Origin: Pseudanabaena mucicola FACHB-723 | Lineage (GTDB): Bacteria; Cyanobacteriota; Cyanobacteriia; Pseudanabaenales; Pseudanabaenaceae | Assembly: GCF_014696385.1 (NCBI RefSeq) | Contig: NZ_JACJQB010000016.1 | Span: forward strand, 1 to 64,000 | Length of the DNA: 64,000 nt | Direction of reading: 5' to 3' | Part shown: piece by piece, positions 1-64,000 of the stretch | Layout of the letters: each line of letters opens with the position of its first letter | How positions within the stretch are numbered: the first letter of the stretch is position 1 | The notes under the pieces: generated by a model | The model's input: the letters and a program-made list of their open reading frames with translations, nothing else | The model's database searches: none | What the model was told of the DNA's origin: nothing | Made by a program: the position numbers and the translations under genes

Positions 1-393
1 CATGAATTTGCTTGTCGCCTTGTTCCCCATCAAGGGGATTGGCGCAAAGCCAATATTGTGCAACTTGGACAAGAATTTAATCATCCCATTGTAATTAATC
101 ATTTAAAAAATCAAGCTGATCAAGCTAGTTTTTTACAGGTTTCTGCACCAAATATTATCCTTTCCGCATTGAAGCGATCCCAAGATCAATCAGCTTGGAT
201 TTTGCGTTTTTATGAAGCCCACGGACAAGTAACAGAAACTAAGATTGATATTTCAAGAGATCTATTATCAATCAAAGAAATCTGGGAATGTGATCTCATG
301 GAACAGGCAACTATTGCCATTGCCAACGAGCAATCAAATTCATTGCAAATTACATTTCAGCCCTATGAAATTAAAACCTTGCACGTAGCTTGA
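1..393 (+). CDS. GH38-type alpha-mannosidase, C-terminal end (partial)
   Basis: The frame is open from the first base and ends with TGA at 391-393, so only about 130 C-terminal residues are present. The stretch HEFACRLVPHQGDW, then ALKRSQD, WILRFYEAHG, WECDLMEQ and a closing PYEIKTLHV follow the order typical of the C-terminal beta-domains of family 38 alpha-mannosidases (known family pattern). The catalytic domain lies outside the window, so activity cannot be judged. The GTG at 58 is internal, not a start. A long hairpin follows 38 bases after the stop. Confidence 0.72.
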   Translation, partial: HEFACRLVPHQGDWRKANIVQLGQEFNHPIVINHLKNQADQASFLQVSAPNIILSALKRSQDQSAWILRFYEAHGQVTETKIDISRDLLSIKEIWECDLMEQATIAIANEQSNSLQITFQPYEIKTLHVA

Positions 394-430
394 GTTACAT
401 AGCAAAGCAAGAGTTAGCTAGTACAAACCA

Positions 431-483
431 CCCCCCAAGAAGTGAGTTGCGGCGCGAAGCGCCGCAACTCACTTCTTGGGGGG
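431..483. repeat. 25-bp perfect hairpin with GAA loop
   Basis: Left arm 431-455 and right arm 459-483 are perfect reverse complements with a 3-base loop (GAA, 456-458). No T-run follows. A second, weaker inverted repeat built on TTTTCAAACAGG (546-557 with 576-587) lies in the same 394-686 gap. Nothing protein-coding is convincing there. The hairpin resembles the stems of the dispersed palindromes elsewhere in the window but lacks their conserved outer flanks. It could end transcription of the mannosidase gene. Confidence 0.85.
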
Positions 484-686
484 TATGTCCTAATCAGAAC
501 TTGTTTTTCTATACCAAAGATAAAAATGACTATACCATTTTTATCTTTTCAAACAGGGACAATTCATTGGTTGTGCCTGTTTGAAAAGCGCAATCAGATG
601 ATGCAGCCAGAATCTTTGTTACAATTAGAAATTGGAATATTTGCACTCAAAACTTAATCCCGTAGTAAATATAAAAGCAATCCCAT

Positions 687-3600
687 ATGCCTGATCCTCA
701 AAATGCTTCTGCCCCACTCTATGCAAAACTGACAAAAATTTATCATAATTTGTCAGCATTAGAGAGACAGATGATCCAAGTGTTTGCGATCGCATATGAG
801 CCGATTAATCGCAGCTTGTATTTTGATTGTTTGCTACACCTTGGGCTAAAAGACAAAGAAGACAAGCATTTTACTGCTGCCAGTATCAAAGGATATATTG
901 ACTGGTTTATACAGGTAAATTTGCTGACCCAAGACCGTTCACAGGGGCCACAGTGCAACGCGCTTCTGCTCGATATTGCTGTTCGTGATGCGGTGCAGTC
1001 AGGCAATTTTGAGAAAATTGTGCAAACGATCGAAGCAAAAATTCCTGTCCCATCCTATGGCAGAACCGACTCACGCACCTTTAGAAGTGAGTCCCAGTTT
1101 CTTCGAGAGGTACGCATTGGCATCTATCGTCAAGACCTCGATTTTGTCAATCAACAATTTGAAGATTTCTATCGCTATAGCTATTCCCAATCAAAAATAC
1201 CCTTCAGCTCAATTCTCTATCAGGCATGTAACAACCCCTTCGATCCTGATTGGTTCTCAAGTCTCAGAATCGAATTTTTTGAATCCGCTTTAGCAACAAT
1301 TTTAAATAATGGCATGTTGCGGCTCAAGCAGACCGATCAAGCATTAGCAATTCTGCGTGAACAATTCCAAACCCAAAGTGAACGTTGCACCGATGCCTTG
1401 CTGCTCGTTTTGATGGAGCAAAGCCTATTGCGTGGTGATTTGGATACTGTGCAAGCGGCTCATGAGCGCATGTCTGATGATTACAAAGATGTGGGATCGT
1501 CTTTACTCGCCTGTTGCCAATTCATGAAGGGAGAGTTTTCAACTGCGATCGCAAGTTTTCGGCAGTCCCTCAAAATCATCAAAAAAACGACAGGCAAGCG
1601 ACATGTCTATTTCAGCGGTGAATCAGGATTATTTTTCATATTGGCACTAATTCATGAAGGTACAGCCGAGAGCATTCGTGAAGCCGAAGGCTATACTGCC
1701 ATCATGGCAAAGCAAACTAACCATTGGTTGCAAGTTACCTACAGTCGCCTCCAGAGGGTTCTCAAGTTTCAAATGGGCGATATTCCCCAAAAAGATACTC
1801 TCAGTGCCGAATATATCCACAATCATACCGAAAGCCATTGCTTAGAAGCATTCTATAGTGCGCTCTGTCTCTATTGGGTAAATCCTGAAAAAGCCAGAAT
1901 TGAACTGCCGCGAATTTTAGAGCCATTGCTTAAGCAATCTGTAAATGCTGGTTATCATTGGCTCTCGATGGAAACTGCCGAACTATTAGGGCAGTTATCA
2001 CCCAATTCTATCCATCAAAAACATGCTCAAAAACTGCGCCAAACTAACCAGATTCCCACAATCGTTAATTTAATTCGTCCACAGGAAACTTGGGAATTGA
2101 GTCTCAATGCTCTACTTAACCTCAGTAAATCACCGCAGGAACAAACTAAAGCAGTTAGCCAATCACCACAACGTTTGGTCTGGTTTGTTACGTTTGCCAA
2201 GGGTGTCTGTACGATTCAACCCAAGGAACAGAAGATCAATGCTAAGGGAGTATGGAGTGCAGGACGGAACATTGCGATTAAAAGGCTGAAGGAATCCTTT
2301 ACAGATTTTCCTTACATGACTCCGCAGGATATGGCTGTTTGCTCCCATATTCAAAGCTATGCCTACCATGGCTATTACGGTCAAAGCCAATATGAATTCG
2401 ATGAAGATACGATCTGCGCCTTGATTGGTCATCCCTTGGTATTTTGGGAGGACTCACCGACGACCCGTGTCGATATTGTCAAGGGAGAACCCGAACTACT
2501 GGTAAAAAAAGGACGAGGCGATCGCCTAATTCTCGAATTCTCGCCACAGTTAAAGGATGGACAAAATTTTGTAATTACCAAAGAAACCCCAACCCGTCTC
2601 AAAGTTACACAGATCAATGAATCCCATCGCCGCATCACCGAAATCATCGGGCGCAAAAATCGTCTGGAAATTCCTGTAGCTGCCCAAGATCGTGTGCTGG
2701 CGGCAATCCATGGCATCTCTTCGATTGTCACAGTGCATTCTGATATCGGCGGAGTTGTGACCGATGCCGAAGAAGTACCATCAGATAGCAAACCCCATGT
2801 GCATATTTTGCCTGCGGGGGATGGACTCAAGGTTGCGATTTTGGCACGTCCCTTTGGTAATGCGGGAGCCTATTATCGTCCGGGGGCTGGTGGGACAACG
2901 GTATTGGCAGAAATTGATGGTAAGCGGTTACAGGCGACTCGCGATCTCAAGGAGGAGAAAAAACTTGCCAATGCCGCGATCGCTGATTGTCCTGTGCTGG
3001 AAAACTACGAAGAACATGAAAATGAATGGACAATTGATGATCCCGAATTCTGTTTAGAACTATTAATGGAACTGCAAGCATTAGGCGATCGCATTGTGTT
3101 GGAATGGCCAGAAGGCGAGAAGATGCGAATCAGTCACCGAGCAGGATTTGGTGATTTTAGGATGTCGATCAATCAAAGCCGTGATTGGTTTGCCGCCGAT
3201 GGAGAACTGCGGCTCGGTGATGATCAGGTGATCAACATGCAACATCTTTTAGAACTGCTCGACAAAACTCCTAGTCGATTTATTCCCCTTGGTGATGGTC
3301 AGTTCCTTGCACTCACCCAACAGTTCCGCAATCGTCTGGATGAATTTCGTCGTCTATCAGAAAAGCATGGTAAAGGTACAAGGTTTCATCCCTTGGCGGC
3401 AATCGCGCTCGAAGATTTTGTTGATGAAATTGGCGATCTGCAAGCGGATAAGCACTGGCGGTCACATATTCAAAAAATTAGGGAGATGCGCGACTTTACA
3501 CCGCAATTACCCTCAACTCTGCAAGCGGAATTCCGCGACTACCAGATCGAAGGATTTGCATGGCTCGCCAGACTTGCCCATTGGGGAGTCGGTGCTTGCC

Positions 3601-4907
3601 TCGCTGATGATATGGGCTTGGGGAAAACACTGCAATCTTTAGCATTAATTCTCACCCGTGCGCCCCATGGAGCAACATTAATTGTTGCGCCCACTTCGGT
3701 CTGCATGAATTGGATTAGCGAAGCTGAGAAGTTTGCCCCCACCCTAAATGTGATCGTCTTTGGTAACGGCGATCGCCAGAAAGTATTAGACAATCTCCAG
3801 CCCTTTGATATCGTCATTTGCAGTTATGGACTCTTGCAACAGGAAGAAGTGGGCGAGATGTTGGCAAAGGTGGAATGGGAAACTGTTGTCCTTGACGAAG
3901 CTCAAGCAATTAAGAACACAGCCACCAAGCGATCGCAAGCTGCCATGAATCTTCAAAGTGGCTTTAAGCTAATTACCACAGGTACACCCATCGAGAATCA
4001 CCTCGGCGAGTTGTGGAACCTCTTCCGCTTTATCAACCCCGGCTTATTGGGTTCTCTGGATAACTTCAATACCAATTATGCTAATCCAATTGAGCGATCG
4101 CAAAATCGTGAAGCCCGCAATCAACTTAAGAAATTGATTCAGCCCTTTATTTTGCGGCGCACCAAAAACCAAGTCTTGCAAGAGTTGCCATCGCGTACCG
4201 AAGTCACGCTGCAAGTGGAACTCAGCAAAGAAGAATTTGCTTTTTATGAGGCGCTCCGACGAGATGCGATCGCAAAACTTAGTGGTAGTGAGGTTAATGC
4301 AGGACAAAAGCATCTGCAAGTATTAGCCGAAATCATGAAGCTCCGCCGTGCCTGCTGCAATACCAAGCTGGTACGTCCCGATATTCCGTTACCTAGCTCG
4401 AAGCTGCAACTATTTGGCGAAGTCGTAACGGAATTGCTGGACAACAAGCACAAAGCCCTAGTATTTAGCCAATTTGTCGACCATTTACACCTGATTCGTG
4501 ATTATCTCGATTCTCAAAAAATTAGCTACCAATATCTAGATGGTAGTACCCCCGCCAAGGATCGCAAAAAACGGGTTGAGGCTTTCCAAGCGGGTGAAGG
4601 CGATGTTTTCTTGATTAGCTTGAAGGCAGGTGGCACAGGGCTTAACCTCACAGCCGCCGATTATGTAATCCATATGGACCCTTGGTGGAATCCTGCGGTG
4701 GAAGATCAAGCTAGCGATCGCGCCCATCGCATCGGTCAAAAGCGTCCTGTTACCATTTATCGTTTGGTTGCTAAGGGAACGATTGAAGAGAAAATTGTGG
4801 AACTGCACCACCAAAAGCGTGACCTCGCCGATAGCTTGTTAGAAGGTACAGACATGAGTGGCAAGATTACCACCGATGCATTACTGAATTTGATTAATGA
4901 AATTTAG
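687..4907 (+). CDS. Large SNF2-family DEAD/DEAH helicase
   Basis: This 1406-residue protein carries the complete SNF2 ATPase in its C-terminal third. Motif I is DDMGLGKT (K980), motif II is DEAQ (D1070-Q1073), TGTPIEN and LRRTK follow, and motif VI is DRAHRIGQ (D1344-Q1351). The first ~900 residues have no enzyme signature I can name. The early part, rich in short helices, looks repeat-like, and residues ~480-880 resemble the long N-terminal region of bacterial SNF2 helicases. Enzymes of this class use ATP to translocate on DNA and remodel protein-DNA complexes; a specific role cannot be read here. It is monocistronic: hairpins flank it on both sides and the next gene is convergent. Confidence 0.9.
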   Translation: MPDPQNASAPLYAKLTKIYHNLSALERQMIQVFAIAYEPINRSLYFDCLLHLGLKDKEDKHFTAASIKGYIDWFIQVNLLTQDRSQGPQCNALLLDIAVRDAVQSGNFEKIVQTIEAKIPVPSYGRTDSRTFRSESQFLREVRIGIYRQDLDFVNQQFEDFYRYSYSQSKIPFSSILYQACNNPFDPDWFSSLRIEFFESALATILNNGMLRLKQTDQALAILREQFQTQSERCTDALLLVLMEQSLLRGDLDTVQAAHERMSDDYKDVGSSLLACCQFMKGEFSTAIASFRQSLKIIKKTTGKRHVYFSGESGLFFILALIHEGTAESIREAEGYTAIMAKQTNHWLQVTYSRLQRVLKFQMGDIPQKDTLSAEYIHNHTESHCLEAFYSALCLYWVNPEKARIELPRILEPLLKQSVNAGYHWLSMETAELLGQLSPNSIHQKHAQKLRQTNQIPTIVNLIRPQETWELSLNALLNLSKSPQEQTKAVSQSPQRLVWFVTFAKGVCTIQPKEQKINAKGVWSAGRNIAIKRLKESFTDFPYMTPQDMAVCSHIQSYAYHGYYGQSQYEFDEDTICALIGHPLVFWEDSPTTRVDIVKGEPELLVKKGRGDRLILEFSPQLKDGQNFVITKETPTRLKVTQINESHRRITEIIGRKNRLEIPVAAQDRVLAAIHGISSIVTVHSDIGGVVTDAEEVPSDSKPHVHILPAGDGLKVAILARPFGNAGAYYRPGAGGTTVLAEIDGKRLQATRDLKEEKKLANAAIADCPVLENYEEHENEWTIDDPEFCLELLMELQALGDRIVLEWPEGEKMRISHRAGFGDFRMSINQSRDWFAADGELRLGDDQVINMQHLLELLDKTPSRFIPLGDGQFLALTQQFRNRLDEFRRLSEKHGKGTRFHPLAAIALEDFVDEIGDLQADKHWRSHIQKIREMRDFTPQLPSTLQAEFRDYQIEGFAWLARLAHWGVGACLADDMGLGKTLQSLALILTRAPHGATLIVAPTSVCMNWISEAEKFAPTLNVIVFGNGDRQKVLDNLQPFDIVICSYGLLQQEEVGEMLAKVEWETVVLDEAQAIKNTATKRSQAAMNLQSGFKLITTGTPIENHLGELWNLFRFINPGLLGSLDNFNTNYANPIERSQNREARNQLKKLIQPFILRRTKNQVLQELPSRTEVTLQVELSKEEFAFYEALRRDAIAKLSGSEVNAGQKHLQVLAEIMKLRRACCNTKLVRPDIPLPSSKLQLFGEVVTELLDNKHKALVFSQFVDHLHLIRDYLDSQKISYQYLDGSTPAKDRKKRVEAFQAGEGDVFLISLKAGGTGLNLTAADYVIHMDPWWNPAVEDQASDRAHRIGQKRPVTIYRLVAKGTIEEKIVELHHQKRDLADSLLEGTDMSGKITTDALLNLINEI

Positions 4908-4916
4908 TAACCCACT

Positions 4917-4982
4917 CGCGTAGTGGCAATTCCTGAATTGCCACTACGCGAATCTTGTATCGTCCGATGCGCGGACGATACA
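4917..4982. terminator. Tandem hairpins between convergent genes
   Basis: Two inverted repeats follow each other: 4917-4932 with 4935-4950 (16 bp, GTAGTGGCAATTC type), and 4956-4966 with 4972-4982 (11 bp, TGTATCGTCCG). They sit between the helicase stop and the convergent natH stop. They plausibly terminate both genes, though neither has a classical T-run. Confidence 0.6.
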
Positions 4983-4988
4983 CAACCT

Positions 4989-6170
4989 TTAAGTATGGAG
5001 AGATTTCTCTAGTTTTTGGCTAGCCTGTGATAGCGAAAAACAGAACACCCAATAGATGAGTGCCACAAATAGATAGACCTCTGCATAGCGTCCAATAAAC
5101 TCTGGTTGTGATAGCACTGTTCTCGATACACCCATGAGATCCACAAGTCCCACAATCGCCACTAGGGAAGTATCTTTAAACAAGCCAATGAATTGCCCGA
5201 CAATCGCAGGAATAGAAGCTTTGAGCGCTTGGGGGAGAACGATTAAAATAATTGTTAAAGGGATACTTAGTCCTAACGCTCTCGCTGCTTCTGCCTGTCC
5301 TTTGGGAATGGACTGCAAACCACCACGCACATTTTCAGCAAGATAGGCAGCACTAAAAAAGACAAAAGCCGCAATCGCCCGCAATACCCGATCAATTTCT
5401 AATCCTGCTGGCAGGAATAAGGGCAGCATCACCTGTGCCATAAATAAAATGCCGATCAGTGGCAATCCGCGTACTAGCTCAATATAAAAGATACAAAATA
5501 ATTTGATGATTGGCAGGGTACTTTGTCTGCCTAGAGCAAGTAAAACCCCTAATGGAAAGGAAAAAACTATACCTGCGATCGCAACTAGCAATGTCAACAC
5601 TAATCCATTCCAGACATTGACATCGACAGCCGTCAATCCCCATCGACCACCCACTAACCAAAGCGAAATCGGTAAGGAGGAAATCCATGCGATCGATAAG
5701 ATCAGCGAACTTTGGTTAAATATTTTGCATTTTTGACCAGCGACAAAGCCAACTGCAATCGCCCCAGTAATCCCTAAAATTAAAAATTTCGAGATGCTAT
5801 CAACGGGTAACAAAATTGCCAAGGCAACTGATAACGAGCCGATGGCGATCGCCACAAATCGGCTAAATCTGCCCCATAGTCCCCATGAAATGCCTGATAG
5901 GGAACCTGCGATCGCTAAAATGCTCCACAAGCGCCAAAACTCCTCAACAGGATAAAGTCCCACTAAAAACAGTCGAAAATTACTGCTGACCACTGACCAC
6001 TGGGCGATCGTCGTTGCCCAAGTCCAGATACCGCCCACCAGTTGATACAGTAACCAAATAGAGATAACAGTCAAAATACTATTAAACCAACTATTAAACA
6101 GATTAGCTTTTGACCATTGGCTAATTTTCTGCCAGTAGCTTGGTGTGGCGATATCCGAGTTATTAATCAT
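4989..6170 (-). CDS. natH: Amino-acid ABC transporter permease, NatH-like
   Basis: This 393-residue membrane protein has several hydrophobic segments before a C-terminal binding-protein-dependent permease domain. The coupling-helix motif EAARALG is at residues 294-300, followed by LPQALKASIPAIVGQF and FKDTSLVAIVG, typical of polar amino-acid importers (His/Glu/Gln class). The long N-terminal extension with extra membrane segments fits NatH of the cyanobacterial N-I neutral/acidic amino-acid transporter, whose partners are NatF, NatG and the ATPase BgtA. None of these partners is adjacent: the gene upstream encodes a secreted repeat protein. It would have to pair with subunits made elsewhere. 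The subtype assignment is less certain than the permease family. Confidence 0.8.
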   Translation of the reverse strand: MINNSDIATPSYWQKISQWSKANLFNSWFNSILTVISIWLLYQLVGGIWTWATTIAQWSVVSSNFRLFLVGLYPVEEFWRLWSILAIAGSLSGISWGLWGRFSRFVAIAIGSLSVALAILLPVDSISKFLILGITGAIAVGFVAGQKCKIFNQSSLILSIAWISSLPISLWLVGGRWGLTAVDVNVWNGLVLTLLVAIAGIVFSFPLGVLLALGRQSTLPIIKLFCIFYIELVRGLPLIGILFMAQVMLPLFLPAGLEIDRVLRAIAAFVFFSAAYLAENVRGGLQSIPKGQAEAARALGLSIPLTIILIVLPQALKASIPAIVGQFIGLFKDTSLVAIVGLVDLMGVSRTVLSQPEFIGRYAEVYLFVALIYWVFCFSLSQASQKLEKSLHT

Positions 6171-6203
6171 TGGGGCATTTTCTTGATATAGCTCAGCAGT
6201 GGA

Positions 6204-6764
6204 TTACTCGATATGGTCGCATGGATAGAGCAGTTGCTGTTCTGATATAGACAGACGACTATTATTAGAAATGACATTGCCATTGGGATAATACCAAGTC
6301 GCACCATCTTTATTCATGCCATAGGTAACAACTTGACCATTGGCATAGTACCAAGTTGCGCCTTGTGTACCTGCGTTATAAGTCAAGACTTGACCATTGG
6401 CATAATACCAAGATGCTCCGCTTTTACCTGCGTTATAAGTCATCACTTTGCCATTGGGGTAATACCAAGATGCCCCAATGCGACCTGCGTTATAGGTCAT
6501 CACTTGCCCATTAGAGTACCGTAGTGTTTCGCCGTTACCTCTTTGGGCAGCAAAGCAAAATTGCTGGGCTTCGCTCAAGCGCCCTGAATTGGGTTTGCTA
6601 TTGCTATTGTCCGATGCCTTAGAACAGGCTAGCCTTGCATCACGGGCAGAGCTACCTCGCGACACCATGTAATCAATACAATCATCGACATCTGCTCGCG
6701 CCGTTCCTACCCCAACCGCAAGCGAAGCAATGACTAATATAGATGCTGAAACAAACTTGAGCAT
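6204..6764 (-). CDS. Secreted protein with four 19-residue YYxNGxV repeats
   Basis: The 186-residue protein starts with a clear signal peptide (MLKFVSASILVIASLAVGV..ARA). The region after it has a cysteine (DDCIDYM), then an N/S-rich linker. Residues ~85-160 hold four head-to-tail copies of a 19-residue unit of the form TYNAGxxGASWYYxNGxVx. The fourth copy is degenerate (TYGMNKDGATWYYPNG). The units look like short beta-hairpins of the MORN/YwqK type. No catalytic residues stand out, so it is probably an exported structural or binding protein. The repeat DNA (57 bp per unit) is very similar between copies, which makes copy-number change by slippage likely. It lies 33 bases upstream of natH on the same strand and could be cotranscribed. 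Confidence 0.75.
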   Translation of the reverse strand: MLKFVSASILVIASLAVGVGTARADVDDCIDYMVSRGSSARDARLACSKASDNSNSKPNSGRLSEAQQFCFAAQRGNGETLRYSNGQVMTYNAGRIGASWYYPNGKVMTYNAGKSGASWYYANGQVLTYNAGTQGATWYYANGQVVTYGMNKDGATWYYPNGNVISNNSRLSISEQQLLYPCDHIE

Positions 6765-6906
6765 TAATATCTAAACCCCTTAAGTACAGCCTGTTAAGGC
6801 TTGAAGTATTACAGAGAAATTCAGCGCAAAGTGCTGTAAATCATTGATAGTCAGCCGTTAGCTTATTCCCTATACGCCTAAAAATCAATAACCAATCAAT
6901 AATCAA

Positions 6907-6945
6907 AAAAGAGAAAAGCCTCGCGATGCGAGGCTTTTCTCTTTT
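6907..6945. terminator. Bidirectional intrinsic terminator
   Basis: An 18-bp perfect stem (6907-6924 with 6928-6945) has a GAT loop, an A-rich left flank and a T-rich right flank. It can form a terminator on either strand. It lies just downstream of the minus-strand 46-residue gene at 6958-7098 and would end its transcript. Confidence 0.8.
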
Positions 6946-6957
6946 CTAATAATTTCT

Positions 6958-7098
6958 TTAATTGTGGGATGCAGGATCTCCATTGTAAGGTTGAGTACCT
7001 GTTGCGGGAAAATCATCTTTGCTCGGACTGAATATTTTTGCGATCGCATCGCTTAAATATTCCACCATACTTGTAAGTTTCTTTACTAAAGCGTTCAT
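6958..7098 (-). CDS. Small 46-residue protein, unknown function
   Basis: An ATG at 7098 opens a 46-codon frame ending with TAA at 6958-6960. It starts MNALVKKLTSMVEYLSDAIA, continues KIFSPSKDDFPATG and ends in TQPYNGDPASHN. The first half is an amphipathic helix, the second an acidic Pro/Gly-rich tail. An AAGGG sequence lies about 9 bases upstream of the ATG and a strong terminator follows directly, so it looks like a complete short transcription unit. I believe similar short proteins (helix, then a DDxPATG..P..GDP tail) occur in other cyanobacteria, but that is from memory. Function unknown. Confidence 0.6.
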   Translation of the reverse strand: MNALVKKLTSMVEYLSDAIAKIFSPSKDDFPATGTQPYNGDPASHN

Positions 7099-7291
7099 AA
7101 CTATCACCCTTAAAGGAATATTTAGAGAACTTGATCAACGGTTAGCTTAGTTTGTCTTTACTTACTAACTATGTATATCCTAATCCTAAATATGTTATGG
7201 AATCTTGATTTTAAGCAGCCGTAATAATTGTTTTAATTTCGACATATTCTATGTTCAGCAATAGCAATCAGTAAAGATAAATAAAGAAAGT

Positions 7292-7999
7292 ATGCCCCTA
7301 GCAGAGTTTGTAATTCGATTAATTGCGGCATTCTTTCTCGGCTCAATTTTGGGATTAGAGCGTCAATGGCGACAGCGTATTTCAGGGCTACAGACCAACG
7401 CCACCACGACCCTAGTCTCAACAGGAGCTTGTTTATTTGTCTTGATAGCAGTCATGACTCCTAGTGATTCCAGTCCCACAAGAATCACCGCCCAGATCGT
7501 TTCGGGAATCGGTTTTTTAGGTGGCGGCGTGATTTTGCGAGATGGACTAACAGTGCGTGGGTTAAACACAGCAGCTACCTTATGGTGTGCGGCGGCAATT
7601 GGCGCTTTGACTGGGGCTGGGTTTATGCTAGAAGCCTTTGCGGGGACTTTAACAATTGTGCTGGCTAACTTAATGTCACGCCCATTAGCACATCAAAATC
7701 AGCTATCTGCTGAGACAAACAAAAATTTTAAAGTGCATTATCTCTGCCACTTAACATGCAATGTAAATAGTGAAGTACCTATGCGTATGCTACTCATGCA
7801 AGCTGTCAACAATACTCAACTGAGTCTTAGATCTTTATCTAGTAAGCTTTTAGAGGATGATCCTAGTGTGATTAATGTTAAAGCTGAAATATTAAGTGAA
7901 GGAAAAAATGACATTTTGATAGAAAAAATCATCGGTTGCTTAATCATGGAAGTAGGCGTTTTTTCCATTAATTGGCAGATCATAAAAGAAGAGCCTTGA
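7292..7999 (+). CDS. MgtC/SapB-family membrane protein
   Basis: The 235-residue protein has four or five N-terminal membrane helices with the family signatures LGLERQWRQRISGLQTN, GIGFLGGGVIL and VRGLNTAATLWCAAAIG. A soluble C-terminal domain (~150-235) of ACT-like length follows. MgtC proteins inhibit or modulate membrane ATPases and are linked to magnesium homeostasis and, in pathogens, survival in macrophages; in cyanobacteria the role is not settled. The ATG at 7292 is preceded by AAAGAAAG. It stands alone, upstream of the transketolase gene on the same strand but 157 bases away. Confidence 0.85.
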   Translation: MPLAEFVIRLIAAFFLGSILGLERQWRQRISGLQTNATTTLVSTGACLFVLIAVMTPSDSSPTRITAQIVSGIGFLGGGVILRDGLTVRGLNTAATLWCAAAIGALTGAGFMLEAFAGTLTIVLANLMSRPLAHQNQLSAETNKNFKVHYLCHLTCNVNSEVPMRMLLMQAVNNTQLSLRSLSSKLLEDDPSVINVKAEILSEGKNDILIEKIIGCLIMEVGVFSINWQIIKEEP

Positions 8000-8156
8000 T
8001 CATCATGATTTTTGGTGGCTGTGGGAAAGATCGACGTTTAGCCTGAATATTTAATCTGCGTCAGAAGATACCAAATCTTAAAATTTATTATTGTATGGGA
8101 CAGTTTTGAGGGAAAATGTACCTGAATGCGTACAAATTTTTAAAGCAATTGTAACT

Positions 8157-10160
8157 ATGGTCGCTGCACCCTCGAAACCTCAAACCCTTGAGACACTCTG
8201 CATTAACTCCATCCGCTTTTTATCGATCGATGCGGTCGAAAAAGCAAAATCTGGTCACCCCGGTCTGCCGATGGGCGCAGCACCAATGGCTTTTGTGCTG
8301 TTCGATCAGTTTTTAAAGTTTAATCCTAAAAATCCTAAGTGGGTCGATCGCGATCGCTTTGTCCTCTCTGCAGGACATGGCTGTATGTTGCAATACTCAT
8401 TGCTACACCTGACTGGCTATGACAGCGTTAGCATCGAAGACATCAAAAATTTCCGTCAATTGGGTAGCCCCACCCCTGGACACCCTGAAAACTTTGAAAC
8501 CGCAGGTGTCGAAGTCACCACAGGTCCTCTCGGTCAAGGTGTCGGTAATGCCGTTGGTTTAGCGATCGCTGAAGCACATTTGGCAGCTCGTTTTAACAAG
8601 CCTGGTCACAACATCGTCGATCACTATACCTATGTGATCCTTGGTGATGGTTGCAACATGGAAGGCATCGCTTCCGAAGCGGCTTCCTTGGGCGGTCACT
8701 TGAAGCTCGGCAAGCTGATCATGCTCTATGACAGCAACAGCATCTCCATCGATGGTAGCACTGACCTTGCCTTTACTGAAGATGTTGCTAAGCGTTACGA
8801 AGCTTACGGTTGGCACGTTGTTAAGGTTGCTGATGGTAACGAAGATCTCGATGCGATCGCTAAAGCACTCGCCGAAGCTAAATCCGTCACCGACAAACCT
8901 AGCTTGCTGGTTGTCACCACCACCATCGGTTATGGCTCTCCTAAGAAAGCTGGTACATCAGGCGTTCACGGTGCGGCTCTTGGTGGCGATGAAGTTGCGG
9001 CAACTCGCGCTAACCTCGGTTGGACACATGAACCTTTTGATGTTCCTGCCGATGCTCTGGCTCGTTTCCGTCAAGCAATCGACAAGGGTGCAAAGGCTGA
9101 AGCTGAATGGAATGAGCGCTTTGCTGCTTACGAAAAAGCTTATCCTGCTGAAGCTGCGGAATTCAAGCGGATCATGGCTGGTGAACTTCCTGAAGGTTGG
9201 GAAAAAGCCCTTGAGCCTGTTGCTCAAAAGGAAACTTCTACCCGTCTTCTTTCAGAAGCTTGCTTGAATGCTTTGTCCCCTGTACTTCCTGAATTCTTGG
9301 GCGGTTCTGCTGACTTGGCTCACTCCAATATGACCTATGTTAAGGGGCTAGCTGACTTCCAACATGGATCTTACGAAGGTCGTAACTTCCGCTTTGGTGT
9401 GCGTGAGCATGGCATGGGCGCAATCCTAAATGGAATGTCTCTGCATGGCGGCACAATTCCTTACGGTGCAACCTTCCTCGTATTTGCTGACTATATGCGT
9501 GGCGCAATGCGTCTTTCGGCATTGTCGGAAATTGGTGTGCTTTACATCCTCACCCATGATTCCGTAATGCTCGGCGAAGATGGACCCACTCACCAACCCG
9601 TAGAAACCCTCGCTTCTTTGCGCGTCATTCCTAACTCTTTGACCATCCGTCCTGCGGATGCCAATGAAACCGTTGCTGCTTACCAAGTTGCGATCGCCAA
9701 TCGTAAGCGTCCTAGCTTCCTAGCCTTCACCCGTCAGAACGTGAAGAACCTCGCTGGCACTTCCATCGAAGGTGCTAAGAAGGGTGCTTACACCGTTGTT
9801 GAAGCCGCCAATCCTGAATTGATCTTGATTGCCACAGGTTCAGAACTTGAGTTGGCAACCAAGGCAGCACAAATCCTTGCTGGTGAAGGTAAGGCAGTAC
9901 GCGTAGTATCAATGCCTTGTCAAGAACTCTTCAATGAGCAATCGGCTGAGTACAAAGAATCCGTACTTCCTGCTGCTGTCAAGAAGCGCGTCAGTGTTGA
10001 AGCTGGTAGCACCTTTGGCTGGCACAAGTATGTCGGTTTTGAAGGCGAAGCGATCGGTATGGATACCTTCGGTGTTTCAGCTCCCGGTCCTATTGGCTAT
10101 GCCAAGTTTGGCTTCACCGTTGATAACGTTGTGGCAACAGCCCGCAAGGTTCTCGGTTAA
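8157..10160 (+). CDS. tktA: Transketolase
   Basis: Transketolase is a thiamine-diphosphate enzyme that moves two-carbon units between sugar phosphates in the Calvin cycle and the pentose phosphate pathway. Family motifs are in order: SGHPGLPMG near the N-terminus, [20 protein letters not shown], the ThDP/Mg motif [19 protein letters not shown] and [16 protein letters not shown]. The length from ATG 8157 is 667 residues, the usual size. The ATG at 8157 was preferred over an in-frame start at 8091 because the cyanobacterial N-terminus conventionally begins just before [20 protein letters not shown] and the 22 extra residues have no family match. Codon use is strongly biased, as expected for a highly expressed gene. 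Confidence 0.96.
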
Positions 10161-10184
10161 ATCAAATCAAAAGCTTTTCATTTC

Positions 10185-10281
10185 TATAGGACTTACGCAA
10201 AAGAACGTAAAGTAGGGGCAATTCATGAATTTCTCCTACTTTGCCCTGCGGATTTCAAGTCATTTTTGCGTAAGTCCTATA
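10185..10281. mobile_element. 97-bp MITE-like element, TATAGGACTTACGCA ends
   Basis: Terminal inverted repeats 10185-10202 and 10264-10281 (TATAGGACTTACGCAAAA and its near-perfect complement) flank a short non-coding core with a GGGGCAATTCATGAATT motif. The outermost TATA could include a TA target duplication. GGACTTACGCA ends are, from memory, common on non-autonomous elements in cyanobacteria. It sits just downstream of the transketolase gene and abuts a palindromic element on its right. Confidence 0.75.
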
Positions 10282-10360
10282 AAACCCAGAAGCGTGATTC
10301 GTTTGCGTAGCAGTCGAATCACGCTTCTGGGTTTTAAGGTTATTTATGCTGAACTACTTA
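10281..10360. repeat. Palindromic element, copy A (21-bp stem, right flank)
   Basis: Arms 10281-10301 and 10315-10335 pair perfectly (AAAACCCAGAAGCGTG type). The right flank 10336-10360 ends in AACTACTTA and is identical over 25 bases to the flank of copy D at 38232-38256. The matching left flank (AAGTAGTT type) seen in copies B and C is absent here, because the MITE at 10185-10281 abuts the stem. Confidence 0.8.
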
Positions 10361-10387
10361 GCATAGGCACAAAATGCCAAATTGCTT

Positions 10388-11161
10388 CTATAACAAAAAT
10401 AGAAAGCCCACAATAACTAATAAGCTAAAAATGATTTGATTAAACATTGGTTGGGGAATCCATCGATTTACCTTACCGCCGATGTAAACCCCTAGAAAAA
10501 TACTCGGTAAAGACCATAAAAATAAATTCCAAACTATGGGAGTCCATAGACCAACGATGCCATGCCCTGCAATGGTGGCAATCCCTGAGAATAGAAAATA
10601 ACATTGCATCGTTGCTCGAAAATAGTCAGGTCGCCAACGACGGAGCGTTCCATAAATAGCGATCGGAGGACCATTAGTGTTGTATGCACCTCCGAGAATA
10701 CCTGCGATAAATCCAAAGATAAAGGCATATTTTTCATTTTGAAGGCGAGGCATTCTTGGCGTAACGAGGTTACCTATACCATAAAGGATTAGCAGCAACC
10801 CAAGAATTACTTTAACTAATCGTTCAGGAGCATAGTTGAGAAGTAATAGTCCAAAGGGAACGCCGATAATCGTCGCAATAATCAACCGCCAAGCTGATTT
10901 AAAGTCAACGGATTTAGGATCACTGATCAGGATTGTGAGACTAATCATGAATCCCATAAAAGCAACGACTGGAGAAGCAGTCTGGAGGCTCATAATTAGT
11001 CCCAGCAATGGCATAGCAAGTAAAGCATCGCCAAACCCCACAGCAGAACGGACAAATGTACAAGCAAAAAGAATAAAAGCTGTCAAAACTGTCAGGGTTG
11101 GTGATGTCATGAATTCACTATTCTGCAATAGGTAAGAATAAGCATCGCTCATTCTTACCAT
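10388..11161 (-). CDS. TauE/SafE-family anion exporter
   Basis: The 257-residue membrane protein has about seven or eight helices and the family pattern: FVRSAVGFGDALLAMPLL near the start, and GFIAGILGGAYNTNGPPIAIYG in the second half. TauE/SafE proteins export sulfite, sulfoacetate and related organic anions (known for some members). Its ATG (11159-11161) directly follows the TAA (11162-11164) of the upstream YeiH-type gene, so translation is very likely coupled. Next to an AsfAB-like and sulfonate-importer cluster, export of sulfite released by desulfonation is a reasonable inference. An internal ATG (residue 18) is an alternative start. Confidence 0.85.
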   Translation of the reverse strand: MVRMSDAYSYLLQNSEFMTSPTLTVLTAFILFACTFVRSAVGFGDALLAMPLLGLIMSLQTASPVVAFMGFMISLTILISDPKSVDFKSAWRLIIATIIGVPFGLLLLNYAPERLVKVILGLLLILYGIGNLVTPRMPRLQNEKYAFIFGFIAGILGGAYNTNGPPIAIYGTLRRWRPDYFRATMQCYFLFSGIATIAGHGIVGLWTPIVWNLFLWSLPSIFLGVYIGGKVNRWIPQPMFNQIIFSLLVIVGFLFLL

Positions 11162-12181
11162 TTAATAAAATATCTTGACTAATCCATAGCTAAATATAGA
11201 GATAAACAACCAAGAACCTGCACCTAAATATAAAGGTTTAAGTCCAGTTTCACGAAGCTGTTGTAACTTTGTTTCTAAACCCATTGCTGCCATTGAGATT
11301 GTCAATAAGAACTTATTGATTTGCTCGATCGCATTTTTAAGCTCAGTTGGGAAAATATTTAGGCTATTCAGGATAATCAATAGAATGAAATAAAAAATAA
11401 ACCAAGGAATTGCGATCGCAGTTGATGCTTGATGATTATAATGTGGTTTACGATAGGAATATAGATAACTAATACCTACAATGACGGGTGCTAGCCATAA
11501 TACTCTTGACAACTTGGTAATACTTGCTAATTCACCACTAATCGGACTTACTTGATAAGCCGCCGCCAAGACCTGCGCTACCTCATGGATCGATGCCCCG
11601 CACCAAATACCAAAGGTTTCAGGAGTCAGACTGAGCAAAGTTGGTAATAATGGATAGAGGAACATAGATAAAGTTCCAAATATGGTGACGATTGCTACGG
11701 CATAGGTGGTATCGCGATCGGAACTATGAGTAGCGCTACTAGTGGCTACCACGGCGGAAGCTCCACAAATAGAAGTTCCTGACGCGATCAAATAGGTTAA
11801 GCTCTTGCTAACTCCTAATTGTCTTCCTAGGCAGTAGGTAAAGCCAAAGGTGCTAAATAATGTAAATATAATCAATCCAATTCCTTTGACTCCGATTGCC
11901 AAGACCTGCACAAAGCTGAGTTGCATTCCTAAGAGAATAATTGCAAATCGCAAAATTCGTTTCATGGAGAAGGTTACGCCCACTTGGCAATAAGCTGGCA
12001 TTCCGATGATGTTGCGGAATAGAATGCCAAGCATAATCGCGATAATCAATGGACTAAACAGAGCAAATATTGGTAGATTACGCAATAAATAGGCTATTCC
12101 CGCTAAGGCGATCGTCAGGCAAAGTCCATAGATATGTTGAGAAATCCATCTCCAAACTTGAGAAGGTGAAGATATGTCCAT
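11162..12181 (-). CDS. YeiH-family putative sulfate/sulfite exporter
   Basis: The 339-residue membrane protein carries UPF0324/YeiH signatures: LIIAIMLGILFRN, RFAIILLGMQLSF, ASGTSICGASAVVATS and WCGASIHEVAQVLAAAYQ. About ten helices are expected. Members are annotated as putative sulfate exporters and are often regulated by LysR proteins of sulfur metabolism (established as annotation, weakly as biochemistry). It is the first gene of a two-gene unit with the TauE/SafE gene (stop and start touching). Two exporter families in one operon beside a sulfonate cluster suggest removal of excess sulfite or sulfate. Confidence 0.85.
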   Translation of the reverse strand: MDISSPSQVWRWISQHIYGLCLTIALAGIAYLLRNLPIFALFSPLIIAIMLGILFRNIIGMPAYCQVGVTFSMKRILRFAIILLGMQLSFVQVLAIGVKGIGLIIFTLFSTFGFTYCLGRQLGVSKSLTYLIASGTSICGASAVVATSSATHSSDRDTTYAVAIVTIFGTLSMFLYPLLPTLLSLTPETFGIWCGASIHEVAQVLAAAYQVSPISGELASITKLSRVLWLAPVIVGISYLYSYRKPHYNHQASTAIAIPWFIFYFILLIILNSLNIFPTELKNAIEQINKFLLTISMAAMGLETKLQQLRETGLKPLYLGAGSWLFISIFSYGLVKIFY

Positions 12182-12204
12182 CGTTGATATTCTCTATTAT
12201 TTAC

Positions 12205-12368
12205 TGATGTTACGTGGAAGGAATTCCAGCGATGTTGAAGGATCGGGGCTGGCACGGGGGCACAGCCCCTACGCCAAATTTAAATTATTCAGGTAGGGGC
12301 AATCCCCCCGTGGTTGCCCTGCTTTGCCAGCAGCAGGAGATTCATACCTTGAGTTCCACGTAACATTA
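12205..12368. mobile_element. MITE-like element with TGATGTTACGTGGAA ends
   Basis: The inverted ends are TGATGTTACGTGGAA (12205-12219) and its complement (12354-12368, last base varied). They enclose 134 bases with internal GC-rich inverted segments (GGGGCTGGCACGGGGGCA region against GGCAATCCCCCCGTGG). No coding capacity. A second element with the same TAATGTTACGT ends lies at 60666-60802 with a different interior. It occupies most of the 12182-12444 gap. Confidence 0.7.
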
Positions 12369-12414
12369 GTTATTTATACCAATTCACAAAGACATGTAGA
12401 TACTTCTGTGAATT

Positions 12415-12438
12415 AAAAAACAAACCCAGAAAGGGTTT
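12415..12438 (-). terminator. Intrinsic terminator of the mrp operon
   Basis: Read on the minus strand, AAACCC, a short TTTCT loop and GGGTTT are followed by GTTTTTT. This is a compact stem with a U-run, placed just past the Mrp/ApbC stop at 12445. It should end the four-gene transcript that starts at the flavoprotein gene. Confidence 0.7.
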
Positions 12439-12444
12439 TAAAAA

Positions 12445-13551
12445 TTAGGGAACTAAAACACTTTCCTGTGGAAGTTTAATCTGATGGCATGAAGCAAAAC
12501 TGTTATCTAGTGCGATCGCAATTTTATTGAACACCTCTGCAACTGCCGAATGAGGATCGCTAAGGGTAAGTGGAGTGCCGATATCGCCACCTGTGCAGAT
12601 TTTGGCATCAATGGGAACCTGCCCTAATAAAGGTGCTTGTAGTTCATCAGCAAGTTGTTGTCCACCACCACTGCCAAAAATTGGGTTTGGCGTTCCACAA
12701 TGTCCACAGAGTAAATAACTCATATTCTCGATAATACCGAGAACGGGAATGCCAACTCGACGGAACATGTGAATGCTGCGACGGACATCGGCAACAGCAA
12801 CTTGCTGCGGAGTCGTGACCAAAATTACGCCACAGATCGGACTCTCTTGCACAATCGTAATCTGAGCGTCGCCCGTCCCAGGAGGCAAATCAATCAAGAG
12901 ATAGTCCAAGTCTCCCCATTCCACTTCTTGAATGAATTGGGTAATGATTTTGTGGAGAACTGGTCCCCGCCATGCAAGGGGATGATCGGGCGCGGCTAGT
13001 AACCCCACTGACATTACCTTAATCCCATGCGCTTCAAGAGGGATAAAGCGTTGACCTGTGGGTGTGTCCATCACCTTTACATCCTCTTGAGCTAGTCCTA
13101 GCATCTGTGGCACGTTTGGTCCATAGACATCAGCATCTAGTAAACCTACCTTGTTACCTTGCGATCGCAAAGCAGCGGCTAAATTTACGGCTGTTGTCGA
13201 TTTGCCTACGCCACCCTTACCACTGGACACGGCGATCGTGGTGCGAACTCCTGCGATCGTGCACACCTCCACATAGGACTTTTTGCACCAGTCTAGGGAT
13301 GACAACAACTCTATGATTTGCGCTTTGAGAGCAAATTGATGTTTACCCACATAGAGCCGTAGGTACACATAGTCATCGACAATTCGCAGATTTCGCACCA
13401 TGCCCAAACTGACAATATCCATGTTCAGAATTGGCTCGATCACCGTTTTGAGCAGAGATTTTACCGCTAGCTCCTTTACCTCAACTTGAGGATCGGTCGG
13501 TGGTGGAACAGGATGTTCTGCTCTTTGGAAAGGGGAGTTATGGCTAGGCAT
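12445..13551 (-). CDS. mrp: Mrp/ApbC-family Fe-S cluster carrier ATPase
   Basis: The 368-residue protein has an N-terminal MIP18/DUF59-like domain (~20-100), then a deviant-Walker ParA/Mrp ATPase: SSGKGGVGKSTTAVNLAAAL, LDADVYGPNVPQML and the LIDLPPGTGDAQ box. The C-terminal part holds a CGHCG pair matching the CxxC that binds the transferable cluster in ApbC/NBP35 carriers. The start was set at ATG 13551 (MPSHNSPFQ); upstream in-frame codons would lie inside the HEAT gene. The start overlaps the HEAT-gene stop by 8 bases, so the genes are coupled. In this operon it may load clusters onto the neighbouring ferredoxin or flavoprotein (inference); cyanobacteria also use such carriers generally. 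Confidence 0.92.
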   Translation of the reverse strand: MPSHNSPFQRAEHPVPPPTDPQVEVKELAVKSLLKTVIEPILNMDIVSLGMVRNLRIVDDYVYLRLYVGKHQFALKAQIIELLSSLDWCKKSYVEVCTIAGVRTTIAVSSGKGGVGKSTTAVNLAAALRSQGNKVGLLDADVYGPNVPQMLGLAQEDVKVMDTPTGQRFIPLEAHGIKVMSVGLLAAPDHPLAWRGPVLHKIITQFIQEVEWGDLDYLLIDLPPGTGDAQITIVQESPICGVILVTTPQQVAVADVRRSIHMFRRVGIPVLGIIENMSYLLCGHCGTPNPIFGSGGGQQLADELQAPLLGQVPIDAKICTGGDIGTPLTLSDPHSAVAEVFNKIAIALDNSFASCHQIKLPQESVLVP

Positions 13552-14506
13552 TGGAAGTCTCTTGAATGCTATCTTGGATGCTTTGAATGGCGCGTTGGGC
13601 AAAGATACACACATCGCGATCGGGATCATCAAGAGCTTGCTGTAAAGGTGTTAGTGCTATGGGATTGTTTAAAATCCGCAACGCAATTACACCTTCACGG
13701 CGCACGTCTGAATATTCATCGGTTAGAGCTTTGATGAATAGAGGCAAAGTGTGATCGGCGGCGATTTTTTGTAAAGCTTGGAGGCTAAACTTGCGAACTT
13801 GCCAATGCTGATCTTCGGCGGACTTTTCCAAAGCGGCGATCGCATCGGGACTGGCATGGGTGGTGAGAGACTTTGCCGCATTGCGGCGTACTTCCCAATC
13901 TGGATCGTCGGTAACAGCTTTGCAGAGAATGGGTACAACTTCGGCATCCGCTAAATGCCCAAGAGTCAGAGCCGTCGCACGACGGACTGTTGCTTCAGGA
14001 TCGGACATTAGTGCGAGGGCAGGTTCGCAGCGTTCCACCTGATTTAAGTATCTGAGGGTGGTGATTGCCGCTTCCCGTAATTCTGGCAAGGTTGAGTCAA
14101 AGAATGGCATCACATAGGGTAAGCACTGAGCATCATGAATCTTCCGCAATAGAAACAGAATATTCAATTGCATATTGATGTCATCGCGCAGTAGCGCATC
14201 TAGCAATAGCAAAAGATGATCGGGGGCAACCAACTCTCCTAAAGCAGATTTAGCCTCTTCGCGAATATCCTCCACTGGTGAGGAAAGACATTCGACCAAC
14301 GCAGGTACAGCAGCAGGGTTAGCGAGTTCCCATAGGGTGGTAACTGCTAACTTTTGGACAAGGGGGCTTTCATCTTTAACAGCTTCTAGTAACGGCGCGA
14401 AGATTTCTTCATCACCGATATGTTGCAAACTTTTAACTGCTACGAGGCGATCATCCACATTAGGCGATCGCAACATTTCTAACCATTGATCCATTTCACT
14501 ATCCAT
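13544..14506 (-). CDS. HEAT-repeat protein in AsfAB-like operon
   Basis: The 320-residue all-helical protein consists of about nine or ten HEAT/PBS-lyase-like repeats with the recurring pattern DPxxxVRRxAxxxLGxL. Examples are SPLVQKLAVTTLWELANPAA, DPEATVRRATALTLGHLADAE and DPDWEVRRNAAKSL. It has no catalytic motif. Start ATG 14506 is preceded by GGGAGG at 8 bases. It lies between the ferredoxin and mrp genes, 14 bases from the former and overlapping the latter. HEAT repeats of this type serve as scaffolds; in cyanobacteria relatives act as phycobilin lyases or CpcE/F-like chaperones. Position suggests an assembly or docking role for the flavoprotein/ferredoxin pair, which is inference. Confidence 0.85.
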   Translation of the reverse strand: MDSEMDQWLEMLRSPNVDDRLVAVKSLQHIGDEEIFAPLLEAVKDESPLVQKLAVTTLWELANPAAVPALVECLSSPVEDIREEAKSALGELVAPDHLLLLLDALLRDDINMQLNILFLLRKIHDAQCLPYVMPFFDSTLPELREAAITTLRYLNQVERCEPALALMSDPEATVRRATALTLGHLADAEVVPILCKAVTDDPDWEVRRNAAKSLTTHASPDAIAALEKSAEDQHWQVRKFSLQALQKIAADHTLPLFIKALTDEYSDVRREGVIALRILNNPIALTPLQQALDDPDRDVCIFAQRAIQSIQDSIQETSNA

Positions 14507-14520
14507 TATGCGTGCCTCCC

Positions 14521-14748
14521 TTAGCGTAATAGGAATGGAATTTGGACGGTGATCGCATTGGTGGGACATTCCTTTTCGCAAGGAAGACAAAACCAACACT
14601 CATCGTATTTCATATAGGCTTTACCCGTCTCAGGGTTTTTTGCCAATACATCAAGGGGGCAAACTTCAATACAAGCCACACACTTTTCCAAGCATTTAGA
14701 CTCATCGACGATTACAGGTACGTCAACTCGTTGAGTGGTTAAAGCCAT
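14521..14748 (-). CDS. asfB: 2[4Fe-4S] ferredoxin, AsfB/AprB-like
   Basis: The 75-residue protein has two four-cysteine sets: CLEKCVACIEVCP, and later CWFCLPCEKECP. This is the bacterial dicluster pattern and resembles the N-terminal portion of the adenylylsulfate reductase beta subunit. It follows the flavoprotein gene by 73 bases on the same strand. A flavoprotein plus dicluster ferredoxin pair with this appearance is known as AsfA/AsfB in the sulfate-starvation arylsulfonate cluster of Pseudomonas putida (from memory). The probable role is electron transfer to or from the flavoprotein in desulfonation. The ferredoxin fold is certain; the asf label is by context. Confidence 0.82.
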   Translation of the reverse strand: MALTTQRVDVPVIVDESKCLEKCVACIEVCPLDVLAKNPETGKAYMKYDECWFCLPCEKECPTNAITVQIPFLLR

Positions 14749-14821
14749 AATGATTTCTGATACTCCAAACTTTGTATATTGTGAACAAACCTTTGTTGAT
14801 AAGGATTATATGTGATTTCAA

Positions 14822-16525
14822 TTAGCGCACAGCAACGTCATAAACTTCCGTTTCAACATTCACATCCACAATGTAAGGCTCAATCGGACGCTTGAATAGC
14901 ACCATCTGATCGGATTCATCCTTTTTGAGATGCACATGGCAGAACCATTCTTCATTGTTCTTTTCAGGATAATCGACGCGATAGTGATAGAGACCCCAAC
15001 GGCTTTCTTTGCGATAGAGTGACGCTCTCGCCGCCATTTCTGCACAATCACGAATAAAGTGAACCTCCATGCAACGCATCAGTTCATGGGGATCTTGTGC
15101 GCCCATTTGATCGAGGCTAGCATGGTAATTAACGAAATTGCTCAAGCCAATTTCCATGCGGTTAGCCGACTTGGGGGGTTGAAGATAGTCATTGACCAAG
15201 CGGCGCAACTTGTATTCAACTTGGGTATGGGGAATACCATTGGGGCGATCAAGTGGTGCATAGATGCGGGCTTTCTCAGTTGCCACAAATTCAGGATCGG
15301 GATCGAGGTGTTCTAAGCCTTGGACATATTCCACCGCATTCTCCCCAGCGATGCGCCCAAATACAAAGGCTCCAATCATGTAGTTATGGGGAACACTTGC
15401 CATGTCACCAGCAGCATATAGCCCTTTAATGGAAGTTTCCGCTTTCTCGTTGACCCATACGCCCGATGCGCTGTGACCACTACAGAGACCAATCTCGGAA
15501 ATGTTCATTTCTACGCCCTTGGTGCGATAGTTCTCGCCGCGCCCTTGGTGGAATCTTCCTCGGCTAGGACGTTCATTCGCCCAGAGAATTGATTCGATTT
15601 CCGCGATCGTATTCTCATCCAAATGAGTCATTTTAAGCTGAATTGGACCTTTGCCAGAGTTCAATTCTTTCCAAACCTCTAGCATCATTTGTCCACTCCA
15701 ATAGTCACAGCTAATGAAGCGGTTGCCTTCTGCGTTGGCAGTATAACCACCAAAGGGACTAGCAACATAGGCACAGGCTGGGCCGTTGTAATCCTTCATT
15801 AAAGGATTGATTTGGAAGCATTCAATATTGCTTAGTTCTGCACCTGCATGGTATGCCATCGAGTAGCCATCACCTGCATTAGTGGGGTTTTCGTAGGTTC
15901 CATAGAGATAACCAGAGGCGGGTAGTCCTAATCTGCCACAGGCTCCTGTGCAGAGAATCACAGCTTTAGCTTGGATAACTACAAAATCACCATTGCGAAC
16001 GTCAAAGCCAATTGCCCCGATCGCTCGACCATCTCTCACCAATACACGGGTTGCCATGACGCGATTGGTTACTCTTGCCTTGTGGCGTTTAACCTGACGT
16101 GCCAAAATCGTTTTGAGATCCTTACCCTCTGGCATTGGCAACACATATTTACCAACTCGGTGAACCTGCTTGAGATCGTAATCCCCCTGCGTATCCTTTT
16201 GAAACTTTACGCCCCATTGCTCAAGTTCTTGAATGACGGAAAAGCCGAGTTTGCCCGTTTGATAGACGGCATTTTGGTTGAGAATGCCATCATTGGCGAT
16301 TGTGATTTCGCGGACGTACTGCTCTGGAGTAGAATTTCCGGGGATAACTGCCGTATTGACACCATCCATACCCATGGCGATCGCACCGCTACGACGAATA
16401 TTGGCTTTCTCTAGTACCAGAACATCGCCATCTGGATTGGCTTGTTTGGCTTTGATGGCTGCCATCGTTCCTGCTGTACCACCACCAATCACCAAAACAT
16501 CTGTCTTGAGCCATTGAGTATTCAA
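14822..16525 (-). CDS. asfA: AsfA/AprA-like FAD flavoprotein reductase
   Basis: The 567-residue protein belongs to the fumarate reductase/succinate dehydrogenase/AprA flavoprotein superfamily. It has an N-terminal FAD Rossmann motif DVLVIGGGTAGTMAA (~9-23), LEKANIRRSGAIAMGMDG, AVILCTGACGRLG (second dinucleotide region), and LYAAGDMASVPHNYMIGAFVFGRIAGENA near the C-terminal third. It starts with TTG at 16525, supported by a full GAGGAGG Shine-Dalgarno at 8 bases. No ATG fits. It heads the operon with ferredoxin, HEAT and Mrp genes and is divergent from the LysR fusion gene. With the SsuABC-like transporter nearby, a role in oxidoreductive release of sulfur from sulfonates fits; an AprA-type APS reaction is the alternative. 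Confidence 0.8.
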   Translation of the reverse strand: MNTQWLKTDVLVIGGGTAGTMAAIKAKQANPDGDVLVLEKANIRRSGAIAMGMDGVNTAVIPGNSTPEQYVREITIANDGILNQNAVYQTGKLGFSVIQELEQWGVKFQKDTQGDYDLKQVHRVGKYVLPMPEGKDLKTILARQVKRHKARVTNRVMATRVLVRDGRAIGAIGFDVRNGDFVVIQAKAVILCTGACGRLGLPASGYLYGTYENPTNAGDGYSMAYHAGAELSNIECFQINPLMKDYNGPACAYVASPFGGYTANAEGNRFISCDYWSGQMMLEVWKELNSGKGPIQLKMTHLDENTIAEIESILWANERPSRGRFHQGRGENYRTKGVEMNISEIGLCSGHSASGVWVNEKAETSIKGLYAAGDMASVPHNYMIGAFVFGRIAGENAVEYVQGLEHLDPDPEFVATEKARIYAPLDRPNGIPHTQVEYKLRRLVNDYLQPPKSANRMEIGLSNFVNYHASLDQMGAQDPHELMRCMEVHFIRDCAEMAARASLYRKESRWGLYHYRVDYPEKNNEEWFCHVHLKKDESDQMVLFKRPIEPYIVDVNVETEVYDVAVR

Positions 16526-16849
16526 TTTGAAATCCTCCTCGTTTCTAAAGAAAGTCGAACCTGAATCATGGGATAAATCACTTGAGTATTTGTTCGTAAA
16601 ATGTTGCTAACAATACAGACAAAATGACTGCAAGCAAGTTTTAGAGAACTATGTTCATTGCGATCTATTTAATCCCTTGCAGAAATGTAACAATACCGTT
16701 TGTGTTGTATTTCTTGTTTTCATTATGCAATGGATTTCAGGTTTAGTTTATCGAGGTATTTTATAGACTGATAAATTCATTGAATCAATAGAATGTACCA
16801 TTAGATAAAATCATTACAGATAGCTCATCCTATTTTTGTTGTAACTACC
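16526..16849. other. Divergent intergenic region, asfA-like and lysR-SBP
   Basis: These 324 bases separate the divergent flavoprotein and LysR-fusion genes and must hold both promoters. The asfA-like Shine-Dalgarno is at 16534-16540. The rest is AT-rich, with no reading frame or long hairpin. A LysR-type dyad is listed separately. Confidence 0.7.
16769..16787. promoter_or_regulatory. Candidate LysR-type operator (TGAT-N11-ATCA)
   Basis: TGAT (16769-16772) and ATCA (16784-16787) are inverted arms separated by 11 bases, giving the T-N11-A geometry of LysR-family sites. Inside is a second small dyad, ATTCA-T-TGAAT (16775-16785). The site lies 62 bases upstream of the LysR-fusion start, within the divergent region, where autoregulators of this family usually bind. 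A short dyad in AT-rich DNA can arise by chance, so this is a candidate only. Confidence 0.35.
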
Positions 16850-18862
16850 ATGGAAGTTTATCAAATCCGTGTATTTCTTGAAGTGGCTCGGCATTTAAGT
16901 TTTACGGAGGCATCTGACGTTTTAAATCTTACACAACCAGCAGTTAGCGCTAAAATCAAGTCTCTCGAAACGGAATTGGGTACTCCATTATTTCATCGGC
17001 TGGGGCGCAAAATCCAGCTTACAGATGTGGGAGAATTCCTTCTTGAAAATGGTCCTAAACTAATCGATCTAGAAAACGATTTATTGCAGGAAATTGAGCA
17101 TATAAAAAAGGGTAAATCGGGAATAATTAAAATTGGTTGTACTTCAGAAATAGGTAATGGATGGCTGCCAACAAAACTATTTGCGTACCGACAAAAGTAT
17201 CCAAACTTACAAATTCAATGTAATATTTTTGATTCTGTCGAATTGTTATATCGGAGCATCATTAATAATGAGATTGATATTGGCTTCTCAGATATTAATT
17301 TTGCCGATGTTGCCGAAATTTCTTCGATCGCAATTGCATCGATCCGCTACTCGCTGTTTGTGTCTGCTCATCACCCCCTCGCCCACAAAAAGTGGCTTAG
17401 CCTTAGCGATTTAAAGCATCATCCTTGGGTGTTAATGAATTCTGAAGCCCCTAGCCGTAAGGTTTTGGAATCACGCTTGACAGAAATTGGGCTATCTCTT
17501 AGCGATTTTTCTAATGTGGAAACCGTAGACACATCAAGCCTCATGCGAACCTATATGACTCAAGGAGCATATTTGGGCTTTGCTTCTAATTTTGAATTCC
17601 AGTTGGAATGTCAAGCGGGAAACTTAGTCGCAATTTCTTTGCAGGAATTTGCTTTGTCAGGCAGTATCTTTTTACTGACTCCCAAGGGAATTAATGAGAT
17701 TGATGACTTAAATGATCATAAATCATCTAAATCGTCACGGGGGGCTGTAGATCTCACGCCTACGCAGAAATTAGTGAAATTATTACAGGAAAATCAACAT
17801 CAGCAAGTAGATATTAATAATAATGCTAATAATGCGATGCATATGCGATCGCCTAGTTTTGCACTGCGTACCGCTAATAGCAATCGACCCGAAACGCTCA
17901 CCCTCTCGATTGGTATTCAAAATGGCACAATTCCCTCGGTGACGGCAGGATTAATTATTCAGCGTTTGCAGTTGCTATCTCATTTTTTACCCAAAGATGG
18001 GCGCTACAGTGGCATCCAGTTTCAGATTGAATGGCAAAATTTTGCGACGGGTTCACCAATTGTGACGGGGCTAGATTCTGGAACATTGAATATTGGCATT
18101 TTGGGGGACTATCCATTACTACTGAGTGCTTTGCCAAATCCTGAGACATCTCAGTACAACACTCGTTTAGTCAGCTTTGTGTCTAGTAATCCCGATGGTT
18201 CTGGCAATGCCTTCATCGTGCCACATCAATCAAAGGTAGAAACGATCGCTGATCTGCGGGGGCAAAATATTGCTGTGCCATTACGCTCTTCGGCACATGG
18301 CATGGTGATGCGATCGCTCCAAGCAGCAAACCTACTAGATCAGGTGGAATTAATTTCCCTTGAGCATATTCAAGCGATTCGTGGCTTTAACTTTCCCTTA
18401 CATTTAGCCGATAGCTATGCTCATTTCGCACCTTTCCATGATGTCGCTTGCCGTTGTGGAAAATTTCGCTATCTCGCTGATGGCAATCTCGATATTCTGC
18501 CATCCTTTTATGGGGTCGTGGTCAATCATGACCTCGCTGATCGCTATCCTGAAGTGGTGATTGCCTATTTACAATCTCTCAAAGCCGCCCAACATTGGTA
18601 TGACAATACACCCTCAGCCCCTGCTCAGGTTGCCCAATGGACTCGTCTGGATCTAGATTTAGTAACTGAAATTCTCAATGGTTCTTACCATCCTGAACAA
18701 ACAGCACGCTTCTTTTCTGAAACCGTAATCCGTCCCGACTGGCTGAAACTACACATTGACCACCTCAGCAAGATTCCTAATAACGAAAACCTCACCAAAA
18801 TTAATCTAGATCGCTGGATTCAGCCAGAATTTCTCAAGCAAACCTACAAAACGTCGCGGTAA
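16850..18862 (+). CDS. LysR regulator fused to SsuA/NMT1-like binding domain
   Basis: The 670-residue protein has an N-terminal LysR helix-turn-helix (1-60: FLEVARHLSFTEASDVLNLTQPAVS) and a LysR effector domain (~90-295). A short Asn/Gln-rich linker (~310-345) follows, then a second complete periplasmic-binding-protein fold (~350-650). That last part resembles the sulfonate/nitrate binding protein encoded at 20813-22282. Shared blocks include IEW..F/SH.TG.PI, NIGILGDYPL against DIGMMGDFPL, IADLRGQ, SSAHGM and a FAPF...FYGVVV block. It has no signal peptide, so the binding domain is cytoplasmic. Ordinary LysR proteins end near residue 300. The gene is divergent from the AsfA-like operon and convergent with the transporter. 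It likely senses the imported sulfonate, or sulfate status, through two ligand domains (inference). Confidence 0.9.
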   Translation: MEVYQIRVFLEVARHLSFTEASDVLNLTQPAVSAKIKSLETELGTPLFHRLGRKIQLTDVGEFLLENGPKLIDLENDLLQEIEHIKKGKSGIIKIGCTSEIGNGWLPTKLFAYRQKYPNLQIQCNIFDSVELLYRSIINNEIDIGFSDINFADVAEISSIAIASIRYSLFVSAHHPLAHKKWLSLSDLKHHPWVLMNSEAPSRKVLESRLTEIGLSLSDFSNVETVDTSSLMRTYMTQGAYLGFASNFEFQLECQAGNLVAISLQEFALSGSIFLLTPKGINEIDDLNDHKSSKSSRGAVDLTPTQKLVKLLQENQHQQVDINNNANNAMHMRSPSFALRTANSNRPETLTLSIGIQNGTIPSVTAGLIIQRLQLLSHFLPKDGRYSGIQFQIEWQNFATGSPIVTGLDSGTLNIGILGDYPLLLSALPNPETSQYNTRLVSFVSSNPDGSGNAFIVPHQSKVETIADLRGQNIAVPLRSSAHGMVMRSLQAANLLDQVELISLEHIQAIRGFNFPLHLADSYAHFAPFHDVACRCGKFRYLADGNLDILPSFYGVVVNHDLADRYPEVVIAYLQSLKAAQHWYDNTPSAPAQVAQWTRLDLDLVTEILNGSYHPEQTARFFSETVIRPDWLKLHIDHLSKIPNNENLTKINLDRWIQPEFLKQTYKTSR

Positions 18863-18911
18863 AACATGGTGGAAAATGAAGACGTAAAGCGTCTTCATTT
18901 TCCACCATGTT
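18863..18911. terminator. 22-bp hairpin between convergent genes
   Basis: Arms 18863-18884 and 18890-18911 (AACATGGTGGAAAATGAAGAC type) pair perfectly around TAAAG. The stem begins right after the LysR-fusion stop and reaches into the stop codon of the ABC ATPase gene on the other strand. It acts as a shared bidirectional barrier, with A/T-rich edges but no long T-run. Confidence 0.75.
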
Positions 18912-19732
18912 TAATCCTCAAATGCCATACTTTTTAAAGTCTCCTCACGAATCAGGTCGAATACATGTCGATTGAGTTGCATAAATTCGGGAGTGAGCAT
19001 CAAATCGACATGGCGGGGACGTTCTAGATCAATATTGACCATCGTTTTAATATGTCCGGGATTAACTCCCATCACAAAAATGCGATCGCTTAAAAATACA
19101 GCTTCCTCAATATCATGGGTCACAAACACCACCGTAGATTTTAAATCTTGCCAAATATCTAGCAATAGCTCCTGCATCATGTGACGGGTTTGGGCATCTA
19201 GGGCGGCAAAAGGCTCATCCATCAGCAATACCGAAGGCGAATTGACTAAGGCGCGAATGATACTTGCTCGCTGCTGCATACCTCCTGACATCTGATAGGG
19301 AAAGGCATGGCGATATTTGGACAAGCCCACTCGATTTAAATAGTAATCAACCAATTCTTTGCGTTCATCCTTAGGTACACCCCGCACCTTCAGCCCAAAT
19401 TCCACATTTTGGAAGGTCGTTTTCCAAGGTAGGAGCGAATATTGCTGAAATACAAAACCGCGATCAGCCCCTGGTTTAGTAATCCTTTGGTAATCAACTA
19501 ACACATTACCCACAGAAGGTTTAATAAATCCTGCGATCGTATTCAAGATCGTTGATTTACCGCAGCCAGAAGGCCCGAGCAGACAAATAAATTCCCCAGG
19601 TTGAATCGTAAAGTTGATGTTATCTAAAACTGAAGTAAATACTCCCTTGCGTCGAAAACCTACCGATAGATTCTCAACCTCTACTAATCCTTTAACCTGC
19701 GATCGCAGATTATTTTCGAGCAACTTTGCCAT
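18911..19732 (-). CDS. ABC transporter ATPase, SsuB/TauB-like
   Basis: The 273-residue ATPase has Walker A GPSGCGKST, Q-loop FQQYSLLPW, signature MSGGMQQRASIIRAL, Walker B VLLMDEPFAALD and switch FVTHDIEEA. These are typical of the nitrate/taurine/sulfonate importer family (NrtD, TauB, SsuB). The ATG at 19732 was chosen over an adjacent TTG. It is the last gene of the transporter operon (binding protein, permease, ATPase). It energises import by the permease encoded 62 bases upstream. The substrate is inferred from context to be a sulfonate. Confidence 0.9.
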   Translation of the reverse strand: MAKLLENNLRSQVKGLVEVENLSVGFRRKGVFTSVLDNINFTIQPGEFICLLGPSGCGKSTILNTIAGFIKPSVGNVLVDYQRITKPGADRGFVFQQYSLLPWKTTFQNVEFGLKVRGVPKDERKELVDYYLNRVGLSKYRHAFPYQMSGGMQQRASIIRALVNSPSVLLMDEPFAALDAQTRHMMQELLLDIWQDLKSTVVFVTHDIEEAVFLSDRIFVMGVNPGHIKTMVNIDLERPRHVDLMLTPEFMQLNRHVFDLIREETLKSMAFED

Positions 19733-19794
19733 CAACGTAAATCCTTGCTATATATCAGTTACAAAAAACTTGAAACAAAATTAAATCCTTAATA

Positions 19795-20685
19795 CTAAGC
19801 AGTTTTCTTTTTGGTAACGCGCCAAGGCATCAGCAAATGAATTAAACGCTCAACTAAACAAGAACTAAGAGAACCCATCAAACCAATCATCAACATACCC
19901 ATTACAATTGGTGGATAGTTAGAAGTAACGTAGGATTCCCACGTGATATAACCGATGCCATAACGACCTGCCAAAATCTCCGCCGTTACCAAGCAAAACC
20001 AGCAATTTCCCATGCCGATGACTAAACCACTGGCAATACTAGGCATTGCCCCCGGCACAACAATATCTTTGAACACATACCACTGTCCAGCACCTAAACA
20101 TTGACCAACCCGTAACAGCAGCATATCAACGCCTTCAACCCCCTTGATCGTGCTAATTAAAATTGGGAAAAATGCACCGATAAAGGTAATGTAAATCATG
20201 CCCGACTCAGCGTCAGGAAACATGAGAATCGCTAAGGGAATCCAAGCTACAGCTGGAATCGGTCGTAATAATTCCAATGGCAAAAATACGAGATCCTCTA
20301 ATTTCTGAAACCAACCAATCAAAATCCCTAAACCCACTCCTAAAATAGTGGCAAAGAAATAACCAGCCAAGACCCGAATTACACTGGATTGAATATGAAT
20401 CATGGCATTGGTCGAGAAAAACTTGACCGTCGCTTCTGATACTTCTATGGGCGATGGCAAGAAGGAAAAGTTAATCCAGAAATTAAACTTCACCATACAG
20501 AGGATTTGCCAGATACCGAAAAATAAGATTATGGATAGTATTCTTCTGAACAGTTGATTACGTTTGCGTGCCGAAAATGGCTCTTTCACCACATCCGATG
20601 AGCGCCCGAATAAACTTTTGATGGACAAACTAAAACTATTCCAAAATTCGATAGGTAGCGATCGCTCAGAAGGTATGTTAGACAT
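19795..20685 (-). CDS. ABC transporter permease, SsuC/TauC-like
   Basis: The 296-residue inner-membrane protein has about six helices and the coupling motif region LRVGQCLGAGQWYVFKDIVVPGAMPSIASGL, typical of nitrate/sulfonate/taurine permeases. RPIPAVAWIPLAILMF in the middle is another family hallmark. An N-terminal cytoplasmic stretch of ~45 residues precedes the first helix. ATG 20685 follows GGAG at 7 bases. It pairs with the downstream ATPase and the upstream lipoprotein binding protein; a 17-bp hairpin lies between it and the binding-protein gene and may tune relative expression. Confidence 0.9.
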   Translation of the reverse strand: MSNIPSERSLPIEFWNSFSLSIKSLFGRSSDVVKEPFSARKRNQLFRRILSIILFFGIWQILCMVKFNFWINFSFLPSPIEVSEATVKFFSTNAMIHIQSSVIRVLAGYFFATILGVGLGILIGWFQKLEDLVFLPLELLRPIPAVAWIPLAILMFPDAESGMIYITFIGAFFPILISTIKGVEGVDMLLLRVGQCLGAGQWYVFKDIVVPGAMPSIASGLVIGMGNCWFCLVTAEILAGRYGIGYITWESYVTSNYPPIVMGMLMIGLMGSLSSCLVERLIHLLMPWRVTKKKTA

Positions 20686-20715
20686 CGATCATCTCCAAAA
20701 AATAGGTTAATAGAT

Positions 20716-20752
20716 ATGAGTATGTAACGCGCTTTGCGCGTTACATACTCAT
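20716..20752. repeat. 17-bp perfect hairpin, TTT loop
   Basis: Arms 20716-20732 and 20736-20752 (ATGAGTATGTAACGCGC) are perfect complements around TTT. The hairpin lies within the ABC operon between the binding-protein and permease genes. It may stabilise the upstream message or attenuate read-through, giving more binding protein than permease (inference). Confidence 0.8.
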
Positions 20753-20812
20753 AAATTTAGAAGCAAGCCTAATATAAACATCACCAAGTTTCTGTTCCGC
20801 AGTAGCAGATTA

Positions 20813-22282
20813 TTAGAGCGCATTAAAGGTGAGAACTTGAGCGCCCCCTTGACTTGTTGCATAGGCTTGAGCATCTTTTTCGGTCAGGAATGCGGCGATA
20901 TCATCACCTTTACGCACGAAGAAGGAATTTGCAGCTAGTAATTTCCAGCCTTTGTTGAAATCATGCACAAACACAGTGCTTGTGGCTTGTTTGCCTTCAG
21001 CCTTCAGTTTTGACACTGCCGTTACCATATTTTTGATAGAAGCGAAGTTTCTGATCTTCTCTTCACCATCAACCCAAACCTGTGCTGCCAGTTTAGGCTC
21101 AGTAATTGCTTGCTTGGTTTCCGCATCTTCACCAGAGATTGGGAACTTTTCTGCCTTGGCAATCATTTCGTCATAGTTCAGCCCCATCTCTTTGGCAGCA
21201 AGTTTTAAGTAGCTGTCATCGGTGAGTTTGGTGATTTCCGCAGCATCAACTTTGGCATCTAATCTGCCTAATTGCTTCAGGGTATTGACGCTGTTAGTTA
21301 AAGCTTCTAAATGGATCGGAAGAATTGCGGGACTGACTTGCTGTAATCCATTGGGGCCAAGGAACATATAGACGGCTTCTTTCTCCACACTCGTCCACTT
21401 TTCCATTTTTGCCGCGATCGCTTCAGGTTGTTCACGCACCATTTGGTTAGCTTCCAAGAGAGCCTTGAGGTAAGCAACAACTAGTTCAGGATGCTCTTTG
21501 GCAAAGTCGGAACGTACTACGACACCGTGAAATGTGGGTACTCCCAACTCAGCACCATCAAAGATCTTGCGGGCAAAACCGCGTAAAGGGAATAGTTCAC
21601 CAAAGGGAACAAAGTTGGCATGAGCATCAATCTGATTTGTCTTCAAGCTTGTACCACCAACTTCAGGTGCTTGGCTGATTAGTTTTACTTCAGTCTCAGG
21701 ATTAATCCCTTCCTTCTTTAAAGCACCCAATAACATACCATGGGCAGCCGAACCAAAGGGAACTGATACTTGTTTGCCTCTTAAATCAGCAATGCTTTTA
21801 ATCGGGCTGTCCTTGGGAACCATGACAGCATTGCCTGCTCCAGTCGCACCATAGGATAAGGTGGCAATATAAATACTGTTGACTCCAGCACCCTTGTCTC
21901 TGAATGTATTCATATTGATGGTTAAGGGAAAGTCCCCCATCATGCCAATGTCAACTTGATTAGCTAACATTTTGTTATTAATTGGGGGCCCAGATGTATG
22001 GCTTGACCATTCAATCTTATATTCGACATCCTGATATTTGCCAGTCTTTGGCAAATACTTTTCTAGAAGCTTTTCTTCACGGATAATTGGACCGCCCGTT
22101 GCTGTATTAATGGTTTGATCTTGAGTTGCGATCGCAATCCGAATTACTTTTTTGTTGCCTGAAGAACTAGCTTGATCAGTCGGATTACTGACAACACTAC
22201 TGCTACAGGCTGTGATTAAACTCAAAGAAAACAATGAGATAGAAAATAAAAATCTTCTACGAGAGGGCAGCTTTACATTCAT
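20813..22282 (-). CDS. ABC substrate-binding lipoprotein, SsuA/NrtA-like
   Basis: The 489-residue protein starts with a twin-arginine-like RR and a lipoprotein signal ending in the lipobox LITAC, so it is exported and lipid-anchored. The binding fold (~50-380) has TSGPPINNKMLANQVDIGMMGDFPL, DLRGKQVSVPFGSAAHGM and FHGVVVRSDFAKEHPELVVAYL, like nitrate/sulfonate/taurine binding proteins. The C-terminus (~390-489) is an extra domain beyond the usual ~320-residue length. Start ATG 22282 was preferred over an upstream GTG. It is first in the importer operon. Its core is visibly homologous to the C-terminal half of the LysR fusion at 16850-18862. Exact ligand unknown; a sulfonate is the best guess. 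Confidence 0.88.
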   Translation of the reverse strand: MNVKLPSRRRFLFSISLFSLSLITACSSSVVSNPTDQASSSGNKKVIRIAIATQDQTINTATGGPIIREEKLLEKYLPKTGKYQDVEYKIEWSSHTSGPPINNKMLANQVDIGMMGDFPLTINMNTFRDKGAGVNSIYIATLSYGATGAGNAVMVPKDSPIKSIADLRGKQVSVPFGSAAHGMLLGALKKEGINPETEVKLISQAPEVGGTSLKTNQIDAHANFVPFGELFPLRGFARKIFDGAELGVPTFHGVVVRSDFAKEHPELVVAYLKALLEANQMVREQPEAIAAKMEKWTSVEKEAVYMFLGPNGLQQVSPAILPIHLEALTNSVNTLKQLGRLDAKVDAAEITKLTDDSYLKLAAKEMGLNYDEMIAKAEKFPISGEDAETKQAITEPKLAAQVWVDGEEKIRNFASIKNMVTAVSKLKAEGKQATSTVFVHDFNKGWKLLAANSFFVRKGDDIAAFLTEKDAQAYATSQGGAQVLTFNAL

Positions 22283-22531
22283 GACGAACACTCTTGTATT
22301 TCTTTCTTCTCTATTAATTCAGGATGATCACTGCCTATCTGTAAATGTAGATACAAATCCTGTTCTAGAGAGAGTTTGATACATAAGAGAATTCATTTGA
22401 CTCATAAAATAAATTTGTGAGTTACTTAAGTTCTTATCTTTAGGGATTACGCAAGAAGGAAAAGATGTGTAAAAAGAAAGTTTTTATTCGTCAAACGATA
22501 AAAGCGAGAAAACAAGCACAAAAGATAGAAT

Positions 22532-23401
22532 TTAACTGCCAACGAACCACTTTATGCCTATAAATAGATAGTAGATTCCTGCAATGATTAGAGCGATACT
22601 ACCGAACTTGATAATTCCTTCGGAGTATTTCATCAGGAGGTTGGCTTGTTTGGCGAAACCAGTCAGCAAACTAGATAAAAAGATCACAATTGTGTATCCC
22701 AAGGCATAACTTACCATCGTCAACACTGATACAACTTGTGAACCACTTGCCGCCGAAGCCGCAAGCACTGCAAACAGGACTGGGCTGGCACAGGGGGAAC
22801 TAACCAAAGCGTAGGTTAAGCCAACGCCAAAAGGACCAAAATTAGCTCCGCCAACATTAATTCGAGGTAGAGGAATCTGAATTAAGCCCAATAAACCTAA
22901 TCCCATAATTAAAATAATTGTTCCGACAACCACATTAATGTGACCACGATATTCCACGATGACCAATCCTGCAAAGGACGAAACTAATCCAAAGAGGCTC
23001 AGAATAATTACATTGCCAAGTACAAACATTCCTGCTTTCACAAAGGCATCTTTGCGAGAGGTAATATTGCGAGTGCCAATGTAACTCAAATTTAGGGGTA
23101 GCATCGCCAGAATGCAGGGAGAAATACTAGCAATCAAGCCGCCAATAAATGCAAGGGGCATCAATACTAATGGATTAGCTGTGTCTTGTTGGGCAAACCA
23201 TTCTTGATAGCGATTTTCTACGACAGAGATGGCATATTCTAATGCTTGGGATATAGGGGTAGTGATGAATAGAGCAATTACAAAACCTAGAAGTACAAAT
23301 CCTCCAAAAATAAGCCATTTTTTAGGAATTTTAGCGCTGTTTTTTGTAGTAGTTTGCATAGCGAGATCGGTTTTGCGATCGCTATTTTGAAGGGGTTTCA
23401 T
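22532..23401 (-). CDS. ccdA: CcdA-type thiol-disulfide membrane transporter
   Basis: The 289-residue membrane protein has a ~35-residue cytoplasmic start, one extra N-terminal helix and linker, then the CcdA/DsbD core with its two conserved cysteine-proline sites: SISPCILAMLPL and SSPCASPVLF. CcdA passes electrons from cytoplasmic thioredoxin across the membrane to exported thioredoxin-like proteins. Two such proteins are encoded immediately upstream on the same strand, so the three genes form a complete reductant-export unit. The ATG at 23401 has AGGA at 8 bases. In cyanobacteria CcdA also supports cytochrome c maturation in thylakoids; here the dedicated partners argue for a separate role. 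Confidence 0.92.
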   Translation of the reverse strand: MKPLQNSDRKTDLAMQTTTKNSAKIPKKWLIFGGFVLLGFVIALFITTPISQALEYAISVVENRYQEWFAQQDTANPLVLMPLAFIGGLIASISPCILAMLPLNLSYIGTRNITSRKDAFVKAGMFVLGNVIILSLFGLVSSFAGLVIVEYRGHINVVVGTIILIMGLGLLGLIQIPLPRINVGGANFGPFGVGLTYALVSSPCASPVLFAVLAASAASGSQVVSVLTMVSYALGYTIVIFLSSLLTGFAKQANLLMKYSEGIIKFGSIALIIAGIYYLFIGIKWFVGS

Positions 23402-23449
23402 AGAGGTTTCCTAAAATTGAAATTGTTTACGACTTTCATAAAAATGACG

Positions 23450-23496
23450 CATAGTAAGGACCATTCATGAATTGCCCTTGAGTTGTCCTTACTATG
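23450..23496. repeat. Inverted repeat between trx and ccdA genes
   Basis: Arms 23450-23461 and 23485-23496 (CATAGTAAGGAC) enclose a CATTCATGAATTG core of the kind also seen at 43569-43582 and near 10220. It could stabilise or partly terminate the transcript between the second thioredoxin gene and ccdA. Confidence 0.65.
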
Positions 23497-23504
23497 TTTT
23501 GAGG

Positions 23505-24044
23505 TTACTTTGTCAGCGCAGCATCCAAAACTTTGGTGTAAGCCATTTTGTCGGCATTGTTGCGATATTGAGCCAAGATCTTGCCCGTGGCGGGATCAAC
23601 AATTGTGAGCGAACCAGTTTGAGTTTTGTTCTCGGCAAGAAACTTGCTCAGTCCTAGCTCCTGAGCAGTAGCTTCCGCTGCCGCCGTGGTGGTTTTATCC
23701 GATACATCTAGCACCACAAATTCAACTTTGCCATCATATTCTTTCTTCAGTTCAGAGACGGTTGGGGCAATATTTTGGCAAGCAGGACACCAACTCGCAT
23801 AGATATCAACTACAACGGGCTTACCTTGCAACTTTTGCGCAAGAGGACCACCAATAGAAGCGCCAGAGGTAGATTTAGCCGCACAAGGATCAGCTTTCTT
23901 TGCCGCGCAAGGGTCGGGTTTAGTTGCAGTAGTGGTGGTGCTGGCAGTATTGTCTTTGGATGCTTCAGGTGTAGCACAAGCAATAAATACACCCGTACTC
24001 AAGAGTGCGATCGCAGCTAATGAAGCAAGATACTTAATTTTCAT
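23505..24044 (-). CDS. Exported thioredoxin-like lipoprotein (CPAC)
   Basis: The 179-residue protein has a signal peptide with lipobox-like FIACA, a low-complexity Thr/Lys linker containing two DPCAAK repeats, and a thioredoxin domain. The active site is WCPAC (YASWCPACQNIAPTV), and the domain ends LTIVDPATGKILAQYRNN. It acts outside the cytoplasm as a thiol reductase or oxidase of the TlpA/TrxA type, most likely reduced by the adjacent CcdA. It is a close tandem paralogue of the next gene, 62 bases upstream. The two cysteines in the linker are absent from that paralogue. Confidence 0.88.
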   Translation of the reverse strand: MKIKYLASLAAIALLSTGVFIACATPEASKDNTASTTTTATKPDPCAAKKADPCAAKSTSGASIGGPLAQKLQGKPVVVDIYASWCPACQNIAPTVSELKKEYDGKVEFVVLDVSDKTTTAAAEATAQELGLSKFLAENKTQTGSLTIVDPATGKILAQYRNNADKMAYTKVLDAALTK

Positions 24045-24106
24045 GATTTTTTTTGATGGCGAATATTGGTAAATTAAAGTAAAGGGAATTGGGATAGGCG
24101 ATCGCC

Positions 24107-24604
24107 TTATTTTTTAGCTAAAGCTGCATCTAAGACCTTGGTATAGGTATCTTTATTGGGGTTGTTGCGTTGTTGCGACAAGATTTTGCCTGTGGATGGA
24201 TCGACGATGGTTAACGAACCTGTTTGCGTCTTATTAGCAGCAAAGAAAGCACTGAGTCCTAACTCTTTAGCGATCGTCTCTGATTGAGCCGTAGTGGATC
24301 GATCTGATACATCTAGCACCACAAAGTGAACTTTGCCTGCATATTGTTGTTTCAATTGGGAAAGAGTTGGCGCAATGTTTTTGCAAGCAGAACACCAACT
24401 AGCATAGATATCAACCACAACGGGCTTACCTTGCAACTTTTTGGCGAGAGATCCACCGACAGAAGCGGATTGGGCATGGGCGGCTTCACCTGTGATCGCT
24501 TCAGACACAGATTTTTGGATAGATTCTGGCTTTACTGAAACAATCGCAGTGCCAAGACTTAGCAAAGCAATCGCGGTCAAAGTGTTCAAATACTTAGCTT
24601 TCAT
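24107..24604 (-). CDS. Exported thioredoxin-like protein (CSAC), tandem paralogue
   Basis: The 165-residue protein has a signal peptide without a clear lipobox cysteine, a short linker (GEAAHAQSASVGG) and a thioredoxin domain with active site WCSAC (YASWCSACKNIAPTL). From SVGGSLAKKLQGKPVVVDIYASWC onwards it is very similar to the CPAC lipoprotein downstream, showing tandem duplication. One copy appears membrane-anchored and the other soluble in the periplasm or lumen. It is probably first in the trx-trx-ccdA unit. Confidence 0.88.
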   Translation of the reverse strand: MKAKYLNTLTAIALLSLGTAIVSVKPESIQKSVSEAITGEAAHAQSASVGGSLAKKLQGKPVVVDIYASWCSACKNIAPTLSQLKQQYAGKVHFVVLDVSDRSTTAQSETIAKELGLSAFFAANKTQTGSLTIVDPSTGKILSQQRNNPNKDTYTKVLDAALAKK

Positions 24605-24855
24605 AGAAATTGCTTAGATGAAATATGGGAACGAATTGAAGACTGAGCCAATTAAAGATGAGCAAAATGAGGGCAAGATGAGGAGTAGATGGATATTACA
24701 TAAAGCTTGCAGACAATAGAACAAACTCTCCTAGCATCGCAATTTTGGAGAAGGTCTTCATCAAAAATTTATCTTGGAGTCACATGGCGCTCATTTGCAA
24801 TCTCAGACTTGGCTATAACTTAAAGGAAGCAAACTGATACTTCAGGCTAAGGTTT

Positions 24856-24957
24856 AAGTAGTTGAGCATAAGTAAACTAAAAAACCAGAGATTATTCCAC
24901 CCGCTACGCGGGTGGAATAATCTCTGGTTTTAGGTTTTAATTAAGCCGAGCTGCTTA
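24856..24957. repeat. Palindromic element, copy B (complete)
   Basis: A left flank beginning AAGTAGTTGAGCATAA (from 24856) leads to a 24-bp perfect stem: arms 24881-24904 and 24908-24931, loop TAC. A right flank ends AGCTGCTTA (to 24957). The two outer flanks are themselves roughly complementary, so the whole ~102 bases form one long interrupted palindrome. Stem sequence is unrelated to copies A and C while the flanks are shared. It fills much of the 24605-24996 gap; the rest shows nothing recognisable. Confidence 0.82.
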
Positions 24958-24996
24958 CTATGAAAAGCTTGAAACTTAGTGCAATCAGGAGAATTA

Positions 24997-25635
24997 ATGC
25001 AAGCGATCGCTCAGGACTGGTTAGTTAACAATGAAAGCTTATGTATTCCCTTTGAATCTATGCAAAAAGATTTGCAAGAAGATTCATTCACAAACAAATA
25101 TCCCATTCCCTATCGACTCTATCGATTTCTTACCGATGTGGAGAACATCATCTGGCAAGAATCAGACGATTGCTTGCGATTGCAAAAAATCTGTCCATTA
25201 GTGCGGCGCTTGCTCAATGAATCGGAATGGATTTTGACTAGTTTTGCAATGCCCGATCGCAAAACGGGTTGGTCAGTGCAGATGATCTATGATGAGCCAG
25301 ATTTCGCGCTAACCGTGCAGACAGTCGCTTGGTCACCGCAGCGTGTTTCATCAATTCATAATCATGCCACATGGGGAATTGTGGCGCTGATTGATGGCGA
25401 AGAGAAGAATACTTTTTGGCAGCGATCGCCTAGTGCTGAATTTCCCGATCGCCTTGTCAAAACAGGAGAACATATCCTTACGGCTGGTGATATTCTCTGT
25501 CTGATGCCTGAGGCAATCCATCAGATTGAAGCGATCGGCGATGAACCCACGATCAGTTTTAATATCTACGGTATAACTGACTATAGCCAACGTTTTGAGT
25601 TTGATGTACAGCAGCACACCGCTAAAAATTTTTAA
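24997..25635 (+). CDS. Cysteine-dioxygenase-like cupin
   Basis: The 212-residue cupin has H121 and H123 in IHNHATWG and a third histidine, H175, in PEAIHQI. That 52-residue spacing equals the spacing of the iron-binding histidines in cysteine dioxygenases. Enzymes of this group add O2 to thiols such as cysteine or 3-mercaptopropionate to give sulfinates. The ATG at 24997 was chosen because AGGAG lies 5 bases upstream; a GTG at 24979 is the alternative. It is transcribed alone, next to the thioredoxin/CcdA and sulfonate genes, which fits sulfur metabolism. The true substrate could differ. Confidence 0.8.
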   Translation: MQAIAQDWLVNNESLCIPFESMQKDLQEDSFTNKYPIPYRLYRFLTDVENIIWQESDDCLRLQKICPLVRRLLNESEWILTSFAMPDRKTGWSVQMIYDEPDFALTVQTVAWSPQRVSSIHNHATWGIVALIDGEEKNTFWQRSPSAEFPDRLVKTGEHILTAGDILCLMPEAIHQIEAIGDEPTISFNIYGITDYSQRFEFDVQQHTAKNF

Positions 25636-25691
25636 TAGTCGGCATCGGTGAAGCTTCTCGTCACCAATGCCGAACCTGCTAAACAAAGCCA

Positions 25692-27131
25692 ATGTATAAA
25701 TCAATTAGAACTGCGATCGCAAATTTACTTAGCAAGCGAGTTTCACACACCTCACTTCAGTTTCGTTTGACCGTAGAATTGATCGCGCTTTCGGTAATTA
25801 GCCTAACGGGGGTATCTGTTTGGGCAGGTTGGCGAATGGAACAGACAGTGGTCAATGGTCACAAGCAAATGCTGGAATATGTGGCGATGCGATTTCCCGA
25901 TCAAGTGGAAATGTATATGGAAACAGGTGGCGTTCAAGCAGGAATAGAGCGGACATTCAATAAAGTTGCCACTTCCGAGTTAGCAATTCTCGTCAAAGGT
26001 GACAACGGCAAAGTTCTTGCCAAATCTACGAATAACTATGATTTAGCCGCAGATTTACAAAATATTGGCGATACCCAAGTGCCAACCACGCCACAGGTCA
26101 TCCAAATCGGCGATCGCTATGTGGTGATGTGTGGCAATACTCTAACGGTCAATGGAAAACTTGTTGGCAAGGTTTACCTTTCTCAAGATATTACCAATGA
26201 CCAATTGCAGTTAAATAATGGCATTTATGGATTAATTATCGTTAGTATTAGTGCAACGATGATCTTGATTGTGGCGATCGCCCTGCGAATTCGCAAAGCC
26301 CTCTCGCCTTTGCAAGAAATGAGTCAGATGGCAAGCCTGATATCCATTGACGACCTCAGTGCTGCTAAATTAGAACTAGCCAAGGCTCCCGATGAGATTT
26401 TGGGATTGGCACAGACTTTTAATGAAATGCTCCAAAGATTATCGAGCGCTTGGGAGCAGCAGCGTCAATTTGTTGGCAATGTATCCCATGAGTTACGCAC
26501 GCCTTTGACGGTAATCTGTGGCTATTTGCAAAGCTTGCTCCGCCGTGGCGACAACCTTAGCGTTTATCAAAAACAAGCGCTCGAAACTGCCAGCGCAGAA
26601 ACCGAGCGCACGATCCAGATGCTTCAAGACTTGTTGGATCTTGCCCGTGCTGATAGTGGCAATTTGCATTTTCGGCAAGCTCCTGTTTTTTTAAATACCT
26701 TAGTTGCGGAAGTGGCGGCAATGAGTGCCAAAGTCAGCGATCGCTTGGTCACAGCGATCACTCAAGATCAAGATATTGTTGCTCTGGCTGATCAAGATCG
26801 ACTGCAACAGGTTTTGATTAATTTATTGGATAATGCAATTAAATATTCCGCAGATCCAGTGGAAATTCAACTGGAAACTAGAGAAGATCGAGCGATCATC
26901 CATGTGTGCGATCGCGGTATTGGTATTGCCCTTGCCCATCAGCAGCGTGTGTTTGAGCGTTTTTATCGCAGTGATGATCCCTCCACCCGTTCCCGCGATG
27001 GCACTGGACTAGGATTAGCGATCACAAAAAGCTTAGTAGAGGGAATGAATGGCAAAATCAGCCTCATGTCCAAGCCAAATGAGGGTAGTATTTTTACAAT
27101 CAGTTTACCGCTATGGAATCCGCAACGATGA
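25692..27131 (+). CDS. Membrane sensor histidine kinase
   Basis: The 479-residue kinase has a membrane helix at ~27-48, an extracytoplasmic sensor of ~130 residues, a second helix near 178-198 (GLIIVSISATMILIVAIAL) and a HAMP region. HisKA follows with phosphoacceptor H266 in [10 protein letters not shown], then the HATPase boxes: NLLDNAIKYS, DRGIGIA and [10 protein letters not shown]. It is a classical OmpR-partner kinase. Its stop overlaps the response-regulator start (ATGA), with the kinase first. The closest sense I can suggest, from downstream efflux genes, is metal or envelope stress, but the sensor domain is not recognisable. Confidence 0.93.
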   Translation: MYKSIRTAIANLLSKRVSHTSLQFRLTVELIALSVISLTGVSVWAGWRMEQTVVNGHKQMLEYVAMRFPDQVEMYMETGGVQAGIERTFNKVATSELAILVKGDNGKVLAKSTNNYDLAADLQNIGDTQVPTTPQVIQIGDRYVVMCGNTLTVNGKLVGKVYLSQDITNDQLQLNNGIYGLIIVSISATMILIVAIALRIRKALSPLQEMSQMASLISIDDLSAAKLELAKAPDEILGLAQTFNEMLQRLSSAWEQQRQFVGNVSHELRTPLTVICGYLQSLLRRGDNLSVYQKQALETASAETERTIQMLQDLLDLARADSGNLHFRQAPVFLNTLVAEVAAMSAKVSDRLVTAITQDQDIVALADQDRLQQVLINLLDNAIKYSADPVEIQLETREDRAIIHVCDRGIGIALAHQQRVFERFYRSDDPSTRSRDGTGLGLAITKSLVEGMNGKISLMSKPNEGSIFTISLPLWNPQR

Positions 27132-27808
27132 ATAATCGCATTCTACTGATTGAAGATGACCCTAAGTTATCGAAATTTATTGAAATGGAACTTGGTTTAG
27201 AAGGTTATCAAATAACTGTGGCGATGACTGGCTTAGATGGCTTGCAACTAGCCCGTGAGACACAGCCTGATCTGGTGATTTTGGATTGGATGTTACCCGA
27301 AATATCAGGATTAGATATCTGCACAAGGTTACGCAAAACGGGGGTAAAAGTACCAATCATTATGCTGACAGCCAAGGATGAAATTTGCGATCGCGTTACT
27401 GGTTTAAATGCAGGAGCCGATGACTATCTCACTAAGCCCTTTAGTATTGAAGAGCTACTCGCCAGAATTAAGGCAAGAATGCGGCGGATGTATCCTGAAG
27501 CTACCGACAATTTACAGTTTGAAGATATTACTTTAAGTCATACTTCCCGCGAAGTCTATCGTGCAGGGCAGAGGGTCGATCTGACCGCCAAAGAGTTTGA
27601 TTTACTAGAATTTATGCTGCGCCATCCCCAGCAAGTCTTAACCCGTGACCAGATTCTCGAATCGGTGTGGGGCTATGACTTCATGGGTGAGTCGAATATT
27701 ATTGAAGTGTACATTCGGGCTTTACGCATCAAATTAGAGGTTCATAATTCTAAACGGTTACTGCATACCGTGCGCGGTGTGGGCTACGTCTTACGCAGTC
27801 AAGGATAA
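27128..27808 (+). CDS. OmpR-family response regulator
   Basis: The 226-residue regulator has a receiver domain with the acidic pair in LIEDDP, phosphoacceptor D53 (LVILDWMLPE), a conserved T/K (LTAKD, LTKPFS), and a C-terminal winged-helix DNA-binding domain (LTAKEFDLLEFMLRHPQQVLTR...ESNIIEVYIRALRIKL). ATG 27128 overlaps the kinase stop by four bases, so it is translationally coupled to its cognate kinase; upstream in-frame starts lie within the kinase gene. It activates or represses promoters not identifiable here. Confidence 0.94.
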   Translation: MNNRILLIEDDPKLSKFIEMELGLEGYQITVAMTGLDGLQLARETQPDLVILDWMLPEISGLDICTRLRKTGVKVPIIMLTAKDEICDRVTGLNAGADDYLTKPFSIEELLARIKARMRRMYPEATDNLQFEDITLSHTSREVYRAGQRVDLTAKEFDLLEFMLRHPQQVLTRDQILESVWGYDFMGESNIIEVYIRALRIKLEVHNSKRLLHTVRGVGYVLRSQG

Positions 27809-27871
27809 CCTCATGAAGGTTGGTGACACTTCTAAATCTGGTCGCTCTAAATTGATAGTTTAATATATCCC

Positions 27872-28600
27872 ATGTCGAGATACCACTTAACTAAATATCG
27901 ATTTTGGCTAAAAATATTGCTCAACGCGATTGCGATCGCATTGTTAGTAATAGCGTGTTATCACCTGAATATCAATGGTTTTCTGCAAAGTATCATTACT
28001 TGGATCAAGGATCAGGGAACCCTTGGCATCATTGTATTCATTATTGTTTATAACCTTGCCACAGTTTTATTTATTCCTGGCTCGTTCCTAACCTTGGGGG
28101 GTGGCGCACTCTATGGAGTATTTTTCGGCTCAATCTATGTGTTCATCGCTGCAACTTTAGGCGCAACCTTTGCCTTTTTAATCGGTAGATATTTAGCTAG
28201 GGGCTATGTCAGTCAAAAAATTCGCAACAATATTACCTTCAGGATTACCTTCAGGGCAATTGATGCTGTCATTTGTAGAGAAGGATTCAAAATCGTTTTT
28301 CTAACTCGTCTTTCACCAGTTTTTCCTTTTAACCTACTCAACTATGCCTTTGGAATTACTCGCGTGGCTCTTAAAGATTATATTTTAGGATCAATTGGCA
28401 TGATCCCCAGCACGATCATGTATGTCTATCTTGGCTCTCTGGTTATGGATATTAACCTCATTAACTCTCAACCAAACAGTAACCCCCAAACACAAGTCAT
28501 TCAATGGAGTCTGCGCTTAATTGGACTACTTGCCACCGTATTCGTAAGCATTTACGTCGCCAGAATTGCCAAAAGATCTCTTCTGCAAATTACTAAGTAG
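27872..28600 (+). CDS. TVP38/TMEM64 (DedA-like) membrane protein
   Basis: The 242-residue membrane protein has the family core: FIPGSFLTLGGGALYGVFFGSIYVFI and GRYLARG, then FLTRLSPVFPFNLLNYAFGITRV and the YILGSIGMIPST re-entrant segment. VTT-domain proteins act in lipid scrambling or undecaprenyl-phosphate/other lipid transport in bacteria; a specific substrate is not clear. It starts 63 bases after the response regulator and may share its transcript. The stop codon (AAG TAG) is formed by the first bases of palindromic element copy C, so the element's insertion seems to have set or trimmed this C-terminus. Confidence 0.88.
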   Translation: MSRYHLTKYRFWLKILLNAIAIALLVIACYHLNINGFLQSIITWIKDQGTLGIIVFIIVYNLATVLFIPGSFLTLGGGALYGVFFGSIYVFIAATLGATFAFLIGRYLARGYVSQKIRNNITFRITFRAIDAVICREGFKIVFLTRLSPVFPFNLLNYAFGITRVALKDYILGSIGMIPSTIMYVYLGSLVMDINLINSQPNSNPQTQVIQWSLRLIGLLATVFVSIYVARIAKRSLLQITK

Positions 28601-28696
28601 TTCTGCATCAATAACTTTAAAACTCAGAGAGTGAGTCGCCCGCGAAGCGGGCGACTCACTCTCTGAGTTTTGGTTTTAATTATGTTTAGCTACTTA
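28595..28696. repeat. Palindromic element, copy C (complete)
   Basis: The left flank starts AAGTAGTTCTGCAT (28595), a 25-bp perfect stem follows (28619-28643 with 28647-28671, loop GAA), and the right flank ends TTAGCTACTTA (28696). It overlaps the last two codons of the TVP38 gene. Right after it, 28701-28749 is a 49-base sequence found again at 33695-33743 (48 of 49 identical). Confidence 0.85.
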
Positions 28697-28700
28697 AAAA

Positions 28701-28749
28701 CTAGGATTGGCTTTTTCATGCTCATTTCATTTTCTTGTGAAACACTACA
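28701..28749. repeat. 49-bp sequence duplicated upstream of the RND pump
   Basis: This segment, containing CTTTTTCATGCTCATTTC, matches 33695-33743 with a single mismatch. It lies upstream of the RND adaptor gene here, and directly before the remnant of an adaptor 3' end there. The remaining 28750-28936 sequence holds no gene I can support. Confidence 0.85.
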
Positions 28750-28936
28750 ATGCAAGAATTCTAAGCAATGTTTGAGATATGACTATAAAGATCGACAAGC
28801 AAGTAGGCAAATCAACAACAATGAATCATTCAGGTGTCCTGATATGCCATGATTCCATACCAGAAAAAAAGATCGCGTGTATGGGTGCATGGCGCAAAGC
28901 TTGGTACGGCAAGTAAAAATGTATTAGGGGCAATTT

Positions 28937-30550
28937 ATGAAAAGAATTTATGGTACTTGTCTGAGCTTAGTTTTGCTTGTCAATCCCTTACTTAATCCTG
29001 TGGCAATCCTTGCCCATGCAGGGCATGGCGATGAGTTTGGTCATGGTGACACGATCGCCAATCCATCGGCGATTGAAATTGATCAGAATACGGCTCAAAA
29101 AGTGGGCATCAAAGTTGAACCTGTCAGCAAGAAGACTATGGCGATCGCTCTCAAAGCTACGGGGCAGATTGAACCTTTACCCGATGGCAAAGTGAAAGTG
29201 ACATCACCGATTAAGGGAACTTTGATTTCGTTGTTAGTGCAACCTGGGGATAAGGTGGAAGCGGGGCAAGTAGTCGCAGTGCTATCTAGTCCTGAACTGA
29301 CGGATTTGCGGGTGAATGCCCTAGAGAAACAAACTGACGCTGTGGCAAGTGTGCAGGAGGCGATCGCGAATTTACAATTTGCGAGACAGAACTATGGCAA
29401 TCAACAACAGATTGTGGAAGCGGAACTGCGTCAAGCGGAAACGGAGTTGAAGATTGATCAGGAACGTTACGACCGCGATCGCGAATTATTGGCAAGTGGG
29501 GCAATCTCGCGGCGACAATTCCAAGAATCGGAGAGCCGATTTCTCGCTGCTAAGTCTAATTTGTCTAAAGCATCAGGTCGTTTACCATTGCTAGAAGCGG
29601 CTGCCCAAGTCACCAAAGCCGAAGCAATGCTAGAAGCAGCACAATCAAAGGTTGAGTTAAGTGGTTCAGCATATGCCGCCCGTTTACGACAGTTAGATTC
29701 TAAGGCTGACGCTGACGGTACGGTGACAATTGTTGCGCCAATCTCAGGTGTGGTTAGCGATCGCGAAGCCACAATTGGCGAAGGTTTTGAAGAGGCAGGT
29801 AAACCGATTATGACGATTGTGAACGATCGCCGCGTTTTTGCCACGGCAAATATTTTTGAAAAGGATATCAATCGCATCAAGATTGGACAAAAGATTAATG
29901 TCACTGTCGCAGGAATATCAACCAATTCCCCAACTAATACAAAGCTGCAAGGCACAATTACCACCATCGGTTCCGTAATTGCAGGGGAGCAGCGCGTGAT
30001 TCCCGTCAAGGCAGAAATTAATAATGCCAATGGACAGCTAAAGGCGGGAATGTTTGCGGAATTGGAACTTCTCACCAGTCAAGCTTTAAGTCCTGTTATC
30101 GCAATTCCTGCGATCGCGGTAGTAGATATGCAGGGCAAAAAATTGGTCTATGTCGAGAATGGTAAATCCTTTGAACCAACGGAAGTTACTCTCGGTCAAG
30201 TATCCGATGGATTTGTGGAGGTAAAAAGTGGTTTGTTTGAAGGCGATCGCATCGTGACTGAGGGAGCGCCTTTACTTTATGCCCAATCGCTGCGCGGTAA
30301 TCCCAATAAGGCTGCTGTTGAAGAGACTAATGCAGATAGTAACAAGGCTCTATCTCTGCCTTGGTGGAGTTTCCTCATTGCCACAAGTATAGTCGGCAGT
30401 GCGGTTTATGGTGGCTATTGGCTGGGTAAGCGCAAGAATTTAGCAACAAATAATACTAACAATGTGTTTTCTCCAAGTTCTATAGAAACCATCTATCTCC
30501 CTAGTCTGCCAACTTCTGCTGCCACAAAAACTGAAGGAGAGCCAGAATAA
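28937..30550 (+). CDS. RND efflux periplasmic adaptor (CzcB/CusB-like)
   Basis: The 537-residue membrane-fusion protein has a signal peptide, then a histidine-rich start (HAGHGDEFGHGD) that could bind metal. A biotinyl-lipoyl half (SPIKGTLISLLVQPGDKVEAGQVVAVLSSPEL), a long coiled-coil hairpin (~125-245), the second lipoyl half (APISGVVSDREATIGEGFE), and beta-barrel and membrane-proximal domains follow. Unusually, the C-terminus adds a hydrophobic helix (WWSFLIATSIVGSAVYGGYWLG) and a cytoplasmic tail, so it may be anchored at both ends. It should work with the RND pump encoded at 33795, now separated by an antisense island. Metal specificity (Cu/Ag or Co/Zn/Cd/Ni) cannot be read. Confidence 0.92.
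   Translation: MKRIYGTCLSLVLLVNPLLNPVAILAHAGHGDEFGHGDTIANPSAIEIDQNTAQKVGIKVEPVSKKTMAIALKATGQIEPLPDGKVKVTSPIKGTLISLLVQPGDKVEAGQVVAVLSSPELTDLRVNALEKQTDAVASVQEAIANLQFARQNYGNQQQIVEAELRQAETELKIDQERYDRDRELLASGAISRRQFQESESRFLAAKSNLSKASGRLPLLEAAAQVTKAEAMLEAAQSKVELSGSAYAARLRQLDSKADADGTVTIVAPISGVVSDREATIGEGFEEAGKPIMTIVNDRRVFATANIFEKDINRIKIGQKINVTVAGISTNSPTNTKLQGTITTIGSVIAGEQRVIPVKAEINNANGQLKAGMFAELELLTSQALSPVIAIPAIAVVDMQGKKLVYVENGKSFEPTEVTLGQVSDGFVEVKSGLFEGDRIVTEGAPLLYAQSLRGNPNKAAVEETNADSNKALSLPWWSFLIATSIVGSAVYGGYWLGKRKNLATNNTNNVFSPSSIETIYLPSLPTSAATKTEGEPE
30503..30550. repeat. Adaptor 3' end, duplicated at 33743-33790
   Basis: The last 48 bases of the adaptor gene, including its stop, recur at 33743-33790 with five mismatches. 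The copy stands immediately upstream of the pump gene. The pair brackets the 3.2-kb defence island. Confidence 0.88.
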
Positions 30551-30587
30551 GATAACGCAGTGTTAAGTGTTAGGCTTTGTCTGGGCT

Positions 30588-30938
30588 TTAGGAAAAAGGT
30601 ATGAAAAGAACTTGACCTTCATATTCTTCAGGCTCGCTACAACAGATAAATAATTCTAAGTCATCAATGATCTTACCTATGGCGGCTGTCGCAATCACTT
30701 CCACAACTCCAGTCATGGGTAATCCTTGATTGACTCGCTGATATGCATACATCGTAATGGTGGCTACATCATGGGTAAGCAAGATACGTCCCTCATTCGC
30801 CGCCCATTCCAAAATAATTGGATCATCAGTATTCCTCAACCCTACGTCTTGAACACGAATTACATCCAATGTAGGCAAACGTCTCATTAGACCACGCAAT
30901 ATAGCCCCGTTAAAATTTTCGTCAGTTAGAAAGCGCAT
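30588..30938 (-). CDS. DUF5615 PIN-like toxin protein
   Basis: The 116-residue protein begins MRFLTDENFNGAILRGL, with acidic residues in the PIN position. It has a mid-section LRNTDDPIILEWAANEGRILLTHDVATI and the hydrophobic C-terminal GVVEVIATAAIGKII. This is the DUF5615/Mut7-C-like PIN fold paired with DUF433 proteins in putative toxin-antitoxin modules. The ATG at 30938 falls just past the DUF433 stop with a four-base-scale junction (stop at 30940-30942), so the two are coupled. It would be a ribonuclease; activity is not proven for this family as far as I know. Confidence 0.85.
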   Translation of the reverse strand: MRFLTDENFNGAILRGLMRRLPTLDVIRVQDVGLRNTDDPIILEWAANEGRILLTHDVATITMYAYQRVNQGLPMTGVVEVIATAAIGKIIDDLELFICCSEPEEYEGQVLFIPFS

Positions 30939-30939
30939 T

Positions 30940-31293
30940 TTATCTCGATTCTTTTTGTGACTGACGAGCAAGCAAGCGCTGCCTTAGGTTCGTGAGGTCG
31001 TGCTTTTGAGTAAGTTGTTGCCTGAGTTTTTGAGCTTGTTGATTGCGTTGCTCCAGATAGTTGTCAATTTCCTCTCTATGGTTTAGATAATAAGCGATCG
31101 CACTGTATATGTCTTCTAAGTGAAGAACTGAATACTGAATAGCAATTTCTTCAGGAGTGGAGCCATTGTGATATGAAGCAAGTAGACTATCTAGTGTTAC
31201 CCGACTTGAGCCAATACGAATACCCCCTGCCTCATCCCAACGAAAAGGAGGCGATATTACTTGAAACTTATCTGGGGTGCTCATTAGGGACAT
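30940..31293 (-). CDS. DUF433 putative antitoxin
   Basis: The 117-residue protein carries the DUF433 pattern: PPFRWDEAGGIRIGSSRVTLDSLLASYHNGSTPEEIAIQYSVLHLEDIYSAIAYYL. This is a helix-turn-helix-like fold usually found in front of DUF5615 genes. A basic, Gln-rich helical tail (~85-117) follows. The ATG at 31293 has AGGTG at 5 bases. It likely represses its own promoter and neutralises the DUF5615 protein encoded downstream. It lies within the island between the two RND genes. Confidence 0.85.
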   Translation of the reverse strand: MSLMSTPDKFQVISPPFRWDEAGGIRIGSSRVTLDSLLASYHNGSTPEEIAIQYSVLHLEDIYSAIAYYLNHREEIDNYLEQRNQQAQKLRQQLTQKHDLTNLRQRLLARQSQKESR

Positions 31294-31384
31294 ATTGCAC
31301 CTGAATTGAACTGTACTAATACATTGTAGTAAATGTAGATTGTGTTAGGGTCAGCGTAATGCACGAATTTTGAATATTAGTTAA

Positions 31385-31410
31385 GGTGCGTTACATTTCA
31401 TTAACGCACC
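31385..31410. repeat. GGTGCGTTA hairpin
   Basis: GGTGCGTTA (31385-31393) and TAACGCACC (31402-31410) pair across eight bases, next to a GGGTCAGCG-type sequence. From memory, this is a common interspersed cyanobacterial repeat. It lies between the toxin-antitoxin pair and the secreted-protein gene. Confidence 0.65.
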
Positions 31411-31435
31411 CTACAAGATCGGCGATCGCACTTTC

Positions 31436-31891
31436 CTATTCATAACTCCCAACGTATGTATCAGTCACTTCATGATAAATTCTACTCCCATTTTTAAACA
31501 CAGATATTGAAACATAGCCATTTCTAGAAAGAGGATTAAATTCAGCAATCTGATAGGTATACTCTCCATTCCTAGCTTTAAGTAACCAAGGGTTAGCACC
31601 TGTGTATGGATTATTTCTTTCATAAACTTTCAGAAAGATTGTTTGTTCAATGTCTTGCTTATCTTGTCCAACATAGTAATAGTCAGAATTGCTCCAATCC
31701 TTACATATGGCAACATTATATTCTCTTGTACTAAATGCAATCATTGTAAGTAGATCGCGGCTTTTACATAAAGGTGAATCCCTATCAACAATTTTTCTGG
31801 CATTTACCGAATCTGCACCTAAAAAATTTATTGCAGGTAAAGTTAGCAACAAAAACACTAATTTAAGTAAAGGTCTAAAGACAATTTTCAT
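31436..31891 (-). CDS. Secreted protein of unknown function beside Thoeris
   Basis: The 151-residue protein has a clear signal peptide (MKIVFRPLLKLVFLLLTLPA..NA) and a mature domain with two cysteines (SPLCKSRD, AICKDW). A YYYVGQDKQDIEQTIFLKVYE stretch and an NGEYTYQIAEF motif follow, probably a small beta-rich fold. I do not recognise the family with confidence, though similar exported proteins are common in cyanobacteria. It starts 20 bases after the ThsA-like stop on the same strand, so it is likely cotranscribed with the Thoeris genes. Whether it is functionally connected is unknown. Confidence 0.7.
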   Translation of the reverse strand: MKIVFRPLLKLVFLLLTLPAINFLGADSVNARKIVDRDSPLCKSRDLLTMIAFSTREYNVAICKDWSNSDYYYVGQDKQDIEQTIFLKVYERNNPYTGANPWLLKARNGEYTYQIAEFNPLSRNGYVSISVFKNGSRIYHEVTDTYVGSYE

Positions 31892-31911
31892 AATGTTTTC
31901 CTTTGATTCAC

Positions 31912-32748
31912 TTACAAACCATTCTTGGCCGATTTAATATCCAATAGGTTAATTCTGTCTATCTTACTTGCGTGTATAATAATGTGTAACTTTGCTGGAT
32001 ACTTAAACCGCATTTCACTAATTCTAAATGTCCAAAGCATTATTTTCAATAAGTCTTCATCACTGATATTTTTGTGTTCTTTGATGCGTGTTATTCCTGA
32101 ACCAAAGATAGGAACTGAAACGCTCTTTTGTGCGTACACCCTATTAACCTTATCCCAGAATCTAATTAAAAAACTGAGATAATCTGGCATTGTCAGCCAA
32201 GCTCTATTTTGCTCATCAAACTTTGAGAACGCAGTCAAAATATATTCGTTGTAAACACAGATAGTCCCAATACTATATCGTTTTTTCTTGCCAAATCTTC
32301 TAGCTGTATTTTCTTCTAAAGTCTCATCATCATCGAACGAATAGTTCTCTATGTATTTATCTAATTCGGCTACAGGAACCTTAAGGTAATCGGTAATAAA
32401 AATTCCATTGAGTGACTGTTGAGAAATTATCTTGTCATCGACCTGAGTATCAAAATACTCATTAAATGCAATGACTTTGAATCCAGATTGCTTAAAAATA
32501 TCACCTTTCTTTACGGTGACAATGCTTCCCTCGACATCTAGATTGACTTCTTCTAAGTTATTGGAATTAAACCACAAGAAGGCATATGTAACGAGTAGTA
32601 TTGCTGCAAAAATGCTACCAAGTGTTAGTTTTACCTCTTTAGGTATCTCAACAAATATCAGTAGGAGAGAAAGTCCTACGCTTATTCCTGATGTAAATTC
32701 TAGGAATTGTTTGATAATTCTCTTGTCAAACAGATTAACTTTGATCAA
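31912..32748 (-). CDS. thsA: ThsA-like effector of type II Thoeris (2 TM + macro)
   Basis: The 278-residue protein has two membrane helices at ~16-34 (SGISVGLSLLLIFVEI) and ~42-60 (LGSIFAAILLVTYAFLWF). A macro-like domain follows, with KKGDIFKQSGFKVIAFNEYFDTQVDD and a later VPIFGSGITRI loop. This DUF6430/ThsA-macro architecture is the effector of type II Thoeris. There a TIR partner makes a histidine-ADP-ribose signal that binds the macro domain and triggers membrane damage (established for studied systems). The TIR gene lies 62 bases upstream on the same strand. All expected parts seem intact. Confidence 0.82.
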   Translation of the reverse strand: MIKVNLFDKRIIKQFLEFTSGISVGLSLLLIFVEIPKEVKLTLGSIFAAILLVTYAFLWFNSNNLEEVNLDVEGSIVTVKKGDIFKQSGFKVIAFNEYFDTQVDDKIISQQSLNGIFITDYLKVPVAELDKYIENYSFDDDETLEENTARRFGKKKRYSIGTICVYNEYILTAFSKFDEQNRAWLTMPDYLSFLIRFWDKVNRVYAQKSVSVPIFGSGITRIKEHKNISDEDLLKIMLWTFRISEMRFKYPAKLHIIIHASKIDRINLLDIKSAKNGL

Positions 32749-32810
32749 AGCCTCCTCCTAAACTTCAATTTTCTTGTTTTTGCCAAATCATATCAACGAT
32801 TAATACATTG

Positions 32811-33371
32811 TTATCGATAGATATACACATCTGGTATTGCTTTCGTATTTACCATAAAGTCATTATCTTGTAGCGATTTGGTAATAAGAGCTTTATTCAT
32901 AGGGACATGCAAAGTTGGAACTTTATTCATTGAGTCCCTTAGTATCGGTAACTTATCCCATAAATTCTTAATCTCGTTTTTTAAAGAGCCATTCTGCAAA
33001 AGGCTTTCCTTGGTTTCGTAATCAGGATAGATAATAATTATCGGAAGCCCCAACACATTTATTCCGTAGTCTATTTCCTCTCTTAGTGCGCGAGAATTTA
33101 CTGTCCTTTTACTGAGGAACAGGATTACATTCTTTGAGTTTCTAAGACGTTCTCGAAGTCTTGGCTTTAAAGTTGACTCCCAATCACTACCATCTCGAAC
33201 ACTGTATGTTTTGTTATGTGAGTCGTTAAAAGGAAATGATAAGTCCCATCCTTTCCATGCTCTCAGTAAATTGTAGTAAACAAAGTCTTTTGCTTTGTGT
33301 GCGCCTAATGCTCCTTCGTTAAATGGTTCAGCAACGTAGAAAGCACAGTAATTTCCATTTTTGTATGACAT
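32811..33371 (-). CDS. thsB: ThsB-like TIR protein of type II Thoeris
   Basis: The 186-residue protein matches the ThsB TIR family: YYN-type start KNGNYCAFYVAEPFNEGALG, DFVYYNLLRAWKG, DSHNKTYSVRDGSDWESTLKPRL, NSKNVILFLSKRTVNSRALREEIDYGI. The glutamate in LREEI is where TIR NADases place their catalytic residue. On phage infection such proteins use NAD+ to make a signalling nucleotide for ThsA. It is first in the minus-strand unit with thsA. The adjacent gene with two TM helices and a macro domain makes this type II rather than type I (SIR2-SLOG). Confidence 0.87.
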   Translation of the reverse strand: MSYKNGNYCAFYVAEPFNEGALGAHKAKDFVYYNLLRAWKGWDLSFPFNDSHNKTYSVRDGSDWESTLKPRLRERLRNSKNVILFLSKRTVNSRALREEIDYGINVLGLPIIIIYPDYETKESLLQNGSLKNEIKNLWDKLPILRDSMNKVPTLHVPMNKALITKSLQDNDFMVNTKAIPDVYIYR

Positions 33372-33694
33372 TCTTTCCTCAATACTACCTTTGTCAATTA
33401 ACGATGATGCTTGAATAAAGGCTTAGCTAACTGTGTATCATCTTGCAGAATAAATACTTATACAAGGTCAATATCACATAACGTGTGAGATAAAACAACC
33501 AAATAAGTATAATAACAAGATTTTTACAGGATAATATACCTAAATAGGTTTTTATCGAGCAAAATGCAGCATAACATTTCTAAACCTATGCTGAAAAATA
33601 ATCCACATATCCCCTCCACAACCGATCAAGTTGGGTGATCGCCGCGAAAACCACTGGTTCCCGTTAGTGATGCAATTCGAGTCAAGCATCACTT
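33372..33694. other. Upstream region of thsB, AT-rich
   Basis: These 323 bases hold the thsB promoter on the minus strand and the right edge of the island. They are AT-rich up to about 33600, then rise in GC. No reading frame, tRNA or attachment site was recognised. Confidence 0.6.
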
Positions 33695-33790
33695 CTAGGA
33701 TTTGCTTTTTCATGCTCATTTCATTTTCTTGTGAAACACTACAGTCTGTCAACTTCTGCAGCTACAAAAGCGGAAGGAGAGCCAGAATAA
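33695..33790 (+). pseudogene. Scar: pre-adaptor repeat joined to adaptor 3' end
   Basis: 33695-33743 repeats 28701-28749 (48/49). It is followed without a gap by 33743-33790, which repeats the last 48 bases of the RND adaptor gene including its stop (43/48). Relative to the intact copy, about 1.75 kb (28750-30502) is missing. This is the remnant of a second adaptor locus that lost its gene internally. It sits 4 bases before the pump start and still supplies the GGAGAG-type sequence upstream of it. Confidence 0.88.
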
Positions 33791-33794
33791 ACCT

Positions 33795-36700
33795 ATGCTC
33801 AACTCTATTCTCAAATGGTCGATCGCTCAGCGTTGGTTAGTTGTCATCGGCGCAATTGTAATTACCATTCTTAGCAGTTACAACCTGACGCGGATGCCAC
33901 TGGATGTATTTCCTAGCTTCGCGCCGCCACAGGTAGAAATCCAGACAGAAGCCGAGGGTTTAGCTCCTGAAGAAATAGAATCATTAATTACCTTGCCCAT
34001 CGAAAGCGCCGTTAATGGTACTCCCGATGTTGTGACTGTGCGATCGGCTTCAGCCGTGGGCATTTCTACGGTCAAAATTATTTTTGATGGCAACACAGAT
34101 ATTTATAAAGCACGTCAATTAGTGGCCGAACGCTTGCAGCAAGTGCGCGCTAAATTGCCTGAGAATGCTAAAGAGCCAGAAATATCACCAGTTTCTTCAC
34201 CGATTGGCACAATTTTGATGTATGCCTTTACCGTGGAAGAGAATTCCAATAATTCAGAGCCAAAAACTGACTTAATGGAAGTGCGGCGACTGGTCGATCG
34301 CAATGTTTCCAATCGCATCTTGGCAGTGGCGGGGGTATCACAGGCGATCGCCTATGGTGGTGATGTTAGGCAATATCAGGTTTTAGTCGATCCTGCTAAA
34401 TTAGTTGCTTTTAATGTTTCTTTGGAGCAGGTGACTGAAGCCGCGAGTCAGGCAAATCTCAATGCCGCAGGTGGATTTTTAATTACGACCGATCGCGAAG
34501 AAATTATTCGCGGGGTGGGGCGGATTGAAACCGTTGAACAGTTAGCAGAAGCAGTGGTGACGGCTCGCGATGGTAAGCCTGTGAAGTTGAGCGATGTTGC
34601 CGAGGTAAAATTAGGAGCCGCCCTCTCGCGGGGAGATGGTAGTGTCAATGGCAAGCGGGCGGTGGTATTGCTAATCAATAAGCAACCCCAAGCCGATACC
34701 CCTACCGTGACCCGCGCTGTCGAAAAAGCGATCGCCGAAGTTCAAGCAGCACTTCCCAAGGATGTAAAAGTGCAAGTTACCTTTCGCCAAGAGAGCTTTA
34801 TTGAATCAGCGATCAATAATGTGCGTGACTCCCTCCGTGATGGCATCATCATCGTTGCCATCATCATGATCATGTTCCTGATGAATTGGCGCACTGCCGT
34901 CATTACCCTCAGTGCGATTCCTTTATCAATTCTGATTGGAATGCTGATTTTGTCATGGTTCGGACAAGGCATTAATACGATGACTTTGGGGGGGCTGGCA
35001 GTGGCGATCGGTTCGGTAGTCGATGACTCCATCGTTGATATGGAAAACTGCTATCGCGGAATGCGTCAGAACCAAGCGGTCGGCAATCCCAAACATCCAT
35101 TTACTGTGGTTTATGACACTTCCGTAGAAGTGCGCGTCAGCGTGATTTTTTCCACGATCATTATTGGTGTAGTTTTTGCGCCGATTTTTACGCTGACGGG
35201 AGTGGAAGGAAATATTTTTGCACCGATGGGCGTGGCTTATCTTATATCCATTTTTGCCTCAACCCTAGTGGCGATGACCCTATCCCCTGCCCTCTGTGCG
35301 ATTTTATTAACTTCCTGTCAACTACCTAGCGATGAGACATGGGTGAGTAACTTTGCTCAGAGGCTCTATCGTCCTTTGTTAAATCTATCCATTCACCGCC
35401 CCAAATTAATTCTATTTCCTGCGATCGCCGCCTTAGTTGCCTCTCTAATCATCTTGCCCACCCTCGGTCGAGTTTTTCTACCCGAATTCCAAGAGCGATC
35501 GCTAGTCAATACGATATTGCTTTACCCTGGCACTTCGCTGGAACGAACAAATCGCATGGGCTTAGCACTTCAAGACGCACTCAAGGATGATCCAGACTTC
35601 ACAACCGTACAGTTACGCTCTGGTCGCGCCCCTGGGGATGCGGATGCGGGAGGCGTAAACCTTGGTCATGTGGATATAGAACTTAGCGATCGCGGTATCC
35701 AAGATCGCGCAGGTAGCATCGCTAAACTACGTCAAGAATTTAATAAATTGCCTGGAGTCGCTTCTAACATCGGCGGTTTTATTTCCCATCGCATGGATGA
35801 AGTCCTCTCTGGAGTTCGCAGTGCAATCGCCGTTAAAGTGTTCGGTCAAGATTTAGAAGAATTAAGGGCGATCGGTAGAGAAGTGGAAACTGCGATGAAG
35901 GGTATTGATGGGCTGGTGGATTTGCAACTGGAGCCGCAAGTTCCTGTTCGACAATTGCAAATCAAATTTGATCGACCGATGGCAGCAAGGTATGGTTTAA
36001 CGATTGGACATCTCGCCGAAATGGTAGAAACTTCCCTCAATGGCAAAACGGTATCCCAAGTTTTGCAAGGTCAGCAATTATTCGATCTAGTCGTATGGCT
36101 GAAACCTGGAGCCAGAAATAACCTTGATGTAATTCAAAATCTATTAGTCGATACCCCCACAGGGCAAAAAATTCCCTTATCACAAGTTGCTCAAATCGAA
36201 TATGGTACAGGCGCAAATACGATCAATCGCGAAAATGTTTCCCGTCTGCTCGTAGTTTCGGCTAACGTATCGGGACGGGATTTGCGATCGCTAGTCAACG
36301 AGATTCAGGAAAAAGTCAAGCAGCAGGTAATTTTACCCGCTGGCTATTTTATCCAGTATGGTGGACAGTTTGAATCCGAAGAACGCGCTACCCAAAATCT
36401 ACTTATCTTTGGCAGTCTCGCCGCTCTAATTATCGCAGTGCTGATGTATTTCGCCGTCAAATCAATTCCTGCGATGTTAATGATTATGGTGAATTTACCC
36501 CTCGCTGTAGTCGGTGGCATTTTAGCGATCGCAATTAGTGGCAGCGTTATTTCTGTCGCATCCCTAGTTGGTTTCATTACCCTATTCGGAGTTGCTGTGA
36601 GAAATGGATTGCTACTAGTCGATAACTACAATCAAAAATTTGCCAAGGGAATTCCCTTCCAGCAAGTAATTCATGAAGGCTCGATGGAGCGTCTAGCTGC

Positions 36701-36944
36701 TATTCTGATGACTGCCCTCACATCGGCGCTCGGCATGGTTCCTCTTGTCATTGGTACAGGTGCGGGCAAAGAAATCCTGCAACCTCTTGCAGTTGTTGTT
36801 TTAGGCGGTTTAGTCACCTCTACGGCTCTAACTTTATTGGTACTACCTGCCTTATATTCCCAATTTGGGAAATATGTCACACCTAAACTAAAAAAAGAGC
36901 TTGTGTCTCCTACTACGCAGGAAATACAAGCTTCAAGCCCTTAA
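33795..36944 (+). CDS. Heavy-metal RND efflux pump (CzcA/CusA-like)
   Basis: The 1049-residue inner-membrane pump has the RND plan: helix 1 at ~10-30, a large periplasmic loop, a helix bundle with AVAIGSVVDDSIVDMENCYRGMR (the acidic transmembrane-4 motif of metal exporters), a second periplasmic loop, and the closing bundle FGVAVRNGLLLVDNYN. QSN-type multidrug signatures are absent and the HME-like start (RMPLDVFPSFAPPQVEIQTEAEGLAPEE) fits metal exporters. It exports cations using the proton gradient with the adaptor encoded at 28937. It is followed at 36 bases by a small lipoprotein gene. The metal is not assignable by eye. Confidence 0.93.
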   Translation: MLNSILKWSIAQRWLVVIGAIVITILSSYNLTRMPLDVFPSFAPPQVEIQTEAEGLAPEEIESLITLPIESAVNGTPDVVTVRSASAVGISTVKIIFDGNTDIYKARQLVAERLQQVRAKLPENAKEPEISPVSSPIGTILMYAFTVEENSNNSEPKTDLMEVRRLVDRNVSNRILAVAGVSQAIAYGGDVRQYQVLVDPAKLVAFNVSLEQVTEAASQANLNAAGGFLITTDREEIIRGVGRIETVEQLAEAVVTARDGKPVKLSDVAEVKLGAALSRGDGSVNGKRAVVLLINKQPQADTPTVTRAVEKAIAEVQAALPKDVKVQVTFRQESFIESAINNVRDSLRDGIIIVAIIMIMFLMNWRTAVITLSAIPLSILIGMLILSWFGQGINTMTLGGLAVAIGSVVDDSIVDMENCYRGMRQNQAVGNPKHPFTVVYDTSVEVRVSVIFSTIIIGVVFAPIFTLTGVEGNIFAPMGVAYLISIFASTLVAMTLSPALCAILLTSCQLPSDETWVSNFAQRLYRPLLNLSIHRPKLILFPAIAALVASLIILPTLGRVFLPEFQERSLVNTILLYPGTSLERTNRMGLALQDALKDDPDFTTVQLRSGRAPGDADAGGVNLGHVDIELSDRGIQDRAGSIAKLRQEFNKLPGVASNIGGFISHRMDEVLSGVRSAIAVKVFGQDLEELRAIGREVETAMKGIDGLVDLQLEPQVPVRQLQIKFDRPMAARYGLTIGHLAEMVETSLNGKTVSQVLQGQQLFDLVVWLKPGARNNLDVIQNLLVDTPTGQKIPLSQVAQIEYGTGANTINRENVSRLLVVSANVSGRDLRSLVNEIQEKVKQQVILPAGYFIQYGGQFESEERATQNLLIFGSLAALIIAVLMYFAVKSIPAMLMIMVNLPLAVVGGILAIAISGSVISVASLVGFITLFGVAVRNGLLLVDNYNQKFAKGIPFQQVIHEGSMERLAAILMTALTSALGMVPLVIGTGAGKEILQPLAVVVLGGLVTSTALTLLVLPALYSQFGKYVTPKLKKELVSPTTQEIQASSP

Positions 36945-36980
36945 AATCTCACACAATCTTTTACAAGGAAATCTATTTAT

Positions 36981-37481
36981 ATGCGATCGCCTAAACTTCT
37001 ACTCATTAGTATTATTTTTGTAAATATCCTAGCGGCTTGCAGCAATAGCCCGACTAGCTCAAGTCCCACAACAAGCCCCATCGCTGTCACCACAACAGAA
37101 CCAAGTCCTCAAACTGTCACTAAAACAGACACCAAAGCTGCTCAAAAACCAGAAAATCATGGCAAACCCAATCAGGGTGGACAAGTCGTTGAGGCTGGCG
37201 CTTATCATTTAGAACTGTTAATGGTTAAAGAAGAAAATAATATTCATCTCGACTTCTTCTTGCAAACAGGAGACAATCACGAAGCGATTCCTGATGCTAA
37301 GGTGACAGCACAAGTTCAGTTTCCCGATGGTTCTCAAAAATCCTATGACCTAGCCTATGATGCGCCGAATAAACATTACGCCACCAACTTACCCAGCAGT
37401 GCTTCAGGCGAATACAAAATTGTAGTTCTCACCGATATCAAGGGTGAAAAGGTGAATGGACGCTTCAATTTTAAGTTTTAA
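36981..37481 (+). CDS. Lipoprotein accessory to metal efflux
   Basis: The 166-residue protein has a lipoprotein signal (lipobox LAAC at ~17-20), a Ser/Thr/Pro-rich linker, then a domain starting GKPNQGGQVVEAGAYHLELLM. It continues LDFFLQTGDNHEAIPDAKVTAQVQFPDGS and GEYKIVVLTDIKGEKVNGRFNF, an immunoglobulin-like beta fold reminiscent of FixH/YtkA-type domains. It is encoded directly after the RND pump and probably works in the periplasm with it, perhaps as a metal chaperone; the domain has several histidines but no clear metal motif. Its TAA overlaps the stop of the convergent Crp/Fnr gene. Confidence 0.75.
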   Translation: MRSPKLLLISIIFVNILAACSNSPTSSSPTTSPIAVTTTEPSPQTVTKTDTKAAQKPENHGKPNQGGQVVEAGAYHLELLMVKEENNIHLDFFLQTGDNHEAIPDAKVTAQVQFPDGSQKSYDLAYDAPNKHYATNLPSSASGEYKIVVLTDIKGEKVNGRFNFKF

Positions 37482-38158
37482 TTACTGATATCTTGCAAGC
37501 GCTCACGATCCAACAACTCGACCTGTGAACCTTTGATCGTAATTAATCCTTCATCACTGAGACGCGAGAATGCTCTAGAGAGAGTGGCGGGAATAGTCCC
37601 TAAACTAGCAGCTAGTTGAGTTTTAGTCACATCTAGCTGAATAATATGATCGCTATTAACTCGATCGCTCAAATCCAATAGATAAGCTGCTAATCTTTGT
37701 GGCACTTCTTTAAACGACAGATCTTCTACCATCTGCGCCAATTTGCGCGAGTGATTCGCCAAACTCGTTAACATGTTAATTGCGATCGCAGGATATTGAT
37801 GAAGCAAATCTAAAAAAGCTAACCGAGGAAAGAAAATTAATTCCGTGTATTCCAAGGCGATCGCAGATGCTGGAAAAGTTTTGCCATCAAAAGCGGGAAC
37901 TTCAGCAAAGTAATCAAACTTCTTCAACAAGTGTAAGATTCGTTCTTTTCCATTGAATGCCGTTTTAAACACTTTAACACGACCAGTCTGGATGATAAAA
38001 AATCCTGTGGCTTCACTACCCTGATGGAAGATATAATCAGCTTTTTCAAAGGTTTGTAGATGAGCAATCTGCGCTAAAGGTATCAATTGCTCTGCTGATA
38101 ATCCTTGAAAAATCAAAACCTTTTGTAACCAGTTGCTCAAATCGACGCTATTTAACAT
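37478..38158 (-). CDS. Cysteine-free Crp/Fnr-family regulator (DNR-like)
   Basis: The 226-residue regulator has a cyclic-nucleotide-type beta-roll (~15-125: ADYIFHQGSEATGFFIIQTGRVKVFK) and a C-terminal helix-turn-helix (TKTQLAASLGTIPATLSRAFSRL), the sequence style of DNR/Fnr-like regulators. It contains no cysteine at all, so an FNR oxygen-sensing cluster is impossible. DNR relatives sense nitric oxide through heme (known for the family). Start ATG 38158 was preferred over TTG 38179, which lies in a repeat. It is divergent from glbN, with a perfect box between the genes. Confidence 0.9.
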   Translation of the reverse strand: MLNSVDLSNWLQKVLIFQGLSAEQLIPLAQIAHLQTFEKADYIFHQGSEATGFFIIQTGRVKVFKTAFNGKERILHLLKKFDYFAEVPAFDGKTFPASAIALEYTELIFFPRLAFLDLLHQYPAIAINMLTSLANHSRKLAQMVEDLSFKEVPQRLAAYLLDLSDRVNSDHIIQLDVTKTQLAASLGTIPATLSRAFSRLSDEGLITIKGSQVELLDRERLQDISN

Positions 38159-38178
38159 TTGCTTCAATATTAAAATCA

Positions 38179-38256
38179 AAAATCAGAGCGTGATTCGTCT
38201 GCTTTGCGGGCAACTCATGCTTCTGGGTTTTAAGGTTATTTATGCTGAACTACTTA
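38179..38256. repeat. Palindromic element, copy D (degenerate stem)
   Basis: The right half 38218-38256, ending TGAACTACTTA, is nearly identical to copy A (10322-10360). The stem arms (AGAGCGTGATTCG side against the CTTCTGGGTTT side) have decayed and no longer pair well. It lies in the regulator/glbN divergent region. Confidence 0.75.
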
Positions 38257-38322
38257 TTTAACTGAATGCGATCGCTCAAGAATCTGCATTGAGACTTCTT
38301 TAAGAATATTTTAAGATTGGTT

Positions 38323-38336
38323 TTGACTTAAGTCAA
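38323..38336 (+). promoter_or_regulatory. Crp/Fnr/DNR-type box over the glbN -35
   Basis: TTGACTTAAGTCAA is a perfect 14-base palindrome of the TTGA-N6-TCAA class bound by Crp/Fnr-family regulators with DNR/FNR-type helices. Its first six bases (TTGACT) also form a good -35 hexamer, 16 bases from TACAAT at 38345-38350. It lies 55 bases upstream of the glbN start. Its position over the -35 fits repression, or activation from an overlapping site. Confidence 0.72.
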
Positions 38337-38391
38337 AGACTAATTACAATACTTTCTCCTATGCTGTCAGCATTCGCAAACAGGAAATTCC

Positions 38392-38766
38392 ATGGCAACA
38401 TTATTTGAAAAACTTGGTGGCGCAGCCGCCGTTGATATCGCTGTCGATCGCTTCTACGAAAGAGTATTACAGGACGATCGCATCAAACACTTTTTTGCTA
38501 ATACCGATATGCAAAAGCAACGGATGCACCAAAAAGCGTTTCTCACCTATGCTTTTGGCGGTACTGATAAATACAGTGGAGCGCAAATGCGTGAAGCTCA
38601 CAAGGATCTAGTGGCAAAGCAGGGGTTAAACAGCGCTCACTTTGACGCAGTTGCCGAGGATTTGATGATTACCCTCAAAGAAATGGGGGTATCCGATGAT
38701 CTTTTAGCAGAGGTGGCGGCAGTCGCGGCGGCTCCTCAACATAAGAAAGATGTCTTGAACGGCTAA
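38392..38766 (+). CDS. glbN: Group I truncated hemoglobin GlbN
   Basis: The 124-residue protein has the cyanobacterial GlbN layout with all its heme residues: Tyr22 (B10) in DRFYERVL, His46 (E10) in RMHQKAF, proximal His70 (F8) in REAHKDLV, and His117 near the C-terminus. In studied GlbN proteins His46 and His70 both ligate iron, and the C-terminal His bonds to a heme vinyl group; the same numbering holds here. GlbN detoxifies nitric oxide and other reactive nitrogen. ATG 38392 follows AGGAAATTCC. A DNR-like regulator is divergent next door and a perfect box covers the promoter. Confidence 0.95.
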   Translation: MATLFEKLGGAAAVDIAVDRFYERVLQDDRIKHFFANTDMQKQRMHQKAFLTYAFGGTDKYSGAQMREAHKDLVAKQGLNSAHFDAVAEDLMITLKEMGVSDDLLAEVAAVAAAPQHKKDVLNG

Positions 38767-38773
38767 GTATTTT

Positions 38774-38804
38774 GTCGAAAGTGCTGTAAAGCAGCGCTTT
38801 CGAC
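38774..38804. terminator. Hairpin after glbN
   Basis: Arms 38774-38786 and 38792-38804 (GTCGAAAGTGCTG) pair with one mismatch around TAAAG, eight bases after the glbN stop. It acts as a probable terminator without a T-run. Confidence 0.6.
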
Positions 38805-38855
38805 TTAGAACAAACAAGAGACTAAAAAATATGGCAACTTTTTCCCAAGCAAAAT

Positions 38856-39623
38856 TTAAGCGCGATCAGTTGTTAGTTGCTCATTTAACCTTTCTACAAA
38901 TTTGGGATCTTCACTCTTGAGGAACTTATCCCAAAATGTGAAATAAAGACCATAATGCAAACTGTATTTCAGATGATGAATGGAATGATGCTCTGGCCCA
39001 ATAAACCACTTACCTAGCCAATGGTGCGGAAAAGACGGAGGCAGTCGATCAATTCCTAAATGGTTTAATACTGCCCAAATTGTCATTGTGGTTAGGACTG
39101 AAATTAAAGTGATGAAGTGTAATGGAATAATACAAACTACACTAATGAGAAAGAGAGAACTCACGATCGCTTCTAGGGGATCAAAGGCAAAGGAAGTCCA
39201 AGGCGTAGGATAGCGAGATCGATGGTGTCCTTGATGTACCCAATGAAAAATTGCTGGATGATGAAATAAGCGATGGGTGAAGTAAAAGTAGGTATCTTGA
39301 AGGATTAAAACTAGGATATAGCTTATGCCTAGATACCACAGCCCGTACTGTTCTGGATCGCTGTATAGGCGAGTAAACCCCAAACTATATCCCGATAAAA
39401 TTAATGCTGATGCGATCGCAAAAACTGCCGCCGACAGCACCGAAAGCTTAATATCACTTTGAATTAATTCCCAAGAAGGATTTTGTGGTACGGGCTGACC
39501 TGAATCAGATTTCCGTAATGATGAATAGAAAAATAAGTACATTCCCCCTGCTACTAGAAAATATCTGACCAGAATAATTCCAAAAAGTGCAATGCCATAG
39601 AACCAAAATGAGTGATCTAACAA
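38856..39623 (-). CDS. Sterol desaturase/fatty-acid hydroxylase-family enzyme
   Basis: The 255-residue membrane enzyme has the di-iron histidine clusters of the superfamily: HRLFHH, HQGHHRSR, and after the last helix NHLGIDR...HHSIHH. About four membrane helices lie before and between them. Members hydroxylate or desaturate lipids and carotenoids using O2. The start was set at TTG 39623, which has GGAGG exactly 5 bases upstream; the longer frame from 39653 would start upstream of that ribosome site. Substrate unknown. The next minus-strand gene (YggT) ends 40 bases upstream. Confidence 0.87.
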   Translation of the reverse strand: MLDHSFWFYGIALFGIILVRYFLVAGGMYLFFYSSLRKSDSGQPVPQNPSWELIQSDIKLSVLSAAVFAIASALILSGYSLGFTRLYSDPEQYGLWYLGISYILVLILQDTYFYFTHRLFHHPAIFHWVHQGHHRSRYPTPWTSFAFDPLEAIVSSLFLISVVCIIPLHFITLISVLTTMTIWAVLNHLGIDRLPPSFPHHWLGKWFIGPEHHSIHHLKYSLHYGLYFTFWDKFLKSEDPKFVERLNEQLTTDRA

Positions 39624-39663
39624 TCGAGCCTCCTTGCGGCATCCTTGAGCCAAGAAATTATAT

Positions 39664-40080
39664 TTATACTCTGTTATAAAAAATAAATCTGACTAAAGAA
39701 ATTATGAGATAACTCAAGAGTGCATAGGCAACAATTGCAATCACAATATTCACATCAAAGATATTTGTCCCAGCATCGGAAGTAGGACTAACAAATAAAG
39801 TGGAAAATGGAGCAATAAAAGGTGCAGACAAATTATTAATCAGTCTGGCAAACTCATTTTGCATGTTCGCACCAAATAGGCGAAGGACAAATCTTAGTCC
39901 CAGCAATATTTCGATTATCCCCCCTAACCAGTAAATACTATTCACTATCCAGCGATAAGTATTACTACGTTGAGCAGTACCTAAGCGGTTTTCTTCTTGT
40001 CGAAGCCGAAAGGTTTCTTCATCCTGCCGTAAGTCTTGCCGACGTTCTAGATTGTTCTCATCACGCTGATTATCTTTCAT
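39664..40080 (-). CDS. YggT-family membrane protein
   Basis: The 138-residue protein has a charged Gln/Glu/Arg-rich N-terminus (~1-40) and two membrane helices: WLGGIIEILLGLRFVLRLFGA and a C-terminal FDVNIVIAIVAYALLSYLIISLVRFIF. This is the YggT plan with an N-terminal extension. YggT proteins are linked to osmotic shock tolerance and, in photosynthetic organisms, to chloroplast nucleoid or envelope functions. It precedes the hydroxylase gene on the same strand and sits at the head of a group of small envelope/stress genes. Confidence 0.82.
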   Translation of the reverse strand: MKDNQRDENNLERRQDLRQDEETFRLRQEENRLGTAQRSNTYRWIVNSIYWLGGIIEILLGLRFVLRLFGANMQNEFARLINNLSAPFIAPFSTLFVSPTSDAGTNIFDVNIVIAIVAYALLSYLIISLVRFIFYNRV

Positions 40081-40446
40081 TGTTAAACTCTTGAATTTTT
40101 AAAAAATAAATTTGATATTGTTCCTATGAAATATCACGCACTTAATTTAGAAACTGTTTCAGCGATCAGAGATTTCAGTAGCTTTCTAGAAAAAAATTGA
40201 ATTATGTTCATCCCCCTACTATTTCATGAAAACTTGTAAAAGGGCAAGCCCCTGAAGAGGGAGTACGTCAACTAGGCACAGTTTATCTTTTGCCTTCACG
40301 CCCGACTTCCTTAACTAGGCACAGTTTATCTTTTGCCTTCACGCCCGACTTCCTTGTAAATCTTAGAACAATATTTGAATCGTCAATAGATGAAGATATA
40401 GCTAAAGAGAGAAAGAGTGCTAAGTCCTACTTTCTCTCTTTAGAGC
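40081..40446. other. Non-coding stretch with tandem 43-bp repeat
   Basis: No gene is supported in these 366 bases. They hold the tandem 43-bp duplication (listed next) and, at 40403-40415 with 40430-40442, an inverted repeat TAAAGAGAGAAAG that may terminate the glycine-zipper gene. Confidence 0.65.
40270..40355. repeat. Perfect tandem duplication of 43 bp
   Basis: 40270-40312 and 40313-40355 are identical 43-base units (starting AACTAGGCACAGTTTATC, ending CGACTTCCTT) directly abutting. No spacer exists, so it is not a CRISPR. A slippage or short-template duplication is likely. An AGGCACA fragment also occurs near 42095, which may be chance. Confidence 0.88.
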
Positions 40447-40947
40447 TTAACTTCTCAATCGAGTAGAAGCTCTATCCCACGCATCTTTCACCGCATGTTT
40501 GGCTTGTTCCCAAGGTAAACTTCCAGTCTGATTAGCTTGATAATCACGCTGCAAATCTGTCTCAACTTCGCTATAAGTCCGACCACTATGCCCATAGCGC
40601 TCATAGCCTTCATAACCAGTGCGATAGGCTGGTTGATAATCTTCGTAGGTTTTATCTGAATCAACATAGGTGCTGGAAGTATAGGTCTCCTGCCAATTGG
40701 TTTCTTCAAACGTAGGATTTACTTGCTCAGCCACATCCTTGCCAGCTAAACCGCCAACGACTGAGCCAATGACAGCACCAACTACAGCACCAACTGGCCC
40801 GCCAACTGCACCACCGATGACTGTAGCAACAGTGCCAGCACCTGCGGCTCCTACTCCTGTTCCCACGGGATGCGATCCTACTTCTCCAGAAATAGGATCG
40901 AGATTAGCATCGGCTTGGGTATTGGGGTTTGTATTTCTATTAGTCAT
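40447..40947 (-). CDS. Glycine-zipper protein
   Basis: The 166-residue protein has an Asn-rich N-terminus, a Gly/Ala/Val-rich segment (~24-70: GVGAAGAGTVATVIGGAVGGPVG, then AVVGAVIGSVVGGLAGK) typical of glycine-zipper membrane insertion, and a polar tail with repeated Tyr (YGHSGRTYSEV) and a final amphipathic helix (EQAKHAVKDAWDRAS). Start ATG 40947 follows AGGAT. Such proteins occur among desiccation, osmotic and envelope stress genes. Same strand as the GlsB and YggT genes around it. Confidence 0.78.
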   Translation of the reverse strand: MTNRNTNPNTQADANLDPISGEVGSHPVGTGVGAAGAGTVATVIGGAVGGPVGAVVGAVIGSVVGGLAGKDVAEQVNPTFEETNWQETYTSSTYVDSDKTYEDYQPAYRTGYEGYERYGHSGRTYSEVETDLQRDYQANQTGSLPWEQAKHAVKDAWDRASTRLRS

Positions 40948-41036
40948 TGTTCTTAATCCTCTAAATAATCTATGAGTGACTTGCACAAAATCTTGAAATT
41001 GAAAGTAGGTTTTTTAACCTAACGCAAACAGGTGAA

Positions 41037-41285
41037 TTAGGAATTTCTGTTGACTAAGCGAATACCGTAGAGTAAAACCACTGCGCCAATGGTTGCTACA
41101 ATCAAGCTGCCGATCAATCCACTACCTGTAGAGACTCCAAAGGCATTAAATAGGAAGCCACCCAACAACGCGCCGACAATACCAACAATAATATCGCCGA
41201 GCAAACCGAAGCTGCCGCCTCGAACTATCTGACCAGCTAAGGCTCCTGCCACTAGTCCGATTAAAATAAACCAAATAAATTCCAT
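41037..41285 (-). CDS. GlsB/YeaQ/YmgE-family stress membrane protein
   Basis: The 82-residue protein has three helices with the family pattern: FIWFILIGLVAGALAGQIVRG near the N-terminus, GLLGDIIVGIVGALLGGFLF, and LIGSLIVATIGAVVLLYGI. It is a small transglycosylase-associated/stress-response membrane protein of the type induced by general stress. Function at the molecular level is not established. It lies between the glycine-zipper and LEA-like genes on the same strand. Confidence 0.9.
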   Translation of the reverse strand: MEFIWFILIGLVAGALAGQIVRGGSFGLLGDIIVGIVGALLGGFLFNAFGVSTGSGLIGSLIVATIGAVVLLYGIRLVNRNS

Positions 41286-41379
41286 ACATTTTTTCTCTAT
41301 TTATCTATTCAAATCTATTGAAAATTGATGGAACTGATTGAATAGTCATAGCAAAGTGATGACTATGTAATTACTAAAT

Positions 41380-41835
41380 TTACTTGCCTAAAAATTCTTT
41401 GACAGAATCAATGGCTTCATCGACTTTGTTGCCAGCTTTCTCAGGTAAATCTTTGGCTCCATTTTTCATTGCATTGGTGCGATCGCTTGCCATTGACTTA
41501 GCTTTGTCTACACCATCACCAATTTTATCTTTGACATCTTTAGCAACTTCTTTCGCTTTGCCAATATTTTCCTTGGTGCTGTCTGTAACTTGGTCGATCG
41601 CCCTGTCAGTCTTCATACCTTGAGTTGTCTCGCTAACTTTATTGCCGAACAACCCAGCCAAAGGAGATGCAATCGCCTCAGGACTAAAGAATGTAACTTG
41701 CAAAAGTAAAACCAACGCGCAACCAAAAAGAGATAGAAAGGTGTTTTTAAAGCTATTTCTCACGTTAACTCTAATCGCATTAATAAGAGTGCTGAAAAAA
41801 CTATCACTTGTTGTATTTAAATTTTGATTTTTCAT
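41380..41835 (-). CDS. LEA-like/CsbD-like anchored helical protein
   Basis: The 151-residue protein has a cytoplasmic N-terminus, one membrane helix or uncleaved signal (~35-52: LFGCALVLLLQVTFF), then ~75 residues of repeated amphipathic helix. Units such as ENIGKAKEVAKDVKDKIGDGVDKAKS and GAKDLPEKAGNKVDEAIDSVKEF resemble LEA/apolipoprotein-like and CsbD repeats. Proteins of this kind protect membranes or proteins under dehydration. It is the first of a minus-strand series of stress-type genes; the 91-base gap to the GlsB gene allows cotranscription. Confidence 0.72.
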   Translation of the reverse strand: MKNQNLNTTSDSFFSTLINAIRVNVRNSFKNTFLSLFGCALVLLLQVTFFSPEAIASPLAGLFGNKVSETTQGMKTDRAIDQVTDSTKENIGKAKEVAKDVKDKIGDGVDKAKSMASDRTNAMKNGAKDLPEKAGNKVDEAIDSVKEFLGK

Positions 41836-42272
41836 TTTTACCTAAATTATTTTGTACGTAATTTATTCACTTAAATCCAACATAACAATCCGATGTTTTA
41901 TTTCATGATTGCGTAATGTATAAATTGGGTGAATTGTACTAAAATAAAATAAAAATTAATGACTAGCTCTCTGCATATATTCTTACAGCGCCTTGCGCTT
42001 ACTTAAAACCCAGCAATATTTTTAAAAGCGGCGCAAAGCGCCGCTTTTAAAAATATTGCCGTATTACTCAAAGCCTCAATAATCTGTAATTAGCTAGGCA
42101 CAATTAGATATTAAATATTGGATGATATAACTGCATTTGCGGCAAGCAAAAATAGATAGGTCAAACCAAGAGCGTATTAACTTTTGGAAGGCTAGAGGAA
42201 TTGATGTCACATAAAAATAAATTCTAGATTAAATTTGAGAGGTAAATATAAGATCTACGTCTCAAATTTAAT
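41836..42272. other. Intergenic region with two hairpins
   Basis: No gene is supported here. 42013-42034 pairs perfectly with 42038-42059 (22 bp, loop AAA, preceded by TTAAAACCCA as in the palindrome family but without AACTACTTA flanks). 42222-42240 pairs with 42260-42278 (19 bp) and includes the stop codon of the DUF305 gene, acting as its terminator. Confidence 0.7.
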
Positions 42273-43034
42273 CTAGAACTTGTTATACCAAACCCTCATT
42301 TGGTCAATCTCTTGACTTTGCGATCGCAAAATATTTTGAGCAAGCTTACGCATTTCAGGGCGATCGCTATCCACGATCATATTGCTCATCATCAACGCCA
42401 TCTTATGATGGGGAATCATTTCTGCTAAGAATTCCTTGTCAAAATCACTATCCTTAGCAGTTTCCAGCTTCTTGAGATCAGTAGCCATCATGTTCATACC
42501 CATCTTGCCCATCCTATTGCTAGGCATACCCGTCATGTTGCCCATACTCATCATGTGAGTAGAAGGTTTCATCGGACGGCTAGCCATATCTGGAACATCG
42601 GCTTTATACCATTGCTTATACCAATCTCGCATTTGCATAATTTCGAGATTTTGGTCACGTTTGATTGCTGTCGCTAGTTTCAGAACATCAGTATTTTTCG
42701 ATCGCTTGAGTGCCAGATCTGCCATCTTTACGGCTCCGTCATGGTGCGGAATCATCATCTCAATGAAGTGGCGATCGGCAGCTTCACCTGTCGTCATCAT
42801 CATGTGATTAGACATCCCTTGATGGGGCATCATGGCAGCATTTGTGTCACTAGGACAAGCTCCCGCATCAAAAGGTTTAGCTGGAACTTTGGGGGTTTGT
42901 GCTTGGACAAGGCTAGTAGTTGCGATCGCAGTCACAAGACCAACAACCCCCAATAGCCATAATTTATTAAGCTGGTTAAGCTGGCGATTGGATTGATTTG
43001 CTAGATTAGAGTCTCTAGGTTCTGTAAATTTCAT
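42273..43034 (-). CDS. Exported double-DUF305 protein
   Basis: The 253-residue protein has a basic N-terminus and signal helix (LWLLGVVGLVTAIATTSLVQA), then two DUF305 four-helix halves. Each has the IPHH signature: MMIPHHDGAVKMADLAL and EMIPHHKMALMMSNMI. A methionine-rich linker separates them (THMMSMGNMTGMPSNRMG). DUF305 proteins are ferritin-like, often near copper or heavy-metal genes, and the Met/His content suggests copper binding (inference). GGAGAAAAG precedes the ATG. It may be linked to the RND metal efflux genes 5 kb away, though it is not in one operon. Confidence 0.88.
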   Translation of the reverse strand: MKFTEPRDSNLANQSNRQLNQLNKLWLLGVVGLVTAIATTSLVQAQTPKVPAKPFDAGACPSDTNAAMMPHQGMSNHMMMTTGEAADRHFIEMMIPHHDGAVKMADLALKRSKNTDVLKLATAIKRDQNLEIMQMRDWYKQWYKADVPDMASRPMKPSTHMMSMGNMTGMPSNRMGKMGMNMMATDLKKLETAKDSDFDKEFLAEMIPHHKMALMMSNMIVDSDRPEMRKLAQNILRSQSQEIDQMRVWYNKF

Positions 43035-43171
43035 AACTTTTCTCCTAAGCTCATGGGTCTAGGTTATGTCAAAAAAATGAAACCAGCATGAAATTAACTG
43101 TTAAACAAGGTTAATTCAATAAAACTTAATCCAAGTGATGATAGAAGTGAAGATAATATCAAGGTTGTTGT

Positions 43172-43549
43172 ATGTGGATTATCTCTAAAGAATTTCGATT
43201 TGAAGCGGCGCATCAGCTACCGCATCATGATGGTAAATGTCAACGTTTGCATGGACACTCATTTGTGGGAATTATCTCGATCAAAAGTGATTTTCTGCAA
43301 TCTGAAGGTTCACAGATGGGCATGGTGCTAGATTATGGGCTAATCAAAAAACACATTCAGCCAATGGTTGACAAATATCTCGATCATCATTATCTCAATG
43401 AGTCAACTAGGCTAGAAAATCCCACTAGTGAGGAGTTAGCTAGATGGATTTTTAACTACCTCCAAAATGATGGTTTGGATGGTTTATATTCTGTAGAAAT
43501 CCGTGAAACCTGCACAGCTAGCTGTATCTATTTTGGCGATCATCAATAG
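43172..43549 (+). CDS. queD: QueD-like 6-carboxytetrahydropterin synthase
   Basis: The 125-residue enzyme has zinc ligands H14, H27 and H29 (AAHQLPHHDGKCQRLHGHSF) and the catalytic cysteine C23. The QueD/PTPS features MVLDYGLIKK, DHHYLNE, NPTSEELARW and the final VEIRET follow. It converts dihydroneopterin triphosphate to carboxytetrahydropterin for queuosine/7-deazaguanine synthesis; a pterin synthase role is the alternative. No other queuosine genes are adjacent. It is monocistronic and ends at a hairpin shared with the kinase gene on the other strand. Confidence 0.9.
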   Translation: MWIISKEFRFEAAHQLPHHDGKCQRLHGHSFVGIISIKSDFLQSEGSQMGMVLDYGLIKKHIQPMVDKYLDHHYLNESTRLENPTSEELARWIFNYLQNDGLDGLYSVEIRETCTASCIYFGDHQ

Positions 43550-43551
43550 AG

Positions 43552-43599
43552 AATCTAAACGGTAACATCAATTCATGAATTGCCATTACCGTTTAGATT
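43552..43599. terminator. Shared hairpin after queD and kinase genes
   Basis: Arms 43552-43565 and 43586-43599 (AATCTAAACGGTAA) pair perfectly, with an inner CAATTCATGAATTG palindrome (43569-43582). The right arm extends into the C-terminal codons of the kinase gene. Confidence 0.65.
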
Positions 43600-46500
43600 G
43601 AGAATGTCTTGAATCAGATTGTTGAGTTGACGTAGGCGAAATGGTTTCGATAGATATTCATTTGCCCCCGCTTCTAGACATTTCTCGCGATCCCCCGTCA
43701 TTGCTAAGCCAGTTAACGCAATAATTGGAATATTCGCCACATCTGGATTAGCACGAATAATCTTGATCGCTGTTAGTCCATCCATTTCAGGCATTTGAAT
43801 ATCCATCAAGATAATATCGGGCTTCTGAGCGATCGCCATGTCTACGGCAATCTGTCCATTTTTAGCTAGTGATAATTTATAGCCGCGACTTTCCAGATAT
43901 CCCCTGACACTTTCTATATTTGCCTCATTATCTTCGGCTAATAAAATTGCAATAGGCTTTAGTTCTTGATTAGATGTATCTAAATTTTGTGATTCGGTCA
44001 CTACGGATGGAACCCCTTGAATCATGTTGTTGACAACTAAATCATGCTGAAAGGGAACCCGTACCCGAAACTGAGTCCCTTTGCCCACTTCACTTTCGAC
44101 CGTAACAGAACCATTGTGCATTTCTGTGATTTTTTTGACTAAGGATAGCCCCAATCCTGTGCCTGCATATTTACGATTGAGAGCGCTGTCGATTTGAACA
44201 AAGGTTTGGAATAGTTTACCAATATCGGCGGCAGCAATGCCAATTCCTGTATCAGCGACCACAAAATCAATATAAAACTGTGACTTTTGAGAAGATGAAT
44301 TGACAGATAAATTAGAAGATAAATCGGGAGAAGATAGATTAGATTCCATAATATCTACAATCAAACTTACCTTGCCCTTTTCTGGTGTGAATTTCACGGC
44401 GTTGGTGAGTAAATTGATCAGAACTTGGCGCATTCGCAATTCATCAACGTAAATATATCTAAAAGCATGATTATGCAAGCGTTCACTCAGTTGTAGAGAT
44501 ATCTGAATTTCCTTTTTAAGGGCAAGCTGCTTCACAAAGGTGAGACTGTCATTGCAGAGCTTTTTAATCTCGACATTTTCAGGGTGTAACTCTAGTTTTC
44601 CCGATTCCACCTTGGCAAGATCGAGAATATCTGTAATTAGGGCAAGTAAGTGCTGTCCGCTCGACTCGACGGTACTAATTGCTTTGCCTTGACGATCACT
44701 CAATTTCCCCAATACTCCCTCTAGCAAAGCTTCAGACATGCCTAAAATGGCATTGAGCGGGGTACGCAACTCATGACTCATGTTAGCCAAAAATTCATCC
44801 TTGAGGCGCGTTGCTCTGGCTAGTTCCACATTGGCGATCGCCAGTTTTTCATTGTTTTCTTGCAGTTGTGCCTCGATTTGTTTGCGCTCAGTTAGCTCGA
44901 TCTGTACCTGTTGATAGAGATCCGCTTGTTGAATTGCGATCGCAAGTTGCGACACAATTTGGGTTAAAAAGTCAATCTCAAACTGTTCCCATTCCCTTGG
45001 GCGAGAGCATTGATGAATACATAGGAGTCCCCAGAGATACTCTCTCTGACCGCCCTGTATCACTGGCACAACGATTTCTGCTTTAACTTCTAGTTGCTGC
45101 AAAATTTGACGATGGGACTCAGTAATCTCTGCCCTGTCAAGATTCGCAATCATGCTAGTTGTGGCAGATTGATAATGCAAAGCAAAATGCTTGCCAAAAT
45201 CGCCACCGTGAATCGACTGCTCAAAGGCATTTGTAAAACCATCCTGTAACTCTTCCGCCACAAATGCTCCATCTTGAAGCTCAGATTCAGGATAGAAATA
45301 GAAAATACTCACGCGATCAACCTTGAGCAATTGCTTGACCTCATGTACCACCGCTTGAAAAATAGTTGGTAACTCTAGAGATTGGCGAATGCGCTGCGTA
45401 ATTTCTCGCAATGACTTCTCTCGCTCCGCCTGCTGCATTAACTTTTCTTCAGCTTCCTTTAATTCACTGATATCTACCGCCAAACAAATAACTTCATCTT
45501 GGCTAATCATTGCGCCACTCAGCAACACTGGCAAGCGTTGACCATCTTTGCAGATATATTCCTTTTCGTAGGGAGTATTAAAGCCACTCTCTCTCATTCC
45601 CTGTAATGCTTTTTCATCTTGTGGCTTAAATTCCAGTGGCGTAATGGCGCGACAGTTGATCAGACGATTTTGGAGATCTTCCACAGAATATCCAATCATC
45701 TCTAAGAAGCGATTATTGGCACTCAAGACTTGTCCATCTAGGTTACAGGTAAATACACCTGCGGCATTGGATTCAAACAAGCGTCGGAATCGAAACTCAC
45801 TTTGTCTCAAATCAGAGGTGCGCTGCTCTACACGATCCTCTAGTTCTTGATTTAGCTTTTGCAGAGCAGTCTCCGCTAGTTTCTTTTCCGCAAGTTCGAT
45901 TTGCAGTTGTTCATAGAGACTAGCTTGATCAATGGCAATTGCCATCGGATTACACACCTGACGGAATAGCTCCGTTTCCCATGCTTGCCAATAGTGGGGC
46001 TGGCTATGGTGGGCGACTAGCAATCCCCAAAGATGATTATTTTGGATGATGGGAGCAACTAATTTAGCTTTGATGCCTAGCCCTTGCAAAAAATTTTGCA
46101 GACAAGGACGAATACTAACTTGATCGAGATTATCAATTTGATAAATTCTGCCTTCGATATAGCTCTGATGGGCTTCTGGGGGAAATATTTCCTCAGAAAG
46201 GCTCATATCTAACATTGGTGCTAGCTGACTAGAAACTGACTCTGCCACAACCTTACCGCTATCGTTAGGTAAGATGCTGTAGACCAATACCCGATCAATC
46301 TCCAAAATCTTTCGCAGTTCCGTCGTTGCCGTATTCAGAATTGCCGAAAGATTGAGGGACTGACGAATACTCAAGATGAGGCTAGAGACAATATGTTCTC
46401 GTTCTACCTGTTGCCGAAATTCAAGTTCCTTTTGTTTGCGAAGGGTAATATCTTCTTTAACTGCTACATAGTGCGTGACATTACCATCATCATCTCTAAT

Positions 46501-47238
46501 AGCCGAAATGGAAGCTTGTTCCCAATACAGTTCGCCATTACGCTTTTTATTTAATAATTCGCCATGCCATTCTTTGTCATGGGTGATGTTGTCCCAGAGT
46601 TGTACATATTTGTCGTCTGCATTAAACCCAGACTTGAGAATGCGCGGATTTCTACCGATCGCATCGTTGAGGCTATAGCCTGTCAGTTGTTCAAATTTAG
46701 GATTTACATATTCAATGTTGCCCTCCATATTCGTAATCACGATTGAAGCAGGGCTTTGCTCAGATATCCGCGAAAAGATTTTTAAGCGCTCTTCGGCTTT
46801 TTGGCGTTGGATGATTTCTGCTTGTAGCTGTTGATTTTGCTCAACTAAACTTTTGCTGAGGCGACGGATTTTTAGATGTAGTTCGATTCTCGCAATTAGC
46901 TCTTCCTGCTGAAATGGCTTGGTGACATAATCTACCGCGCCGAGTTTTAGCCCCTTGGTTTTGTCGGCGGTACTCGCAAGGGCAGTCATAAAAATGATTG
47001 GAATCTCATTGGTAAGTTCGGATTCTTTTAATTTTTTGCAAGTATCAAAGCCATCTAACTCAGGCATGAGAATATCGAGCAAAATTAAATCTGGCTGTGC
47101 TTTGGTAATTTTCTGAATCCCCGTTACCCCATCCATAGCGATGAGAATCTTATAGCCAAAGGACTCTAACACTTTAGACAGTACCTTTACATTGGCGGGA
47201 TTATCATCAACAATAAAAATAACTGGAGGGTTAGACAT
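43573..47238 (-). CDS. Soluble hybrid kinase: REC-PAS-GAF-PAS-GAF-HK-REC
   Basis: The 1221-residue protein reads: receiver (~5-120, D55 in LILLDILMPE), PAS (~155-265), GAF (~280-440), PAS (~485-590), GAF (~610-780). HisKA follows ([17 protein letters not shown]), then HATPase (NLLTNAVKFTPE, GTGLGLSLV) and a second receiver (~1095-1215, LMDIQMPEMDG). No membrane helix, so it is cytoplasmic. The GAF domains (CxQN-like blocks) lack an obvious conserved bilin cysteine motif that I could assign. It starts 11 bases after the upstream 1418-residue kinase stop and so is cotranscribed with it. With a receiver at each end it probably takes part in a multistep phosphorelay. Confidence 0.92.
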   Translation of the reverse strand: MSNPPVIFIVDDNPANVKVLSKVLESFGYKILIAMDGVTGIQKITKAQPDLILLDILMPELDGFDTCKKLKESELTNEIPIIFMTALASTADKTKGLKLGAVDYVTKPFQQEELIARIELHLKIRRLSKSLVEQNQQLQAEIIQRQKAEERLKIFSRISEQSPASIVITNMEGNIEYVNPKFEQLTGYSLNDAIGRNPRILKSGFNADDKYVQLWDNITHDKEWHGELLNKKRNGELYWEQASISAIRDDDGNVTHYVAVKEDITLRKQKELEFRQQVEREHIVSSLILSIRQSLNLSAILNTATTELRKILEIDRVLVYSILPNDSGKVVAESVSSQLAPMLDMSLSEEIFPPEAHQSYIEGRIYQIDNLDQVSIRPCLQNFLQGLGIKAKLVAPIIQNNHLWGLLVAHHSQPHYWQAWETELFRQVCNPMAIAIDQASLYEQLQIELAEKKLAETALQKLNQELEDRVEQRTSDLRQSEFRFRRLFESNAAGVFTCNLDGQVLSANNRFLEMIGYSVEDLQNRLINCRAITPLEFKPQDEKALQGMRESGFNTPYEKEYICKDGQRLPVLLSGAMISQDEVICLAVDISELKEAEEKLMQQAEREKSLREITQRIRQSLELPTIFQAVVHEVKQLLKVDRVSIFYFYPESELQDGAFVAEELQDGFTNAFEQSIHGGDFGKHFALHYQSATTSMIANLDRAEITESHRQILQQLEVKAEIVVPVIQGGQREYLWGLLCIHQCSRPREWEQFEIDFLTQIVSQLAIAIQQADLYQQVQIELTERKQIEAQLQENNEKLAIANVELARATRLKDEFLANMSHELRTPLNAILGMSEALLEGVLGKLSDRQGKAISTVESSGQHLLALITDILDLAKVESGKLELHPENVEIKKLCNDSLTFVKQLALKKEIQISLQLSERLHNHAFRYIYVDELRMRQVLINLLTNAVKFTPEKGKVSLIVDIMESNLSSPDLSSNLSVNSSSQKSQFYIDFVVADTGIGIAAADIGKLFQTFVQIDSALNRKYAGTGLGLSLVKKITEMHNGSVTVESEVGKGTQFRVRVPFQHDLVVNNMIQGVPSVVTESQNLDTSNQELKPIAILLAEDNEANIESVRGYLESRGYKLSLAKNGQIAVDMAIAQKPDIILMDIQMPEMDGLTAIKIIRANPDVANIPIIALTGLAMTGDREKCLEAGANEYLSKPFRLRQLNNLIQDILNLNGNGNS

Positions 47239-47249
47239 AGGTTTATTGG

Positions 47250-50200
47250 TTATAGTCCAGACTCAATTAGCTGCAATATGTTCTGCTCATCAAAGGATCG
47301 GGCAAAAACTAGTAATTTATCAACAAAATATTGGTACTGGGTGTCAGTCTGGATAATTTTTTGAGCAATTTGCTCAATCCCCCCAAAATCACCGATATCT
47401 AAAGCTAGTTTGATTGCCTCAATGTCTGAGGACGGAGGTAATAATAACAGCTTATTGTCGGTTTCTAAACTTGTCTCTGCGGCAGTTGTCTCTTTCCATA
47501 TCCATGATATTTGCAAATATTCTTGGAGCTTGTCTAACAGAATAACCGAATTAATCGGTTTTGCCAAAAATTCATTGCAGCCTGCCTCTAAACTCTTGAC
47601 TTTTTCGGTCTCTAAAATGCTTGCTGAAAGGGCAAAAATTGGCAGATTGGCAAATTCTGGCATCTGCCTCAGTTGACGAGTCATTTCAAACCCATCCATC
47701 ATCGGCATCACCAGATCGGCAATGATTGCATCTATAGGATGATTCCCTGCCATCATGATTCCCTGCTGACCATTTTCTGCCTCGATTACCACAAAGCCCA
47801 AAGGTTCCAGTAAATGCTTGATCACAACACGATTCATCCAGCGATCATCCACCACCAAAATCGTAATTGGCTCTCCGTGGTAACCGATGATATTGGTGTA
47901 GTTAGCGTCGATCGCTGTGCTGTAGCTTGACCAATCATGATCAGTAATATCTTTCGGCTGGTCGAGATCAAACCAAAAACAACTACCTTGATTGATCTGA
48001 CTAGTCACTTGTAACTTGCTACCCATCATCGTGACTAACTTTTGAGTAATGGCTAGCCCTAAACCTGTACCATCGGGTCGATTTTGACGATCGCCCACCT
48101 GCTCAAAGGGTAAGAAGATTTTAGCGAGGTCTGCGGCGGCGATCCCCTTACCTGTATCAATAATCTCAAAGCGAATCTTTGGTAATAAAGCGCATGAATC
48201 ATCCTCTTGCTGGGTTTGCGGCTCGGTTGCCACTAAATGTACCCTGAAAATCACATTGCCGCGATCGGTAAACTTGATCGCATTGCCCAACAGGTTCAGC
48301 AAAATCTGACGCAGCCGTTGTTCATCAACCAATATATAGTCAGGTAGATGCTCTGAGACTTGGTAGACAAACTCTAAGTTCTTCTCTTTAGCTTTAATTT
48401 CACAAATCTGCACGACCCCTGTTAAAAAGGTTGCTAGGGATATTTCTTCGGGAAACAGATCGAGCTTTTTAGCTTCAATTTTCGATAGGTCTAAAATCTC
48501 AGAAATCAAGTCTAGTAGGTGTGAACCACATTGATAGATGACTTTAAATCCATCAATTTGACGTTCAGTTGCTTCATCATCACTCAATAAAATTTGGGCA
48601 TAGCCCAAGATGCCATTGAGGGGAGTCCGTAGCTCATGGCTCATGCTTGCCAAAAAGTCACTCTTGGCTCGGTTGGCAGCTTCTGCCTGTTCCTTTGCCT
48701 CTCCCAAAACCAGCTCATAGGCTTTGCGCTCGGTGATATCCATCGCCATAGAAATGATGGCACGTTGTCCATTGGCAAGTTGCCCAAGGGGAGCTGTCAC
48801 AAAATTCCAAATTTTCTTAGAACCATCCTTGGCAAAAAACTCAAATTCTCCTTCATCAAGCTTCTCGTTGATACCATAGAGCTTAGAAATTCCTTCTAGA
48901 ATCAACTCATGATTTTTTTGATAAGCCTTGTATACCCAATCTCGAACCGTGGGAATCTCCTCATGGGTATAGCCAGTGATTTCTGTCCAAGCCCGATTGA
49001 TTTGTAAGATTTGCCCACCCTCAACATGAATCACCAAGGGAAATGGTGCGTAGTTGATCGCACGGCGCATTTGGTTTTCACTTTCTTGGATCTTTTGGGT
49101 TACTTGTTTTTGTTCTGTGACATCCGTTGCCATGCCAATGATGACTTTAGAATGATTAGTATTGCTGAGGAGTGCGGACTCAAATCGCCAAATCCTTGTT
49201 GCACCTTCATAGGTGGTGATCGTTAATTCGGTGGAGACAGCCAAATCATCGCTATTGTCTTCAGCATCATAATGATCAACATTGAAATGATGATTAGAGG
49301 GAACTAAAATCTCTTGATATTCTTGACAAAATTGTTCTGTCCATTCGGTGACTTCAAGGATGTCACAGTCACCATATCCTGCTTGATTAATCCACGCGCG
49401 ATTGACTTGCAAAGGCTTGCCATCAGTCGAATAGAGTATGATTGGAAATGGTGCATTCACAATTGCCAATCGAAATCGCTCTTCGCTCTCTTGGAGCAAA
49501 TTTTCGCTACGTTTACGCAATTTCTCTGACTCTAACAAGCGTAAGGCTAGGCAAATGTCTTCGGTCAACTCTGTAAGCAAATTCACAACATCCTCAGCAA
49601 AATAGTCAAGCTCTGATGTGTAAAACATAATTGCGCCGACGGTATGCTGATCGATGGGTAAGGGAAAAGCCGCAACACCTCTAAAACCATATTGATTGGC
49701 TTGGGCGCACCATGGCAGAGTTTGAGGATCGTGCAGAAAGTCGTTAATGATGATGATTTTTCTTTCTCTAATGGCTGTGCCTGCGGGGCCGTAGGCAGTA
49801 GGCAGAGAGGTGTCAATGGAAACTTGGATGTCTTGAAGGTAGTCAAGGGCTTCACCTGCGACCGCTATATGCTCCACATTCAGGGTTGCAGTGTTGGCGA
49901 TGCCTACCCACGCCAGTCGAAAGTTACCATAGCTAGTCGCAATTTCACAGATTTTTTGCAATAGCTCGGCGGGGTCTTGAATCCGCACGATGGATTCATT
50001 AGCACGACTTAGAAATGTATGTAGTTGTGCTGAGCGTTCTAGTTCATGCTGTAGTTTGAGCCGACTGGTGATGTCTTGGATAAATACAAAGAATTGCCCA
50101 TCTTTTTGGGATAGGTAAGAAATGCTAAGTTGCACATCAATGCGATCGCAATTTTTATGTTGCCACTGCTGATGAATTTTTTCCTTATTAGCGGCGATGA

Positions 50201-51506
50201 GATGATCAATAAATTTAGTGGGGTTAGTGGTTGGATTGATTTCCAAGTCAAAGATTGATCGGGCTAAGAGTTCATCAATGCTGTAGCCCGTCATTTCCGT
50301 CAAAGCCGCATTGACCTCAATAAATTTACCACTGCGATCGAGCATGGCATAACCATCAATGGAGGTTTCAATGGCGGTGAGATAGCGGGAAGCATTATCG
50401 GCAATAATCAGTGCTTGTTCAGTTTCTGCCCTTTGCAAGAGGGTTTGCATTGCTAATTGACCTGAGCGGCGAATTTGATAGGCAATATAAAAGACAATAC
50501 TGATCAAAGTCCCTGTTAAGGCACTGATGATCAGCCCCAGTCGATTGAGAGGCACATTTGCCTCACTCACATCTATTTTGGAAATTAACACCCAATTAGT
50601 GCCTGTGATTTTGACTGATGCCCCAATCACAGGAATATTGCGATAATCAATTCCCTGCATTAAGGTCTTGCCTTCTTGGATAGCCTGTATCGCTAGCAGA
50701 TTTTGACTGTTTGGGGCTCTAATTGATCTCGTAAAATTCAAAGCGGCATTGGGCTGATAACGGAGTGGACTTAGTTGTCTTACCAAGTCATCTTCTGGAC
50801 GAACCAAAAATGTCTCACTGGTAAGTTGTAAGGATATTGCTGATTGAAGTAGGGGAAATAGGTAATTATAGGGCGATGACTGGATGTATACTGCGCCGAT
50901 AAAAGCATTTTTTTCGTCATAGACTGGCGCAACCACACCACAGACAATCACGCTGTTAGTATCAGTTTTTTGCCAGTGCAAATCGATAAAAACTTCTTGA
51001 CTTTGGATTAAAGGCAGCTTTGCCATTTCCTGTACGGCTAGTTGCACCTCTGGGGTTAAGGCTTCAACCTGCCCTGCTTGCCATACAGATTTGCCCTTAT
51101 GGTTGATTAAAGTAATATTGCGATAGTTATATTCTGTGATGGTGGCGACTGCGCCAAACTCCAAAAAAGTTCTTTGCCTTTGTGATTCAGGGTTTTGAAT
51201 ATTACTTTCTATGGATTGCAGCGTAATCATCACTGAAGGTCGAGTGGCAAAGATGACGGCATCAGCTTTGCGCTCAGTGATCCATTTTTCAATTTGATTA
51301 GATTTTAATGTACCAACTTGCAACAGATTTCTCTGGGTACTCTGGTTAATTTCTTGTCCAAACCATTGAAATGCAATTAATCCCCCACCCGATATTGTTG
51401 CAACTGCGATCGCAAGTCCCCAAAATAGGTTTTTAGTTTTGGAGTGGCGTGTTTGTAGTTGCGTATTTTCCAAATCCTGCGGCAATTTATTTACCATTTG
51501 GATCAT
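47250..51506 (-). CDS. Membrane hybrid kinase: Cache-PAS-GAF-PAS-PAS-HK-REC
   Basis: The 1418-residue kinase has helix 1 (~29-50), a large extracytoplasmic Cache-type sensor (~55-315) and helix 2 (~325-347). PAS (~370-490), GAF (~500-650), two more PAS (~668-800, ~815-930), HisKA ([20 protein letters not shown]), HATPase ([19 protein letters not shown]), a receiver (~1215-1330, [13 protein letters not shown]) and a ~70-residue tail follow. It is clearly paralogous to the divergent kinase at 51890, sharing sensor, helix, HK, receiver and tail; that one lacks the GAF and one PAS. A ligand for the Cache domain is unknown. Confidence 0.92.
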
Positions 51507-51627
51507 CTAACCTACAAAGAGACAATCGAGCAAAAAATATAAAACCTAGACTTAAGATCTAAATTTACTTGAGATCTAGGTGATATTTATATTTATTTTC
51601 GCCTAAAATGCCGAATTGTAAGCCAAG

Positions 51628-51780
51628 TTAAATGAATTGTCATAATTTCAAGATTAAGCCCCTCACCCCTAGCCCCTCTCCCTAGTGGAGAGGGGAATAA
51701 GAAAAATTCTTGCTCCCCTTCTCCCCTAGAAAGAAGGGGCTGGGGGATGAGGGCTAAGCTAATTGTGACAATTAGTTTAA
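51628..51780. mobile_element. MITE-like inverted repeat with TTAAA.TAATTGTCA ends
   Basis: Ends 51628-51648 (TTAAATGAATTGTCATAAT) and 51760-51780 are inverted with about 17 of 20 positions matching. The interior is a long imperfect palindrome of CCCCTCACCCCTAGCCCC and its complement, GC-rich and non-coding. A similar interior lies in the element at 60666-60802 with different ends. It lies in the 383-base head-to-head promoter region between two kinase modules. Confidence 0.7.
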
Positions 51781-51889
51781 CTGAGGTTGATATTCAGTTT
51801 TTTGGGCTGACAATATTGATATGGCAATTTAATATTGTATTTACTGATAAATTTCCACACATTTTATATTTGTGGGTGGGATAAAAGAG

Positions 51890-54800
51890 ATGCTGAGCAA
51901 ATTATTGCAAAACTTACCTATAAACATAATCAATATAGGGAATAGAGGGGGGATCGAAAATGCTCAGATTAAGCATCCGCCCTCTACAAAAAACTTGTTT
52001 ATAGGATTAGCGATCGCAATTATCGGTATAGCTGGCGGTGGCTTATGGACATTTCAATGGTTCAGCACCAAAATTGCCCGCACCACCGAAGAAAACTTAC
52101 GTGCGATCGCAGATTTAAAAACAGCACAAATTAATCAATGGCTCAATGAGCGAAAAAGCGATGCCGTAATACTGGCTTCGCGAGTATCAGTTTTAAACGC
52201 CTTGCAAGTGATTGACAATGTAAAACAAGATCCTGAATCACAAAGACAATTGCAAGTCATGAAGCAACTAGGTATCGACTACAAAAATGCCTACAACTAT
52301 CGCCGCATTGTCCTCATCAATCATCGCGGGCAAGTGGTCTGGCAAACAGGCAAGTCTGAAATCTTGCCCAAGGGCGTAAATATTGCCTTTCAGAAAGAAT
52401 TAGAAGCAAGAACCCATAACATTTGGGAATCGGAATTAATTGATTTCGATTGGATCGAAACTGATGTAGAGAAAATAGCTGTCTATGGCATATTTGCACC
52501 AATTCATGATTCGCAAAGTAGCTTTGTGGGGGCGATCTATGTCGAAAGTGATCCTAAACAAGATTTAATACCACTAGTTACTCAATGGCAAACATCTAGC
52601 GAAACTGCTGAGAATTTACTAGCCAAACGCGAAGGAGATGTGGTGCGATTTCTCACACCGATGCGTCATCAAAATAATGACTCCTTAGATTTTACGAGAC
52701 CAATTAATCAGACTAATTTTCTTGCTGCAAAAGGGCTAAATGAGTCTAGGGTCGTTGGTCAATTCGTTGACTATCGCAATATCCCAGTTTTTGGCGCGGC
52801 ACTGAGAATAGAGGGTACACCTTGGGTATTGATTACCAAGATCGATCTCAGTGAAGCTAATGCCCCCCTAAACCAATTGGGTCTGGCTGTGCTGGGGCTA
52901 TCAAGTCTTTTGATCAGTATTGTTGTATATATTGCCTATCAAATTAGACAGTCAGGGAAAAAGGCAATTCATGTACTCGCACAAGAAGCAGCTATCGAGA
53001 AAGCGAAAATTATTGCCGAAAGTGCCTCGCGCTACCTCAATGCCATCGAAACCTCCATTGATGGCTATGCCATGCTTAACTTCCTTGGCAATTTTATAGA
53101 AGTAAATGAAGCTTTATCCAACATTACTGGCTATAGTAAAGCCGAGTTATTACATCTTTCCATTTGTGATTTAGAATTCAGTGAAAGCTGTCAAATATCT
53201 ATTCCCAAACTCATCCATAGCAGCAAAGAACGAGTCAGTCAACAATGGAAGCATAAACTAGGGCATCGCATTGATGTTCAAGTTAACACCTCCTATTTAG
53301 ATCAAGGAGATGGACAGTTTTTTCTGTTTGTGCAAGATATCACTGAGCAGAAACGCATTACTAGGGCGCTCAAAGAAAGTGAAGCAAAGCTGCGCCGTGC
53401 GATTGATGATGCTCCTTTACCTATTATTCTCCATACTGAAGATGATCAAGTTTTGCAACTTAATAAAGCTTGGACAAACTTAACGGGCTACACCATCGAG
53501 GATATTCCCACCATTACCGAATGGGCAAGGCAAGCCTATGGTGAAAACTATCAAGAAATAAAAACACAAATCGATAAAGTTTATCAAATTGAGCAAGCCA
53601 CCCATGACGGGCAATATGCACTGCGTACCAAAGATGGTTCAGTGAGAATCTGGGATTTTAGCGCCTCACCATTAGGTACTCTGGATGACGGCAGAATGAT
53701 GATCATTACCATGGCAATGGATGTCACCAAGCGCCATCACGATGAACTGGCTTTGCAACAAGCCAAACAACAGGCAGAAGAAGCTAACCAAGCAAAAAGC
53801 ACCTTCCTTGCGAATATGAGCCATGAATTACGTACGCCACTGAATGGCATTCTTGGCTATACGCAAATTCTCTCCCTCGATCCTGATTTAACACAGGATC
53901 AAAAAGAAGGACTAGATATAATCAGTCAATGTGGCGAACATTTACTGGGCTTAATTTCAGAAATTCTCGATCTCTCGAAAATTGAAGCCCATCACTTAGA
54001 GCTAGGAGCCAACGCTGTACAGTTGCCGAAGTTCTTGATGGGAGTTGGTCAAATCTGCCAAATTAAGGCTGAGGAGAAGGACATCATCTATCACTATGAA
54101 GTGACTGATGATTTACCCAAAGTTGTCCTCGTCGATGAGCAACGCTTACGCCAAATATTGATCAATTTGTTAGGCAATGCTATTAAATTTACCGATTGCG
54201 GCACTGTCACTTTGCGAGTGCAACTATTACCTAGTAATCAGGATACTTCTGAATCTGATGCGATTTTGCCGTATCTCAGTAATATCCGTTTTGAAGTCAT
54301 CGATACAGGTAAAGGTATTTCTCCTGATGATATGGCAAAGATATTTCTGCCCTTTGAGCAGGTGGGCGACCCGAACAAACGTACTGAAGGAACAGGTTTA
54401 GGTTTAGCTATTAGCCAAAAACTAGTCAATATGATGGGTGGACAATTACAAGTTAAGAGTGAAGTTGATCGGGGTAGTTGCTTCTGGTTTGATTTGGAAT
54501 TGCCTGAACTCAATGCAATTGTGGAGTCAAGTAAGTGTAATGATGAAATCATCAAAAACTTTAGCCGCATTAAAGGCTATGAAGGCGATCGGCAAACAAT
54601 TTTAGTGGTTGATGATCGTTGGGTAAATCGGGCTGTGATCAAGCATTTCCTTGAACCCTTAGGATTTAAGATTTTAGAGGCAGACAATGGTTATCACGGC
54701 ATCAATATTGCTACCCAAAATCATATTGATGCAATTATTACCGATCTGATTATGCCGATTATGGATGGTTTTGAAATGGTACGCCATTTCCGCAATATAT

Positions 54801-55204
54801 CAAGATTTCAAAAAATTCCGATCATTGCTATTTCTGCAAGCATTATCAATATTAATAAAATCAGCAGCATCCAAGTGGGCTGCGATGATTTCCTGACTAA
54901 ACCAATTAATTTTGCAATCTTATTAGATAAAATCCAGCAATACTTAAACTTATCTTGGATTTATCAAGATTCTCTAGCAACTACAACAGCAGTAGTTAGT
55001 GACGATCCCCTAGTCATGCCGCCCCAATCAGAGCTAACTAAGATTCATGAAGCTTTAGAGCTTGGTGATTTCTCGGCAATTATAGAGATTGCTCAAATTA
55101 TTCGCGACCTCAATCCGCAATATCAAAATTTTGCCAATCAACTCTTGTCAATGGCACAAGCCTTTGATGAAGGAAGCATCAGTAAGTTAATTGAGATTGT
55201 ATAG
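51890..55204 (+). CDS. Membrane hybrid kinase: Cache-PAS-PAS-HK-REC
   Basis: The 1104-residue kinase has helix 1 (~40-60), a Cache-type sensor (~65-330), helix 2 (VLGLSSLLISIVVYIAY) and two PAS domains. HisKA ([21 protein letters not shown]), HATPase ([21 protein letters not shown]), a receiver (DAIITDLIMPIMDGFEM) and a ~75-residue tail follow. It is a shorter paralogue of the kinase at 47250-51506. ATG 51890 was chosen over an in-frame GTG at 51872. It is followed at 60 bases by a PAS kinase gene that may share the transcript. Confidence 0.92.
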   Translation: MLSKLLQNLPINIINIGNRGGIENAQIKHPPSTKNLFIGLAIAIIGIAGGGLWTFQWFSTKIARTTEENLRAIADLKTAQINQWLNERKSDAVILASRVSVLNALQVIDNVKQDPESQRQLQVMKQLGIDYKNAYNYRRIVLINHRGQVVWQTGKSEILPKGVNIAFQKELEARTHNIWESELIDFDWIETDVEKIAVYGIFAPIHDSQSSFVGAIYVESDPKQDLIPLVTQWQTSSETAENLLAKREGDVVRFLTPMRHQNNDSLDFTRPINQTNFLAAKGLNESRVVGQFVDYRNIPVFGAALRIEGTPWVLITKIDLSEANAPLNQLGLAVLGLSSLLISIVVYIAYQIRQSGKKAIHVLAQEAAIEKAKIIAESASRYLNAIETSIDGYAMLNFLGNFIEVNEALSNITGYSKAELLHLSICDLEFSESCQISIPKLIHSSKERVSQQWKHKLGHRIDVQVNTSYLDQGDGQFFLFVQDITEQKRITRALKESEAKLRRAIDDAPLPIILHTEDDQVLQLNKAWTNLTGYTIEDIPTITEWARQAYGENYQEIKTQIDKVYQIEQATHDGQYALRTKDGSVRIWDFSASPLGTLDDGRMMIITMAMDVTKRHHDELALQQAKQQAEEANQAKSTFLANMSHELRTPLNGILGYTQILSLDPDLTQDQKEGLDIISQCGEHLLGLISEILDLSKIEAHHLELGANAVQLPKFLMGVGQICQIKAEEKDIIYHYEVTDDLPKVVLVDEQRLRQILINLLGNAIKFTDCGTVTLRVQLLPSNQDTSESDAILPYLSNIRFEVIDTGKGISPDDMAKIFLPFEQVGDPNKRTEGTGLGLAISQKLVNMMGGQLQVKSEVDRGSCFWFDLELPELNAIVESSKCNDEIIKNFSRIKGYEGDRQTILVVDDRWVNRAVIKHFLEPLGFKILEADNGYHGINIATQNHIDAIITDLIMPIMDGFEMVRHFRNISRFQKIPIIAISASIININKISSIQVGCDDFLTKPINFAILLDKIQQYLNLSWIYQDSLATTTAVVSDDPLVMPPQSELTKIHEALELGDFSAIIEIAQIIRDLNPQYQNFANQLLSMAQAFDEGSISKLIEIV

Positions 55205-55264
55205 GACTATACTTAATTTAGATATTTTTAGGATCTGTTCTTGACAAATTCTTGAAAATTATTA

Positions 55265-57781
55265 ATGTGCTTCACTTCTCGCATATTTGCTAAATCTATG
55301 TTCGATCAATCTTTGAGTAATTTGACTTGTGGGGAATGTGTCTTACAAAAAATTGCGATCGCAGTACCCGCATGTCTCCACAGCTTGTGTCAACGCACCG
55401 ACGGCTCGCTAAGCTTTACCTACATTAGCCCCTACATCCAAGAACTACAGGAAGTGACCGTAGAGGAGGCGATGGCAGATGCGAGCCTTCTCCTAAATCA
55501 AATCCACCCTGATGACGTAGATACCTACCTTGCCGCCGTTGAAAATAGTAAACACACCTTACAACCATTTCACAGTGAATTTCGGATCATCACGCCTTCT
55601 GGTCGGCTAAAGTGGATACAGGTAAGCACACGCCCTGAAAAACTCCCCAATCAAGATGTGATTTGGCATGGCATAGCTTTGGATGTGACTGAGCAAAAGC
55701 AAACGCAACTAAAGATCCAACAGCTAAATGAAAACTTAAACGAGCAAGCTGCACAGTTACAAATCGCACAACAGGAAGCACAACAGGCTAAAGATGAACT
55801 ACAAAAGCTTGGTGAGACAGCATTACAACTAACAGAAAATATCCCCGTCGGTACTTACGTTGCCAAATTGTCCGATGATGGCGTATTTAAGTTCATTTTC
55901 GTCAGCAATCGCTTTCTTACCATGGTCAATCTACAAAAACAGGAAGTGCTAGCTGATCCGAATGTTGTATTTCAACAAATCCATCCTGATGATTATCAGG
56001 AATTTATGCGACTCAATAGCCAAGCTATGAGGGAAAGATCTCACTTCTATTGGGAAGGAAAATTGAGCGTCAATGATCAAATTCGATGGTATAGCGTCGA
56101 ATCAATTCCCCGAAACTTACCCAATGGTAGCAAGGTTTGGGAAGGGGTAGTGATTGATATTACTGACCGCATTGAGACCCAACAAAGGATTGTCCAAATT
56201 AACAATGAGCTAGAAGAAAGAGTAAATCAACGCACCGCCGAGTTGCAAGCGAGTGAAAATTTATGTCGGCGCTATTTTGATCAGGACATGATAGGGATGG
56301 CAATGACCTCACCAAGCAAGGGATGGCTCAATGCCAACCATCGACTTTGTGAGATTTTGGGATATTCCTTCGCAGAATTGCAAGAATTAACTTGGGATCA
56401 AATTACCTATGCCGATGATTTGGACATGAATCTAGAATATTTCAATCGGATCATATCAGGTGAAACCGAAGGATATGAATTCGATAAACGCTTTATCCAT
56501 AAAAGCGGCAAGATCATCTATACCAGATTGTCAGTGCAGGCACATCGACAACCCGATGGTAATATCGATTTTTTGGTGGTTTTGATACAAGACATTAGCG
56601 ATCGCAAAAAAGTAGAAATTGACTTACAAGAAAGTCAAGAATTTCTCCAAAAAATTGCCGATGCCTCCCCAAACATTATCTTTATCTATGACATTCAAGA
56701 ACAGCGCAACATTTACGTAAACCGCGAGATTGGCTCAATTCTGGGCTATAGCCCTGCGGAAATTCAGGCAATGGGCACAAACTTTTTTCCCATGCTGATC
56801 CACCCTGAAGACCTGCCAACCATTGCCTCTGAAAATGAGCAATTAAAAGAAGCTGTTGAGGGCAAAATCTATGAATGCGAATATCGCATGAGAAACATCT
56901 CAGGGGAATGGCGCTGGCTCTATAGTCGCTATTCTGTCTTTAGCCGCGATGCTATGGGAAAAGTTAAATTCATGATTGGCTCTGCTCAGGATGTCACGGC
57001 TCGCAAATTAGCGGAAATAAGTCTCCAGCAAACCTATGAGGAACTATTACAAGCAACTCGCCTGAAGGATGAATTTTTGGCAACCATGAGCCACGAATTG
57101 CGAACTCCCCTCAATGCAATTCTTGGTATGACCGAAAGTCTCCAAGAAGAAGTATATGGTGAAATGAATGATCGACAAATCAGAGCCTTGGAACTCATAG
57201 ATCAAAGCGGATTACATTTACTTTCCCTCATCAATGATGTTCTAGATATTGCCAAGATCGAATCAGGGCAGATGCAATTGCAGTTAACCGCAACTTCCAT
57301 TATTTCCCTATGCGAGTCAAGTCTCAAGTTTATTCAACCCCAAGCCTTAAAAAAACAAATTCAAGTTCAAATCAATTTGCCCGATATCATCCCAGACATC
57401 TATTTAGATGAACGTCGCATCCGTCAATCGCTGATCAATCTGCTGAATAATGCCGTCAAATTTACTCCTGATGGTGGACAAATTACCTTAGAAGCTATTT
57501 ATCCGTTATCTACGCAATCGAGCGCTTCAGCCAGTGATCTGCAATACATCCGTTTGTTGGTAAAAGACTCAGGCATTGGCATTGCCCCTAAAGCGATTGG
57601 TAAGTTATTCCAACCTTTTATTCAAGTGGATAGTGCCTTAAATCGCAAATATGAAGGTACAGGTTTAGGGTTGGCGATAGTAAAGCGAATTATCGAACTG
57701 CATGGAGGTGAAGTGGGTGTTACTAGTGAAGTGGGTGTGGGCAGTTGTTTCTTTATCGATTTACCATGCCGTAATCACTAG
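55265..57781 (+). CDS. Soluble four-PAS histidine kinase
   Basis: The 838-residue protein has no membrane helix. It has PAS domains at ~35-155, ~195-305, ~335-450 and ~460-585, linked by coiled coils. HisKA ([19 protein letters not shown]) and HATPase ([21 protein letters not shown]) follow. No receiver, so it needs a separate response regulator or passes phosphate to a neighbouring hybrid. Its HK core is closest in this window to that of the kinase at 43573-47238. The start is uncertain: ATG 55265 (weak ribosome site) or ATG 55298. Confidence 0.88.
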   Translation: MCFTSRIFAKSMFDQSLSNLTCGECVLQKIAIAVPACLHSLCQRTDGSLSFTYISPYIQELQEVTVEEAMADASLLLNQIHPDDVDTYLAAVENSKHTLQPFHSEFRIITPSGRLKWIQVSTRPEKLPNQDVIWHGIALDVTEQKQTQLKIQQLNENLNEQAAQLQIAQQEAQQAKDELQKLGETALQLTENIPVGTYVAKLSDDGVFKFIFVSNRFLTMVNLQKQEVLADPNVVFQQIHPDDYQEFMRLNSQAMRERSHFYWEGKLSVNDQIRWYSVESIPRNLPNGSKVWEGVVIDITDRIETQQRIVQINNELEERVNQRTAELQASENLCRRYFDQDMIGMAMTSPSKGWLNANHRLCEILGYSFAELQELTWDQITYADDLDMNLEYFNRIISGETEGYEFDKRFIHKSGKIIYTRLSVQAHRQPDGNIDFLVVLIQDISDRKKVEIDLQESQEFLQKIADASPNIIFIYDIQEQRNIYVNREIGSILGYSPAEIQAMGTNFFPMLIHPEDLPTIASENEQLKEAVEGKIYECEYRMRNISGEWRWLYSRYSVFSRDAMGKVKFMIGSAQDVTARKLAEISLQQTYEELLQATRLKDEFLATMSHELRTPLNAILGMTESLQEEVYGEMNDRQIRALELIDQSGLHLLSLINDVLDIAKIESGQMQLQLTATSIISLCESSLKFIQPQALKKQIQVQINLPDIIPDIYLDERRIRQSLINLLNNAVKFTPDGGQITLEAIYPLSTQSSASASDLQYIRLLVKDSGIGIAPKAIGKLFQPFIQVDSALNRKYEGTGLGLAIVKRIIELHGGEVGVTSEVGVGSCFFIDLPCRNH

Positions 57782-57799
57782 AACTTACTAGGCAATGGC

Positions 57800-59500
57800 T
57801 CATACAATCTCACCAAGAGAGAGAGTAGCTGTTTCGTTGAGATTTGGCATGATTTTACGGATTGCATCTTCTGTGGAATTAAAGCAGTTTGCATAACCAA
57901 TTTCCTTAAGTAATCCACTACGCTCTAGCAGTTGCTCGACTTCAGGGCGCAGAGCGCTCAAAATTAGCTGGCAGTTGTGACGTTGCAAATCGTGATAAAT
58001 CTCTTCTAGCGCGACCAAACCAGTTGTGTCCATACTTGGCACATAGCGCATTCGCAAAATCAAGAACTTAACCTCAGGGGCATCACGCAAGAAGCTCACA
58101 AATCTTTCCGCCGCCCCGAAAAACATCGGCCCATCAATCCGATAAATGGCTATTTTTTTACCAAAGTCTAGGGGAACACCCGCAGGAAAGACCATCTCTT
58201 CAGGCATTTTGACAAGGCTTAACTCACTCATGCGTTTGATGAAAAGAACTCCTGCGGCAATCAGACCAACTTCCACAGCTAAAACTAGATCGAAGCAAAC
58301 AGTTACTAGCCATGTCAACATCATTACTCCAAAGTCAGCATAGGTCGTATGAATGAGTAAGCTAATCGCTTTCCATTCCATCATGCGGATACTGGTAATC
58401 ATGAGGATGCCCGCAAGTGCCGCGAGGGGAACTTGCGAGGCTAGAGGTGCAAAGGCTAAAACTATGAGGGCAAGAGCAACACCGTGAATTACCCCTGATA
58501 ATCGAGTTTTGCCACCAGCACGCACATTTACCGCAGTACGAGCAATTGCACCAGTTGCAGGAATGCCTCCAAAGAATGGCACAATCATATTCGCAATACC
58601 TTGACCGATTAATTCGCGATCGCTATTGTGTCGATCGCTGACACTCATCCCATCCGCAACCACGGCAGATAGTAGTGATTCGATGCTACCTAGGGCAGCT
58701 AAGGCGATGGCAGGGTTAATCAATTCTCTGATCAACCGAAAGTCAGTCCAGTGACCAATTGTCTGAGGCATGGGCAAAGACTGCGGAATTACACCAATAG
58801 TTGGGACTTCTAAATTCCATTGCGATTTAGCAATTACAGCAACCACCGTCGCCACAATTAACGCCACTAATGACCCTGGCACCGATCGATTAACTTGATT
58901 CCATAATAATTTTGTGCCAATGGTCAATAATGCCACTGCGATCGCAAACCAGTTATAACCTTCTAAATTTGTGGCCGTTTGCCATAGTGATTGCAGGAAA
59001 TGCTCTTGGTTCGGCAAATGTAACCCCAAGAAATTATTTAATTGTCCACAAAAAATAATGACTGCAATACCATTGGTAAAACCTGCGGTGACAGGATAGG
59101 GAATAAATTTCACTAAACGTCCTAGCTTAGCCACCCCAAGCGCAATTTGGATGATTCCTGCCATTACTCCCGCAATCCAAACTTTCTCAATGCCATACTT
59201 AGCAACTATTCCCACAAGAACTACTGCCATTGCTCCCGTTGGGCCAGTAATCTGCACAGGTGAGCCACCAAATACCGCCGCCACTATCCCAGCAATGATT
59301 GCCGTATACAGTCCTGCCTTGGGTTCAACTCCGCTAGCGACGGCAAAGGCAAGGGCTAAAGGTAAGGCAACAACTGCGGCAGTTAGTCCTCCTGTTAAAT
59401 CACCACGCAAGTTACTGAATAATCCCTTGAAAGGATTGTTTTGTGAGTTATTAACGGAAGTTTGGCTAGCCTCGGTGTTTAAGCTTTCTGTTTGTGTCAT
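57800..59500 (-). CDS. SulP-family anion transporter with STAS domain
   Basis: The 566-residue transporter has the SulP core: LTGGLTAAVVALPLALAFAVASG, GSPVQITGPTGAMAVVLVGI, GFTNGIAVIIF, GGIPATGAIARTAVNVRAGG. A C-terminal STAS domain follows (~435-550, with MRYVPSMDTTGLVALEEI). Members import sulfate, bicarbonate (BicA) or other anions by sodium or proton coupling; substrate is not assignable by eye. It follows the second of two stress-protein genes by 12 bases, so it is the last gene of a three-gene operon. Confidence 0.92.
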   Translation of the reverse strand: MTQTESLNTEASQTSVNNSQNNPFKGLFSNLRGDLTGGLTAAVVALPLALAFAVASGVEPKAGLYTAIIAGIVAAVFGGSPVQITGPTGAMAVVLVGIVAKYGIEKVWIAGVMAGIIQIALGVAKLGRLVKFIPYPVTAGFTNGIAVIIFCGQLNNFLGLHLPNQEHFLQSLWQTATNLEGYNWFAIAVALLTIGTKLLWNQVNRSVPGSLVALIVATVVAVIAKSQWNLEVPTIGVIPQSLPMPQTIGHWTDFRLIRELINPAIALAALGSIESLLSAVVADGMSVSDRHNSDRELIGQGIANMIVPFFGGIPATGAIARTAVNVRAGGKTRLSGVIHGVALALIVLAFAPLASQVPLAALAGILMITSIRMMEWKAISLLIHTTYADFGVMMLTWLVTVCFDLVLAVEVGLIAAGVLFIKRMSELSLVKMPEEMVFPAGVPLDFGKKIAIYRIDGPMFFGAAERFVSFLRDAPEVKFLILRMRYVPSMDTTGLVALEEIYHDLQRHNCQLILSALRPEVEQLLERSGLLKEIGYANCFNSTEDAIRKIMPNLNETATLSLGEIV

Positions 59501-59512
59501 GGCATTTTAATC

Positions 59513-59965
59513 CTAGTAAACAGCGATTACTTTACGGCCAATATTCGCCAAAAGATATTGAGCTTCAATTGCTGAACGATTTTTTACAACTGCTACTACT
59601 AAAAATTGACCATTTTTTACTTGGACTTCAAATTTTGCCGCAGAGTGAATATCAATTCCAAATTCCATTAAAATTTCAGGCAAACCTCCATCTATAGTGA
59701 TATATTCCCAATTAATGGAATGTTCGTACTCTTGATAATTGCGAGTAATAATCACAATTTGAGAGGAAAGTAAACCCTGTCGTTGCAATTCCAATGAAGC
59801 ATGTCTAGCTTCTTGACTAGAAGCAAAAGTATCTACCACCGTAAATATAGTTCCTGATTGAGATGATAGATCACTAGATGATAGATCACTATATGTTGTG
59901 TTCATCTTCTGCTTGCTTGCATACTTATTCAGTGACTTTGTACTAGTCGGGGCTTGAATCATCAT
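59513..59965 (-). CDS. General-stress YflT/GSP17M-like protein, copy 1
   Basis: The 150-residue protein has a low-complexity N-terminus (Ser/Asp rich, SDLSSSDLSS) then a single alpha/beta domain: TVVDTFASSQEARHASLELQRQG, IVIITRNYQEYEHSINWEYITIDGG, KNGQFLVVAVVKNR. It is homologous to the next gene upstream; the shared pattern fits the YflT/general-stress-protein 17M domain, but function is unknown. The ATG at 59965 follows GAGGAAA; an earlier in-frame ATG at 59998 is possible. Second gene in an operon ending with the SulP transporter. Confidence 0.72.
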   Translation of the reverse strand: MMIQAPTSTKSLNKYASKQKMNTTYSDLSSSDLSSQSGTIFTVVDTFASSQEARHASLELQRQGLLSSQIVIITRNYQEYEHSINWEYITIDGGLPEILMEFGIDIHSAAKFEVQVKNGQFLVVAVVKNRSAIEAQYLLANIGRKVIAVY

Positions 59966-60012
59966 CAGTTTTCCTCTGTCTGTAAGATCCCGTGGCAAAT
60001 TGCTACTGTCTT

Positions 60013-60055
60013 ATCCCAAAGCACAAAATGGCTAAGCCATTTTGTGCTTTGGGAT
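60013..60055. repeat. 21-bp perfect palindrome between stress genes
   Basis: 60013-60033 and 60035-60055 (ATCCCAAAGCACAAAATGG) are exact complements around one base. It lies between the two paralogous stress-protein genes and may attenuate the transcript or protect its 3' end. Confidence 0.85.
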
Positions 60056-60058
60056 TAT

Positions 60059-60544
60059 TTAGTCTGCTTGAAGGGAATGTCCAGATTTTTCTAGTACATG
60101 CTGCACTTGACTAGCTTCGCGATCGCTGCCAACTTCAATGATTAAGAACTTACCGTTGTCAATTGCTTCTACAAATGTGGCAATGGCATGTTCACTAATT
60201 CCCAACTTAGTTAAAGTGAGTTCCAAACCACCTTCTGCATTGATGTTTTCCCAGTTCATAATACTTTGAGGCTCTTTATAGTGTTTGGCAACAATAGAAA
60301 TATGAGCGACCCGCAATCCCTTCTGCTCTATTTGCAATACTGCCTGTTTCGCTTCTTCTTCAGAATCAAAGATGTCAACAACAGTTACTCTATTGGTTAA
60401 TTCTGATAGAGAGGACTCACCATCTATGTAAGTCATCTCTGGCTCAATCGCATAGTTATTTAGCAATCCTTCACTATCGACTGTATGCCCACCCGCCTTG
60501 TTAATTTCGTCGGGATATACAGTTTGATTTGTTGATGTAGTCAT
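60059..60544 (-). CDS. General-stress YflT/GSP17M-like protein, copy 2
   Basis: The 161-residue protein has a ~50-residue polar, acidic N-terminal region and a domain TVVDIFDSEEEAKQAVLQIEQKG, ISIVAKHYKEPQSIMNWENINAEGG, DNGKFLIIEVGSDREASQVQHVLE. The same core as the protein encoded just downstream makes them tandem paralogues, and 63529-63861 carries a shortened version. ATG 60544 has GGAGC at 7 bases. It is first in a transcript with its paralogue and the SulP transporter, which suggests they act together under stress (inference). Confidence 0.72.
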   Translation of the reverse strand: MTTSTNQTVYPDEINKAGGHTVDSEGLLNNYAIEPEMTYIDGESSLSELTNRVTVVDIFDSEEEAKQAVLQIEQKGLRVAHISIVAKHYKEPQSIMNWENINAEGGLELTLTKLGISEHAIATFVEAIDNGKFLIIEVGSDREASQVQHVLEKSGHSLQAD

Positions 60545-60665
60545 TTGAAGCTCCTACGGCATACTGTAACTACCTTCTAAGAAGAATGCTTGACTTAATA
60601 ATTGAGATCGAAAACTTGCTTGATTTCATTACAAAACGTAATACATAGAAGGTTCTTTTAGTTAC

Positions 60666-60802
60666 TAATGTTACGTGAAACCCTCATCCCCCAGCCCCTT
60701 CTCCCTAGGGAGAAGGGGAGCAAAACCAATATTTTCTTGTTCCCCTCGCCCTCTGGGAGAGGGGCTAGGGGTGAGGGCTGTAGAAACTTCTACGTAACAT
60801 CA
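60666..60802. mobile_element. MITE-like element with TAATGTTACGT ends
   Basis: Ends TAATGTTACGTG (60666-60677) and CTACGTAACATCA (60790-60802) are inverted and match those of the element at 12205-12368. The interior is a long palindrome of CCCTCATCCCCCAGCCCC and its complement, similar to the element at 51628. A small frame inside (60668-60928) is an artefact of the repeat. Confidence 0.75.
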
Positions 60803-60810
60803 ATTATCTA

Positions 60811-62070
60811 TTATTCCCATTCGCGCTTTTCGAGTTCTTGTTGTGGTAGTAACAAAGTTGCTTCTATTTCTTCGCGAATACTAGTGGTAACTTCGCAATT
60901 GCTATTGAGGCAATCAAGCAGCAGTTGATTGGCATCGTAATAATGTTGCAAAGCTTGTTCTTGAGAACTACTAAATTCCCACTTTTTGCCAATACTACGG
61001 TGGGATGCGATCGCAGCCTGTAACTTAGTTACCCAAGATGCATAATTTTTGTGGCACCAATTTTCAAAGCTTGCCTTTGTATGATTGGTATTGGGTAATT
61101 GATCACTGAGTTGCTGAAGTGATTTATGAAATCCAATATCAACGACAATCCCTAAAATATTACTCAGAGCCTCACTGCAAGCATGGACATAGGCAAAATC
61201 TTGACTATCTTGAATTAGAGATGTGCGTAATAGATCGTCGAGAGCTTCGTCTAAAAATTCACCCTGATCTAGGGCACAAGCTAAAGCAAGATTAGGGGCA
61301 AGATTGGGCGCACGGGTTAGTGCCAGATAAAAGGCTCGTCCTGTCGCAGATTTTGTTTCTAATGGATTCGATTTTGACTTTTGGCTAGCCCAAGCTAGAA
61401 AATCCTGTAGGTGTGGATCTTGAGAGACAAGACCATCGATTTGTTGCTTCATTAACTCTACCAAACCATCAGCACTGCGGAGCATACTTGATGTTAGTAA
61501 AAAGATCTCTCGCCAATGGGGATCGGTAATATGATTTACTAGCCCCTGTAGAGAATGCCCTAGGGCTTGGAGATTATGATTGGCAACAATCTTACGAGCT
61601 GTGAAATATTCTTGTAATGTCAGATAGGAGAATGAGAAGATGCCTCGCGCCCGCTCAGCTAAAATCCCATGTTGGGACTCAATCGCTTTTAATATACGTT
61701 CACTTGCCTGTTGAATTTCTTCAGGATCATCGCTTGCCTCGGGAAGGTTTGCCAAATAGTCACCGATATATTGCTCAACTACGCCTTGCTCAAAGAAATA
61801 CTGTCCTTGCTCAAAGGTGGCGGCGGCAATTTGGCTCAATAATTTGAGCTTTTGGGGTAGCAAAAATCCCCGATAGACTTGATCGCGTTCAATTCCTTCG
61901 GCTTCATCCCATTTACCGAGCAGTAAATCCATCCCTTGCTTATAAAATTCGGCTTGCTTAAGGGGAAATTTGCCTTGACGATGAAATATGGAACAGGCAA
62001 GATGCAGAAACAAGGGTGTGGTAATCATGCGGCGAAATCGCCAATTTTCTGGCAATTCCAGCTTTTTCAT
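60811..62070 (-). CDS. NACHT protein, C-terminal part (after internal stop)
   Basis: This 419-residue frame is in phase with, and continues, the NACHT domain gene upstream, beginning with ATG 62070 (MKKLELPENWRFRRMITTPLFLHLAC). It contains the winged-helix and helical parts typical of cyanobacterial NACHT proteins (WDEAEGIERDQVYRGFLLPQKLKLLSQIAAATFEQG, FSFSYLTLQEYFTARKIV). A long alpha-helical C-terminal region (~140-419) without repeats that I can name follows. With the upstream part and the 28-codon stretch between, it would make a single ~771-codon protein, interrupted by one TAG at 62155. It could be translated separately from its own ATG if transcribed. Confidence 0.82.
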   Translation of the reverse strand: MKKLELPENWRFRRMITTPLFLHLACSIFHRQGKFPLKQAEFYKQGMDLLLGKWDEAEGIERDQVYRGFLLPQKLKLLSQIAAATFEQGQYFFEQGVVEQYIGDYLANLPEASDDPEEIQQASERILKAIESQHGILAERARGIFSFSYLTLQEYFTARKIVANHNLQALGHSLQGLVNHITDPHWREIFLLTSSMLRSADGLVELMKQQIDGLVSQDPHLQDFLAWASQKSKSNPLETKSATGRAFYLALTRAPNLAPNLALACALDQGEFLDEALDDLLRTSLIQDSQDFAYVHACSEALSNILGIVVDIGFHKSLQQLSDQLPNTNHTKASFENWCHKNYASWVTKLQAAIASHRSIGKKWEFSSSQEQALQHYYDANQLLLDCLNSNCEVTTSIREEIEATLLLPQQELEKREWE

Positions 62071-62154
62071 AAATTCTGATGAATTTGCGACTCCCTCATC
62101 GGCATTGTAGCTAAAGGCAATAAACCATTTTTGTGAAAACCCAATAATTTGTTT

Positions 62155-62157
62155 CTA
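62155..62157 (-). other. In-frame TAG interrupting the NACHT gene
   Basis: Reading on, the frame gives KQIIGFSQKWFIAFSYNADEG before the ATG at 62070, with no other stop. CAG (Gln) to TAG is the smallest change that explains it. The codons on both sides look like normal protein. Confidence 0.85.
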
Positions 62158-63126
62158 GGTAAATGGCGCGATTTCTACATCTGTAAAACTTTGCAGAGAT
62201 AGCTTTTGTGAGGCAATGCGACAGGTTGCGACAAATTGGTTTTTGTGGTATTTGTCAGCAAACTGCCGAATTTCATTGATGACGACCTGTTTCTCTTCAT
62301 GGGGAACTTCATCCATACCATCAATTAAAAGTAAAATCCTGCCTGCTTGTAATAGCTTTTTGATGACTGAGAGTTGTGAAATGTCGGAAGTAAGAAATTC
62401 CTGATGGATAAATTCTAATAAGTCAATTTGATTGTTATCTCTGCGAGCTTTGGCAAAATCTCGCAGTTTGATAAAGATGGGGATTTGACTTTCCCCAAAC
62501 TGCTCACGATTACATTCAATGGCAAGATGTTTAAGAAATGTCGATTTCCCTGATCCCGGTTTGCCCAATACCCTGAGCTTGTTGTATTTGGCAACAGCCT
62601 GTATACCCGAAATTTGGCTTTCGACAATTTTGCCCAAGCCATAGCGATCGATATCTTCAGGGGTGAGACTATTGATCGCCGCAATTTCTAGCCATTGCTG
62701 ACTGGCGATCTGTTCTAGGATGTTGACATCAATATAAATCTGTTCAATTTTAATAGGACGATTCACATCCAATAACCGCAAGATCCCACATTGATGATTG
62801 ATTTTCTCGCGCCGTTTCGATCGCACTGTTTGCACAAGAATATCAATTCCTAATTCATTTAAATCATCATTTCCATCTTCAGTCCGATCGATGTATTCGA
62901 GGGGAGGATCAAGGGCAATTTCTCGCCAATCTAAATCTAATCTTGTACAAAGTTCAAAAAATGTATAACGTTCGATGGCTTGTCCTGCAAAGAAGCGCCA
63001 AATTGGTTGTCTAGTTTTGATTCCGACTTCATTGGCTAAGTATTCCTGAGTCCACCCTTTGAGAGCAAATTGCTGCTTAGCCTTTTTGATCCCTGATGGT
63101 GATGCCTTTAGAGATCGTTTTGCCAT
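62155..63126 (-). CDS. NACHT NTPase, N-terminal HTH and Walker domain
   Basis: The 323-residue N-terminal part has a helix-turn-helix-like N-terminus (~10-60: GIKKAKQQFALKGWTQEYLANEVGIK...RFFAGQAIERYTFFELC). An intermediate region leads to NACHT: Walker A GKPGSGKST (188-196), and Walker B with D269 and the acidic pair D272-E273 (LLLIDGMDEVP). Sensor-like TCR lies near residue 301. NACHT proteins of this cyanobacterial type act as signal-transducing NTPases; many bacterial NACHTs defend against phage. The frame ends at a TAG after DVEIAPFT, mid-domain. Whether the gene is a pseudogene, is truncated, or reads through is not decidable from sequence alone. Confidence 0.85.
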   Translation of the reverse strand: MAKRSLKASPSGIKKAKQQFALKGWTQEYLANEVGIKTRQPIWRFFAGQAIERYTFFELCTRLDLDWREIALDPPLEYIDRTEDGNDDLNELGIDILVQTVRSKRREKINHQCGILRLLDVNRPIKIEQIYIDVNILEQIASQQWLEIAAINSLTPEDIDRYGLGKIVESQISGIQAVAKYNKLRVLGKPGSGKSTFLKHLAIECNREQFGESQIPIFIKLRDFAKARRDNNQIDLLEFIHQEFLTSDISQLSVIKKLLQAGRILLLIDGMDEVPHEEKQVVINEIRQFADKYHKNQFVATCRIASQKLSLQSFTDVEIAPFT

Positions 63127-63528
63127 AGGGAGTAAATCTCGCGTGTGCTTTGTATATTTATGAGTGTCTTAATTATTCAAATAAGCGCTAAATGTTCAAA
63201 AACTCTAAGGCAAATATTTGCAATTAAGCCAATCAAAAATTAGCAGCATTGTTTCCAACATTTCTTTATCGCAACAATATATTTATATTTATATTTCGTT
63301 TTTTTTTGTTTTTTTGTAAAGATTTCCCCCGTTCTAAATCATTTTATACAATTCAATCTTTTGTCATGTTTTCACTATACATTATTTCCAACATTAAAGT
63401 GTAAAACTGAATTTCTGATGACATGAATTTACATAAGTATTGATATGTTTACAAGCAGATAAATATATTTGTCTAGCTATGAATATAGAAGCTTTTAATC
63501 TATTTAATTTCAAAAAATAATAGAGATT
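63127..63528. other. AT-rich intergenic region
   Basis: No gene is supported. The stretch is extremely AT-rich, with T-runs near 63299-63317 and a TATTTATATTTATATTT motif near 63272-63290. It separates the divergent NACHT gene and the 110-residue stress-domain gene. Confidence 0.6.
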
Positions 63529-63861
63529 ATGATCGTACAAGCAAAATATAAACGGGCTATGGGAATCTTTTCGGAACACATTATTGCAGAGATGGTTTTG
63601 TCTGGGTTACGGGATAGCAATTTTCCAATGGATAAAGTTTCTTTGATTAATATTGTTAGTAGTTTGATAGGGCTAGATATTGTTGAAGATCTTGCTAAAA
63701 AATATGATTGTCCAATCAGCCAAGGCGATTATCTAATCATGCTGGAAGGTTCAGATGACAATATTAAAACAGCCCAAAATATATTTCGATATCTAAGAAT
63801 TAAGCATTGGGAAATTTCTGATGACAATCGAGATCCACATTCTTATCAATTGAATGTGTGA
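63529..63861 (+). CDS. Small YflT/GSP17M-like stress-domain protein
   Basis: The 110-residue protein starts YKRAMGIFSEHIIAEMVLSGLRDSNFPMDKVSLI and ends QGDYLIMLEGSDDNIKTAQNIFRYLRI. This follows the same order as the domains encoded at 59513 and 60059 (F..x..AE.vL..L, then G.fLI...GS...) but in a shorter form. It has no signal peptide and no catalytic motif. Weak ribosome site; ATG 63529 gives the natural domain start. A relative of general stress proteins is likely; exact role unknown. Confidence 0.65.
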   Translation: MIVQAKYKRAMGIFSEHIIAEMVLSGLRDSNFPMDKVSLINIVSSLIGLDIVEDLAKKYDCPISQGDYLIMLEGSDDNIKTAQNIFRYLRIKHWEISDDNRDPHSYQLNV

Positions 63862-64000
63862 AATTTAGGATTCATGCGAAGAAATTAATCGTAAAAACAA
63901 TAATTTACTTTTAATTCTTTTTGTAATCAAGCAAATCAATCATTAGATTAAACATGGTTATGTCAAATTAAAATTTATTGGGTCTTGAAAGATCCTTATA

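What the first reader, a model, noticed from the sequence alone, without database searches (positions are those of the whole stretch)
60811..63126. NACHT immune-type gene interrupted by one TAG
The two halves are in the same frame, and the 28 codons between the TAG and the next ATG continue like a normal protein. One C-to-T change (CAG to TAG) accounts for the break. It may be a recently inactivated defence gene, a sequencing error, or a gene expressed as two polypeptides (the second with its own ATG).
Basis: seen in the sequence. Interest (0 to 1): 0.62.

Follow-up and report, generated by a model that had tools for sequence, protein, structure and literature searches.

The report
NACHT gene with recent nonsense mutation
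One cyanobacterium carries a copy of a widely conserved immune-type NACHT gene that a single stop codon cuts in two, while nearly all its relatives carry the gene intact; this looks like an ordinary, very recent gene breakage (or possibly a base error), not a new mechanism.

Summary
On the minus strand, 63126-60811 is a 771-codon NACHT gene with one in-frame TAG at 62157-62155 (codon 324). The window lies in a draft Pseudanabaena-type genome. Orthologues at 57-88% identity run straight through this point; six of the seven nearest have Gln there and the seventh has Glu. Of 104 orthologue places in 390 cyanobacterial genomes, only three carry an in-frame stop, each at a different codon. Both sides of our stop evolved under strong purifying selection on this lineage (dN/dS about 0.07 before it, 0.09-0.13 after it), so the stop is very young or an error. 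TAG is the ordinary stop of 11 of 44 window genes. None of the tRNAs detected in the genome reads TAG. No internal start after the stop has a Shine-Dalgarno at normal spacing. A recent nonsense inactivation is most likely; a base or assembly error cannot be excluded; two working polypeptides or readthrough have no support. The gene is a new member of a known kind. Outside the window, a fused helix-turn-helix/acetate-kinase gene with a conserved AUC/AUU start codon is more unusual than the finding itself.

The parts
60811..63126 (-). interrupted NACHT (STAND NTPase) gene, 771 codons read through
62155..62157 (-). in-frame TAG, codon 324
   Evidence: orthologues Q/E here
62158..63126 (-). first frame, 323 aa: N-terminal helix-turn-helix-like domain (about 1-81), linker, most of the NACHT NTPase with Walker A (188-196), Walker B (265-273) and R303
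   Evidence: motif positions read from the sequence and the invariant columns of A1
62884..63126 (-). N-terminal HTH-like domain (residues 1-81), shared with an acetate-kinase fusion protein elsewhere in the genome
   Evidence: model confident only here
60811..62154 (-). part behind the stop (codons 325-771 and TAA): end of NACHT, PLFL motif (371-374), winged-helix-type FSFSYLTLQEYFTA (497-510), NCH2 (666-761)
60811..62070 (-). second ATG-initiated frame, 419 aa; no Shine-Dalgarno at normal spacing
60059..60544 (-). downstream gene, 161 aa, YflT stress domain (PF11181); conserved next to the NACHT gene in the genus
59513..59998 (-). second 161-aa frame, a likely paralogue of the preceding gene; a second weaker copy also follows in several relatives

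Best explanation
It is a full-length cyanobacterial NACHT (STAND) NTPase gene, intact in nearly all relatives, that has very recently been cut by one nonsense mutation. The ribosome makes a 323-residue product with the HTH-like domain and most of the nucleotide-binding core, but without the end of the NACHT domain, the helical/winged-helix control region and the C-terminal NCH2 domain, so the switch protein is most likely non-functional. Shown: the stop, its uniqueness among the near orthologues, past purifying selection on both sides, no detected suppressor tRNA. Inferred: that the stop is real in the cell, that the truncated product is inactive, and that the intact protein is a phage-sensing switch like tested bacterial NACHT proteins.
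For: Read-through frame aligns over 771 aa to uninterrupted orthologues. Of 104 orthologue places at E<=1e-200, 101 have no in-frame stop. The homologous codon is CAA in six of the seven closest relatives and GAA in the seventh. Terminal-branch dN/dS is 0.067-0.073 before and 0.088-0.126 after the stop (three outgroup triplets), close to sister lineages at 0.03-0.14. No second lesion in 771 codons. TAG ends 11 of 44 genes in the window. The 39 tRNA matches in the genome, read with ARAGORN, show no CTA anticodon. Independent breaks of the same family elsewhere: TAG at codon 585 (G218) and 207 (G333), a frameshift in Nostoc MG11, and TAG at 334 in a paralogue (G008).
Against: One genome per species is held, so the base could not be confirmed in a second isolate or in reads. 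CAA is the codon in the nearest relatives, so TAG needs two changes from that state. A very young mutation and a sequencing or assembly error look the same in a sequence.
Confidence: 0.74

Rival explanations
1. The TAG is a sequencing, consensus or assembly error, or a minority variant of a mixed sample, and the gene is intact in the organism.
For: Only one lesion in 771 codons and purifying selection on both sides; draft assembly of 94 contigs; strong conservation of the intact gene.
Against: Substitution errors in modern consensus assemblies are rare (general knowledge), completeness is 99.6% with 0.06% contamination, and the same family is broken independently by single stops in other genomes.
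Confidence: 0.19
2. The gene works as two polypeptides: a 323-aa HTH/NTPase part and a 419-aa C-terminal part restarted at 62070.
For: An in-frame ATG lies 28 codons behind the stop.
Against: That Met is not conserved. No Shine-Dalgarno at normal spacing before any start codon in codons 325-420. The cut falls inside the NACHT domain, whose Pfam match spans the stop, and a restart at codon 353 would omit conserved residues K333, W334, F335. No intact homologue in the genus ends there.
Confidence: 0.03
3. The TAG is read through as Gln, constitutively or by a suppressor tRNA.
For: Gln is the usual residue here, and the other two broken orthologues also have TAG at Gln columns.
Against: No CTA-anticodon tRNA found. 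TAG is an ordinary terminal stop here. Among paralogous NACHT genes TGA and TAA interruptions are also reported by the search, so TAG is not exclusive. C-to-T at Gln codons is a common route to nonsense (established knowledge).
Confidence: 0.04

Closest known systems
Bacterial NACHT (bNACHT) NLR-related proteins, tested examples bNACHT02/11/12/25/32 (PMC12169576)
   Same: Central NACHT NTPase of the STAND class with a C-terminal helical region; like clade 14 members, no recognisable effector enzyme.
   Different: N-terminal HTH-like domain and C-terminal NCH2 rather than NCH1 or SNaCT; no defence assay; this copy is cut at codon 324. NCBIfam's antiphage EruA is only a weak partial match far below its cut-off (28 against 1000 bits).
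PF22727 (NCH2) NACHT proteins of cyanobacteria
   Same: Strong NCH2 match at 666-761 (114 bits against cut-off 27) and NACHT 56 bits against 26.7; orthologues in 92 of 390 cyanobacterial genomes.
   Different: Nothing in the domain plan; only the stop codon.
Effector-associated domain (EAD) systems (PMC7159879)
   Same: The short helical N-terminal domain occurs on a second, unrelated protein of the same genome, as EADs do.
   Different: That protein carries the C-terminal half of acetate kinase, not a known effector; membership in a published EAD family was not tested; the two genes do not always co-occur.

Membership tests
NACHT STAND NTPase (PF05729) | NACHT profile match above the gathering score | tested here: met
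   56.5 bits against 26.7, residues 186-336
NACHT STAND NTPase (PF05729) | Walker A, Walker B and downstream control motifs in one polypeptide | tested here: not met
   All present in the read-through frame, but the PLFL and winged-helix motifs lie behind the TAG in this copy; met in the orthologues, so this copy is a disrupted member
NCH2-containing NACHT proteins (PF22727) | C-terminal NCH2 domain | tested here: met
   115.7 bits in the second frame; separated from the N-terminus by the TAG
Antiphage bNACHT proteins | Protection against phage | not testable with these tools
   No experiment; only a weak PADLOC candidate match PDC-S60, 50 bits, partial
Nonsense pseudogene | Interrupted relative to intact orthologues | tested here: met
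Nonsense pseudogene | Relaxed selection after the break | tested here: inconclusive
   dN/dS 0.09-0.13 behind the stop against 0.07 before it, confidence intervals overlap: too young to show
Recoded TAG (suppressor tRNA) | tRNA with anticodon CTA in the genome | tested here: not met
   own genome only, possible phage-borne tRNAs not covered
Split gene with internal start | Conserved start codon with ribosome binding site behind the stop | tested here: not met

The most novel reading that the evidence does not exclude
The in-frame TAG at a Gln codon acts as a tripwire: the full NACHT protein is made only when a phage that reads TAG as Gln brings a suppressor tRNA. All three interrupted orthologues have TAG at Gln columns. 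Not excluded, but three cases are few, C-to-T at Gln is a common route to nonsense, and TGA and TAA breaks appear in paralogues.
Probability: 0.015. Interest if true: 0.85.

Novelty: new member of a known kind. Interest (0 to 1): 0.13.

Why it matters
As it stands it is a routine example of the turnover of immune-type genes in cyanobacteria: a gene kept for a long time under selection and then broken by one base in one lineage. It matters for annotation (the two frames should be called one disrupted gene). The orthologue set shows that this NACHT gene is widespread and, in Pseudanabaena, usually sits beside YflT stress-domain genes, in two species on plasmids. That intact pair, not the broken copy, is what a laboratory could usefully test.

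Tried and rejected
TAG exclusivity: four single-stop NACHT genes were all TAG at first sight, but a wider search of the paralogous family listed TGA (G143) and TAA (G135) cases too (their positions were not checked), and C-to-T routes to TAG are about as numerous as the others in these genes. Many 'stops inside' proved to be terminal stops read through by the alignment. A stop 10 codons further on in a paralogue of G008 looked like a hot spot, but the other two lie at codons 207 and 585, so no cluster. A control with the neighbouring SulP gene (46 places) showed no clear nonsense break (four listed stops look terminal, not checked one by one) and one gene split in two; too small to say that NACHT genes break more often. 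The AlphaFold model was poor (mean pLDDT 46), so no fold search was made. No solved structure matched by sequence.

Full report
What is there. The finding is on the minus strand. From ATG at 63126 to TAA at 60811 there are 771 codons with one internal stop, TAG at 62157-62155, codon 324. Read through, the protein has an N-terminal helix-turn-helix-like domain (about residues 1-81), a NACHT NTPase (Pfam 186-336, 56.5 bits) and a C-terminal NCH2 domain (666-761, 114 bits). The stop falls inside the Pfam NACHT match. The first frame keeps Walker A (188-196), Walker B (265-273) and R303. The part behind the stop holds conserved K333-W334-F335, the PLFL motif (371-374), the FSFSYLTLQEYFTA stretch (497-510) and NCH2.

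Relatives. The window is contig 8 of a 3.96-Mb, 94-contig genome. Named relatives of the gene place it in or near Pseudanabaena. In a search of 58 relatives, 49 genomes hold a homologue; the orthologues taken for comparison, 57-88% identical, are uninterrupted, and at codon 324 the seven nearest have Gln (CAA, six) or Glu (GAA, one). Across 390 cyanobacterial genomes, 92 hold an orthologue at E<=1e-200. Of the 104 places listed (my count of the table), three have an in-frame stop: ours, G218 (TAG at the column of codon 585) and G333 (TAG at 207). Near relatives of G218 and G333 mostly have Gln at those columns. A frameshift interrupts the Nostoc MG11 copy, and a TAG at the column of codon 334 (a Trp codon in its relatives) interrupts a 40%-identical paralogue in G008. 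In the genus no intact homologue ends at the place of our stop. So the gene family is broken now and then, at different places, in a few per cent of the copies.

Age of the stop. Using triplets of relatives, the lineage leading to our copy has dN/dS 0.067-0.073 before the stop and 0.088-0.126 behind it, with overlapping bootstrap intervals (0.03-0.14 and 0.05-0.22). Sister lineages give 0.03-0.14. Pairwise values agree. Both parts were therefore under purifying selection for nearly all of this lineage's history. If the stop is real it is very recent; a base error would look the same.

Could it be read or restarted? TAG is the normal terminal stop of 11 of 44 genes in the window. The 39 tRNA matches in the genome, read with ARAGORN, include Gln (TTG) and no CTA anticodon. 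Behind the stop, the in-frame ATG at codon 353 is Ile, Leu or Val in about half of the orthologues, and none of the next start codons has a Shine-Dalgarno at normal spacing. Both alternatives are thus unsupported, though only an experiment excludes them.

Is TAG special? At first all single-stop cases were TAG, and the three orthologue cases sit at Gln columns, which would fit a tripwire sprung by phages that read TAG as Gln. A search with the paralogous NACHT gene lists TGA and TAA cases as well, and the routes by C-to-T change to TAG, TAA and TGA are comparable in number in most of these genes. I treat this as an unsupported speculation and give it 1.5%.

Surroundings. The NACHT gene is followed on the same strand by a 161-aa YflT-domain gene (60544-60059) and a second 161-aa frame. 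Homologues of the first follow the NACHT gene by about 150-960 bases in at least a dozen relatives. In Pseudanabaena ABRG5-3 and P. galeata the orthologue is on plasmids. The first 81 residues recur at about 70% identity in another protein of the same genome.

How it most likely works. By analogy with tested bacterial NACHT proteins (PMC12169576), the intact protein would be a nucleotide-driven switch whose C-terminal part senses a trigger and whose N-terminal domain recruits or forms an output; this is inference. The truncated product lacks the control and sensor regions and is most likely inactive.

Verdict. An ordinary, confirmed observation: a conserved NACHT gene recently cut by a nonsense codon, or less likely a base error. 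Interest is low.

Noticed in passing
G000 contig C5, about 74561-75517, minus strand (L177, L059; outside the window); orthologues L169-L176, L198-L202, L204-L206: A protein that fuses the same HTH-like domain to the C-terminal half of acetate kinase (PF00871, positions 173-391) lacks an ATG, GTG or TTG start at its conserved N-terminus: nearly all sampled orthologues have a conserved ATC/ATT (once ATA) codon just behind a GGAG-type Shine-Dalgarno, in most with an in-frame stop a few codons upstream. A conserved AUH start like that of infC would be unusual. In our genome it lies just behind a recA-like gene, with a full acetate kinase gene about 2 kb away.
   Followed up: partly
window 59513-60544: YflT stress-domain genes conserved directly behind the NACHT gene across Pseudanabaena: a possible uncharacterised NACHT-YflT gene pair.
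   Followed up: partly
window about 60680-60808: A palindromic CCCTCATCCCCCAGCCCC...GGGGCTAGGGGTGAGGG repeat sits just behind the NACHT stop codon; copies lie at unrelated places in relatives.
   Followed up: no
L166 (G218), L167 (G333), L168 (G008), L078 (Nostoc sp. MG11): Other NACHT genes of this family with a single TAG or a frameshift as the only lesion seen; the three orthologue stops are all TAG at Gln columns.
   Followed up: yes
NZ_AP017563.1 and NZ_CP112876.1 (L110, L111): The closest orthologues lie on a 135-kb and a 217-kb plasmid, beside genes (GGDEF, CsbD, YggT, sterol desaturase) of which several have counterparts on our contig; contig C8 may be plasmid-derived or may have exchanged with such plasmids.
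   Followed up: no
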